Source: an uncultured Bacteroidota bacterium
GTDB lineage: Bacteria > Bacteroidota > Bacteroidia > Chitinophagales > Chitinophagaceae
Length of the DNA stretch: 36,840 nt
Direction: 5' to 3'
NCBI GenBank assembly: GCA_903882965.1
Contig: CAIRZD010000252.1
Span: 1 to 36,840, forward strand
In this document: piece after piece, positions 1 through 36,840 of the stretch
Layout: every line of letters begins with the position of its first letter
Numbering within the stretch: position 1 is the stretch's first letter
The notes under the pieces: model-generated
What the model saw: the letters and a program-made list of their open reading frames with translations, nothing else
Told to the model about the DNA's origin: nothing
The model's database searches: none
Program-made: the position numbers and the translations under genes

Positions 1-296
1 CCTCCAAAGTTAATACTGGTTGCTGTTGCAACACCTAAGGTCGGTGTTACAAATGTAGGACTCGTTGTTAACGAAATAGCTCCAGAGCCATTTGCATTTT
101 GTTCAAGTGCGGTTGCGATATTTGTTCCTAATCCTGAAATTCCAGTGCCTGCAGGTAATCCTGTGCAGCTCGTTAATGTTCCAGAAGATGGCGTGCCAAG
201 CGCTGGAGTAATTAAAGTAGGGCTCGTTGCACCAACAAAGTTTCCCGTTCCAGTTTGACCTGAGAGCGACGTGTTCACATTGTTATTAGTAGTCAT
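1..296 (-). CDS. Tail-fibre-like protein, N-terminal part (cut by window edge)
   Basis: The frame starts at ATG 296 and stays open to base 1, giving 98 codons without a stop. The product begins MTTNNNVNTSLSGQTGTG and continues with low-complexity Ser/Thr/Gly/Ala sequence containing SPTLITPALG and SPTFVTPTLG repeats, ending at SINFGG. Such repeats are typical of phage tail-fibre and fibre-like proteins. Its first residues match those of the gene at 35219-35743 (MATNNAVNTSLSGQTGTG), so the two are paralogues. The C-terminal half is very likely the open frame at 36424-36840, which ends with the WTPTF-type domain that normally follows INFGG..LANY in such proteins. Joining the two ends directly would need one extra base (mod 3). 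Function as an adsorption fibre is inferred. Confidence 0.75.
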   Translation of the reverse strand, partial: MTTNNNVNTSLSGQTGTGNFVGATSPTLITPALGTPSSGTLTSCTGLPAGTGISGLGTNIATALEQNANGSGAISLTTSPTFVTPTLGVATATSINFG

Positions 297-331
297 ATTC
301 AAACCCTATTATAGCCATTTTTTTGTTCCTT

Positions 332-913
332 TTAAGCAACAGTCAAATTACCAACGGCTGAGGTCACTGCAAATGTTGTATTTGCTGTCACACAAACAAT
401 ACTGACAGAGTCCCATAAATTAGTTGAAGTTAATGATCCAGCCGAAGAAGTAGCGGAATTTCCAAAATGACAAGTTTGTCCCGTATTCATTTGCAATATC
501 CAACCCGCAGCTCCTTTTCCCTGTACAGCAAATACAGAGCCTTCAGCCGCTGTAGCAGGTAAAGTCACTGTGGTCTGTCCTGCATTTGATATAATATAAC
601 CTTGGTTAATAGCAGCCGCTTGGCTTGTACCTGAAACATCATTCCAAACTAAAGAGCCTACACCAGTCGATGCAACAGTAATGGAGCCTGTTGCTGATGT
701 AATATTGACGCCAGTTCCTGCTGTTAAAGTAGCGCCAACTGGGTCGGATGAAGTGGTTCCAATCAGTACTTGTCCAGCAGTTAATACAATAGGAGTTACA
801 GCACTTGCACCTTCACCAATGAGAACGCCGTGAGCAGTGGGCGAAGCCACCCCTAAACCACCTTGAGTTGCAGATAATGGGAAGGGCGCGTTAACTGTAT
901 TATTAGTTGCCAT
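332..913 (-). CDS. Tail-fibre-like virion protein (paralogue array)
   Basis: 193 residues. ATG 913 is preceded by AAGGAAA at good spacing. The start, MATNNTVN, resembles the starts of the genes at 296 and 35743. The middle has GVLIGEG..VLIGTTSSDP and TAGTGVNITS elements. The C-terminal 95 residues carry a module also seen in the genes ending at 926 and 35756: WNDVSGTSQ, then an NQGYI segment, TVTLPAT, a GWIL strand with TGQ, and finally STNLWDSVSIVCVTANTTF..GNLTV. This module is widespread in phage tail and fibre proteins, and probably folds as a beta-rich trimeric tip. Role in host recognition is inferred from composition and position after the 654-residue fibre. Confidence 0.75.
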   Translation of the reverse strand: MATNNTVNAPFPLSATQGGLGVASPTAHGVLIGEGASAVTPIVLTAGQVLIGTTSSDPVGATLTAGTGVNITSATGSITVASTGVGSLVWNDVSGTSQAAAINQGYIISNAGQTTVTLPATAAEGSVFAVQGKGAAGWILQMNTGQTCHFGNSATSSAGSLTSTNLWDSVSIVCVTANTTFAVTSAVGNLTVA

Positions 914-925
914 TATTGTATTTCC

Positions 926-1687
926 TTATACAATTGTGAAATTACCAACGCCACCAATAACTGAAAAAGTAGTGTTAGCCGTGATACATAAAAGTTTTAC
1001 ATAATCATATTGATTGGTAGAAGATAAGGATCCTGTTGTTGCGGTGGTTGTTTGATTCCCTACATGAATGGCTTGACCTGTCGTATAACTAATCGTGAAA
1101 CCTCCAGAAGACTTCCCAGCAATTTCAATAATAGATCCAATTGCTGCAACAGTTGGTAATGTATAAGTCACCAACGATGCTCCATTATCAGTTATATATC
1201 CCTGATTGATGGCAAGCGCTTGTGTTCCTGTAGACACATCATTCCATGAAAAAGAAGCCGCTCCTATCGTGTTAATAGTTATTGTGCCGGCACCATTTGT
1301 CACGCCGATATTCGTTCCAGCTGTAATTGCCGCGGCAATATAATTAGTACCGTTACCAATGGGTATTTGACCATTAGAAGGAGTTGTTGTTATACCAAGG
1401 CCGCCTCGTCCAACAGCGAGACTACCAGTCCATCCTAAGGTGATAGAAGAGGCATGTAACAATGCTGTAGCAGGTGTTCCACCTAAAGTTATAGTCACAT
1501 TGGTATCAGGGGTAGCAGTTAATGCAGAAGCGGTGTAAGGCGTCCCAAATTGAGCTGAAAAATTTGCATAGGTCATTGCAGCGTCATCAGTCGCTCCATA
1601 GGGAGACTGTCCAAAATACATCAAATCCGTGCTAGCATTGGATGTAATTGGGTTTGCTACAAAGACTTGATTAATATTCTTAGACAT
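926..1687 (-). CDS. Tail-fibre-like virion protein (paralogue array)
   Basis: 253 residues, 12 bases upstream of the next fibre gene. The N-terminal part (MSKNINQVFVANPITSNAS, then YFGQSPYG) is a distinct head that resembles the start of the 214-residue protein at 35756-36400 only in general style. The middle contains ALTATPDTNVTITLGGTP and a GSLAVGRGGLG strand. The last 100 residues are the same module as in the neighbouring gene: FSWNDVSTGTQ, INQGYITDNG, YTLPT, GGFTISYTTGQ, STNQYDYVKLLCITANTTF and a GNFTIV end. The shared C-terminus with a different N-terminus fits modular exchange among fibre genes. The role is a virion surface protein by inference; no enzyme motif is visible. Confidence 0.75.
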   Translation of the reverse strand: MSKNINQVFVANPITSNASTDLMYFGQSPYGATDDAAMTYANFSAQFGTPYTASALTATPDTNVTITLGGTPATALLHASSITLGWTGSLAVGRGGLGITTTPSNGQIPIGNGTNYIAAAITAGTNIGVTNGAGTITINTIGAASFSWNDVSTGTQALAINQGYITDNGASLVTYTLPTVAAIGSIIEIAGKSSGGFTISYTTGQAIHVGNQTTTATTGSLSSTNQYDYVKLLCITANTTFSVIGGVGNFTIV

Positions 1688-1699
1688 TCCTTGTCCTCT

Positions 1700-1891
1700 T
1701 TATAATAAGGTTAAATTTTCACCATCCAGTAATAAGAAATTGGTATTATCAAGCAATAAAAAATATCCCTCAACAGGAGGCGGAATAGGGTTATACTCAG
1801 GCTGCGTTATATAGCCTGTGATATTATCCGTTGCTAGCCTTATTGGCCTATCAAATTTAAATCGATGACAATAACTGTCTCTTTCACTCAT
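1700..1891 (-). CDS. Small protein ending in a LLLD repeat
   Basis: 63 residues if started at ATG 1891, which overlaps the stop of the upstream gene as TAATG and so looks translationally coupled. An earlier in-frame ATG at 1912 would add seven residues but lies inside the upstream gene. The C-terminus has a short tandem repeat of about eight residues: YFLLLDNTN, FLLLDGEN, LTLL. This recalls the ITQDG repeat in the gp10-like protein of this genome. No family is recognised. It sits between a small virion-like gene and the fibre array on the same strand, so a virion or fibre-assembly role is plausible but not shown. Confidence 0.6.
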   Translation of the reverse strand: MSERDSYCHRFKFDRPIRLATDNITGYITQPEYNPIPPPVEGYFLLLDNTNFLLLDGENLTLL

Positions 1892-2247
1892 TATGGATAA
1901 CTCACAGGCCAAAATTCAATACCTACGTCAGCACTTGTATTATCAGTAATAATACTGATATTGCCGCCAGAAAAAACTGTTCTTTGACCTGGATTTAAGC
2001 TAGAAGTAGTTAGCATAAGTGTTGCTCCAGCTGGAAGTGCTGCAGTTGCTCCTGAAAAATCAACCCAGACATTTGCTCCTGGTTGAATGCTAAAAGCAAC
2101 AATCCAAACTTGAAAGCCTAAAGGAACCGTAATACTAGTGGCACTTCCGTTAGTAATGGTCGCTGAATATTTAATTGAAGAATCTAATGGGGCATAAGCA
2201 TTATAGCCTTGAACATCTCTGCCAAATTCCAATTGGTTAATCATCAC
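1891..2247 (-). CDS. Small virion-like protein, unknown
   Basis: 118 residues. Two adjacent ATG codons (2247 and 2244) follow an AAGGA site; either could be used. The protein is beta-rich and lacks cysteine: TITNGSATSITVPLG, then VWIVAFSIQPGANVWVDF, ATAALPAGATLML, QRTVFSGGNISIITD and VGIEFWPVSYP. The pattern looks like a compact beta-sandwich such as those in phage decoration or fibre-associated proteins. It lies between the large fibre gene and the array of fibre paralogues, all co-directional with short gaps, so it is probably a late structural gene. No specific function can be assigned. Confidence 0.65.
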   Translation of the reverse strand: MMINQLEFGRDVQGYNAYAPLDSSIKYSATITNGSATSITVPLGFQVWIVAFSIQPGANVWVDFSGATAALPAGATLMLTTSSLNPGQRTVFSGGNISIITDNTSADVGIEFWPVSYP

Positions 2248-2281
2248 AAATCCTTATGTTTAAAAAATCCATTTTTTCACT

Positions 2282-2298
2282 CTATCTAAATTAGATAG
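2282..2298. repeat. Perfect 17-bp palindrome, possible mRNA hairpin
   Basis: CTATCTAA-A-TTAGATAG is a perfect inverted repeat in the gap between the 654-residue fibre gene and the 118-residue gene. On the minus transcript it could form a small AT-rich hairpin. It is followed further downstream by an A6/T6 pair rather than a clean T-run, so it is more likely an mRNA processing or stability element than a strong terminator. Confidence 0.35.
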
Positions 2299-2316
2299 TT
2301 ACAATCTCATCATAGC

Positions 2317-4281
2317 CTATAATTTCACAAACATATTTAAAAATACTGAAGGCTGAGTAACATTAAATGGTTGTTGTGTGCCTTCGCCCGTTACATTACC
2401 TGTTGTACTAGAGTTAATAGCATTACTACTTCCTCCCGCCGTAATTAAAAATCCTGGGGAAGCTGAAACTACACTTTCCCAAAAGTTAGTTCCTGGTGTC
2501 AACGGATCATGTGTATGATTAAATAATTCATTTAATAATTGAGCATGCGCATATTCGCCAATAACACTTCCTAAAGGAATAAAGCTAGCCGTATTTGTTC
2601 CGGAACCAGCGCCTCCAAAAGCTATAACAGTTCCAGCCAAGGCATTCAAATAAGTAGTGGCCAATAAAAATGTGTTGGCTGATTGCGGAATAGCATAATA
2701 AATCCCCGTAGAGGCAAGACCTGTAGGTAAAGCGCCACCCGTATTACTAAATTGCACTGATTCACCAGTAAATGTTTGGAAATTAGGTATTGTTCCTGTA
2801 ATTAATAAGTTACCGCCACTATTAGATGCCGTGATAGGCTGACTTTCACTAGGCAATAATGAAGAGACAGGCACTGTCCCTTGGATAACGCGACCTAAGC
2901 TTTCTGTCAATACAATCGCTTTATTCGCATTAAAATCAGTAATAGCCGAAGTTGATATTGCAGGCCCATATCCAACTGATGTAGAACCTAAAAACATCGG
3001 GCACACAGCATTAGAACCACTTGATGATGTTCCCGTAGAATATTGATTAAAAGCATTCCAAAATAAATTATACAATTGAAATGTATCTGCATTTGCCCGT
3101 GCTGTTGCCGATGAAGCACCATTTCCTATAGAACCATTATTCATTGCAACCCAACCGTATGGATTAAATGAATTAATGCTGATTCGTATATCACCTGTTC
3201 TTGGACTATTTATAATCGCATCAACTTCATCATATGTTTCAAAACTATTTGTAGGTGATTCATTCGTCAGGTAAATGGATGGTTTTGTAAAATTAATAGA
3301 GCAGTTAATGTCCAATGGCATTTGTACTTGCAAATAAAGCGCATCATCTTGCCCAGCACTTGGATTTAATCCGGCTGTAGTCGGGAAAACTGTAGTAAAT
3401 TCATATTTAGTCCACGCACTATTTAAAGTAATCGAGCCAATTAATATCGGTGACGGAGGGCTTGTTCCACTTCCTGTATCTTGGAATATAAATAAATTAA
3501 TAGTGTTTTGACCGGGACTTATACCACCTGCATTTTGTGCCTGTATAGTTGCTGTAAATTGCACACCATTAAGCGTATTAACGTGTAATGATATAGGGAA
3601 TTGATAACATTTTTGTGTTTCACCGGTAGGACTATTGCTGCATGTATGATTGATATAATATTCTGGTGTAATGTCGCCTTTAAGAATCGGCGCTGAGGTC
3701 AGAGGGAATTTGGTAAATGTTACTGTATCTTGACCTCCTGTTACATTTTTTAAGAATTGTATATCAGGATATCTAAAACCATCATGCTGACTAGGGGCTA
3801 CTGTAAGTTGAAGAATATTTGTTAAATCAACAGTCCCAATATTTCTCCATAATACATTATTTATGATGTAATTATTTACAGAACCTTCTTCATCAGGATT
3901 ATTTTCTTCTGGATTATAAGGAAAGTTTGGTCTAGTGATTTGGTTGGTTCTATCATGATTCCAGATAGTAATGTAATAAGGTTGCGCTTGAGTTTGATCG
4001 ATTTCACTATAAGGATAAAAGAATGGAATAGTATCAACACCATTTATATCACATATCGTACCCGCAGCACTTAAAGTCAGTGGGTTTGGTAATGGAGAAA
4101 ATGTATATTTACCGCTAGCATCTGCAAAATTTGATGACTGATAGTACCAATTTTTAAGCGTAGTTCTGCTGTTATCTTGATAACATGTGATGATACCTGC
4201 AGACATAGGGGTGCCGTCCTTGTCTACCAGGCTATCTTGGAGCATTGCTGCAGCAATTAACAAATCTGGGTTTATAGGCAT
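2317..4281 (-). CDS. Large tail fibre/collar-type protein
   Basis: 654 residues, started at ATG 4281 behind AAGGGA. The N-terminal 120 residues (MPINPDLLIAAAMLQD, GTPMSAGIITCYQDNSRT, LKNWYYQSS, YYITIWNHDR) look like a virion-attachment head domain. A central jelly-roll-like section follows (about 150-330: NILQLTVAP, then FTATIQAQNAGG). The C-terminal third resembles phage collar/short-fibre tips: EYAHAQLLNELFNHTHDPLTPG, where the HTHD motif is of the kind that binds metal in fibre tips, and an end rich in aromatic and Gly residues (FNVTQPSVFLNMFVKL). Position after the ejection genes equals that of the tailspike in P22. There is no visible glycanase motif, so adhesion rather than hydrolysis is the likely role. 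Confidence 0.7.
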   Translation of the reverse strand: MPINPDLLIAAAMLQDSLVDKDGTPMSAGIITCYQDNSRTTLKNWYYQSSNFADASGKYTFSPLPNPLTLSAAGTICDINGVDTIPFFYPYSEIDQTQAQPYYITIWNHDRTNQITRPNFPYNPEENNPDEEGSVNNYIINNVLWRNIGTVDLTNILQLTVAPSQHDGFRYPDIQFLKNVTGGQDTVTFTKFPLTSAPILKGDITPEYYINHTCSNSPTGETQKCYQFPISLHVNTLNGVQFTATIQAQNAGGISPGQNTINLFIFQDTGSGTSPPSPILIGSITLNSAWTKYEFTTVFPTTAGLNPSAGQDDALYLQVQMPLDINCSINFTKPSIYLTNESPTNSFETYDEVDAIINSPRTGDIRISINSFNPYGWVAMNNGSIGNGASSATARANADTFQLYNLFWNAFNQYSTGTSSSGSNAVCPMFLGSTSVGYGPAISTSAITDFNANKAIVLTESLGRVIQGTVPVSSLLPSESQPITASNSGGNLLITGTIPNFQTFTGESVQFSNTGGALPTGLASTGIYYAIPQSANTFLLATTYLNALAGTVIAFGGAGSGTNTASFIPLGSVIGEYAHAQLLNELFNHTHDPLTPGTNFWESVVSASPGFLITAGGSSNAINSSTTGNVTGEGTQQPFNVTQPSVFLNMFVKL

Positions 4282-4299
4282 TTTAGTCCCTTAAAATAA

Positions 4300-4320
4300 G
4301 TTCTTAAATCCTTTAAGAAC
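4300..4320 (-). terminator. Hairpin before the large fibre gene (weak terminator or processing site)
   Basis: A perfect 9-bp inverted repeat, GTTCTTAAA then a 3-nt loop then TTTAAGAAC. On the minus transcript it is followed by TTATTTTAAGG and then the ATG of the fibre gene. The stem is AT-rich and the T-run is interrupted, so it may attenuate readthrough or be an RNase site between the membrane-peptide genes and the fibre gene. Confidence 0.4.
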
Positions 4321-4329
4321 CTGTAATAC

Positions 4330-4413
4330 TTATTCGTCTATGAATCGTTCTTTTAACCAATCTCCAAACAGAAGATAAACTATTAAAAACAACACAATCA
4401 TACCTAACATCAT
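4330..4413 (-). CDS. 27-residue membrane peptide
   Basis: Starts at tandem ATGs (4413, 4410) behind AGAGGT. The product begins MMLGMIVLFLIVYLLFGDW and ends LKERFIDE: one hydrophobic helix of about 16 residues followed by a charged tail. It lies in the 245-bp gap between the ejection proteins and the fibre gene, next to a second tiny membrane peptide. The good ribosome site and clear helix-plus-tail design argue for a real gene. A role in lysis (holin-like) or in membrane passage of DNA is possible; neither is shown. No holin is otherwise obvious near the endolysin. Confidence 0.5.
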   Translation of the reverse strand: MMLGMIVLFLIVYLLFGDWLKERFIDE

Positions 4414-4438
4414 ATACCTCTATTCTCATTAATAAAAT

Positions 4439-4495
4439 CTACCATTGGTAAGCAGTAAAACCAATAACACAAATAACTAACAATACAATGGCCAT
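4439..4495 (-). CDS. 18-residue membrane peptide (tentative)
   Basis: ATG 4495, with only a weak GGGAT upstream. The product is MAIVLLVICVIGFTAYQW, essentially a single short transmembrane helix. It is placed 25 bases before the 27-residue membrane peptide in the same direction. Its size makes chance occurrence possible; the paired arrangement is the main support. Confidence 0.35.
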   Translation of the reverse strand: MAIVLLVICVIGFTAYQW

Positions 4496-4526
4496 ATTTT
4501 ATCCCAACTAATCAAAATATGTTACT

Positions 4527-5816
4527 TTATCTTAATCCCAGTAACTTTGCAATTTCGTATGGAAGATATGCGCCTCCAAGTAATGCAGCGCCTCCTAAAG
4601 CTTTTTGAGTAACTGGATTCCCTAAAACTTTTTTAGTCGTTTCTCGGCTCTGTAATCCAGGATGTTCTTTGGAAAATCCTTTCATAAACTTTTCTTGAGG
4701 GCCGCTTTGTCCAGTCTTGTTTAAGAACGCATCAGCGAATTTTGCATCTCGTATATCACCTCTTCTCAAGGCTCGAATTTCTGGTACATCAAGATATGGT
4801 CCCAATGTTTTTCTGTAATCTATTCTGGTATTAGCATAATTTTCACCATGCTCACCTGCGCCTGATTTCTCAAAAGCTTCAGATATCTTTGCTAGAAGAT
4901 TATTTTTTATCTTTAGTGCTTCTTTGTGAGCTGCATATTCTTCTGTTCCTTTTTGAGCTCCAGAAAATTTATATACTAATTTATTGATATCTCTTTGGGC
5001 ATGATGGGCATTCGTTAGTGTTGGATTTTTGTTATATTGCTCTAAAGCATAGGTAAGTTTTTTTTCATTTTGCTCCGGTATATTCTCTCCGGCTGATTTC
5101 AGTAATTTTACATTACCAGATTGCGGTTTTAAAAATTTATTAGCTCCTGCTTCTTCGCCAGCATTTAAGGAATGTTCAAATTTTTGACCAAGTTGCTCGT
5201 GATGGAAATCCATTATCTTATTAATATCTTTTGCTATATTCTTTGGCTTAATGGACTTAGCAAAATTAATAGCTGATTTCCCAGCCTGAACGCCACCGCC
5301 CAATAATCCACCAATCTCAGCTCCCAGGGTTCTATTTTCTTCATTACCTATAGCACCTTCAGCAGCGCCACCGGCGCCACCTGCTAGTAATTTCCCAATT
5401 AAAGGTAATTGTTTGCCGGCACGTAATGCGCTATATCCTTTCCCTGCCAATTGAGCAGCTTTCAATCCTGCTCCGCCAGGCAACGCCATGCCGCCTGTAA
5501 ATTGCCCTAAAATTTGCCCAACGGACTCACCTAATGAACCTGGATTTTTATTTATTAAATTAGGATGAGGAACATGGGGAATCTTATGGCCAGAAAGATA
5601 TTCTAACCCTGATATTGGAGCATTAAGCGCTGAAGCGCCTAAATCTCCCGCTGCCTGACCCATACCACGTAACGCCCCGCCAGCATAATTCAAATAACCT
5701 TGTCCTAACTTCTTAAAGAATCCAGGTTCTTCTGATGCTTGGGGTTGCGAATTGGTTCCGCTAGCTATTCGCTCTAATTCCTCATCAGAATATTTTGAAA
5801 AGTCTACATTAGCCAT
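4527..5816 (-). CDS. Ejection (DNA transfer) protein, gp16-position
   Basis: 429 residues. ATG 5816 overlaps the stop of the upstream gene (TAATG), so translation is coupled. The N-terminus is acidic and polar (VDFSKYSDEELERIASG). Residues about 40-190 are extremely Gly/Ala rich with amphipathic stretches (GGMALPGGAGLKAAQLAGKG, LLAGGAGGAAEGAIG, IGGLLGGGVQAG), typical of phage ejection proteins that insert into the host envelope. The rest is helical and charged, and the C-terminus is again hydrophobic (ALGGAALLGGAYLPYEIAKLLG). It is the third of three such genes after the gp10-like hub, the place of gene 16 in P22. Sequence similarity to P22 gp16 itself is not evident; the assignment rests on composition and order. 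Confidence 0.65.
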   Translation of the reverse strand: MANVDFSKYSDEELERIASGTNSQPQASEEPGFFKKLGQGYLNYAGGALRGMGQAAGDLGASALNAPISGLEYLSGHKIPHVPHPNLINKNPGSLGESVGQILGQFTGGMALPGGAGLKAAQLAGKGYSALRAGKQLPLIGKLLAGGAGGAAEGAIGNEENRTLGAEIGGLLGGGVQAGKSAINFAKSIKPKNIAKDINKIMDFHHEQLGQKFEHSLNAGEEAGANKFLKPQSGNVKLLKSAGENIPEQNEKKLTYALEQYNKNPTLTNAHHAQRDINKLVYKFSGAQKGTEEYAAHKEALKIKNNLLAKISEAFEKSGAGEHGENYANTRIDYRKTLGPYLDVPEIRALRRGDIRDAKFADAFLNKTGQSGPQEKFMKGFSKEHPGLQSRETTKKVLGNPVTQKALGGAALLGGAYLPYEIAKLLGLR

Positions 5817-7063
5817 TATGCCCCCTTGGCCATGCGGCGTCTTTCTATCTCTGCTCTAGCCTGTTCTGGAGTAATAGTCATCCTGCCTGCAGGATGAAGG
5901 ATGGTTTTAATTTCTTTCTTAATTTCTTTAGGATCGATTTCTTTATTGGCTGCTATGCGGGCTTGAAGTGCAGACATTCCTTGAGTGCGCATCAAATCAG
6001 CTTCTAACTCAGAACGTCTTGTCAATAATTGGTTCATATAAGTTAAAGCTTCAGCCTTACCTTTCATAGTGCTTAAGCTGTCACTTTCATTAGGCTTCAT
6101 ACTATTAAGCAGTGCTTGTTCGCCCACCCTAAATTGGCCTGCAAAGTCACGTGAACTGTCTTTGATGATGTTTCCCATATGAGTTCTCATACGCCCAATC
6201 ATCTCTTGTTGGTCTTTAGTACCGAACTTTTCAAACCACGCAAGTTCATGACGTCCAAGTTCAGGATGTTGGCGTATGGATTCAAATGCCGAACTTCCCA
6301 AGTCTTGGTTAAGTTCATTAAAAGTCTCTTGTTTTTGATATCCAGAAAGCGCTTGTTTTTCTAAATCAGAAATCTTTTTAGCATCTTCTTTAGCAAGCTG
6401 AGTATCTCTGGCACTTAATCCAGAAACACCTGTATCAATATTACCAAAGGGTGTGATAGCAACGTATCGGCCGTTTGCGTCAACAACGTGTGGCTTACCC
6501 AATCCAAGCATCTGCATAATGGTCGCGGCTTTGCTATAATCCATTCCGCCCATATTTGAAGTAGGCTGCTGTATTGGCGCTCCTTGAGGCATTTCAGGTG
6601 AAGGCATTCCTTGGCCACCAAACATAGGCATTTGCTGACCTGATTGTCCGCCTTGTGCTCCTGATGATTGCCCAGTCCCAATACCGCCTCCAAGTAATTG
6701 CTCTCTAACCATTTGCATTAAACGTGCTTGTTCTGCTTGTGCGTTTAATTGGCTTATTTGAGCTCTCATCTTTTCTGGTAAATACTGATTTTCTATACGT
6801 GCGCCTTTTGTTTGCTCGCCAAGAAGCCCTGTGCGAGCACCAGCTTCTCCAGTTTGTGCCCCGCGAAGACCTATTTGAGACTCCATGTTAGGCTCATACC
6901 ACTTATTCTCAAGTTGCGCCTTTTTGAGTTGTTCTGCAAGACTTGGCTGCAGATAACTGGCCTTCACTCCATGCTCATAGCCACCTAACATATTTTCAAT
7001 GATATCATTTAAAGGTGACTTTGAAAGTTCAGAAGTAGCGTAGTTATTAAATGTAAAAGTCAT
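5816..7063 (-). CDS. Ejection (DNA transfer) protein, gp20-position
   Basis: 415 residues, mostly predicted helix. Residues about 30-110 contain a Gln/Glu/Arg-rich stretch with LRGAQTGEAGARTGLLGEQT-like short repeats and ISQLNAQAEQARLMQMV, suggestive of a coiled coil. A low-complexity Gly/Gln/Met/Pro linker follows (about 120-170). The C-terminal half (LNQDLGSSAFESIRQHPELGRH, then GQFRVGEQALLNSMKP) is a charged helical domain. This pattern is characteristic of the second of three ejection proteins in P22-like phages. It is separated by nine bases from the upstream gene and overlaps the next by one base. An envelope-spanning conduit role during infection is inferred from family and order. Confidence 0.65.
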   Translation of the reverse strand: MTFTFNNYATSELSKSPLNDIIENMLGGYEHGVKASYLQPSLAEQLKKAQLENKWYEPNMESQIGLRGAQTGEAGARTGLLGEQTKGARIENQYLPEKMRAQISQLNAQAEQARLMQMVREQLLGGGIGTGQSSGAQGGQSGQQMPMFGGQGMPSPEMPQGAPIQQPTSNMGGMDYSKAATIMQMLGLGKPHVVDANGRYVAITPFGNIDTGVSGLSARDTQLAKEDAKKISDLEKQALSGYQKQETFNELNQDLGSSAFESIRQHPELGRHELAWFEKFGTKDQQEMIGRMRTHMGNIIKDSSRDFAGQFRVGEQALLNSMKPNESDSLSTMKGKAEALTYMNQLLTRRSELEADLMRTQGMSALQARIAANKEIDPKEIKKEIKTILHPAGRMTITPEQARAEIERRRMAKGA

Positions 7064-7072
7064 GATTATTCC

Positions 7073-7699
7073 TTACTTCATTGCGTTCCAGCCAGCAAAA
7101 GCACCCCACGGGCCACCAGCGAAACCACCTAAAGCAGCGCCACCTAATTTACCTAATCCACCAAGCAGAGAATTTTGTTGTGAATTTTTCTCTTGCTGTC
7201 CTCTGAAGGCCATATTAGCTTGCTGAGCTAAAACTTGAGCTATCATGTCCGCCATGCTTTGTCCTGCTTGTTGCCCCATGCCAGCCATACCCTGCTCACC
7301 GGTTAAGCCTTGACCGTATAGGCCAAGCGCGTTTTTCATCCAGTCACCATAGTCTTGATTGGTTAAATCGGTTGCCATCTTCATTTGTTGGAATTGGCTT
7401 TGAGGCGACCCTGCCATACCACCGGCTGCTGCCGCGTGATTACCAGCCGTTAACGCTTGCTCCATAGCGGCTTTGAAGCCTGGTGATTGCTGATAAGATT
7501 CTCCAATCTTATTCATAAACCCACCAGGGTCTCCTAAAAGATTCTTATATTGTTCCTGAAGTGGGTCTAATGCGCCTTTACCTGCCTGGAAAAATGGGTC
7601 TAGGTACTGGTTTGTTTGCCCAGGAATTTGATTTAAATACGGCATTGCCGCGTCTGCGGGGTTCTTGCCACCGCCAAATAGATTACTTAGCCAGCTCAT
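7073..7699 (-). CDS. Ejection (DNA transfer) protein, gp7-position
   Basis: 208 residues. It starts MSWLSNLFGGGKNPADAA, a signature start seen in many podovirus ejection/DNA-transfer proteins. A helical central part has LNQIPGQTNQYLDPFF, SPGFKAAMEQALTAGNHAAAAGGMAG and a Gln/Met-rich helix, and the C-terminus is Gly/Ala-rich and hydrophobic (LGGLGKLGGAALGGFAGGPWGAF). It is first of three consecutive ejection-type genes. In P22 the equivalent gp7, gp20 and gp16 are packaged and expelled with the DNA. Function is inferred from composition, start motif and synteny. Confidence 0.7.
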   Translation of the reverse strand: MSWLSNLFGGGKNPADAAMPYLNQIPGQTNQYLDPFFQAGKGALDPLQEQYKNLLGDPGGFMNKIGESYQQSPGFKAAMEQALTAGNHAAAAGGMAGSPQSQFQQMKMATDLTNQDYGDWMKNALGLYGQGLTGEQGMAGMGQQAGQSMADMIAQVLAQQANMAFRGQQEKNSQQNSLLGGLGKLGGAALGGFAGGPWGAFAGWNAMK

Positions 7700-7713
7700 G
7701 ATTCGTCCTTAAA

Positions 7714-8085
7714 TCATAGGTAAACAAACTGTCTCCACGTAGCCGTAACAATGTTAGGCGGTGTAGCTCCATCATAAGTTATAACAAATTGTTTTGATAC
7801 CCTATTGGTTGTATCAAACACAGTTTGCCCACTTATGTCTGGCAAGTTATTCGGCAATGGAGACCCAATAAAGGGCGTGTACAATGCCTGAATGCTTGCT
7901 ATATTTGTAGCACTCAAATTAGGGAATACTATCCCTTCGTTTTTAAAGTTAGTCTGTAGAGCCTGGAATAATGAAGATAAACCCAAACTCCACAATGGCG
8001 AAAAATCACCATCCTTATTAATCACTGGCACTTCACGAGGAAGGTCAGGAAATATCGATTGTGGATTATTAGGGGTAGCCATCAT
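7714..8085 (-). CDS. Small tail-associated protein, unknown
   Basis: 123 residues. Tandem ATGs at 8085 and 8082; the first overlaps the stop of the gp10-like gene (TAATG), while the second has better spacing from AAGGA. The sequence (NPQSIFPDLPREVPVINKDG, LWSLGLSSLFQALQTNF, then FVITYDGATPPNIVTATWRQF) is soluble and beta-rich. It sits exactly where P22 carries the tail-needle and gp14 genes, but has no long coiled coil, so it is not a classical needle. Probably a late tail or assembly factor; no family recognised. Confidence 0.6.
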   Translation of the reverse strand: MMATPNNPQSIFPDLPREVPVINKDGDFSPLWSLGLSSLFQALQTNFKNEGIVFPNLSATNIASIQALYTPFIGSPLPNNLPDISGQTVFDTTNRVSKQFVITYDGATPPNIVTATWRQFVYL

Positions 8086-9776
8086 TATGTCCTTATGTTG
8101 GCAACACCATCGGTTGCGACAAATCGTCCCATTCCCCAGAATTTAAACTGAGGCACTAAATCATTGGCAATCCCTATCTGCCACCACATCAACCTATTTT
8201 TACGATATCCAATTGGCGGCAAGTAATAAGCCCATTCATTACCAAATGTTGCTCCACCATCCATAGATATAGATAAATCAACGTGTGGTAATGAAAGATA
8301 GGTAAAACCTGTATTAGCATCTTGTTGTGCAATGAGAAGAGCATTACTACCTATTGTATTTTGCTGGCTAACAAGTCCAAAACCATCCTGAGTAATTAAT
8401 TGAAATCCATCTTGTGTTACAAGCCCTAAAAACCCACCTTGCGTGATAAGTGGATGACCGTCTTGCGTAATAAGAATAATCTCACCTAAATCTTGCTGTT
8501 GGTAATTCGTCTCACCACTTTCAATCGTAAAGCCCACATCATTAATTATGGAGTAATCTTGCTCAGGCGTTCTGATATTTTTGCAAATTCTGATTCTAGG
8601 TATTTCATTGCTGATGACATTGCCCAGACTATCCACATCTTGATAAGTGGTAAATGCAGTATCAAAAGCGAACATATTTCCATTGTTTTTAGTCACAAAG
8701 TAGTACTGATTGTTTACAAATGCCACTTCTGAGGCAATAAAATAATCAAGGTTTTGATCTGATGCGTGATAGAATTTCTCAGTGTTGAAATCATAAAAAA
8801 GGGATAAATTATCACTATAAAAGTTGATATGATAAAACAGATGGCCATCTTGTCGATAAAGGAAAGCCTGGGAATCTTGGGGATTTTGTAGCGTTGAAAA
8901 AAGATAATCAATTCCATCTGTCGTAATCTTTTTAGGCATGCCTCCATCAGAGTACATAATGATTGGGCCAGATTTTTCATTCTGCGCAAGCCAAACAACG
9001 AACTCATCCATATAAGCAACAGTAGCAGGCTGAAGACATCCATAGTCAATATTAAACTGGTTGTTACGTTGATAGGGAAATAGCTGGGCTCCAGTGTCAA
9101 ACCAAGCTTCCGTTACAATGCTTCCCATTACGAAAATCATATTCCCTTTTGATGGAAAGCGCACTACAGCTTGTACATTATCTGGCTTTGTTTGTAATGC
9201 ACCTACACTAAATTGATCATTTGGCCATGTTGTACCATCATTATTACCGGACAGTCTCCAAGTGTTAGTTCCAGTAGCTGGCATAATAAAATAGGTATCA
9301 TGGAAGGTTAAATAACCCGGAACAAAATCTATCGGAATAGTTTGAAATATTGGCATGAGCGTTGGATCATAGATATAGAACGCTGTACCGTCAGATATTC
9401 CAATCTGAGGTTTATTATTTTCTGCAATATAAACCACGCCAGTTTCAGTTTGCAATGTACCAATCTTGAAAACTTGATAGAACGTAACCTTTTGCTGTTG
9501 CTGGGAGAAGGTAATATTAACTAGATAAACACTATCGCCTAATACGGCTACGATGGAATTAAATTTGGTACTGGTGAATATAGCGCGTCCTTCAGTAGCA
9601 CCACCAAAAGCCGAAGAAGGAACGCCAATAGTATAACCTGCGTAGGGAACCATAAAGTTATCGGACATGAACATATTGTAGGTTTTCTCAATACTAATCT
9701 TTGGATAACGACCAAAGGTGCTTGAGCCTACAATATTAAGCGGGAACTCTCTGAAGTTATTTCCGCGAGTTATCAT
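8085..9776 (-). CDS. Packaged-DNA stabilisation / tail hub protein, P22 gp10-like
   Basis: 563 residues. The start region MITRGNNFREFPLNIVGSST and the following strand pattern (YNMFMSDNFMVPYAGY, GRAIFTS, VAVLGDSVYLVN, GNNDGTTWPNDQFSVGAL, EAWFDTGAQLFPYQR, YGCLQPATVAYMDEFVVWLAQN) match the P22 gp10 family (phage stabilisation protein), a beta-propeller-like plug ring that closes the portal and connects to the tail. Length is larger than P22 gp10 (about 470 residues). Part of the excess is a tandem repeat at residues 429-470 based on ITQDG. The start overlaps the upstream coiled-coil gene by four bases (ATGA), and the end is coupled to the next gene. Confidence 0.85.
   Translation of the reverse strand: MITRGNNFREFPLNIVGSSTFGRYPKISIEKTYNMFMSDNFMVPYAGYTIGVPSSAFGGATEGRAIFTSTKFNSIVAVLGDSVYLVNITFSQQQQKVTFYQVFKIGTLQTETGVVYIAENNKPQIGISDGTAFYIYDPTLMPIFQTIPIDFVPGYLTFHDTYFIMPATGTNTWRLSGNNDGTTWPNDQFSVGALQTKPDNVQAVVRFPSKGNMIFVMGSIVTEAWFDTGAQLFPYQRNNQFNIDYGCLQPATVAYMDEFVVWLAQNEKSGPIIMYSDGGMPKKITTDGIDYLFSTLQNPQDSQAFLYRQDGHLFYHINFYSDNLSLFYDFNTEKFYHASDQNLDYFIASEVAFVNNQYYFVTKNNGNMFAFDTAFTTYQDVDSLGNVISNEIPRIRICKNIRTPEQDYSIINDVGFTIESGETNYQQQDLGEIILITQDGHPLITQGGFLGLVTQDGFQLITQDGFGLVSQQNTIGSNALLIAQQDANTGFTYLSLPHVDLSISMDGGATFGNEWAYYLPPIGYRKNRLMWWQIGIANDLVPQFKFWGMGRFVATDGVANIRT
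8372..8490 (-). repeat. Tandem ITQDG peptide repeat inside the gp10-like gene
   Basis: Codes for about four and a half units of 8-9 residues: ILITQDGHP, LITQGGFLG, LVTQDGFQ, LITQDGFG, LVSQ. The DNA units are similar but diverged. The stretch has no place in P22 gp10 as I know it, and could form a short stacked beta structure on the tail hub. Confidence 0.7.
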
Positions 9777-9958
9777 GATAAAGTACCAAATCCTTTTGTT
9801 AAAATACCAATAATGGTAGTGTTCAAACTAAAAACAAGTCCTACTAACCCACGCAAAGTCTTTTTAATGTCCTTTAAATCCTTATCAAGGGAGACTAAAT
9901 TTTCTTCTGCTTTTGATATTCTTCGTTCAATATTAATTCTATCTTCTATTTGTTCCAT
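9773..9958 (-). CDS. Coiled-coil plus membrane-helix protein (XhlA-like)
   Basis: 61 residues: an N-terminal charged coiled coil (MEQIEDRINIERRISKAEEN, LDKDLKDIKKTLRG) followed by one hydrophobic helix (LVGLVFSLNTTIIGIL) and a short tail. This is the layout of hemolysin XhlA-type small phage proteins, which act with holins at the inner membrane. It overlaps the gp10-like gene by four bases. A second protein of the same design lies at 23627-23851. Either could serve as the missing holin or lysis accessory; alternatively it could be a tail-associated membrane anchor. Confidence 0.6.
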   Translation of the reverse strand: MEQIEDRINIERRISKAEENLVSLDKDLKDIKKTLRGLVGLVFSLNTTIIGILTKGFGTLS

Positions 9959-9981
9959 TTTAACCGTCCTTGGTTAATATT

Positions 9982-10572
9982 TTATTCTATGTGTTTATGT
10001 GCTTCTAAATAGATTATTGCTGTCAAAAGTAGTTCAATATCATCTTCAAAATGTCCTAACCCTTTATTGCAAGCACCGCATAATAATCCTCTCACCTTAC
10101 CTGTTTCATGACAATGGTCTATTGCCAATCTACAAATCTCTCCTTTTTTACGGGACTTTTGTGTATTTTCTCTTTGACATATTGCGCATAATCCTTTTTG
10201 TTGTTCATGCATTTTATTATATTGTTCTATGGATATATTTCTTAATCTTGTAGATTCTCTCAGGCTCCATAACTCACCTAATCTTTCCCTTTGATTTCTT
10301 GCCCATTCTTTATATTTCTCAGGTATTTCTGTTCTTCTTCTGCGTTCATTTGCATTCACTCGCTCTCTATTTTCTGAACGCCATTTTTGATTGTAAGCCA
10401 ACCTTTCTTCTTTATGAGCATGCTTATATTTCATATCTTTTTCACGCCGACATATCCGGCATCGATATTGTTGGCTTTCTCTCACTTCTCCATCTTTAGT
10501 CTTGTATTTTATTTTTTCTATCTGAATATCTTGCTCGGGCAAATCACCATGAATTTTACATATTTTTTCCAT
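9982..10572 (-). CDS. Endonuclease VII-type HNH endonuclease
   Basis: 196 residues. An N-terminal Cys/His cluster (C5, H8, C38, C41) is followed by a basic helical linker (about 45-115) and a recombination endonuclease VII domain: CAIC at 129-132, the catalytic DHCHETG at 152-158 and LLCGACNKGLGHF at 163-175. The four cysteines would bind zinc, and the DH-x-H core is the beta-beta-alpha-metal nuclease site. ATG 10572 has GGAG six bases upstream. It is wedged between the hub and adaptor genes, with an AT-rich 109-bp gap before it that may hold its own promoter (TTGCAT, 17 bp, TATTCT). Free-standing enzymes of this kind are often selfish or recombination-promoting; Holliday-junction cleavage is also possible. 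Confidence 0.85.
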   Translation of the reverse strand: MEKICKIHGDLPEQDIQIEKIKYKTKDGEVRESQQYRCRICRREKDMKYKHAHKEERLAYNQKWRSENRERVNANERRRRTEIPEKYKEWARNQRERLGELWSLRESTRLRNISIEQYNKMHEQQKGLCAICQRENTQKSRKKGEICRLAIDHCHETGKVRGLLCGACNKGLGHFEDDIELLLTAIIYLEAHKHIE

Positions 10573-10681
10573 TTAGGTCTCCACTTTTATTAAAAGCAGA
10601 GAATAATATATATTTGTGGGTAATGCAATTACCTTTTATTTATATCCCCAATTAAAAGTACTAAATATAAACAAATTGTAC

Positions 10682-11464
10682 TCAAGCCCTCCAGCCATGC
10701 CCGATATTGACGTCCCCCCAGTTGTAGCCTGGGTTACTATCAGCGTACAAAATAGACAATTTCTTTCCAGTTAAATCTGGAGGGTCCATGTACATCAATT
10801 TTCGTGTCATGGATTGGTAAATCTTTTCTGATTCTGGATTGAATATAATACCGTACTCTGAGCACATGTATCTGGCCAGCGCATAACGAAGATATTCAAT
10901 GTAGGATGTGTCATAGCCCTGAATTGAGTTATTAAGGAAGCTATAGATTGTGTAGTTAGGAACGTTGTACGTGTTTACAAAGCTCTCAGATACATTTTGT
11001 AAATCCGTTTGCAATGAGACATCAACCAGAAATATCTTGGCCTTCATCTTGATTGGATAAGGTTGGTCTGGGATGAAATACATGCCGTAAGTTCCCCCAC
11101 CGACAGAGCGTTCATAGTTCCATGAAAACGGTAGCGTATAGATATTATCTACGCGGGAGGAGCCGAAGTAGTTGCTACGGCTTGTAGATACCATAGGATA
11201 ACGCACCACGTTAATATTAAACGTAGACTCTTCAATCGCAGCCACATAAGGCAAAAAGTAAAACTCTTGTTGAGGTACCGCATTGAATGTGATGTATTGC
11301 CAATAAGGAATTAAATCGGTCTCAATCTGCTTGTAATTAAGCAAATCATTGAGCATATGAAGACCATCGTATATTTGGTCGCCTGTTGGTATTTGTAAAT
11401 TACGCGCTACGATTCCAGAAAGGAACCAGGAGCGAGTAATTAGTTTTTCTGCTGTATAGGCCAT
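10682..11464 (-). CDS. Head-tail adaptor, P22 gp4-like tail accessory factor
   Basis: 260 residues. The N-terminal helix-turn-helix pattern (YTAEKLITRSWFLSGIVAR, GDQIYDGLHMLNDLLNYKQI) and the C-terminal segment (YIEYLRYALARYMCSEYGI, then KIYQSMTRKLMYMDPPDLTGKK) fit the gp4-like adaptor family that docks below the portal. The middle (residues 55-190) is beta-rich with many tyrosines and is larger than in P22 gp4 (166 residues). It lies between coat and the gp10-like hub, the same order as P22 genes 5, 4, 10. The order is interrupted here by the unknown 288-residue gene upstream and the HNH gene downstream. Confidence 0.65.
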   Translation of the reverse strand: MAYTAEKLITRSWFLSGIVARNLQIPTGDQIYDGLHMLNDLLNYKQIETDLIPYWQYITFNAVPQQEFYFLPYVAAIEESTFNINVVRYPMVSTSRSNYFGSSRVDNIYTLPFSWNYERSVGGGTYGMYFIPDQPYPIKMKAKIFLVDVSLQTDLQNVSESFVNTYNVPNYTIYSFLNNSIQGYDTSYIEYLRYALARYMCSEYGIIFNPESEKIYQSMTRKLMYMDPPDLTGKKLSILYADSNPGYNWGDVNIGHGWRA

Positions 11465-11484
11465 AATTACTCACTCCTTTGAGA

Positions 11485-12351
11485 TTAAACTAAAGCAGGA
11501 TATGCACTGTTTGACACTCCGGCCCATTCAACTACAGAAACACTGACTGCATCAGAACCAGAGGTGACTTTGTAATCAATCTCAGGTTTAGATGAGCCCA
11601 CTCCTGCAATAACTTGGATGTATTGGCTTTGAGCGATGCCTGCAACCAATCCAGTAATTGTTGGGATTCCACCAGTAGCCGCAGAACCAGTCGGTCTAAA
11701 TTGCACAGTGTCCCCAACTGCTGCCGGCGTAAAGGTAACGAGTAAAGTCACGATTATGTTTGGAAGTGTGGTTGTAGGAATTGCGCTATTAGTTGTTAGG
11801 TCGATTGCAGTAAAGGTTGTTGCAGTACCACCAGACAACACAGAAACGGCAGGAGAGTTGTAATACGTCAACAAGCCATTTAGGTTTTGTGGTTTAGTGG
11901 TGGCATAGACAAAGTGACTAGAGCTATCAGTCGACCAGAACCCGATCAAACGATAGGAGTCATAACCAGAAGGAAGCAAAGGAGCTGTATTACTCGTTAA
12001 ACTCAATACCGCTGCTGTGTTGTTGTAATTGCGTGAGTCACCAATTAAGTACACGGCATATTGAGTACTGGCAGCAATCGTTCCGGTGTCTAGTCCATTA
12101 ACACCATTGACAGCAGAATTGATAAATAATCCTGGCTGATATCCCTGGAATAGTTGTGCTGGATTATCAATACCGAAGTAGTTTTGTAAACCTACAACCA
12201 TATCAATACTATTAGTTGAGTCTCTTGCTGCACCTGGAGCTACAGCGATTACGGTAGCAGCCAAAGGGGTCGCAGCCGATAATTGCAAGCCTTGAATATA
12301 TAAACGAGGCAACGCATATATCGTTTCATTTTGGATTTGTGGATTAGCCAT
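11485..12351 (-). CDS. Virion-like protein, possible head decoration
   Basis: 288 residues, directly after the coat gene. It is beta-rich with no Cys: ETIYALPRLYIQGLQLSAATP, GAARDSTNSIDMVVG, INSAVNGVNGLDTG, TQYAVYLIGDS, YDSYRLIGFWSTDSSSHFVYATTK and a C-terminal Ig-like half rich in Thr/Val/Ala. The first half resembles phage surface domains that begin with linear coordinates and units, but I cannot name the family. Its position next to coat suggests a decoration or head-fibre protein. ATG 12351 is preceded by GAGGAAAT. Confidence 0.55.
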   Translation of the reverse strand: MANPQIQNETIYALPRLYIQGLQLSAATPLAATVIAVAPGAARDSTNSIDMVVGLQNYFGIDNPAQLFQGYQPGLFINSAVNGVNGLDTGTIAASTQYAVYLIGDSRNYNNTAAVLSLTSNTAPLLPSGYDSYRLIGFWSTDSSSHFVYATTKPQNLNGLLTYYNSPAVSVLSGGTATTFTAIDLTTNSAIPTTTLPNIIVTLLVTFTPAAVGDTVQFRPTGSAATGGIPTITGLVAGIAQSQYIQVIAGVGSSKPEIDYKVTSGSDAVSVSVVEWAGVSNSAYPALV

Positions 12352-12376
12352 TTCTATTTCCTCATAAATTAGTTAC

Positions 12377-12394
12377 AGCGGCCTTTCGACCGCT
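12377..12394 (-). other. GC-rich hairpin between coat and next gene
   Basis: AGCGG, 8-nt loop, CCGCT. On the minus transcript it follows the coat stop at once but has no T-run behind it. It may be an mRNA-stability or processing hairpin that keeps coat message abundant relative to the next gene. Confidence 0.3.
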
Positions 12395-12399
12395 TCCAA

Positions 12400-13716
12400 T
12401 TAACCTTGTGACAATGGAATGACGTAACGCATTGCGTACTCAGGTACGATGACCGAGCCGTGTGTTTCGTCATAAATCATGCCTGTTTGGTTTTGACCGA
12501 ATAAAGAACCGTAAGTCAGACGCATAGACGCTCCAGTATCATCGTCATATTCGTTGGCTGTTGGGTACGGACTTTGTTCGGGTAATTGAGGCATCGCCAA
12601 GTAAGCAGCATCGCCACCCAAAATACCGCCGCAACGGTGAGAAGGCAGACCTAATATTTGCATTCCCGCAGCAATGGGGTTGTTAAGGTTTTGGTTTTGT
12701 CCACCAGCCCAGTTCAACGCTGGAGTGATGTTGATGGTTACAACACCGCCCGCATTAGAGGCAGCATTAGCTGTGGCTCTAAATTGTACAGGGTTGGCAC
12801 TTGGGAAATGGCCTATGAAGGTCAAATAGCGCATGTTAGGTTGACCACTAACGCCATCTTGGAATTGGAACAAGTCACCAGCAAACACAGCGTTTGCGTC
12901 ACTCGTACCAGCACCACTCAACGTAATTTGGGTTACGTTTTGTCCAGTTGGGTCATTAGTTGATACTACAGTCAGAGTACTTTGATTCACGCCAGTATTA
13001 CCGGAAACGTGAATAGGCATTAAGTTTGACTGGTAGTAACTAACTAAAGGCGTACCAAAATCCCCTACTTCCCAAGACATTGCGATTTCATCATTACGAT
13101 GAGGAACGAATTGGTTTAGACCGTTTCCTACAACAGCAGGAACAACCGTATCAGGGAGATAAACCTTGATTCCTTCGGCTACAGAACCGTAGTTCTTGAA
13201 GAACATAATGGCTTGAGCTAATTGTTGGTAAGAGCTAATCGCAGTAGAACCATTACCAAAATAACGGTATGGGCCTGAGAATACGTTAGTTGTGCCATCC
13301 AATTGGCTAACCACACCTGAGTCCCAGTTTAATGCAATGTTGCCTTCAACCAATGCGGCAAGTTCTGCAATCGCAGACTTACCAAATACACGCATATAAT
13401 CTTCTTCGCCTTTTTCTAAGTTGAAGATGCGTTGTTGTGAAGTAACAGCAAATGAGGTGTTGTTTGCTTGATCACAAGCCAAAGACTGAACGCGTTGGAC
13501 AGCGGGTTGAAATGCTGCAACAAGACCTGCTGTGGTTGTGAATCGTGGAGGCAAATCAAAGGTTACTACTGAGCCTAAGTTGGCCTGTATTTTGTCAAAA
13601 TCTTTAAATTTAGTATTAAATGTAGATATATGACAACATAAGTTCTGTAATAGAGCAAGTCCAGAACGTTGGTATGTTTGTACCTGTTGTAAAATATTTG
13701 TAGGGAAAACTGCCAT
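12400..13716 (-). CDS. Major coat protein, P22 gp5-like
   Basis: 438 residues (P22 coat is 430). The N-terminus (MAVFPTNILQQVQTYQRSG, then VVTFDLPPRFTT), the FAVTSQQRIFNLEKGEEDY segment and the C-terminal GMIYDETHGSVIVPEYAMRY region fit the P22 coat family, an HK97-fold shell protein with an inserted I-domain. The insertion region is probably residues about 230-340, Gly/Asn/Thr-rich. Scaffold lies directly upstream and the adaptor downstream, as in P22. There is strong AGGAGT upstream of ATG 13716. It is transcribed with scaffold behind a long structured leader. Confidence 0.85.
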   Translation of the reverse strand: MAVFPTNILQQVQTYQRSGLALLQNLCCHISTFNTKFKDFDKIQANLGSVVTFDLPPRFTTTAGLVAAFQPAVQRVQSLACDQANNTSFAVTSQQRIFNLEKGEEDYMRVFGKSAIAELAALVEGNIALNWDSGVVSQLDGTTNVFSGPYRYFGNGSTAISSYQQLAQAIMFFKNYGSVAEGIKVYLPDTVVPAVVGNGLNQFVPHRNDEIAMSWEVGDFGTPLVSYYQSNLMPIHVSGNTGVNQSTLTVVSTNDPTGQNVTQITLSGAGTSDANAVFAGDLFQFQDGVSGQPNMRYLTFIGHFPSANPVQFRATANAASNAGGVVTINITPALNWAGGQNQNLNNPIAAGMQILGLPSHRCGGILGGDAAYLAMPQLPEQSPYPTANEYDDDTGASMRLTYGSLFGQNQTGMIYDETHGSVIVPEYAMRYVIPLSQG

Positions 13717-13766
13717 GTTAAATACTCCTAACTTTCGTCCATTAAGTTAAGATTCATTGCAGGTTC

Positions 13767-14486
13767 TCAGCCGCGATATTTCCTCTTCAAATCATTCATC
13801 GACAGAGAACTACTACCTGAATCAGTGCCAGTGTTAGAAGGTCGTTGCTGTGATAATGGTGAATTTGGATGTTTCGCTTGTGAGCTTTCTTCATTTGCCT
13901 TAATTGATTCAGACAAACGTTTCATCTCGTAAATTGCATCTGATGAGTTGTGACTGCTAAGTGCTTCAAGCCTATAAAGCTTGTCACGATTTTTAGCTAG
14001 GTGATAAAGTACATCTGCCGTATTATCAACGTGTTCGGCTAGAAGCTGTACGACGTTCGGATAATATTGCATTGCAACGTTACCGGTCACAGACTCAAAG
14101 TCTTGAAACTTATCTTTCCCAGCTACAATCTTGTCCCTAAACATGCCAACAATTCGATTTGCTGCGTCCACATTGGCCCGTTCTTGAGCTTCCTGCTCAA
14201 TCTGAGTAAAGTGGCGTTTAATCTCATCGCCTGTCACACGCTTTATGTCATCTTCTGACACACCACGATGGGTACTTGGTTCATGATGCTGGGGTGCTTG
14301 CGTTGGCGCTGATTGGGGTTGTTGTCGCTTATAAGCTTCAACAGCACGTTCGGCTGCTTCACGTTTTGCATTACCAACAATCTCATTAACCTGTGATTGT
14401 GGAACCATTTTCTCGGTGACCTGAGCAGTCGGTTCTACCTGGGTCTGACTCATATCAGACGCGTTATCCATAACACCGTTATCCAT
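13767..14486 (-). CDS. Scaffolding protein
   Basis: 239 residues, highly charged and rich in Gln/Ser/Asn, low in hydrophobics. The N-terminal 40 residues are flexible, residues 60-150 are helical (DDIKRVTGDEIKRHFTQIEQ, RANVDAANRIVGMFRDKI), and the C-terminal tail is disordered then ends SMNDLKRKYRG. A short basic C-terminal helix is the coat-binding element of P22-type scaffolds. Position immediately before the coat gene agrees. Two ATGs (14486 and 14471) are possible; the first has AAGGAAT behind it. Confidence 0.8.
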   Translation of the reverse strand: MDNGVMDNASDMSQTQVEPTAQVTEKMVPQSQVNEIVGNAKREAAERAVEAYKRQQPQSAPTQAPQHHEPSTHRGVSEDDIKRVTGDEIKRHFTQIEQEAQERANVDAANRIVGMFRDKIVAGKDKFQDFESVTGNVAMQYYPNVVQLLAEHVDNTADVLYHLAKNRDKLYRLEALSSHNSSDAIYEMKRLSESIKANEESSQAKHPNSPLSQQRPSNTGTDSGSSSLSMNDLKRKYRG

Positions 14487-14571
14487 AACATTCCTTCTAG
14501 CTATTGCCCCGCTACGGTAATTTCCTCTGCCTTACGAACAGGTCTCGGACTATTACGCCATCACGCTATAA

Positions 14572-14610
14572 AACTGTCCTCGCATAACGCGCGAGTCTCG
14601 GTGAACAGTT
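14572..14610 (-). other. Two-tier RNA hairpin in scaffold leader
   Basis: Read on the minus strand: AACTGT, nine unpaired bases, CTCGC, 7-nt loop, GCGAG, one base, ACAGTT. It is a nested stem with an asymmetric internal loop, GC-rich against the AT-rich background, and not followed by a T-run, so it is not a terminator. Confidence 0.45.
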
Positions 14611-14691
14611 GCCATCCATGGCACCCTTGACTTAAAGTCGTGTCCACTTGTTCAATTTAGTCAAAATGAAGACTCCACTCAATGCGCTGTA

Positions 14692-14741
14692 TGAGCGCGT
14701 ATGAATCAATATGACAAACGCTGAAAGAATATGACTCTTGC
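14692..14741. repeat. Five 10-bp phased decamers beginning TGA
   Basis: Plus strand: TGAGCGCGTA, TGAATCAATA, TGACAAACGC, TGAAAGAATA, TGACTCTTGC, each exactly ten bases. Two copies of the longer form TGA-N5-AATATGAC are 20 bp apart. Exact helical phasing suggests cooperative protein binding on one DNA face. It could be the site of an activator of the scaffold-coat promoter or of the HTH protein encoded at 14830. Confidence 0.4.
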
Positions 14742-14786
14742 AATATTTATTAATAAGTGCTTATGCCATATGATGTTTTCTGAGGG

Positions 14787-14815
14787 TTGCAAAGGTTTGC
14801 GAATAATCAGATAAT
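14787..14815 (+). promoter_or_regulatory. Weak sigma70-like promoter for the HTH gene
   Basis: TTGCAA, 17-bp spacer, GATAAT. The predicted start would be about eight bases before ATG 14830, so the ribosome site AAAGGGA would lie mostly upstream of the transcript start. That makes this promoter doubtful or the transcript near-leaderless. Confidence 0.3.
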
Positions 14816-14829
14816 TAAAGGGATGCTTT

Positions 14830-15024
14830 ATGCTGAATATTAACGGTGAGAAGTATCTCGTTGAAAAGGAAATTTCCGCTAAATATGGGTTATCGATACA
14901 CTGGTTTCGGCGAGCCCGATACGAAGAGAATGGCCCCGTGTATCACAAGCTCCATGGGAATGTGTATTACAAAGAAGAAGATGTTATCGAATGGTTTAAG
15001 GAGAATCTCATTCCAAGTCGATAA
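14830..15024 (+). CDS. HTH DNA-binding protein (AlpA/excisionase-like)
   Basis: 64 residues on the plus strand, alone among minus-strand late genes. The sequence YLVEKEISAKYGLSIHWFRR, then GPVYHKLHGNVYYKEEDVIEWF follows the winged-helix pattern of AlpA/excisionase-type MerR-like proteins: a recognition helix after the first turn, a Gly-containing wing with VYYKEEDV, and a final helix. ATG 14830 has AAAGGGA at good spacing. It could regulate the adjacent scaffold operon or act as a directionality factor for the serine recombinase at 22821; the first fits its location better. An overlapping longer frame is a shadow. Confidence 0.75.
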   Translation: MLNINGEKYLVEKEISAKYGLSIHWFRRARYEENGPVYHKLHGNVYYKEEDVIEWFKENLIPSR

Positions 15025-15060
15025 AAAAGTGAGGCAGGAAAGGAAGTGGGAACCTGCCTC
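15023..15060 (-). terminator. Rho-independent terminator (minus strand)
   Basis: On the minus strand GAGGCAGG, a 14-nt loop, CCTGCCTC, then AC and TTTTTT. It lies 29 bases after the stop of the 292-residue gene and overlaps the end of the convergent HTH gene. It should end the portal-to-15089 transcript and separate it from the scaffold-coat operon. Confidence 0.75.
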
Positions 15061-15088
15061 GAAGTTACAGCCATGGAAAATCATCGAC

Positions 15089-15967
15089 CTAAATTGCCGC
15101 TGTAAATGCAATCCAACTTACAGTTGTGCCAGCACCAGGGTCAGCACTAAACGTAATAGTTAAGGTATTGGTACTTGGAACAACTTTAACAATACTCGCA
15201 GCATTAGTTTGTGTCAAAATGGAAGCAGTAACAATCCATGTTGACGCCATACCTGTTACGGTAAATGCATTTGACGTTCCACCACCGCCATAAGTTCCTG
15301 TAGTGCCCGCATGAAGTGCAGCGCCGCCATCCACAACGAGACCTGCTGTACCGGACGCCTTAACAAAGTTTCCACTCACCAAGGCAGAAGGGGCAACAAC
15401 AAAGTCTGCTGTTGCAGCACCTGGGTCTGGTATAGAAATTACAGAGGCTTGCCCCATTGCCACGTTACTAATGGTGGTGTTTGTATTTCCTGTGTTAGCT
15501 ACGGCCGCCACTATCAAAGAGCCTTTTGCGGAAGTCGCTGGGAATGATGCCAAAGTCCCAGCCGTTCCACTTAATCCTGCCTGAATATTTCCAGCATTTA
15601 TTACGTTAACAGCATTTGAGGAAAGCGTTCCACTTGTATTAGTAAAATGAGCTATATAGTTTGCAATAGTTGGAAGTACCACATCTCCTGGGTTACCCCA
15701 AGCGGTTAGTGTAATCTGTCCATTGCTTGCAGCGATACTTACGGTAAAAATGCCGAAGCTTCCTGTGTTCGTTTGAGGTACAAAACTATACAAAGCCATG
15801 ATTACATCGGCATTTCCCAAAGGAAGACCCGCTTCAATGCTTGATGAGTTTAAATAGCCTGCGGTTGTTACTGAGGTTAAATTATCGCCAAATACAGCGA
15901 ACTTGAATTGTGGATAGTTCCCGTTGGTCACCGGTATGGGTGTAGGGAATTGATAGATAAGTGCCAT
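15089..15967 (-). CDS. Virion-like protein, possible head fibre
   Basis: 292 residues. The N-terminal 120 residues (FPTPIPVTNGNYPQFKFAVF, SIEAGLPLGNADVIMALYSF, FGIFTVSIAASNGQITLTAW) look like a beta-sandwich base. The remainder is Ala/Gly/Thr/Ser-rich with fibre-like strands (AGNIQAGLSGTAGTLASFPA) and a compact end (TITFSADPGAGTTVSWIAF). It is the last gene before a strong terminator, upstream of scaffold, and could be a head decoration or fibre protein. No enzyme motif is seen. ATG 15967 has AAGGATTAT before it. Confidence 0.55.
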   Translation of the reverse strand: MALIYQFPTPIPVTNGNYPQFKFAVFGDNLTSVTTAGYLNSSSIEAGLPLGNADVIMALYSFVPQTNTGSFGIFTVSIAASNGQITLTAWGNPGDVVLPTIANYIAHFTNTSGTLSSNAVNVINAGNIQAGLSGTAGTLASFPATSAKGSLIVAAVANTGNTNTTISNVAMGQASVISIPDPGAATADFVVAPSALVSGNFVKASGTAGLVVDGGAALHAGTTGTYGGGGTSNAFTVTGMASTWIVTASILTQTNAASIVKVVPSTNTLTITFSADPGAGTTVSWIAFTAAI

Positions 15968-15995
15968 TATAATAATCCTTTATTAAAGTGGTTGA

Positions 15996-16184
15996 TTATG
16001 CTTTTCTTGGCGTTAATGAATCGCCGCGTCTGCTCCAGTGCGCTTTATCGCCCCGACCCATTTTCCCATGATGACCTTCTACATCTCGTTTATCATGTTT
16101 GCGTTGTTTAACACGTTCAATGCCACCTTGATGGTCGTCATGAACCATACGATTATCAATCATACCTTCTTTGCATTTATACAT
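15996..16184 (-). CDS. Small charged His-rich protein
   Basis: 62 residues, start ATG 16184 with AAGGACATTAAA before it, the same leader as other genes in this cluster. The sequence (MYKCKEGMIDNRMVHDDHQG, RVKQRKHDKRDVEGHHGKMG, then GDKAHWSRRGDSLTPRKA) is almost entirely polar, with many Arg, Lys, Asp and His. No family is recognised. It belongs to a run of small basic or His-rich genes between portal and capsid genes, whose products may be packaged or bind nucleic acid or metal. Confidence 0.55.
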   Translation of the reverse strand: MYKCKEGMIDNRMVHDDHQGGIERVKQRKHDKRDVEGHHGKMGRGDKAHWSRRGDSLTPRKA

Positions 16185-16218
16185 TTTAATGTCCTTATTA
16201 TAATGGTTAATATCACTC

Positions 16219-16401
16219 TTATTTACGCAACTTCTTCAACGTTTTGGCAAGATTAGCCTCGCGCCTTATCGTTGGATTCTTGCTATGTTCAGCTTTTTTA
16301 AGCTTCTTAGCAGGAATCTTTTCGCCTTGAGGAACGCCAAGCTCTCTATGAAGTTTTCCAGGATGCTTAGAAACCGCTTTCTGTATCCATTTCTCAGCCA
16401 T
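16219..16401 (-). CDS. Small basic phage protein (MAEKWIQ family)
   Basis: 60 residues if started at ATG 16401, which overlaps the previous gene by eight bases. A longer frame from 16476 would add unrelated residues encoded by the overlapping gene and is unlikely. The sequence begins MAEKWIQKAVSKHPGKLHRE and ends with basic helical SKNPTIRREANLAKTLKKLR. Small proteins with this start and LGVPxGEKIPAKKL core recur in many phages next to portal or capsid genes, but I know of no function. Confidence 0.7.
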   Translation of the reverse strand: MAEKWIQKAVSKHPGKLHRELGVPQGEKIPAKKLKKAEHSKNPTIRREANLAKTLKKLRK

Positions 16402-16591
16402 TGCGTTCCTCCTTGTCGTCACCGATAAGTCCGTCATTGTTGATGTCCACATCAATCTTCGTCTCAGCCCACTCAATCACTTCAGAAGCCATCGACTTCA
16501 TTTGTGAAAGGATGAATTGAGAAATAGCCGGTTCCATTGCGACGAGCTCTTTCTCTAGCCTTGGTAATATGATTGAACTTAATAAACTCAT
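16394..16591 (-). CDS. Small helical protein with EF-hand-like loop
   Basis: 65 residues. Residues 1-46 are amphipathic helix (MSLLSSIILPRLEKELVAME, FILSQMKSMASEVIEW). At residues 47-58 there is DVDINNDGLIGD, matching the D-x-D/N-x-D-G-x-I pattern of a single calcium-binding loop, though position 12 is Lys with Glu next to it. A lone loop could bind calcium if the protein dimerises. Strong AGGAGA precedes ATG 16591. No known role. Confidence 0.65.
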   Translation of the reverse strand: MSLLSSIILPRLEKELVAMEPAISQFILSQMKSMASEVIEWAETKIDVDINNDGLIGDDKEERNG

Positions 16592-16600
16592 TTTGTTCTC

Positions 16601-16843
16601 CTAGTATTTTCCACGCTTCACGCGACCCAATGCTTTTTTAAGGCTTGAAGTAGGCTTTTCTTTTGGTACTGTTTCGCCAACAATGCGAGCTTTCGTCGTC
16701 TTGCGGCGCGTTTTATTTGTGTCTTTAGCCACAGGCTTGACTGACTTATCGACCGATTTAAACGCCTTGTCTGTAATCTTTTCACCACGGCGGTTATAAG
16801 GGCTTTTGTCTAGTTTTGCTGAGGCTTTTGGCTTTCTATCCAT
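16601..16843 (-). CDS. Small very basic protein
   Basis: 80 residues with 19 or more Lys and about 9 Arg and almost no hydrophobic core: KPKASAKLDKSPYNRRGEKI, then SVKPVAKDTNKTRRKTTKAR. It is probably disordered and nucleic-acid binding, perhaps associated with packaged DNA. Its start (ATG 16843, GGTGGAGCT upstream) overlaps the end of the 52-residue gene at 16810-16968 in another frame. No family recognised. Confidence 0.6.
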   Translation of the reverse strand: MDRKPKASAKLDKSPYNRRGEKITDKAFKSVDKSVKPVAKDTNKTRRKTTKARIVGETVPKEKPTSSLKKALGRVKRGKY

Positions 16844-16968
16844 AGCTCCACCTTATCTAAACGTTCACACATGGATTGCAGGGCTTGAGCAACGCAAGTC
16901 GTAGCAATATCAAACTCGGCCTTACTCTTATTGAGCTCGACCATTAGTTCTTCTACTCGTTCACTCAT
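16810..16968 (-). CDS. Small coiled-coil protein
   Basis: 52 residues, start ATG 16968 with AAGGA eleven bases before it. Sequence MSERVEELMVELNKSKAEFD, then ATTCVAQALQSMCERLDKV looks like a helical hairpin or coiled coil. It overlaps the start of the basic protein gene by 34 bases in a different frame, and ends in QKPQQN. Co-directional tight packing supports it. Function unknown. Confidence 0.5.
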   Translation of the reverse strand: MSERVEELMVELNKSKAEFDIATTCVAQALQSMCERLDKVELWIESQKPQQN

Positions 16969-16969
16969 T

Positions 16970-17020
16970 TTAGGCAATCCTTAACCATTTTGCGAACCAA
17001 CGCCTTATCTTCTCTTTCAT
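16970..17020 (-). CDS. 16-residue cationic amphipathic peptide (tentative)
   Basis: ATG 17020 to TAA 16970 reads MKEKIRRWFAKWLRIA, a net-positive amphipathic helix with two Trp. It ends one base before the next gene's start codon, so its translation could deliver ribosomes to it. The ribosome site is poor and the size allows chance. Confidence 0.2.
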   Translation of the reverse strand: MKEKIRRWFAKWLRIA

Positions 17021-17029
17021 CAGGATGGC

Positions 17030-17230
17030 TCACTTTTTTTTACTGTGGTGATGATGTTTTTTCATCATCATTTCATGATGTTTAAGTTCTTTCGCGTGGT
17101 GAGAGGCCATAGTTTTATGGTGGTTATGCATCTCTTTGTGCGCTTTATGTTCATGGTGTTCTTTTTTTTCATTCTTTTTATGTTCATGAACTTTTTTTCC
17201 ATGAGCATGATGTTCTTTATGTTCTTTCAT
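17030..17230 (-). CDS. His/Lys-rich protein
   Basis: 66 residues from ATG 17230, which has AAGGACATTCAAA before it; a longer frame would start inside the HNH gene without a ribosome site. The product has 21 His and 18 Lys: MKEHKEHHAHGKKVHEHKKN, later HHKTMASHHAKELKHH and a final HHHHSKKK. Such density suggests binding of divalent metal or nucleic acid, or a pH-dependent switch. The portal C-terminus and the 62-residue protein nearby are also His-rich. The ribosome site lies in the coding end of the HNH gene. Confidence 0.65.
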   Translation of the reverse strand: MKEHKEHHAHGKKVHEHKKNEKKEHHEHKAHKEMHNHHKTMASHHAKELKHHEMMMKKHHHHSKKK

Positions 17231-17738
17231 TTTGAATGTCCTTATATTGATAATAAATTTTATAGCACGTACTTGTGCTAACGCCATACAACCGAGCAAG
17301 TTCAGATATCGCAATACCAAGCACTATTTTTTCGTAAATTTCTTTACGCTGTTCTTGCTGCAAAACGGGATATCTCGACCATCTATCCCGCTTCTTCCTG
17401 AACATATCTTTTGTATTCATTCTTGCTGAACTCAAAAATAAATGCTCTGGATTTACACAACTTCTATTATCACATTTATGAGAAACACAAGCATTTTCAG
17501 GTACTTTTATTTCAAAATGTAATTCATAAGAAAACCTATGAACATAAATAGGTTTTCCATTTAATCCCATTGTTCCATAACCATTTGGCCTTATATAGCC
17601 AAGCCAATTAATACAACCATTTCCATCTTGTTCACTACATTTTACTTTGAATCTATTTTCAGGCGTATTTTGTAATTTTTCTTTCCAATACCCTGGAACA
17701 TATTTTCTTGGGTCTTTATTTGTCTTAATTTTATGCAT
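17217..17738 (-). CDS. HNH homing-type endonuclease
   Basis: 173 residues from ATG 17738 (MHKIKTNKDPRK). A longer frame to 17864 merely reads through the upstream 52-residue gene and is rejected. The HNH core is CVSHKCDNRSCVNPEHLFL (residues 84-102): H87, C89, C94 and H99, followed by NTKDM, as in HNH_3 homing enzymes. Residues 42-75 (INWLGYIRPNGYG, YVHRFSYELHF) form the usual N-terminal strands. A C-terminal HTH (GIAISELARLYGVSTSTCYK, 141-160) likely gives site specificity. The ribosome site is buried in a hairpin (17741-17760). It overlaps the next gene by 14 bases, as expected for an inserted selfish gene. Confidence 0.85.
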   Translation of the reverse strand: MHKIKTNKDPRKYVPGYWKEKLQNTPENRFKVKCSEQDGNGCINWLGYIRPNGYGTMGLNGKPIYVHRFSYELHFEIKVPENACVSHKCDNRSCVNPEHLFLSSARMNTKDMFRKKRDRWSRYPVLQQEQRKEIYEKIVLGIAISELARLYGVSTSTCYKIYYQYKDIQNERT

Positions 17739-17740
17739 AA

Positions 17741-17760
17741 CATCTCCTTTTTTGGAGATG
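17741..17760 (-). promoter_or_regulatory. Hairpin sequestering the HNH ribosome site
   Basis: Minus strand CATCTCC, AAAAAA loop, GGAGATG, a perfect 7-bp stem. The GGAG of the ribosome site (five bases before ATG 17738) is inside the 3-prime arm. Folding would block translation of the endonuclease, as known for hairpins before T4 homing endonucleases such as I-TevI. It also lies ten bases after the stop of the upstream gene and so could protect that message. Confidence 0.65.
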
Positions 17761-17769
17761 CTATGGCTT

Positions 17770-17928
17770 TTACTTTTTCTTTGCAATACTTTTTTTCTTC
17801 TTTTTTTCTTTTGCCTCACTATAAGCAATTGCCACTGCTTGTTTTTGCGGTTTCCCAGCCGCAATCTCTGCTTTAATATTTGATTTAAATCCTTTTGTTC
17901 CAGGCTTGGCGCCTTTTTTTAATGGCAT
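17770..17928 (-). CDS. 52-residue basic phage protein
   Basis: Starts ATG 17928 behind AGGTAAAAGA. Sequence MPLKKGAKPGTKGFKSNIKA, then AAGKPQKQAVAIAYSEAKEK and a Lys-rich tail. The pattern MPLKKG..NI+xE(i/m)xAGKPQKQAVAIA is a recurring small phage protein often found beside portal and terminase genes; function unknown. Overlapping longer frames in other registers are shadows. Separated by six bases from the stop of the upstream 54-residue gene. Confidence 0.75.
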   Translation of the reverse strand: MPLKKGAKPGTKGFKSNIKAEIAAGKPQKQAVAIAYSEAKEKKKKKSIAKKK

Positions 17929-17934
17929 CTTCTT

Positions 17935-18099
17935 TTACCTCTTATCCCAAACTTTTTTATACAAGTCGCGTCGTTCATTTGGATTAGCTCCGTCCATGTG
18001 ACGACGTACTTGTTGCTCAAGTTGTTTATCATTCAGCTTGTATGTAGTCTTCAACTCTTTAAAAGTTGCATTGTGTAAGTCATTCCATGTTACTTTCAT
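17935..18099 (-). CDS. 54-residue hypothetical protein
   Basis: ATG 18099 has CGGAG at good spacing. Sequence MKVTWNDLHNATFKELKTTY, KLNDKQLEQQVRRHMDGANP, ending DLYKKVWDKR. It is soluble, helical and charged. Start overlaps the end of the preceding 56-residue gene by 20 bases in another frame. No family recognised; the portal-proximal position suggests a late or packaging-related role only by association. Confidence 0.6.
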   Translation of the reverse strand: MKVTWNDLHNATFKELKTTYKLNDKQLEQQVRRHMDGANPNERRDLYKKVWDKR

Positions 18100-18250
18100 G
18101 ATTCGCTCCGTGAATTAAAAAATCCTTGTAAACTTCATCAAATGGTATGCCTGTCAGTTCCTTGACGAGCTCACCAAATGTAATATAACTCATCTCTTCG
18201 CCCATTTTGAGTTCACGCTCACTAATGGGTGCTTCTCCTGTGTCCGTCAT
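18080..18250 (-). CDS. 56-residue acidic hypothetical protein
   Basis: ATG 18250 lies inside the last codons of the portal gene with AAGGGAATCAC before it. Sequence MTDTGEAPISERELKMGEEM, SYITFGELVKELTGIPFDEV, ending NHESNME. It overlaps portal by 29 bases and the next gene by 20, both in different frames. No family recognised. Confidence 0.55.
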   Translation of the reverse strand: MTDTGEAPISERELKMGEEMSYITFGELVKELTGIPFDEVYKDFLIHGANHESNME

Positions 18251-20324
18251 GTGATTCCCTTACCTTATGGTGCGTCTCTACTGCTTCTTTCATGTGACGA
18301 TGTTTCATGTCCGCATGTTTCATGTGTAGATCAACTTGTTTTGCAAACCGTTCAGTTAGGGCTTTGACTAATTGTACATTGGCTGATTCTCGACCTAAAT
18401 GCAAGTCTGCTATAACCTTCTGCTGGTCTTGTTGAAGCTTCGCCATATCTAACTGAAAGTCCATCTGGTTCTTCTGCTGAGCCTGTTGCATCTTCGCCAT
18501 ATCGATTTGAGCTTTCATGGCCGCAGGGTTTTGTTGTTGAGCTTGTTGCGCTTGAGCCTTTTCTTGCTGGTATTGTTGTACCCACTCACCGGTCAATGCC
18601 TTCAACTCTTCAATACCTTTACCATCCATGTTATCCAGAATGAAGTTAAGCCCTTTCTCTGCCATAAATTGAGAGAACAATGGCGACATTCCCATAATCT
18701 CCTTGACCATCATAATAGTTCGAGACTTCTGAACTTGGAAGCTAGCCCCTGCTTTGACTGCCACATTGAGGACATTGGTATCAAAGTCCATGGGCATGCC
18801 TTGCTCTTGGTTAATCTTCACAAAGTGCCTACGACCTTCTTCATCCAATATAGGCAAAGTCCTAGGAGTTACCATGTACTTCGGCATGAGGTCTACATAG
18901 ATTTGAGCTAGTCGTTGGAACCCTTGTAAGCAGCCAACAATGTAAGGCATAGCAGTAGCATTTGACTGACTAGCACCTTCCACGATTGCGATACCTGATA
19001 GCTGGTTATTATTAATGCCAAGGCTAGCATCGTAGGAACCCAATACATTCTGGATGAGCGAATCAGAGCCAGTAAAAGCTTGCGCAATTTCTGGAGGAGC
19101 TGGCACACGTTGCACCTCTCTTATGGGATTGTTTATAGGCATCTCTGGATTAGATTCGTGGACTGAATTATAAACCAGCACAGATTCCTTCTGAACGTCC
19201 TTATACGCGTCCAGAAAATTCTCTTCTTTTGGAAGGGCTTCTTTTGCCACCATGAATTTATGCTGTACCGTATTTTCAATCTCATTCGCGAGCGAAATAC
19301 CCGCATAGTTCTTAAGACGCTGGGCGCCTTTGGCATGATACACATAGGGTCTGGTTACCTGTCTTATGTTTCCATTGAGTGGTGTCTTGACCATCATGGA
19401 GTTACCATCAATGAACACTAGCGGAAGGAAGGCAAAGTCAGTTTCTTCGTACTCTAGCACCTGATTTTCAATGAGCCTGTAACGGACAATCTTATCGAGC
19501 ATGGTCTTACGAGGCTTACCAACTGTTGAAGGCGGTACGGTTAGTTCATTCCAGTTATCAACCATCTTGCGATAAGCAGTCTGAGTCATGACGCGACCAT
19601 CACGTACTTGAACAATCGTTTCTTCCTTGCGACGTTTCTCATAGTAATCACAAAGCACAATAATTTTGCTGTTATCATTCTGGTAAGACCAGTTAAAGCC
19701 TGCAAAATCACGTCTGAAGCTAAGTGTGTTAACCTTAACGTCTGGGTTTTCTTCCAAGAACTCATCCTTGTCACGTGGGAAGAGCTCAAAACAGAAGTTA
19801 CCATCGCCTTTATGGGAGTAGCGTGCGATTTTGTCAAATCCAGAGAGTGTGGGTTCACATTTAGAGAACTTAATCACTTGGTTCATGGACATGGGGTGTT
19901 CATATTCAGTGTAGACTTTGACAACGGAGAAGCCACCAGAGAGTAAGTCTTTGTACACCTCATATCTCAAATGCTCATTATCTGAGTCCATAAAGACATG
20001 CTTAAGGTGTTGTTCAACAACTTTTATGGTGGTAGAATCGGCGTTCTGTTCGTCAAAAGCATTGACCTCAATATCGGGTTCTTGCTTTGAAAACTCACCA
20101 AGAAGTCTGCTAATATAGGCTTCTAAGACGTTGAACTCCAATTGAGGACGGTTCATTGTCATCAATAGAGTGATTTCATCTTCTGTCAGCGATGACTCGA
20201 AGACGAACTTTCTAAATTCGTTATAGCGGTCATAGTTATCTTTAAAATAATCATGCGTATTACGTACAACTTTCTTAATACGTGCTAGATTATCCTGATA
20301 ACGTTTTGCTACATCCTTACTCAT
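18222..20324 (-). CDS. Portal protein, P22-type
   Basis: 700 residues (P22 portal 725). The N-terminus (RYQDNLARIKKVVRNTHDYF, then LTEDEITLLMTMNRPQLEFN and LEAYISRLLGEFSKQEPDIEV) and the stem region fit the P22 portal family. The ring carries packaged DNA and docks terminase and the gp4 adaptor. Residues about 585-650 are a Gln/Lys/Met-rich coiled coil, the expected P22-type barrel. The last 40 residues are His-rich (DLHMKHADMKHRHMKEA, then ETHHKVRESHDGHRR). Start ATG 20324 behind AAGGAG. It follows TerL with a 62-bp gap. Confidence 0.9.
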   Translation of the reverse strand: MSKDVAKRYQDNLARIKKVVRNTHDYFKDNYDRYNEFRKFVFESSLTEDEITLLMTMNRPQLEFNVLEAYISRLLGEFSKQEPDIEVNAFDEQNADSTTIKVVEQHLKHVFMDSDNEHLRYEVYKDLLSGGFSVVKVYTEYEHPMSMNQVIKFSKCEPTLSGFDKIARYSHKGDGNFCFELFPRDKDEFLEENPDVKVNTLSFRRDFAGFNWSYQNDNSKIIVLCDYYEKRRKEETIVQVRDGRVMTQTAYRKMVDNWNELTVPPSTVGKPRKTMLDKIVRYRLIENQVLEYEETDFAFLPLVFIDGNSMMVKTPLNGNIRQVTRPYVYHAKGAQRLKNYAGISLANEIENTVQHKFMVAKEALPKEENFLDAYKDVQKESVLVYNSVHESNPEMPINNPIREVQRVPAPPEIAQAFTGSDSLIQNVLGSYDASLGINNNQLSGIAIVEGASQSNATAMPYIVGCLQGFQRLAQIYVDLMPKYMVTPRTLPILDEEGRRHFVKINQEQGMPMDFDTNVLNVAVKAGASFQVQKSRTIMMVKEIMGMSPLFSQFMAEKGLNFILDNMDGKGIEELKALTGEWVQQYQQEKAQAQQAQQQNPAAMKAQIDMAKMQQAQQKNQMDFQLDMAKLQQDQQKVIADLHLGRESANVQLVKALTERFAKQVDLHMKHADMKHRHMKEAVETHHKVRESHDGHRRSTH

Positions 20325-20386
20325 TGTAGCTCCTTACAAGAGAAATCCTTTCTCTTTCGTTAACGGTTTAATTGTATAACATTTAA

Positions 20387-21931
20387 TTATCGTGTATAAG
20401 CACTTTTCCTCAATCTGTTAATCTTAGTCTGCGTACTGGTTAAATTCTTGGCTATATCAGTATAGTTCGGGGCGTTTACTTGCGCTGACACCAGCGTCTT
20501 ATCGATTAATGCCATTCTTATAGCATCTGCCGCCGTATCTGCAATATCATCCCATCGGTGGGTTTCATTGGCTGTGATTTTACTCATATGCTCAATACAT
20601 AGCTTAACATGCCTGCCGAACGCAGGGAATGATACTCGTCGCTCAGCTATGTAAGGCTGAATAGCGAGGAAGCGTTTCGTCTTGTTGCCTTGTTCCCGAG
20701 TGCGAGGGATGTCGACTAATCGAACCACTCGTATTTCATCAATCAGACTCAACAACGTGCCTCCTGTTGATTTCTTCTCAATAGCGACCATCTGAGGCGT
20801 TTTCTTATACCTCATACACTGTGACCAAAACTCTAAGAAGGTGGGCTTCAAGTCTTTTGGTTCAATGCGACATTCTAATGTATCTATCCAATGAAGACCA
20901 TATTGTCCTGTTTTAACACCATATGATTCAATCTCATATACTCCCCAGAAACTAAATACTGTAGCATCGTTGTAGCTTTTTGAGGTTTCAGCTGTATCGC
21001 AGGTAATAAAGCTATAAATAATATCTGGCTCTTCATCTAGCATAACAAACCATTCTGGTTTAAACAAAGCACCACCGGCAGGGATTGGGTCTTGTTGGTA
21101 TTGTGATGCGAAAACGTAAGGGTCTGTCTCTTGGCGTTTTAGTAATTTAGATTTTGTATCAACCTCTGGATAAAGTGCGTTGCCGGCATCATCGATACTT
21201 TTCAGAATGACTTGATGCCATTGATATCCATCTTTGCCAGCAATCAGATAAGCGCCTAAGTCGTCTTCATGGAGCCGTTGGCCGATAAAGATATAGGGCA
21301 CGTTGATTCCCCGTGGTCTTTGCTGGATGGTTTCTCGGTAATTGTCGATAACGGATTGCCGTATTGTATCTGAATGGACTTCATCAGGTTTGTGGGCATC
21401 ATCGATGATAACTGCTCCGCTAAATCGGTTAAGTGCGGGCAACCCAGCATCTTGACCTGTAATAGCGCCACCACTTCCGAAAGCTGCGACTGCGCCTCCA
21501 GTAGTCGTCTGGAAATATTCCCGTGCCTTTGAGTCATGTCTAATCCGTACATTGAACAAATGTTGATAATGAGATAACTGCATAATCCGCTTAATAGTTT
21601 CTGTATGTTTTGCAGCAAGAACTTTTGAATAAGAGATATAGAGGAAACGAGCATCTGGGAAAGTTGCCATTGTCCACGCTATCCACATGGAAAGCATAGT
21701 TGATTTTCCTGAACCAGGACTTACGTTGATAAGTAGTCTATGATTTGGTATTTCCAATCGACTAGCTTGAGTTAACGCCTTTGCAATAGTGATATGATGA
21801 GATTCTCTACCAACAGGATTTGATATAATATAAGCTCTTCCTGTTAGAATGGGATAGAAGAATTTTGTAAACTCTAAGAAACTTGACCGTAATTTTGAAG
21901 CAATCTCGTCCTTGTGATGCTTATCTGTCAT
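20387..21931 (-). CDS. terL: Terminase large subunit
   Basis: 514 residues. ATPase domain: Walker A SPGSGKST (71-78), Walker B VIIDD (174-178). The nuclease domain has Asp312 in FITCDTAETS, Glu385 in MVAIEKKSTGG and Asp461-462 plus Asp465 in HRWDDIADT, the acidic triad of terminase large subunits of the Terminase_6 class. It cuts and packages DNA into procapsids through the portal. Start overlaps the upstream Cys-cluster gene by four bases (ATGA). Unlike P22, the small subunit is not adjacent but about 4 kb upstream (25872). Headful packaging is inferred from the P22-like context. Confidence 0.95.
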   Translation of the reverse strand: MTDKHHKDEIASKLRSSFLEFTKFFYPILTGRAYIISNPVGRESHHITIAKALTQASRLEIPNHRLLINVSPGSGKSTMLSMWIAWTMATFPDARFLYISYSKVLAAKHTETIKRIMQLSHYQHLFNVRIRHDSKAREYFQTTTGGAVAAFGSGGAITGQDAGLPALNRFSGAVIIDDAHKPDEVHSDTIRQSVIDNYRETIQQRPRGINVPYIFIGQRLHEDDLGAYLIAGKDGYQWHQVILKSIDDAGNALYPEVDTKSKLLKRQETDPYVFASQYQQDPIPAGGALFKPEWFVMLDEEPDIIYSFITCDTAETSKSYNDATVFSFWGVYEIESYGVKTGQYGLHWIDTLECRIEPKDLKPTFLEFWSQCMRYKKTPQMVAIEKKSTGGTLLSLIDEIRVVRLVDIPRTREQGNKTKRFLAIQPYIAERRVSFPAFGRHVKLCIEHMSKITANETHRWDDIADTAADAIRMALIDKTLVSAQVNAPNYTDIAKNLTSTQTKINRLRKSAYTR

Positions 21932-22302
21932 AAAGCTTCAATCTCCCTAATTAAATCATAAGCCTCTTGCTTGGTTAATTTCTTCTTAGGTTCACATCCA
22001 AAAGGACATTTGAGACCTTCGGCCACTCCATATAATCTACATATAGCAGGTCTGGCTGTATAAATCGAACATCTTTTGTTCTTTAGTGCCGCGCATGAGG
22101 GAATTTTGCCATCTCTATGAATATCCTTAGCCATATTAATTGGATTGAAAGGGTTCTTTCCGCCCATACGCGCTCTTGCGCGTTTGATTTCAATCTTTGC
22201 GGCCGGCACAATCGTACACGACTGATGGCATAAACCTTGACATTCAATCTCAGGTATTTTGGAGTAAAGTGCGAGTAATTTCTTATTACGGCTCATGCCC
22301 AT
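21928..22302 (-). CDS. Cysteine-cluster protein, YkgJ-like
   Basis: 124 residues. ATG 22302 or 22296 may be used. Cysteines are arranged as CQGLCHQSC (22-30), then SCAALKNKRCSIY, ARPAICRLYG and LKCPFGCEP, the spacing of the YkgJ/UPF0153 family proposed to bind zinc or iron. Residues RPAICRLYG are a hallmark of that family. The gene is coupled to terL by ATGA and occupies the site where a small terminase is often found. Role in the phage unknown; a metal-dependent partner of packaging is speculation. Confidence 0.75.
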   Translation of the reverse strand: MGMSRNKKLLALYSKIPEIECQGLCHQSCTIVPAAKIEIKRARARMGGKNPFNPINMAKDIHRDGKIPSCAALKNKRCSIYTARPAICRLYGVAEGLKCPFGCEPKKKLTKQEAYDLIREIEAL

Positions 22303-22547
22303 TACATCCTTGTTGTGGAAATTCTGGTAACTCCATCCAATGTGTTACGTTGATCAGTTCTGGACTTAATTTAAAAGAATCATAGGGTAGGTAAATGTCC
22401 CATCCTTTTTCGCATAAATAGCCCATGTAAATATTTTTCAAATGTCCATCTTGAACGCAAAAAAAATAGAACTTTCTGTAAAAGATCTGGTAATCTATCT
22501 TGAACACTAATCCAACCATAATTTAGCTCAATAGGCTCTTCTTCCAC
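22286..22547 (-). pseudogene. DUF551-like gene split by a frameshift at an A8/T8 run
   Basis: Upstream part (from GTG 22547, frame A) encodes NYGWISVQDRLPDLLQKVLFF, the WISVxDRLP start typical of DUF551. Downstream part in frame B encodes CVQDGHLKNIYMGYL and ends with THWMELPEFP, the typical DUF551 C-terminal motif. The switch falls in the run of eight T (plus-strand A8 at 22459-22466); one T fewer would give one continuous protein of about 86 residues. ATG 22519 in frame B gives a 77-residue product lacking the signature start. This may be a real lesion, a sequencing error in the run, or slippage-dependent expression. Confidence 0.7.
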
Positions 22548-22575
22548 CTATCTTTCTGTCTCAATCTCTAAACCA

Positions 22576-22824
22576 TCAACTGTTATCTTCATTGTCTTCC
22601 TTATCATCATGTAACGCCTGACCGATTGCTACATCTAGTGCAATATTGTCTGGATTTAAAATACCTTCATTCATCTCTCTAACCATATGGACTAAAAAGA
22701 TGTAAGCCTTTTGTATAGCTTCTGGATTGCGTGTCTTGACGCTACGCTCCATGTTGTCAAAAAACTTATGAACGTTTTTAAGCTCACGCAAGACGCCTAG
22801 TCGCATCTTATTAATGTCCTTCAT
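22576..22824 (-). CDS. 82-residue hypothetical protein
   Basis: Start overlaps the serine recombinase stop by four bases (ATGA). Sequence MKDINKMRLGVLRELKNVHK, FFDNMERSVKTRNPEAIQKA, then YIFLVHMVREMNEGI and an acidic Asn/Asp-rich tail (DDKEDNEDNS). All-helical and acidic at the end. Coupling to the recombinase suggests linked expression; no family recognised. Confidence 0.65.
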   Translation of the reverse strand: MKDINKMRLGVLRELKNVHKFFDNMERSVKTRNPEAIQKAYIFLVHMVREMNEGILNPDNIALDVAIGQALHDDKEDNEDNS

Positions 22825-23390
22825 CGCTTCGGCGCTTTATCCAATAATTTGTAAATAGAAGCACGGCACACATTCATGGTCATGGCTATTTTTCTAATGC
22901 TCATGCCTTGCTCGTGTAATTCTTTGGCTTGCTTTTTATGCTTATCATTGAGAACGGCTGGGCGACCCATCTTTTTACCTGATTTTTTAGCAAGCTCTAT
23001 GACTTCGCGTTGACGAGCCCTTATCACACTACGTTCAAACTCAGCAAACGCACCCATGATATGCAACGTCAAGTTTGCCATATGGTCTTGTGCGCCACTA
23101 AACCGTAAATTTTCTTTTACAAATTGAACTATAACGCCTTTGTTAACTAGGACGTCTAGTATATTCTTCAGGTCTCTAAGGTTTCTAGCCAATCTATCAA
23201 TGCTGTCGATGTATAACATGTCTCCATCTCGAACATATTCCATGCAACTTTTAAGTTCAGGCCGATTGGTAGAGCTTCCACTTACCATATCCACAAATCG
23301 ACGATCAAGTTCAATATTTTGCAATTGTCTTTCTGGATTTTGGTCGATAGATGACACTCTTAAATAACCGATTGATTGATGACTCATCAT
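22821..23390 (-). CDS. Small serine recombinase (resolvase/invertase)
   Basis: 189 residues from ATG 23390, which overlaps the stop of the upstream gene (ATGA); a frame start at 23414 would lack a ribosome site. Catalytic Ser13 is in GYLRVSS; the conserved SIDRLARNLRDL, FSGAQDHMANLTLHIMGAFA and EFERSVIRARQREVIELAK segments follow. A C-terminal HTH (GMSIRKIAMTMNVCRASIYK) binds DNA. Enzymes of this size resolve dimers or invert segments and are not large integrases. It may resolve genome multimers, invert DNA, or act as the only integration candidate. A 32-bp dyad at 23932-23963 is a possible target. Confidence 0.9.
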   Translation of the reverse strand: MMSHQSIGYLRVSSIDQNPERQLQNIELDRRFVDMVSGSSTNRPELKSCMEYVRDGDMLYIDSIDRLARNLRDLKNILDVLVNKGVIVQFVKENLRFSGAQDHMANLTLHIMGAFAEFERSVIRARQREVIELAKKSGKKMGRPAVLNDKHKKQAKELHEQGMSIRKIAMTMNVCRASIYKLLDKAPKR

Positions 23391-23626
23391 TCCTCGTTCA
23401 TTTCTAGTAAACACATGGCATGTGAAATTAAAGATTCTGCTTCTCTTAAATGTGATTCAGCTATTTTTCTTCTACTCCAACGATCATCGCAATAGTTATC
23501 AATCATGGATTGTGTTTTATCTCTAAGCTTAAAGTGCAATTCTAATCCGTGACCTTGCGAACCATTATGGATGTCATTAGTCATATCAATAATTTCTTGC
23601 AGATCTTCTTTCGTGAAATCATTCAT
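23387..23626 (-). CDS. 79-residue hypothetical protein
   Basis: Starts directly after the stop of the coiled-coil/membrane gene and overlaps the recombinase start by four bases. Sequence MNDFTKEDLQEIIDMTNDIH, then QGHGLELHFKLRDKTQSMID, DDRWSRRKIAESHLREAESL. Helical, soluble and charged. Such EDLQEIID..N-type small early phage proteins are common but unassigned. Confidence 0.65.
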   Translation of the reverse strand: MNDFTKEDLQEIIDMTNDIHNGSQGHGLELHFKLRDKTQSMIDNYCDDRWSRRKIAESHLREAESLISHAMCLLEMNEE

Positions 23627-23851
23627 TTATGTCTTCACATGAACAAACTGAAGCGCTATAGGAATAATCCAGCCAACAACACTAATTGCTATAAATATAC
23701 CGAAACCCCAAGTCATCTTGTTATCAAGATGTTTCAGGCCAGCATCTAACCGCTCAATAGCTTTATCTAAAGACTGGAATTTATGTTCATGAACACGAAG
23801 GGTCACTTCATGTTCAATGTAATGCTCTGTCTCTTTTATAAAATCACTCAT
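23627..23851 (-). CDS. Coiled-coil plus membrane-helix protein
   Basis: 74 residues. N-terminal amphipathic, His/Glu-rich coiled coil (MSDFIKETEHYIEHEVTLRV, HEHKFQSLDKAIERLDAGLK) then one hydrophobic helix (MTWGFGIFIAISVVGWIIPI). Same plan as the 61-residue protein at 9773-9958. ATG 23851 behind AGGGG. It is first of the leftward run that leads through the recombinase to terL. It could be a holin-like or membrane-tether protein; unproven. Confidence 0.65.
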   Translation of the reverse strand: MSDFIKETEHYIEHEVTLRVHEHKFQSLDKAIERLDAGLKHLDNKMTWGFGIFIAISVVGWIIPIALQFVHVKT

Positions 23852-23931
23852 CGTCGCCCCTAATTGTTGTTATATACATAATAAGGCCTTTGATAACATT
23901 GTCAAATAAAGTCTGTATATTTATTTATTAC

Positions 23932-23963
23932 ATACCATTTTCGTGACGTCAGCAATATGGTAT
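23932..23963. repeat. 32-bp dyad centred on TGACGTCA
   Basis: ATACCAT at 23932-23938 pairs with ATGGTAT at 23957-23963, and the perfect palindrome TGACGTCA lies exactly at the centre (23944-23951). Thirteen of sixteen base pairs match. It lies about 540 bp upstream of the serine recombinase start, and could be a recombination core site, an operator or an origin element. Confidence 0.6.
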
Positions 23964-23986
23964 CTAGGGTGTACTTTAGTTACAGA

Positions 23987-24025
23987 GGGGCATTAGGGCT
24001 AAAATAGATACTATTGCCCCTTTTT
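23987..24025 (+). terminator. Possible terminator (plus strand)
   Basis: GGGGCA at 23987-23992, a 22-nt loop, TGCCCC at 24015-24020, then TTTTT. The loop is long and no plus-strand gene lies upstream, so its role may be to block antisense transcription or it may be coincidental. Confidence 0.3.
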
Positions 24026-24277
24026 GCCCGCTAGATTATTTACTGGTAATATGTTAGCACCTAGCGCTGTGATTCCGAATCGTTACCGGATGGCTGGCTT
24101 TTGGTTTTGCCAATAGGATGACCGCTCGTCCAAATGATTAATATTGATAGAGTGCCAGGCTTTCACTGGCTTCAGTCCCTAATACTGCCGACCCTTGCAG
24201 TCTCCTCAGAAGATTACTTCCGCATATGGCCGTCGGAGAATAGCCTCCCACCATTACCTAGGCTGGCTGGGTTAGGT

Positions 24278-24360
24278 TGTACGGGCAGGACTCGAACCTG
24301 CGACCTCACGCAAACAGGCGTGGCTCTAAGCTGACGCTCTACCAACTGAGCTACCGTACA
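24278..24360 (-). tRNA. tRNA-like gene with aberrant anticodon region
   Basis: 83 nt. Acceptor TGTACGG pairs fully with CCGTACA. TA, then D stem GCTC/GAGC with AGTTGGTA loop, and T arm GCAGG-TTCGAGT-CCTGC are all canonical. Variable-loop sequence AGGTC matches ordinary tRNAs. Between D arm and variable loop there are about eleven bases too many. No standard 5-bp stem with 7-nt loop is possible. A perfect stem CACGC/GCGTG encloses a 6-nt loop CTGTTT, and the stretch before it contains a second TAGAGC, as if part of the D arm were duplicated. CCA is not encoded (ACCT). Isotype cannot be assigned; it may be a degraded Asn-like tRNA or a non-translating tRNA mimic. Confidence 0.6.
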
Positions 24361-24364
24361 ATGT

Positions 24365-24775
24365 TCATTCCTTGGATGATGCCCTACATTTATGCGTAGT
24401 CAACCCGTTTAGCATTTCATGGCAAACGGGACAATGCGCACACCACATTGGATTATAGCCATGCCCCTTAACGTACTCCGCATTTGCATTTGGCACTTCT
24501 TGCTCTACTCGCCAAGGCGTTCTATCTTCAAAGTAAATGTTACGACCATCTGCTGCCAGCACACTCTTAACGGCCTCGGGTAAGCGGTCATGACTACTAA
24601 TAACGGCCTGTAAAACTTCACCTTTGATGTCAGTAAACATCATTACCCACTTTTCGCCTACAATTTCTCGTATCTTCTCTGTTTCTGTCTTCTCTTTAGG
24701 TAAGCAATAACAATGAGGAAGCCATGGGGCATTTATTTTGTGACACCTCGTACATTCCCAAGGCTGATTGGTCAT
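24365..24775 (-). CDS. Zinc-ribbon protein, unknown
   Basis: 136 residues. The N-terminus WECTRCHKINAPWLPHCYC has the W-x-C-x2-C...N...C-x-C order of RanBP2-type small zinc fingers. A second cluster at the C-terminus is CAHCPVCHEMLNGLTTHKC. The middle (TDIKGEVLQAVISSHDRLPE, then AADGRNIYFEDRTPWRVEQE) is a small alpha/beta domain. Protein or RNA binding is likely; no named family. Stops four bases before the tRNA-like gene and overlaps the upstream gene by four bases. Confidence 0.65.
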   Translation of the reverse strand: MTNQPWECTRCHKINAPWLPHCYCLPKEKTETEKIREIVGEKWVMMFTDIKGEVLQAVISSHDRLPEAVKSVLAADGRNIYFEDRTPWRVEQEVPNANAEYVKGHGYNPMWCAHCPVCHEMLNGLTTHKCRASSKE

Positions 24776-24990
24776 AGCTCTTCGAACTCCTGTGTATAAA
24801 TTAAATCAGGCATATCTTCTTCGAAGTCTTCGGCGATTTCTTCAAGGAATCGGTGTAAGTCTATCATGGCTTGTTTGTAACCTGTATTAAATCCACAGGA
24901 GAAGCTAGCGGGTTCGCTGTGAACAAGATTTGGAAGTTTTAAGGCAATCTCCTTAAACTTCGCATTAATATATGCGTTAAGAACACCCAT
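24772..24990 (-). CDS. 72-residue acidic hypothetical protein
   Basis: Sequence MGVLNAYINAKFKEIALKLP, FNTGYKQAMIDLHRFLEEIA and an acidic tail EDFEEDMPDLIYTQEFEEL. All-helical, acidic at the end. ATG 24990 behind AAGGATATATT; its stop overlaps the zinc-ribbon gene start. The GYKQAMxDLxRFLEE pattern is found in small early phage proteins of unknown role. Confidence 0.65.
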   Translation of the reverse strand: MGVLNAYINAKFKEIALKLPNLVHSEPASFSCGFNTGYKQAMIDLHRFLEEIAEDFEEDMPDLIYTQEFEEL

Positions 24991-25020
24991 AATATATCCT
25001 TATAAAATGGCACCGATTTG

Positions 25021-25230
25021 CTACGCTGGCTCGGTGATAGCCTCTATACATCCCTCACCGTTTGGTAAGCGATTAAGTTTTAAATCCATATCCCAAATAG
25101 CATGGTCAAGATGACATCGAACACGGTCTATAAAATTCTTCTCATCACCTAATGTTTTAAGTTTGGCTTCACAAACAATGGAGCCATGCTTCCCGTTATC
25201 TGTTCGCCATCGAATGGTTATTGAAGCCAT
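25021..25230 (-). CDS. 69-residue hypothetical protein
   Basis: Sequence MASITIRWRTDNGKHGSIVC, EAKLKTLGDEKNFIDRVRCH and LNRLPNGEGCIEAITEPA. Mixed alpha/beta, ATG 25230 behind AAGGAAAT. Flanked by similar small leftward genes. No family recognised. Confidence 0.6.
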   Translation of the reverse strand: MASITIRWRTDNGKHGSIVCEAKLKTLGDEKNFIDRVRCHLDHAIWDMDLKLNRLPNGEGCIEAITEPA

Positions 25231-25268
25231 TTAATTTCCTTATAAAGAAGCGCGGGCAAAGCCGTTGC

Positions 25269-25505
25269 TCAACTCCTTCTACCGTGGGTAGATGAGATAT
25301 CATTAGCGTATAAAGCATAAACTCGATTGAATGTATCAATTGCCTCTTGGCAAGCATCATGCTCATAAAGATGCTGAAGAGTAAGCTTAGGTTTCTTATG
25401 ACCTTTCGCACTTTCTCCTGCGCAAACCATATAATAATCGCCTAATAAATCACAAAGAGCCTTGTCATGGCTCATATACTTTTTTGCCCAATATTCAAAA
25501 GTCAT
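25269..25505 (-). CDS. 78-residue hypothetical protein
   Basis: Sequence MTFEYWAKKYMSHDKALCDL, LGDYYMVCAGESAKGHKKPK, then LYEHDACQEAIDTFNRVYAL. Helical, soluble. ATG 25505 behind AAGGATAAAT. It is preceded by the structured non-coding segment 25506-25686, which would be its leader. No family recognised. Confidence 0.6.
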   Translation of the reverse strand: MTFEYWAKKYMSHDKALCDLLGDYYMVCAGESAKGHKKPKLTLQHLYEHDACQEAIDTFNRVYALYANDISSTHGRRS

Positions 25506-25570
25506 ATTTATCCTTGATAAAGCGCCGTCTTTCCGGCTGTCAACTCTACCTATGCGCCTAGATAAAGATT

Positions 25571-25640
25571 CGCTGGAAACCCCGTGAGGAACCCGAGTAC
25601 TCCTCGTACATCATGGTACGTGAGCTAGCGGTGGGGAGCG
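25571..25640. ncRNA. Candidate structured RNA (three-way junction)
   Basis: Plus-strand CGCT + CCCC at 25571-25583 pair with GGGG + AGCG at 25633-25640. Inside, GAGGA (25586-25590) pairs with TCCTC (25601-25605) and GTAC (25606-25609) with GTAC (25616-25619). The result is a closed multibranch fold of 70 nt, much more GC-rich than its surroundings. On the minus strand it lies in the leader of the 78-residue gene, so it may be a regulatory leader or a small RNA. No known family recognised. Confidence 0.4.
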
Positions 25641-25686
25641 ATTTGTGCTTGCGTCATGGAGTTAACACAGAGGCCGTCTCCCCTTA

Positions 25687-25869
25687 TCAATTATCACCAT
25701 ACTTCAGGCGATTTCGAATATAATCTCTGACTTCACCAGCCATCATAATCTGACCTTTATAACATCCGAGTTCAAATTCATTAAGCTCTTCAAGTCTTTC
25801 GAATAGGGTCTCAATAGCACATTCTCTCTCATTAAATAACCACTCTCTCAGCTTCTCTAATTCCTTCAC
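25687..25869 (-). CDS. 60-residue hypothetical protein
   Basis: Sequence MKELEKLREWLFNERECAIE, TLFERLEELNEFELGCYKGQ, ending RDYIRNRLKYGDN. All-helical, acidic. It starts two bases after the TerS stop, with AAGGAGTATTAG in the overlap region before ATG 25869. Translation is probably coupled to terS. No family recognised. Confidence 0.6.
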   Translation of the reverse strand: MKELEKLREWLFNERECAIETLFERLEELNEFELGCYKGQIMMAGEVRDYIRNRLKYGDN

Positions 25870-25871
25870 GC

Positions 25872-26351
25872 CTAATACTCCTTGCGATTGCGTTTATCCA
25901 TCTCTGAGTAGCGTTTCTTGCAGTCGTCGTCTAACTCTGTGGTCGGAGGGAGAATATCTTTGGTCTCCCCGTACTTCTTAGCTTTGAGCTTTGATGCCTG
26001 CCATTTTATAGCGTCCATTTTCATGCGCATCATATTGTGGTCTAATTTCTGTACACCTGACTCTTCATCAATCCACTTATGAGGTTCGTTCATAAGCTCT
26101 TGCATGTACTCAACGCTCACTTCAACCTGGTCTTCTTTAGCTTTGGTGTATTTGTCACGAAATTCGGGGTACTTTCTAAGCCAAAGGAAGATATTTGCTC
26201 TCTCAGGCCAGTGAGGATGAGCGGCACATAAATGAACAAGACCAAGCTCAGAGGTAGCTATAACATCGCAAATCTCTTCGCCAAGCTCTACAGTATATTT
26301 TGTTGGTCGACCTCTTTTCTTCCGGTCTTCTGGCTTTACTTTCTTGGTCAT
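25872..26351 (-). CDS. terS: Terminase small subunit
   Basis: 159 residues. Basic start and GRPTKYTVELGEEICDVIAT, then PHWPERANIFLWLRKYPEFR and DKYTKAKEDQVEVSVEYMQE match the Sf6-type small terminase family: N-terminal HTH with central oligomerisation helices and a basic C-terminus (KAKKYGETKD). It recognises pac DNA and hands it to TerL. It is unusual in lying about 4 kb upstream of terL with about ten genes between. ATG 26351 is preceded by AAGGATGACC. Confidence 0.85.
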   Translation of the reverse strand: MTKKVKPEDRKKRGRPTKYTVELGEEICDVIATSELGLVHLCAAHPHWPERANIFLWLRKYPEFRDKYTKAKEDQVEVSVEYMQELMNEPHKWIDEESGVQKLDHNMMRMKMDAIKWQASKLKAKKYGETKDILPPTTELDDDCKKRYSEMDKRNRKEY

Positions 26352-26368
26352 CCTTAACCACCATTTTT

Positions 26369-26617
26369 TTAGCCTTTAATATAAGCCTCATCAAACATCT
26401 GTATCGCTTCTTTGCGTGTGATGTCTGGATTGACAGCCATAATATCTTTTATAGCTTTTTGATAAGATTTGCTGTTTCGATTTATCTTGTCAAGTGATGG
26501 AGCTTTTATTTCTGGCTCGTAATCATCATCACCGTTACATAGGTTGCAATCGACTCGAATCATGCCATTACCAAGGTATGAACCTTCGCCTAGGCATCTA
26601 ATACATACTTCGCTCAT
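26369..26617 (-). CDS. Small zinc-finger protein (DnaJ-type CxxC pair)
   Basis: 82 residues from ATG 26617 behind AAGGAACG; a longer frame from 26659 lacks a ribosome site. CIRCLGEGSYLGNG and CNLCNGDDD give two CxxCxG-like knuckles similar to the DnaJ central zinc finger. The rest is helical (KSYQKAIKDIMAVNPDITRK). Such proteins are common in early phage regions and probably bind zinc. Exact role unknown. Confidence 0.65.
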   Translation of the reverse strand: MSEVCIRCLGEGSYLGNGMIRVDCNLCNGDDDYEPEIKAPSLDKINRNSKSYQKAIKDIMAVNPDITRKEAIQMFDEAYIKG

Positions 26618-26709
26618 ATCTACGTTCCTTGTAGTTACTCTTAAAACAAATACTAACATACTAATTTAGCTAGATAAAGCCCATTCAATATTATTAACGT
26701 TCAAAGTAT

Positions 26710-26738
26710 TTGACAAACTACAACCAAATGTACATAAT
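26710..26738 (+). promoter_or_regulatory. Strong promoter for the plus-strand gene island
   Basis: TTGACA, 17-bp spacer, CATAAT. It is flanked by an inverted repeat ACAAACT (26713-26719) / AGTTTGT (26744-26750), a likely operator. The first eleven bases TTGACAAACTA are shared with the plus promoter at 31833, and the ribosome-site region ACTAGGAGATTGA is shared too. Confidence 0.75.
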
Positions 26739-26784
26739 GACTGAGTTTGTTTAGTTTATTACGCATATTTACTAGGAGATTGAG

Positions 26785-26991
26785 ATGATATTTGCAGATT
26801 TAACTGATACAGATTTTTCATTCCGTTGTGATTTCGCAGGTGATGCTTGCGAATATTGGGATTATGACTTCTCGATAGAACGATGGGATGATAAATATTC
26901 AAGGAATCTTAGTCTCATGGAAATTGAGCAGCTAAGGGAGAATTGCAAACGGATATTAGAAGCCACTGAAGGCTGTCAAGGAGGATTTTAA
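26785..26991 (+). CDS. 68-residue acidic hypothetical protein
   Basis: Sequence MIFADLTDTDFSFRCDFAGD, ACEYWDYDFSIERWDDKYSR and LMEIEQLRENCKRILEATEG. Aromatic and acidic; could be a DNA mimic or inhibitor of a host protein, but this is only suggested by composition. First gene of a four-gene plus island with its own promoter. Ribosome site AGGAGATTGAG. No family recognised. Confidence 0.6.
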   Translation: MIFADLTDTDFSFRCDFAGDACEYWDYDFSIERWDDKYSRNLSLMEIEQLRENCKRILEATEGCQGGF

Positions 26992-27132
26992 ATGGGTTAT
27001 CTAGGCATGATGGATGGATGGCATGGTGACGAAAACGAGTGTCATGGGCATTGCGGTCTTTGTGAAGATTGTGATGAACTTTATTACCAGCGTTGCGACG
27101 AGGAGTACGAATCATGGTGCGATGAACAATAA
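26992..27132 (+). CDS. 46-residue Cys/acid-rich protein
   Basis: ATG 26992 follows the previous stop directly, with AAGGAGG at ideal spacing. Sequence MGYLGMMDGWHGDENECHGH, CGLCEDCDELYYQRCDEEY and a SWCDEQ end. Six cysteines and several His suggest a metal-bound mini-domain; net charge strongly negative. No family recognised. Confidence 0.6.
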   Translation: MGYLGMMDGWHGDENECHGHCGLCEDCDELYYQRCDEEYESWCDEQ

Positions 27133-27147
27133 GGCTTAGGAGCTTTT

Positions 27148-27366
27148 ATGAATAGAAATGAAAAAGTTCTCCTCTTTTTGGGGAGAGTTCAGGCTAGGAT
27201 AGAGGATTTAGGTGCTTTGGCGAGCGATACCAGAAACCCTCTATTCGAATTAATAGCCGATTTAGAGCGCTACTTTAATTTATCCATTCATGAGATATTT
27301 TCTCAGGAAGAAGTAGAAATTTCAACATGGAGAAAGGGGATAACATGGAAAACGTTGCCGCGATGA
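27148..27366 (+). CDS. 72-residue hypothetical protein
   Basis: ATG 27148 behind TAGGAG. Sequence MNRNEKVLLFLGRVQARIED, LGALASDTRNPLFELIADLE, RYFNLSIHEIFSQEE. Helical and amphipathic. Overlaps the next gene by 22 bases in a different frame. No family recognised. Confidence 0.6.
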   Translation: MNRNEKVLLFLGRVQARIEDLGALASDTRNPLFELIADLERYFNLSIHEIFSQEEVEISTWRKGITWKTLPR

Positions 27367-27536
27367 TGCCTTTATTATGGCAGTTGATAGAAAACAATAA
27401 GAAGTGTTCCATAAATGTAATCACAAAAGAGAATGATATTATCGTCAGTATCTGGAGTGGAAGAAGATGGAAACGCTTTAAAAATAAAACTACTGATGCT
27501 TTAATTTCAAATATACAGCAAGCATATCAGGTCTAA
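27345..27536 (+). CDS. 63-residue hypothetical protein
   Basis: Start chosen at ATG 27345 because AAAGGGG lies just upstream; ATG 27327 in the same frame would add six residues without a good site. Sequence MENVAAMMPLLWQLIENNKK, CSINVITKENDIIVSIWSGR, then FKNKTTDALISNIQQAYQV. A small alpha-beta-alpha unit. It converges on and overlaps by four bases the minus-strand gene at 27533. No family recognised. Confidence 0.6.
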   Translation: MENVAAMMPLLWQLIENNKKCSINVITKENDIIVSIWSGRRWKRFKNKTTDALISNIQQAYQV

Positions 27537-27805
27537 TATGGTTCGCCCCTCTGCGCTTTGACAGGTACGGGCGGATTTTCCATTGGTTGAGTTAATCCAT
27601 GAGAATAGTCTGGAAAGCCTGTTTTAATCCAAACCTCAACATGCAGGTTTAATGCCTCAATAGGCAATTCACCTCTGCGCATATCGTCTTTGTCTTCCTC
27701 GCTCATCAGCCTTGTAGTGATGAGACGAAGTTCAATTTTGTGTTTTAATGCAATTTTACGGATGATGTTTTTACAGGCATCATCGCTTAACTTTTGTTCA
27801 CACAT
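27533..27805 (-). CDS. 90-residue hypothetical protein
   Basis: Sequence MCEQKLSDDACKNIIRKIAL, KHKIELRLITTRLMSEEDKD, DMRRGELPIEALNLHVEVWI, then a Pro-rich tail. Start lies in the last codons of the primase-helicase gene (19-bp overlap). Probably expressed with it. No family recognised. Confidence 0.6.
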   Translation of the reverse strand: MCEQKLSDDACKNIIRKIALKHKIELRLITTRLMSEEDKDDMRRGELPIEALNLHVEVWIKTGFPDYSHGLTQPMENPPVPVKAQRGEPY

Positions 27806-29625
27806 GAGTACTCGATGTAAGGTCTTGCTAGTAAACTTTCGCGTTCCAAGTATTGACCTGATGGTTCATGAAACCAGAACCCTACAACACCTTCCTTGAA
27901 TTTCCCGCGTCCATGTCGATTCTTGTCACACTTCAAAAAAGAATCATGCTCCTTTAAAACTTCATACTCGTCAGGTGTTAGGTAATCACCGCGTGCCTGA
28001 CGTCTTACGATTTCCTCTTTTGCTTTGTTTCTCCACACCGCAAAGCAATTATCAGCAAGGTCACTGATTGCGCCGCCGCCTCTGATATCATACTTTCCTG
28101 GGATTTCAGACTCATCACGAGGTTTTCTAGGATGTGTCACCAAGTGGATGTGACAATTGTATTGCAACTTGAAGTCTCTAAGCTTCTCAGTGAGTTCTTT
28201 TTGACCATTATAATCATCTTCAGCAATGTTTAAGGTGGTTAATGAATCGACGATAAATACATCTACACCATAACGACGACGTGCGTACAAAAATACTTCC
28301 AATAGTCGTTCTATTTTCCCAGTTCCAACCAAATTGAAGATAAAAAGATTTCGTTCAAGCCATGTATCGACTGCCTTGATGAACTCAAGTGACGGTGATT
28401 GCTGTGCGGTTGTTTGCAAATAGGTACGTGCCATCAACTCAGCAGGGTAAAGCTCCATGCTTGCAACACAAACTCGTGCGCCTTGACGAATCATGTTCAA
28501 CATGACCTGACCTAAAAACAGAGTCTTACCATGCCCATTGTAACCAGTCCACATCGTCAAGCCTGATGGTTTAAATAGAAAATGGTCTTCGCATTTTTCC
28601 CATCCTAGGTTATAGCCTAGAAACTTTCCTGGTACTGGATGAATAATTTCATAGGCTTCCATCGTGAAGTCACTGTGTGGTCGAAGCTCTTCTGGATCAA
28701 GTGATTTCGCATCGTCAATAAAGAACTGAATATCTTCTTTTGACAGACCATTCATCAAGCATTCGTTCGCGTCCTTCATGGGCAACTCAACAAGCCGGCA
28801 ACGATGAGCGTCAAGTCGGTTGACAATTTCCTTTGCCGCTTCCTGACCTGCATCGTCGTTGTCCATACAAATAAAAATCTCATCAAAACGATTTAGGTTC
28901 TCGATTTCATACTCAAGCCAACGTTGCTTCTCGCCTCTGCCTCCACCAAATGGAACTGAGAGAGCAGGAATTCCGTATTGACAAAAGCTCATCGCGTCTA
29001 ATTCGCCTTCACAGATAACCACTGTTCTGGCATGTGGTGGTATAACTTGCCAGCCAAACAAACATGGTTCAGCGTTCGGAGACACAACTATCTGCTTTTT
29101 ACCGTCTTTGCGTTCAAGCTTCATTCGTTTAACAAAAATGATTTCTTTATCACGAATGTAATTGAAGACAATCTCGCTTTCGCTATGAGGTATCTTAAAA
29201 CGCTGTATAACGGTCTCTGAGAGCTTTCTTGTATTAGACAGGTAGATGTGTACCGGAGACATGGTTTTAAGAGGTTCTACGGGGGTTTTCGGAGGTTTGG
29301 TGAATGTTTTTTTTGAGGGTCTTGTTGCTTTGTACCCAGAAGTTGAAAAATTGAAGTAATCTGCAACTTCTTTCATCGCTTCAACAGTGCTTTGACCTTT
29401 TATTTTTGCCCACAAATCCAACATATCTCCGCGCTCACCTGTTGCAAAGTCTGCCCATACTCCGGCCTTCGCACCTTTCAAGTGAACTTTAAGCGATTCA
29501 CCTTTTTCGCCTTGAATGGAGCCTACACACCACTCACCGCTTTTTTTCTCACCGTTCGGTAGTAAGTCCCGAACAATTTCTTCACAACGTTGCGCAAGAA
29601 GCGCCGACAACTCTGTAGCTAACAT
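27787..29625 (-). CDS. Primase-helicase, T7 gp4/Twinkle-like
   Basis: 612 residues. N-terminal CHC2-like region (GKKSG/WCVGSIQGE.., GVWADFATGERGDMLDLW, residues 28-72) has lost the zinc cysteines. Toprim domain: VVICEGELDAM (202-212) and FICMDNDDAG (251-260). Helicase domain: Walker A GYNGHGKT (361-368), Walker B FIVD (457-460), HLVTHPRKP (494-502) and RGGGAISDLADN (515-526), a full DnaB/gp4-type RecA core. The protein should unwind DNA and prime the lagging strand. ATG 29625 lies six bases after the initiator stop. Together with the initiator and the iterons it forms the replication module. Confidence 0.93.
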   Translation of the reverse strand: MLATELSALLAQRCEEIVRDLLPNGEKKSGEWCVGSIQGEKGESLKVHLKGAKAGVWADFATGERGDMLDLWAKIKGQSTVEAMKEVADYFNFSTSGYKATRPSKKTFTKPPKTPVEPLKTMSPVHIYLSNTRKLSETVIQRFKIPHSESEIVFNYIRDKEIIFVKRMKLERKDGKKQIVVSPNAEPCLFGWQVIPPHARTVVICEGELDAMSFCQYGIPALSVPFGGGRGEKQRWLEYEIENLNRFDEIFICMDNDDAGQEAAKEIVNRLDAHRCRLVELPMKDANECLMNGLSKEDIQFFIDDAKSLDPEELRPHSDFTMEAYEIIHPVPGKFLGYNLGWEKCEDHFLFKPSGLTMWTGYNGHGKTLFLGQVMLNMIRQGARVCVASMELYPAELMARTYLQTTAQQSPSLEFIKAVDTWLERNLFIFNLVGTGKIERLLEVFLYARRRYGVDVFIVDSLTTLNIAEDDYNGQKELTEKLRDFKLQYNCHIHLVTHPRKPRDESEIPGKYDIRGGGAISDLADNCFAVWRNKAKEEIVRRQARGDYLTPDEYEVLKEHDSFLKCDKNRHGRGKFKEGVVGFWFHEPSGQYLERESLLARPYIEYSCVNKS

Positions 29626-29631
29626 ATGACC

Positions 29632-30405
29632 TCACAAGGTTGGGTTAATTTTTTTTGATTGAGTTTTACCGTTCCTTGGTTTTGTTTCATCAACTATCCA
29701 TTCCATTTTCAACGACTGCCATCCTGATGTCACCATCGCTTCAAAGCAGTATTGAGGTTGTAGACCGTGTTTTAAGCATCGGTCGAGTTCTTTGATAATT
29801 CCTTTCCAGGCTGTTTCTGTAATCGGTGCTCGTTTCGTTCTTCGTACTTCCAGCCAATCCTGCAAGACCTGAATAGTAATCTTATGCGGATTGTTAGCCA
29901 GCATCATATCAAGTGGTTTTGAAGGCTTAGAAGAAGCTGACGACACAGGCGAATCTTGTTCGCCTATATCTTTATCTTTTGGGATCTTATCTTCTGGGAT
30001 CTTTGGGTGTCTCTGTGTGACACTAGGTGGTGTCTCTGTGTGACACTGGGGTGGTGTCTCTGAGAGACACCCCTTAGTTAAATTTGGACTAACAACATCT
30101 TTCTTTTTTGTTCGCCAAATGAACTTACCTTTTGATATTTCAATGTGTTCTAAGTAGCCTTTGTCAATGAGAACTTTCGCCATCTTCATTGCATTACGTC
30201 GGTTCATTCCAAGTTGTTCGCCAAGCCAAGCATAAGAGAACGATGGATTAACATTTGGATCGGGATTAGATTCCATCTGTTCAATCTGGCCATAAAGGCG
30301 TAAATGATTTGCATTTAAGTCAAGGTCGTAAAGGATATAAAAGGGAATAACAGCACGGTAAGGGGTAAAACGTTGAGAAGGGTGGTTGTCATTAGTGCAA
30401 GTCAT
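29632..30405 (-). CDS. Replication initiator, O-like winged-helix protein
   Basis: 257 residues. Residues about 15-100 form an N-terminal winged helix: VIPFYILYDLDLNANHLRLY, then FSYAWLGEQLGMNRRNAMKM, AKVLIDKGYLEHIEISKG. This resembles the HTH of phage replication proteins such as lambda O. A disordered Pro/Thr/Lys linker (113-175) is encoded by the iterons and the purine-rich stretch. The C-terminal domain (KITIQVLQDWLEVRRTKRAP, then AWKGIIKELDRCLKHG) probably contacts the helicase. The weak ribosome site suggests coupling to the upstream frame. Located immediately before the primase-helicase gene. Confidence 0.8.
   Translation of the reverse strand: MTCTNDNHPSQRFTPYRAVIPFYILYDLDLNANHLRLYGQIEQMESNPDPNVNPSFSYAWLGEQLGMNRRNAMKMAKVLIDKGYLEHIEISKGKFIWRTKKKDVVSPNLTKGCLSETPPQCHTETPPSVTQRHPKIPEDKIPKDKDIGEQDSPVSSASSKPSKPLDMMLANNPHKITIQVLQDWLEVRRTKRAPITETAWKGIIKELDRCLKHGLQPQYCFEAMVTSGWQSLKMEWIVDETKPRNGKTQSKKINPTL
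29950..30070. other. Probable replication origin inside the initiator gene
   Basis: Three dyad iterons (30007-30070) are followed, in the direction of initiator transcription, by an A/purine-rich stretch on the minus strand (30004 down to about 29950) that includes the direct repeats AAGATCCCA and GATAA. Lambda ori has the same plan inside gene O: iterons, then an AT-rich unwinding segment. I infer that the initiator binds these repeats and loads the gp4-like helicase. Confidence 0.7.
30007..30070. repeat. Three 17-bp iterons with internal dyad
   Basis: GTGTCTCTGTGTGACAC at 30007-30023 and 30030-30046, and GTGTCTCTGAGAGACAC at 30054-30070, spaced 23 and 24 bp. All have GTGTC/GACAC arms; the third is a perfect 8-1-8 palindrome. 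Period close to two helical turns. Confidence 0.9.
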
Positions 30406-30412
30406 GATATAA

Positions 30413-30571
30413 TTATCCCGTAGTTTGTGCGCAAGGTTCTATGGACGCGAAAAAGCCCAGCGCAGAACACGTTGTTTTAAAATCTGAATTGAACTTTGGT
30501 CGGTAGCAATTCAAACACCATATTGTCGAAGCTGTAGAGGCAGGAAGCCTCCAAAACTTCCTAATTATCAT
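30413..30571 (-). CDS. 52-residue leader frame before the initiator (tentative)
   Basis: ATG 30571 to TAA 30413, eight bases before the initiator start. Sequence MIIRKFWRLPASTASTIWCL, then FKTTCSALGFFASIEPCAQT. GGGAG lies too close to the ATG, though AAGGG is found further up. It could be a short leader protein coupling translation to the initiator, or a chance frame in an untranslated leader that also holds the hairpin GAGGC-N5-GCCTC (30537-30551). Confidence 0.35.
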   Translation of the reverse strand: MIIRKFWRLPASTASTIWCLNCYRPKFNSDFKTTCSALGFFASIEPCAQTTG

Positions 30572-30611
30572 ACTCCCAAACAAACCCTTTTAAAATATTA
30601 CAATTCCAAAT

Positions 30612-30776
30612 CTAAGATTTCTGATTCAAAAAGAATTCAATTGATTCAATTATTTGCTTGGTTAGTTCAATTAATAGCTCTTGAGTAATACTTTTACCCA
30701 TATAACAAGACAGATTCGACCGCAACAAAGTCGTCAAGGAATCGTTATCCAGCTTAATTCTGATTTCCTCAGTCAT
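30612..30776 (-). CDS. 54-residue acidic hypothetical protein
   Basis: ATG 30776 behind TAGGAGAATGAG, nine bases after the upstream stop. Sequence MTEEIRIKLDNDSLTTLLRS, NLSCYMGKSITQELLIELTK, ending IESIEFFLNQKS. Helical, acidic. No family recognised; same leftward early unit as the Cro-like gene. Confidence 0.65.
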   Translation of the reverse strand: MTEEIRIKLDNDSLTTLLRSNLSCYMGKSITQELLIELTKQIIESIEFFLNQKS

Positions 30777-30785
30777 CTCATTCTC

Positions 30786-31136
30786 CTAGTTAACCTTTTT
30801 CTCATCTGCGCTGAAATGTGTCTCAAGCGTCATGAATAACTTCTTGCTGAGTTCATGAAGGTCGTCATTCATGCGATTAAATACATTGATTTTGATGCCT
30901 GTTTCGATGGGATTCATCATAGCTTGAGCGAGATTTGCAAAGATGTTAGCCGTCACCATGACCAGCATTTCTGGCGGCTTAATGTCGTAATTTCTTGACT
31001 CAGGAGTCAAATAGAATTGCACAATACGCCGGTTGACACTATTGATAATATCAAGGAGCACATTTTGCATGGGGCTTTTGTCGTCAAACTCGCTCGTATC
31101 GGAGAAGACGACGCTATTTTCGAAGTCTTTTATCAT
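30786..31136 (-). CDS. 116-residue hypothetical early protein
   Basis: Sequence MIKDFENSVVFSDTSEFDDK, SPMQNVLLDIINSVNRRIVQ, then PPEMLVMVTANIFANLAQAM and MNDDLHELSKKLFMTLETHF. Alpha-helical, acidic, no motif. Start three bases from the previous stop. It belongs to the early leftward unit. Function unknown. Confidence 0.65.
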   Translation of the reverse strand: MIKDFENSVVFSDTSEFDDKSPMQNVLLDIINSVNRRIVQFYLTPESRNYDIKPPEMLVMVTANIFANLAQAMMNPIETGIKINVFNRMNDDLHELSKKLFMTLETHFSADEKKVN

Positions 31137-31139
31137 TCA

Positions 31140-31523
31140 TCACCTTTGCGCTAGCCATTCTTTGAGATGGGCTAGATTGCAAAAGTTCATGAACCTTTCA
31201 AGCTCTCCAGGTTTACTAGGCTGGACACTAGACGCTTGACGTCCTTCTTCCATTACCCTAATTCGATAAGCACTTTCTTCAGTTACATAACTAATATCAC
31301 CATGACAAAAGTCACAGTTGACCGTGTATTTCTCACTCATGGGTTTAGCTCCTTCTAAGAACAAAATGGTCTCACATAACTTCTCTACTTCCCGTGTAGA
31401 ACGCCACAAATCGGAATTGCGGTTTAATCTGTATTGTTGTAACACATAAATGTTGAGGACGCCACCAGACTCAAGTTGCCGGCGCCATTCCTTTCTTTCT
31501 TCTGTGAGCCAGGTGTATTTCAT
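31140..31523 (-). CDS. 127-residue hypothetical early protein
   Basis: Begins MKYTWLTEERKEWRRQLESG, GVLNIYVLQQYRLNRNSDLW, then a second part starting MSEKYTVNCDFCHGDISYVT and ending GELERFMNFCNLAHLKEWLA. NCDFCHGD and FCNLAH give two Cys-containing knuckles that could bind zinc, like small early zinc proteins of phages. An internal ATG (MSEKYTV) has AAGGAG upstream (GAAGGAGCTAAACCC), so a shorter second product is possible. Start overlaps the membrane peptide stop (ATGA). Confidence 0.65.
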   Translation of the reverse strand: MKYTWLTEERKEWRRQLESGGVLNIYVLQQYRLNRNSDLWRSTREVEKLCETILFLEGAKPMSEKYTVNCDFCHGDISYVTEESAYRIRVMEEGRQASSVQPSKPGELERFMNFCNLAHLKEWLAQR

Positions 31524-31624
31524 TTCCCTTTAATAAGCTTTAAGAGCTTCCACATAGACCTCAATAAAACTATTTGAATAATAATTAAACCACTCAAAAA
31601 TAGCAGCCCTACACATTCATTCAT
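31520..31624 (-). CDS. 34-residue membrane peptide
   Basis: ATG 31624 overlaps the end of the Cro-like gene; stop overlaps the next start as ATGA. Sequence MNECVGLLFLSGLIIIQIVL, then LRSMWKLLKLIKGK: a hydrophobic helix followed by a basic tail. Coupling at both ends supports translation. Possibly a small inner-membrane effector such as a superinfection-exclusion or lysis peptide; not proven. Confidence 0.5.
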   Translation of the reverse strand: MNECVGLLFLSGLIIIQIVLLRSMWKLLKLIKGK

Positions 31625-31805
31625 CGTCACTTTCCTTTTCTGCTTTTAGTTTTCCGTTACTCACCACCTCAAGAACACATTGTAGTTTGAACGGTATTTT
31701 GTCTTTCTCCTTCCAAGAAAGCACAGTCCCTCTTGCGATATGAAGCGCCTTACAGATGTTAATCATCTTATAATCGTAGTACGCCATAACTTCACTAAAT
31801 TTCAT
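31617..31805 (-). CDS. Cro-like repressor
   Basis: 62 residues. MKFSEVMAYYDYKMINICKA, LHIARGTVLSWKEKDKIPFK, then QCVLEVVSNGKLKAEKESDD. The NICKALHIARGTVLSWKE segment (residues 15-32) is a helix-turn-helix of the P22 Cro type, followed by the IP(F/L) turn and a helix (LQCVLEVVSNGKL). It is the first gene leftward from the interlocked promoters, and is the natural candidate to bind the palindrome TACAATTGTA near its own transcript start and repress one or both promoters. No CI-type partner is present. Confidence 0.75.
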   Translation of the reverse strand: MKFSEVMAYYDYKMINICKALHIARGTVLSWKEKDKIPFKLQCVLEVVSNGKLKAEKESDDE

Positions 31806-31832
31806 AATTCACCATATTTTTGTACAATTGTA

Positions 31833-31861
31833 TTGACAAACTATATCGGATTAGGCATTAT
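31833..31861 (+). promoter_or_regulatory. Promoter for the recombination operon
   Basis: TTGACA at 31833-31838, 17-bp spacer, CATTAT at 31856-31861. The transcript would start near 31868 and read the leader peptide and the exonuclease gene. It overlaps the opposite promoter almost completely. Confidence 0.7.
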
Positions 31862-31868
31862 GTGTCAA
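31840..31868 (-). promoter_or_regulatory. Promoter for the Cro-like gene and leftward early unit
   Basis: Minus strand TTGACA at 31868-31863, 17-bp spacer, TATAGT at 31845-31840. The start would fall near 31832, at the palindrome TACAATTGTA (31823-31832), a likely operator. Each promoter's -35 box lies beside the other's -10. Confidence 0.75.
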
Positions 31869-31895
31869 TGCCCTTTTGTGGCTAAGGACGGAAAC

Positions 31896-31946
31896 ATGAA
31901 AACGGATATTTTCATTTTTACGCAGAGAACTAGGAGATTGATATGA
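31896..31946 (+). CDS. 16-residue leader peptide of the recombination operon
   Basis: ATG 31896 behind AAGGACGG; reads MKTDIFIFTQRTRRLI and stops at TGA overlapping the exonuclease ATG (ATGA). The DNA also forms a weak hairpin, ATGAAAA / TTTTCAT (31896-31915) followed by T5, so translation of the leader may compete with attenuation. Confidence 0.45.
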   Translation: MKTDIFIFTQRTRRLI

Positions 31947-32785
31947 TTACTGAGCAACAACGCGAAGAGCGTAAGTTGGGCATTGGTGGTTCTGATATGC
32001 CTATCATTATGGGGTTGTCTTCTTACAAGACGCCTTATCAACTTTACCTTGAGAAAGTAGGTGAAGTAGAGACATCAATGGAAATGACTGATCCGCAGTA
32101 CTGGGGTTCGATGTTAGAGGGAGTCATTCGGGATGAATTTGCGAAGAGAAATAATGTGGTGGTTGAAACGCCTGATACCTGTGTTCATCCTTTCAACGAT
32201 TACCTTCGTGGCAATATCGATGGCTTTATTCCTGCTTGGAACGCTGTTCTTGAAGTTAAATGTGCCTCTAGCTTCATGGCTCACGAGTGGGGTGAAGATG
32301 GTTCTGATACCATTCCCTTGCCATATCTTGTACAAGTCGCTTTTTACTGCGCTGTTCTCAATGCTGATTGTGCGTATATTGCGGTATTAATTGGCGGCAA
32401 TGACTACCGAGAATTTAAATATACCCGTGATTTAGTACTTGAGAATAAAGTCCTTGAAGAAGCTGCTGCGTTCTGGAAGCGTGTACAGGATAAAAACCCT
32501 CCTGAGGCCGTCAACCAAACCGATTTAAGAATCATGTTCCCCAAACATGACCCTGAGAAAACCAAAACAATTGCAGACCCAGTTGCGGAACAATTAACAC
32601 AATTGTCTGATACTCGTTTAAAAATCAAACAACTTAGTGAAGTAGAAGAAAAATACAAATTTAACATTATGCAATTTATGCAAGATGCTGAAGTTTTAGT
32701 TGATAATAATAACAAACCTATCGTCTCATGGAAAAGCAACAAACGCGGTAGTAGAACGTTTTTATTGAAAGGGGTAACACAATGA
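31943..32785 (+). CDS. YqaJ-family phage exonuclease
   Basis: 280 residues. Motifs in order: LGIGGSDMPIIMGLSSYKTP (12-31), WGSMLEGVIRDEF (54-66), LRGNIDGFI (88-96), AVLEVKCAS (101-109) and YLVQVAFYCAVLNADCAYIA (128-147). Asp93, Glu104 and Lys106 form the PD-(D/E)xK site. Proteins of this type (YqaJ/lambda Exo class) degrade the 5-prime strand of linear duplex DNA to feed single strands to an annealase. C-terminal 80 residues form a helical extension. It heads the rightward operon with Bet and SSB. Ribosome site AGGAGATTG. Confidence 0.9.
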   Translation: MITEQQREERKLGIGGSDMPIIMGLSSYKTPYQLYLEKVGEVETSMEMTDPQYWGSMLEGVIRDEFAKRNNVVVETPDTCVHPFNDYLRGNIDGFIPAWNAVLEVKCASSFMAHEWGEDGSDTIPLPYLVQVAFYCAVLNADCAYIAVLIGGNDYREFKYTRDLVLENKVLEEAAAFWKRVQDKNPPEAVNQTDLRIMFPKHDPEKTKTIADPVAEQLTQLSDTRLKIKQLSEVEEKYKFNIMQFMQDAEVLVDNNNKPIVSWKSNKRGSRTFLLKGVTQ

Positions 32786-32964
32786 TTAACTATTGGTGGG
32801 AAATAACCCAAGAAAAAGAATATGACGGATTTACGGTAACGATAAAAGCTAATTCAGACACAATTTGTGTACAAGATTACTTTGATACTGAAGATGACGC
32901 AGAATTATACGCAACGACCTATCTACGAGGTTATAGAGACGCATTAGGAGATTTTAATGAGTAA
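32782..32964 (+). CDS. 60-residue hypothetical protein in recombination operon
   Basis: Starts by ATGA overlap with the exonuclease stop. Sequence MINYWWEITQEKEYDGFTVT, IKANSDTICVQDYFDTEDDA, then TTYLRGYRDALGDFNE. Alpha-beta, acidic, its stop overlaps the bet start. Position between exonuclease and annealase suggests an accessory or inhibitor of recombination. No family recognised. Confidence 0.7.
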   Translation: MINYWWEITQEKEYDGFTVTIKANSDTICVQDYFDTEDDAELYATTYLRGYRDALGDFNE

Positions 32965-33928
32965 CGCTTTAGTAATGAATAATGACCAAGAGCTAGTCAT
33001 GTGGGATGATGCCAAGAAGCTTGAAGAGATTCGTAAGCTATTCGCCCCAAAATTAAGTGACATGGAGTTTAAATTCTTTGTAGGCCTTGGTAAGGCTTCA
33101 AGATTAAATCCATTCACCCGTGAAATTTGGGCTGTTAAATATCAGGATAGCGCCCCAGCACAAGTATTTATTGGTCGAGACGGTTACAGGAAAGCTGCTC
33201 AAGCGCACTCTGATTATGATTTTCACCAATGCGATGCCGTTTATGAGAATGATGACTTTGATGTCGTTAATGGGGAAGTTCACCACAAGTATAAGCTCAC
33301 TAATCGGGGAGCTCTCGTAGGCGCTTACTGTATAGCGAAACGCCATAAATCCTCGCGTCCGATGTATGTTTTTGCAGACTTAAAAGAATATTCCACTGGT
33401 AAAAGCCTTTGGAACCCACAAACAGGAAAGCCAGCAACCATGATTAAGAAAGTTGCTGAGAGCCAGTGCCTTCGTGCTTGCTTCCAGGATTTGCTAGGCG
33501 GAACTTATGGTGAAGAAGAATTTCACCACCAAGACGAACAGAGTAAAATGAGAGTAATTCATGGTAATACCAATACCCAAAAACTTAAAAACATACTCGG
33601 CATAGGAGAAAATGATGACAAGGAATCTCATAATGGTGTTATTGATAGCGATACTGGTGAATTTATTCCTGCTGAATCTGGTGACGTTTCATCATCACAG
33701 AGAGCTTCAGAACCCAAGAAAGATAGAGTGGACGGGAAATCTAACACTGGACAACCTCCCAGCAGATTATCCGGAGACCAATTAGAGAGGATTGAAGAAT
33801 TATTTACTCAAAAGGAGTTTAATCAAGAACGAGTCAAGAAAGCGTTTGGCTATTATAAAGTAAAGGATATACAGGATTTGGATAGTGCAACCGCACAAAA
33901 TCTTATTTCACAATTGGAGCGAGCATAA
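32957..33928 (+). CDS. bet: Single-strand annealing protein, Bet/RecT family
   Basis: 323 residues. The core (EFKFFVGLGKASRLNPFTRE, IWAVKYQDSAPAQVFIGRDG, YRKAAQAHSDYDF, then CIAKRHKSSRPMYVFADLKE and PATMIKKVAESQCLRACF) is the Bet signature: sugar-phosphate binding and oligomer ring of lambda-type annealases. Residues about 200-275 are a charged, disordered linker; the last 45 residues form a helical C-terminal domain that may bind SSB. It overlaps the next gene by one base (TAATG). Confidence 0.92.
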   Translation: MSNALVMNNDQELVMWDDAKKLEEIRKLFAPKLSDMEFKFFVGLGKASRLNPFTREIWAVKYQDSAPAQVFIGRDGYRKAAQAHSDYDFHQCDAVYENDDFDVVNGEVHHKYKLTNRGALVGAYCIAKRHKSSRPMYVFADLKEYSTGKSLWNPQTGKPATMIKKVAESQCLRACFQDLLGGTYGEEEFHHQDEQSKMRVIHGNTNTQKLKNILGIGENDDKESHNGVIDSDTGEFIPAESGDVSSSQRASEPKKDRVDGKSNTGQPPSRLSGDQLERIEELFTQKEFNQERVKKAFGYYKVKDIQDLDSATAQNLISQLERA

Positions 33929-34335
33929 TGATTAATTACGCAATGTTACTAGGACGTGTAGGCAAGAAAGATAACCGTACGCTTAAAAATGGGAGCGAGA
34001 TGACTTCGCTTTCCATTGCGACAAGCAGGAAATACAAGGACTCTTCGGGTAACTCCCAAGAGCAAACCACTTGGCATAATATAAGTTGCTTTAGCAAATT
34101 AGCTGAAGTGGCTAACAAATATGTCCATGTAGGCGACATGATTTTTGTTCAAGGTGAGATTCAACACAAAAAGATTGAACAGGGTGAACGTGCCGGCCAA
34201 TATGCTTATTCAGTCCATGCGAACGAGATAAAATTTGTACCAGGTGGAAAAAAATCTGACGGCCAATCAAAACCCAGTCAAGAAAAACCCGCCACTAAAC
34301 AAATGGATTTTGAAGATGATGAGTGTCCATTTTAA
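33928..34335 (+). CDS. ssb: Single-stranded DNA-binding protein
   Basis: 135 residues: OB-fold start (INYAMLLGRVGKKDNRTLKN, SLSIATSRKYKDSSG, QTTWHNISCFSKLAEVANKY, VHVGDMIFVQGEI), polar linker and an acidic tip DFEDDECPF, the SSB C-terminal tail that recruits partners. Shorter than bacterial SSB, usual for phage versions. Last gene of the plus recombination operon, converging on rusA with a 4-bp overlap. Confidence 0.92.
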   Translation: MINYAMLLGRVGKKDNRTLKNGSEMTSLSIATSRKYKDSSGNSQEQTTWHNISCFSKLAEVANKYVHVGDMIFVQGEIQHKKIEQGERAGQYAYSVHANEIKFVPGGKKSDGQSKPSQEKPATKQMDFEDDECPF

Positions 34336-34691
34336 ATAACGCTTATCTCAATTGAGACTTTCCCCTCCAGAGGCATTTTACGGTTAATGGAGAGACGATC
34401 AATTTGGGAGTCGTCTTTATATACCCCAGCGTGCTGTAAAGAGTCCAGCAAACTTTTGAGTAGATTATCGAGATCCCTTTTACGTCTATCAGGTGGAAAG
34501 GCTTCTATACTAACTGATAATTTTGCATCGTCTAGAAGTCTTCCTCGATATTTCACGCAAGAATAAAAAACTATTTCACGGTAAATTTTACCTTCTAAGC
34601 TTATATAATGGCCGCTTTTGGTATGTCGCCAATAATGATTGACACTTGGTGGCCATGGTAAATCAAAAGATAGTATTTCATTCGTCTGCAC
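34332..34691 (-). CDS. rusA: RusA-like Holliday junction resolvase
   Basis: 119 residues (RusA 120). PWPPSVNHYWRHTKSG (12-27), then AFPPDRRKRDLDNLLKSLLD (64-83) and DDSQIDRL (93-100) show the three Asp of the RusA active site (D73/D75 and D94 or D98). Resolves Holliday junctions and branched replication DNA before packaging. Encoded on the late strand next to the endolysin and opposite SSB, completing the recombination set. Confidence 0.9.
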   Translation of the reverse strand: MQTNEILSFDLPWPPSVNHYWRHTKSGHYISLEGKIYREIVFYSCVKYRGRLLDDAKLSVSIEAFPPDRRKRDLDNLLKSLLDSLQHAGVYKDDSQIDRLSINRKMPLEGKVSIEISVI

Positions 34692-35238
34692 GATGTAACC
34701 ATCCTTTTAAGAATTTATAGAGCTTAGGATTTTCTTCTGTGATGGTTTCGTAATAATGTGTAGCTTCTTCTTTAAGGTTGGTATCTAACTCTTCCTCACG
34801 ACCATGAAGGCAAGTTTCATTAATGGCAGCGAATGTTTTAGGGCCTAATATGCCATCTTCTATGAGTCGATAACCACACCAATTTAATGCTCGTTGTATT
34901 AGTGTATGGGCTTCTGAAGGGCCCATATTGACTGCCAAATCAAATACCTTTATTGCAATTTTAAGCGATTGGATATTTTCATAGTAATATTTTTCCCAAT
35001 AGACAGCATGGTAGAATGTTTTTGCATTATCTATAGTCAAATTATTGACCAAAGAAGGTAATTTTAATTCTTTGGAATATTCATCTAAATCATGTTGTGT
35101 GACCCCAAAGTTTGTAGCTCCTCCGGGATCATTTGTATCATTTGAAAAGCCCCCTTCATTTATCAATACCGCATTAACTGCAAAATCAAATCGTTTTTGA
35201 GGTATTGATAAATTTCTATCATCTTCTACGCCTGGCAA
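34678..35238 (-). CDS. Endolysin, glycoside hydrolase 108-like
   Basis: 186 residues. INEGGFSNDTNDPGGATNFG (26-45) is the GH108 motif with catalytic Glu28; then DNAKTFYHAVYWEKYY, KVFDLAVNMGPSEAHTLIQR and a peptidoglycan-binding type segment DGILGPKTFAAINETC (130-145). It should cleave the peptidoglycan sugar backbone at lysis. No signal sequence, so a holin is needed; none is adjacent. The start lies inside the end of the tail gene (20-bp overlap); an internal ATG is not obvious. Confidence 0.88.
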   Translation of the reverse strand: MPGVEDDRNLSIPQKRFDFAVNAVLINEGGFSNDTNDPGGATNFGVTQHDLDEYSKELKLPSLVNNLTIDNAKTFYHAVYWEKYYYENIQSLKIAIKVFDLAVNMGPSEAHTLIQRALNWCGYRLIEDGILGPKTFAAINETCLHGREEELDTNLKEEATHYYETITEENPKLYKFLKGWLHRADE

Positions 35239-35743
35239 TTATAATTCCTCCACCGGTCAATGTAGAAACAGAATATATGGTATAAGCATTTAAATAAATT
35301 GATGTTGTTGTATTCACACTAAGCGGATAAATCCCTGTTTGAACAGAGGCTATATTTCCTGCTGGTAAAAGACCGCAACTTCCAAGACTCGCTGTTGCTA
35401 CTGAACTAGGACCTGGAACAGAACCAGACGATAAATTGAGACATGCAAGGGCATAACTTTGAATCGTACTTCCAGCGGGAGCACTGACATAAACTGCCCA
35501 GACATCCCAATCCCCTGCTGTTAATGATAATGATTGTATATTAGTTGCGCTATTGCTTGAAATTGATACCGAACTTGCAAAACTTGAAGATAAAATTTCC
35601 CCCACAACTCCAGTTCCTGCCGATGATCCATTAGTAAATCCATTAATAATTAGGGTTCCAATAGTAGGGCTTGTAGCTCCTACAAATGTACCTGTTCCTG
35701 TTTGCCCTGATAATGATGTATTTACTGCGTTATTAGTAGCCAT
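35219..35743 (-). CDS. Tail-fibre-like virion protein
   Basis: 174 residues. Start MATNNAVNTSLSGQTGTG, then FVGATSPTIG, matches the gene cut at window start (1-296). Middle: TGVVGEILSSSFAS, SISSNSATNIQSLSLTAGDW, then VWAVYVSAPAGSTIQSYALA and a TGIYPLSVNTTTSIYLNAYT strand. It ends GGGIIIARRRR, a C-terminus common in phage virion surface domains. Ribosome site AAGGAG. A receptor-binding or decoration role is inferred. Confidence 0.72.
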   Translation of the reverse strand: MATNNAVNTSLSGQTGTGTFVGATSPTIGTLIINGFTNGSSAGTGVVGEILSSSFASSVSISSNSATNIQSLSLTAGDWDVWAVYVSAPAGSTIQSYALACLNLSSGSVPGPSSVATASLGSCGLLPAGNIASVQTGIYPLSVNTTTSIYLNAYTIYSVSTLTGGGIIIARRRR

Positions 35744-35755
35744 TTATAACTCCTT

Positions 35756-36400
35756 TTATACTATAGTAATATTTCCCTGAGGTGCTGAATTAACTTGCCA
35801 TATAAGATTATTTTGAACGCAAACTAGCTGGATTGAATCATACTGATTCGTTGAAGAAATACTTCCTGAAGCGCCTACTGTGCTTAATCCAGAACCAACT
35901 ATTATTTGTTGACCAGCGCCCTGGGTTATAGTCCAGCCGCCCGCAGCAGAGCCCATTACAGAAATTCTATCTCCAAATGTACTTGTTGCTGGCAATACAA
36001 AAGTGGTTAACGAACCTACAGTTTGCAAGTACCCATTATTAGTCACCATATTCACTGGCGTTACAGTCGAGGCATTCCACGCAAAGTTTACTGGGTTGGA
36101 GCCCGCAATTTTTGTCCATACCGCTGTAGATGAAGTTCCGCTTGTGGTACATAGATATAATGCTGAATCTGTAGTGTCCCAGCAGAATTGATAAGTAGTA
36201 CCAGCCAACACACCATTAGGATTTCCTGCATTAAATAAAATAATGTTGGATTGAAATAAACTATATACTTGTTGGAGTGTTTCTTGAACTGACAAGCCTA
36301 ATACCGTAGGACTAACATAGCCTTGCACAGCACATAGTATATCAGTCATTTGTGCGCTACTAACGGTAGGTAGCGATGTAAACATTTCCTCAATGGCCAT
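35756..36400 (-). CDS. Tail-fibre-like virion protein
   Basis: 214 residues. The N-terminus (MAIEEMFTSLPTVSSAQMTD, ILCAVQGYVSPTVLGLSVQE) is a recurring phage fibre head; then a tag FCWDTTDSALYLCTTSGTSS typical of fibre segments. The C-terminus repeats the module of the genes at 332 and 926: FAWNASTVTPVNMVTNNGYL, FVLPATS, GGWTITQGAGQ, STNQYDSIQLVCVQNNLIW, GNITIV. Ribosome site AAAGGATTTAATC. Member of the fibre array. Confidence 0.75.
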   Translation of the reverse strand: MAIEEMFTSLPTVSSAQMTDILCAVQGYVSPTVLGLSVQETLQQVYSLFQSNIILFNAGNPNGVLAGTTYQFCWDTTDSALYLCTTSGTSSTAVWTKIAGSNPVNFAWNASTVTPVNMVTNNGYLQTVGSLTTFVLPATSTFGDRISVMGSAAGGWTITQGAGQQIIVGSGLSTVGASGSISSTNQYDSIQLVCVQNNLIWQVNSAPQGNITIV

Positions 36401-36423
36401 GATTAAATCCTTTTTTGATAATC

Positions 36424-36840
36424 CTAAATAAAATAAAATCCCGATCCTGATAATTGGGTGCTTGTGCCACTCGTAAAACTTGTTGTTGTTGCATAAGTGG
36501 GCGTTCCACCTGCTCCCGCTTGGAATATGATTAATACGCCGGAACCTACTGAAGAGGTAGTTCCTGCATATTTATTTGAGCCAGTGAAAGTAAAGCCTGC
36601 GATTGGGTCTAATGTTCCCACACAATAACAAGAGGCATTATTTACAGGCAGACCTACAATTTGAGCTTGTCCTGAGGCTGTTGAGAAGGTGGGAGTAAAC
36701 TGCATAACAAAAGTATAAAATAAAATACTTCCAATAGTTGCATAATAGGCAGTTTGATTAGAGTAGTTTACTGATAAATTGCCTGCAGTAACAAAATCAA
36801 AAGTAGGGGTCCAATAGGTCGTCGATACATAATTCGCTAA
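36424..36840 (-). CDS. Tail-fibre-like protein, C-terminal part (cut by window edge)
   Basis: The frame is open from the stop at 36424 to the window end, 138 codons. It begins LANYVSTTYWTPTFDFVTAG, then NLSVNYSNQTAYYATIGSIL and FYTFVMQFTPTFSTASGQAQ, ending in a GSGFYFI strand. The WTPTF..YYATIGxxxFY pattern is a C-terminal fibre-tip domain. An ATG at 36705 gives a 93-residue piece, but the upstream coding sequence shows that it is internal. It probably continues the N-terminal fragment at 1-296, whose last residues are SINFGG. Confidence 0.75.
   Translation of the reverse strand, partial: LANYVSTTYWTPTFDFVTAGNLSVNYSNQTAYYATIGSILFYTFVMQFTPTFSTASGQAQIVGLPVNNASCYCVGTLDPIAGFTFTGSNKYAGTTSSVGSGVLIIFQAGAGGTPTYATTTSFTSGTSTQLSGSGFYFI

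What the first reader, a model, noticed from the sequence alone, without database searches (positions are those of the whole stretch)
31823..31868. Face-to-face promoters interlocked within 36 bp
Plus promoter TTGACA-17-CATTAT and minus promoter TTGACA-17-TATAGT occupy the same DNA: each -35 lies beside the other's -10, with arms ATTGACA and TGTCAAT at the outside. Two polymerases cannot bind at once. One drives the Cro-like gene, the other the recombination operon. With a palindrome TACAATTGTA at the leftward start, this may be a compact bistable switch without a CI-type repressor.
Basis: partly seen in the sequence, partly recalled or inferred. Interest (0 to 1): 0.75.

Follow-up and report, generated by a model that had tools for sequence, protein, structure and literature searches.

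The report
Two phage promoters sharing one site
A little-known group of bacterial viruses appears to start two early gene sets, in opposite directions, from one 36-letter stretch of DNA that should fit only one copying enzyme at a time; many relatives keep this layout, but it looks like a hub held in check by one repressor rather than a two-way memory switch.

Summary
Plus promoter TTGACA-17-CATTAT and minus promoter TTGACA-17-TATAGT interlock at 31833-31868 between a leftward cro/O-like/helicase operon and a rightward YqaJ/RecT/SSB operon. Of 43 IMG/VR relatives examined, 30 keep the arrangement (one with a 1-bp insertion), 12 lack it, 1 is too short. A geometry-only scan of IMG/VR gave 31 stretches, 27 beside a Cro-like gene (20 of them on contigs already found); the reversed pattern gave 0. 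In 28 distinct modules -11A and -7T of both promoters are invariant, while the central 10 bp is hardly better conserved than the left flank. The promoters are overlapping and divergent, not convergent. The palindrome TACAATTGTA occurs only in the window and its closest relative. Integrase and S24 repressor: 0 of 20 relatives. Best reading: a bidirectional early promoter, probably closed in both directions by Cro, perhaps at a 17-bp pseudo-palindrome (31852-31868); that site is a weak, after-the-fact prediction. A bistable switch is not supported: only one regulator was recognised in the two operons. The layout has a precedent in plasmid pLS20 (Pc/Pr); its use as the hub of a CI-less lambdoid-like lineage was not found in the papers searched.

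The parts
31833..31838 (+). -35 hexamer TTGACA of rightward promoter
   Evidence: TTGACA in 27 of 28 distinct modules (24 of them were kept only if they began TTG)
31856..31861 (+). -10 hexamer CATTAT of rightward promoter; off-consensus C at -12 kept in 25 of 28 modules; predicted start about 31868
31863..31868 (-). -35 hexamer TTGACA of leftward promoter
31840..31845 (-). -10 hexamer TATAGT of leftward promoter; -12T, -11A and -7T invariant in 28 of 28 modules; predicted start about 31833
31852..31868 (.). Candidate 17-bp Cro operator TAGGCATTATGTGTCAA (pattern TTGnCA-N5-TGTCAA; perfect in L076), covering the plus -10 and the minus -35
   Evidence: picked after looking, 18 of 28 modules match 4-6 of 6, 10 match 3 or fewer; binding not shown
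31823..31832 (.). Palindrome TACAATTGTA; not conserved (window and L002 only), probably chance
31617..31805 (-). Cro-like protein, 62 aa; starts 27 nt from the module, 25-31 nt in relatives
   Evidence: PHROG 409 E 1.3e-14; PF14549 P22_Cro E 4.5e-6, below gathering score; P22 Cro 1rzs E 0.19; model pLDDT 87, N15 Cro TM 0.80
31140..31523 (-). Second ORF of leftward operon, no family at E 0.1
30786..31136 (-). Third ORF of leftward operon, no family at E 0.1
29632..30405 (-). Replication initiation O-like protein
   Evidence: PHROG 678 E 3.9e-31
27787..29625 (-). DNA primase/helicase
   Evidence: PHROG 239 E 2.7e-119
31943..32785 (+). YqaJ/RecE-like exonuclease, first main gene of rightward operon
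   Evidence: PF09588 E 1.7e-24; PHROG 434
32957..33928 (+). RecT family annealing protein
   Evidence: PF03837 E 1e-29
33928..34335 (+). Single-strand DNA binding protein
   Evidence: PHROG 44 E 8.4e-31
31896..31915 (+). Possible GGA-loop hairpin ATGAAAA-CGGATA-TTTTCAT in the rightward leader
   Evidence: the minimum-energy fold of the whole window leader pairs these bases otherwise
31896..31946 (+). 16-codon leader ORF whose stop overlaps the YqaJ start (ATGA)

Best explanation
The 36-bp element is a single bidirectional early promoter of a lambdoid-like phage lineage in which no CI was recognised. Host sigma70-type RNA polymerase binds it in either orientation, one at a time, firing leftward into cro and the replication genes (O-like, primase/helicase) or rightward into the recombination genes (YqaJ exonuclease, RecT, SSB). 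As Cro accumulates it probably binds inside the element, perhaps at a 17-bp pseudo-palindrome (31852-31868) that covers the rightward -10 and the leftward -35, so one repressor closes both operons. It would act as an early pulse with negative feedback, not as a memory switch. Shown: sequence, geometry, conservation, gene context, predicted Cro fold. Inferred: promoter activity, mutual exclusion, Cro binding, its place, and shut-off.
For: Geometry kept in 30 of 43 relatives and found by pattern alone in 31 IMG/VR stretches, 27 beside Cro-like genes, 0 for the reversed pattern. Promoter-type conservation in 28 distinct modules: mean pairwise identity 0.90 for plus hexamers, 0.80 for minus hexamers, 0.46 central 10 bp, 0.44 left flank, 0.34 right flank; -11A and -7T invariant in both promoters. 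L024's 1-bp insertion lies where it changes only the minus spacer, to 18 (by eye). Cro starts 25-31 nt from the module. Module kept in L076 although its right operon is different (AAA_24 ATPase, DUF669). Cro involvement: central-module distance tracks Cro distance (r 0.67; partial given YqaJ 0.62; 0 of 2000 permutations; 27 pairs); the best single residue is 27, in the predicted recognition helix. Columns 20-25 match the inverted right arm at a mean of 3.68/6, other offsets tested 0.32-2.21, which would explain the off-consensus C at plus -12 in 25 of 28.
Against: No transcript or binding data. 12 of 43 relatives lack the geometry; by eye 6 of these still have a divergent HTH-type ORF (L021, L026, L028, L032, L035, L042), and L028 keeps a close Cro homologue and the plus promoter without a clear minus one. 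Modules were chosen partly by TTG...CAA ends and best score, or by the pattern, so invariance is partly by construction. The Cro/module correlation may be linkage or shared descent: the left flank also tracks Cro (0.58), and given it the partial is 0.47; residues 15, 8 and 40, outside the recognition helix, come next. Operator: 10 of 28 modules match 3 or fewer of 6 (L024 partly by its insertion), the window matches 4, and the paired columns at that centre show no co-variation beyond column make-up (excess -0.08). A18, kept in 25 of 28, is unexplained. For PY54 and phiKO2, relatives of N15, Cro is suggested not to repress its own gene (PMC4488713, PMC4997575). The host, hence its sigma factor, is unknown.
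Confidence: 0.62

Rival explanations
1. Bistable switch: polymerase competition plus unequal Cro action on the two promoters holds cells in one of two states, as proposed for pLS20 Pc/Pr.
For: Mutually exclusive promoters and a regulator on one arm; in pLS20 the favoured Pr boxes coincide with the -35/-10 of the divergent Pc and the regulator acts differently on the two (PMC4207663, passages).
Against: Cro is the only regulator recognised in the two operons; predicted operator overlaps both promoters; palindrome not conserved; integrase in 0 of 20 relatives searched, so no obvious second state to hold, though records may be fragments.
Confidence: 0.08
2. The symmetry is only an operator (TTGACA...TGTCAA dyad) for a regulator and the promoter look on one strand is a by-product.
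For: Outer dyad is near perfect. Geometry hits in three acidobacterial MAGs lie, by eye, at a VapBC-like gene pair, where a palindromic operator over one promoter yields a mirrored promoter.
Against: Both -10s vary as sigma70 sites do, with -11A and -7T invariant; a gene starts at a near-fixed distance on the Cro side and a gene with a leader lies on the other.
Confidence: 0.1
3. Two promoters that only compete for polymerase, with no Cro control of the site.
For: Operator is inferred and weak in 10 of 28 modules with no co-variation excess; the Cro/module correlation could be linkage; PY54-type Cro is suggested to spare its own promoter (PMC4488713).
Against: Off-consensus C at plus -12 in 25 of 28 has no promoter reason; T20 in 19 of 24 and G22 in 21 of 28 are kept too, though G22 could serve an extended -10; partial correlation with Cro remains after the left flank is allowed for.
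Confidence: 0.2

Closest known systems
pLS20 Pc/Pr overlapping divergent promoters (Ramachandran 2014, PMC4207663; passages read)
   Same: In the authors' favoured reading the -10 and -35 of Pr fall on the -35 and -10 of Pc; one arm drives the regulator, the other a functional operon; polymerase binds only one
   Different: Gram-positive plasmid; RcoLS20 activates its own promoter at low level and loops DNA; boxes coincide rather than abut; regulator is not Cro; conservation across a lineage not described in the passages read
Bidirectional promoters of E. coli and Salmonella (Warman 2026, PMC12825309, abstract and sections 4, 14, 22; PMC10268837, passages)
   Same: One DNA site fires in both directions, one polymerase at a time
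   Different: Those are defined by starts 7-25 bp apart and a shared -10; here starts are predicted 35 bp apart, no shared -10, each promoter has its own perfect -35
Lambda/P22 early region: PL, PR, cro, O, exo/bet (recalled)
   Same: cro then replication genes one way, recombination genes the other; Cro-like regulator
   Different: PL and PR are separated by cI and its neighbours in lambda; here both fall into 36 bp and no CI was recognised
N15, phiKO2 and PY54 immB with Cro (PMC4997575, PMC4488713; passages read)
   Same: Nearest fold to this Cro is N15 Cro; PY54 and phiKO2 Cro bind one 16-bp operator
   Different: They have a prophage repressor gene opposite cro, and Cro is suggested not to repress cro itself

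Membership tests
Bidirectional promoter (Warman/Grainger definition) | Divergent starts 7-25 bp apart | tested here: not met
   Predicted starts 35 bp apart from hexamer positions; starts themselves not mapped
Bidirectional promoter (Warman/Grainger definition) | Shared, overlapping -10 element | tested here: not met
   -10s at 31840-31845 and 31856-31861 do not overlap
Overlapping divergent promoters (pLS20 Pc/Pr kind) | Two opposite promoters over the same DNA with each -35 at the other's -10 | tested here: met
   here the boxes abut with one base between
Overlapping divergent promoters (pLS20 Pc/Pr kind) | Both promoters transcribe | not testable with these tools
   needs start mapping; conservation pattern supports it
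Cro (P22/N15 type) | Small all-helical HTH fold, related sequence | tested here: met
   PHROG 409 E 1.3e-14; N15 Cro TM 0.80, prob 1.00, Foldseek E 0.021, no hit under 0.001; Pfam P22_Cro 26.8 bits, under its 30.2 cut-off
Cro (P22/N15 type) | Binds operators in the early promoter region | tested here: inconclusive
   distance correlation and a candidate 17-bp site only
Lambdoid lysis-lysogeny switch | CI-type repressor gene beside cro | tested here: not met
   none recognised beside cro in the window; elsewhere one weak PHROG hit, E 0.018, at 24772-24990; relatives: HTH_3 in 2 of 20, S24 in 0 of 20
Lambdoid lysis-lysogeny switch | Integrase | tested here: not met
   PF00589 in 0 of 20 relatives; 15 matches in G000, none on the window's contig C252; invertase/resolvase-type recombinase in window and 3 of 20 relatives

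The most novel reading that the evidence does not exclude
A lambdoid-like phage lineage has folded lambda's two early promoters and their operators into one 36-bp element with a single Cro site, and uses polymerase competition plus Cro with unequal action on the two directions to set a CI-less decision (productive growth versus a carrier state).
Probability: 0.1. Interest if true: 0.8.

Novelty: new variant of a known kind. Interest (0 to 1): 0.5.

Why it matters
It is a natural, compact, conserved case of two promoters with perfect -35 boxes locked in one footprint, with 28 distinct sequence versions in hand. That gives a ready series for measuring how polymerase competition and one repressor set the ratio of two operons, and points to an early phage control region that may work without CI.

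Tried and rejected
Palindrome TACAATTGTA as operator: rejected, seen only in window and L002. General dyad search over 27 loci: no single centre stands out by mean complementarity (best 0.49, centres 4, 20 and 28); by co-variation excess the best centres are -8.5, in the leftward leader (0.87), and 44, at the start of the rightward leader (0.65), while centre 28 has -0.08. Centre 28 was pursued because its columns include the unexplained T20, G22 and C24. More copies of the 17-bp site in the window: 3 at <=1 mismatch including the module; no shuffle was run. Named phages: no Cro match at E 0.01; YqaJ matches in 251 phage and 16 plasmid records, all under 60% identity, best listed 35.9% and 36.9%. 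Rfam over 31500-32200: nothing up to E 1. 16S in the MAG: none, host not named. OOP-like antisense promoter at the O start: of 18 relatives tried, 8 gave an O match; L002 has the same site at the same place, and L053, L015 and L018 have a different site (TTGAAT-18-TATAAT) at -16, +62 and +74 from an O start that is only roughly placed; left open. My first handle pattern had wrong -10 wildcards and matched only 6 of 20; not used.

Not in print: the listings of searches (held open library, capped lists of 1 to 15 titles and abstract starts) showed no report of this arrangement in a phage; subscription papers are not covered.

Full report
What is there. Two sigma70-type promoters share 31833-31868. 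Rightward: TTGACA, 17 bp, CATTAT. Leftward: TTGACA, 17 bp, TATAGT. Simulation puts such a pair at about 0.007 per window (2 in 300 simulated windows at >=21/24). Starts are predicted at the outer edges (31833 leftward, 31868 rightward), so the transcripts diverge; 'face-to-face' is not the right word, 'overlapping divergent' is.

Context. The window is one whole contig of a draft genome of 508 contigs, which I take for a metagenome-assembled genome. Of 98 related genomes 97 have no match to the YqaJ protein and one has a weak, partial match. The contig is a phage: terminase, portal, endolysin, O-like protein, primase/helicase. Its ends share no exact overlap of 15-400 bases, but in relative L095 the genes that lie at the two window ends follow each other on one contig, so I infer a circularly permuted, near-complete phage genome. 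From the ORF list most genes run leftward; the main rightward block is YqaJ-RecT-SSB. The module is thus the divergence point of the map (inference).

Conservation. 46 IMG/VR loci encode relatives of the YqaJ protein; I examined the 43 closer ones, L002-L044, and left out the three distant ones (L045-L047). 29 have both promoters in the exact 36-bp frame, L024 has them with one extra base (minus spacer 18), 12 lack the arrangement, L005 is too short to tell. Several of the 29 are near-identical: with the window they give 24 distinct modules. Of the 12, by eye on the ORFs printed, six show no Cro-like ORF there and six have a divergent HTH-type ORF, mostly of another type; L028 has a close Cro homologue and the plus promoter but no clear minus promoter. 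A geometry-only scan of IMG/VR found 31 stretches: 26 with Cro-like and YqaJ, one (L076) with Cro-like and a different right operon, four with neither; the reversed pattern found none. 20 of the 27 lie on contigs, 7 are new. L024, L076, L080 and L098 bring the distinct modules to 28.

Why promoters. In the 28 modules the plus hexamers have 0.90 mean pairwise identity, the minus hexamers 0.80, the central 10 bp 0.46, left and right flanks 0.44 and 0.34. The -11A and -7T of both promoters are the same in 28 of 28, while -8 and -9 of the minus -10 and -9 of the plus -10 vary most. That is the sigma70 pattern (established knowledge), not that of a plain dyad operator. Caveat: 24 modules were kept only if they began TTG, ended CAA and scored well in the best frame, and three came from the pattern scan, so part of the invariance is by construction. 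An indel inside the shared DNA would usually harm both promoters, which may be enough to explain the stable frame.

Cro. The 62-aa product matches PHROG 409, weakly Pfam P22_Cro and P22 Cro 1rzs (E 0.19). Its model (mean pLDDT 87.4 from 19 sequences) is closest to N15 Cro (TM 0.80, E 0.021). Across 27 module/Cro pairs the central module changes with Cro (r 0.67; partial 0.62 given YqaJ; 0 of 2000 permutations). Linkage or descent may cause part: the left flank also tracks Cro (0.58, 28 pairs), and given it the partial is 0.47. Cro residues 24-33 correlate more (mean 0.31, 8 sites) than the rest (0.15, 36 sites), with residue 27 highest (0.56), but residues 15, 8 and 40 come next (0.50, 0.46, 0.43).

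Where Cro may bind. T20 (19 of 24), G22 (21 of 28; it could also serve an extended -10) and above all C24, an off-consensus -12 base of the plus promoter (25 of 28), ask for a reason. With A25 they spell TTGnCA, an inverted copy of TGTCAA at 31-36, giving a 17-bp pseudo-palindrome; it is perfect in L076. Mean match to the right arm is 3.68/6 here and 0.32-2.21 at the 13 other offsets tested; 18 of 28 match 4-6, 10 match 3 or fewer. Against it: the paired columns show no co-variation beyond their make-up, and A18 (25 of 28) stays unexplained. A Cro dimer there would cover the plus -10 and the minus -35 and close both promoters. This was found by looking and is a prediction.

Not a bistable switch on present evidence. 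One repressor on one arm, acting on a site common to both promoters, gives negative feedback. In 20 relatives searched: integrase 0, S24 peptidase 0, HTH_3 2, resolvase 3; records may be fragments. In L038 the HTH_3 gene follows cro; in L028's record two lie just before a terminase-like ORF (by eye). In the window itself 30 of 106 listed ORFs were scanned against PHROGs and 10 against Pfam.

Compared with the known. pLS20 Pc/Pr has, in its authors' favoured reading, the same interlock with boxes that coincide (PMC4207663, passages). E. coli and Salmonella bidirectional promoters share a -10 and have starts 7-25 bp apart (PMC10268837, passages; PMC12825309, abstract and sections), and the five tested compete only when one direction is strongly activated. 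PY54 and phiKO2 Cro bind a single 16-bp operator and are suggested not to repress cro (PMC4488713, PMC4997575, passages), a caution for my operator. So the kind is known; the conserved phage hub with two perfect -35s and no recognised CI is a variant I found no report of in the listings of searches.

Noticed in passing
window 31896-31915 (+) and the leaders of relatives: Hairpin with GGA in the loop, often over the start of a tiny leader ORF; mean Watson-Crick stem 5.39 against 2.39 in shuffles over 28 leaders (0 of 100 shuffle sets reach it), with stems that differ but still pair. Shuffles ignore relatedness and count leaders without GGA as 0; L003 has none, in some (L007, L022, L029, L031, L098) the best one lies elsewhere, and the window's minimum-energy fold pairs otherwise. 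Candidate control of the recombination operon.
   Followed up: partly
window 31896-31946 (+): Leader ORF of 16-22 codons whose stop overlaps the YqaJ start as ATGA in 16 of the 30 distinct leaders listed; suggests translational coupling.
   Followed up: partly
first 40 nt of the rightward leader in relatives: Short 5' stem-loop; mean Watson-Crick stem 4.68 against 3.59 in shuffles, 0 of 100 reach it.
   Followed up: partly
window 30386-30413 (+): Strong promoter-like site (TTGTCA-16-TATAAT, extended -10) at the start of the O-like gene pointing back against the leftward operon, like lambda OOP in placement (recalled); same site in L002, a different TTGAAT-18-TATAAT site near the O start in L053, L015 and L018.
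   Followed up: partly
window 24275-24360 (-): tRNA-like gene with an unclear four-base anticodon (taga); phage tRNA or old attachment site.
   Followed up: no
window 22821-23414 (-): Serine recombinase of invertase/resolvase type in a phage contig without a tyrosine integrase; found in 3 of 20 relatives.
   Followed up: partly
window 14830-15024 (+) and 24772-24990 (-): Small ORFs with weak regulator hits: excisionase/regulator PHROG 66 E 6e-4 and CI-like repressor PHROG 11451 E 0.018.
   Followed up: no
L076:9575-12089: Cro-like gene and module kept beside a different right operon (AAA_24 ATPase, DUF669), so the module can outlive exchange of the right-hand genes.
   Followed up: yes
L113:581, L116:730 (reverse), L117:1518: Same promoter geometry in three acidobacterial MAGs, by eye at a VapBC-like gene pair, with near-perfect palindromes; an operator palindrome can create a mirrored promoter.
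   Followed up: partly
L021 upstream of YqaJ: By eye, another interlock of a different frame (TTGTAA-17-TACAAT against TTGTAA-17-TACAAC) beside a different HTH-type ORF.
   Followed up: no
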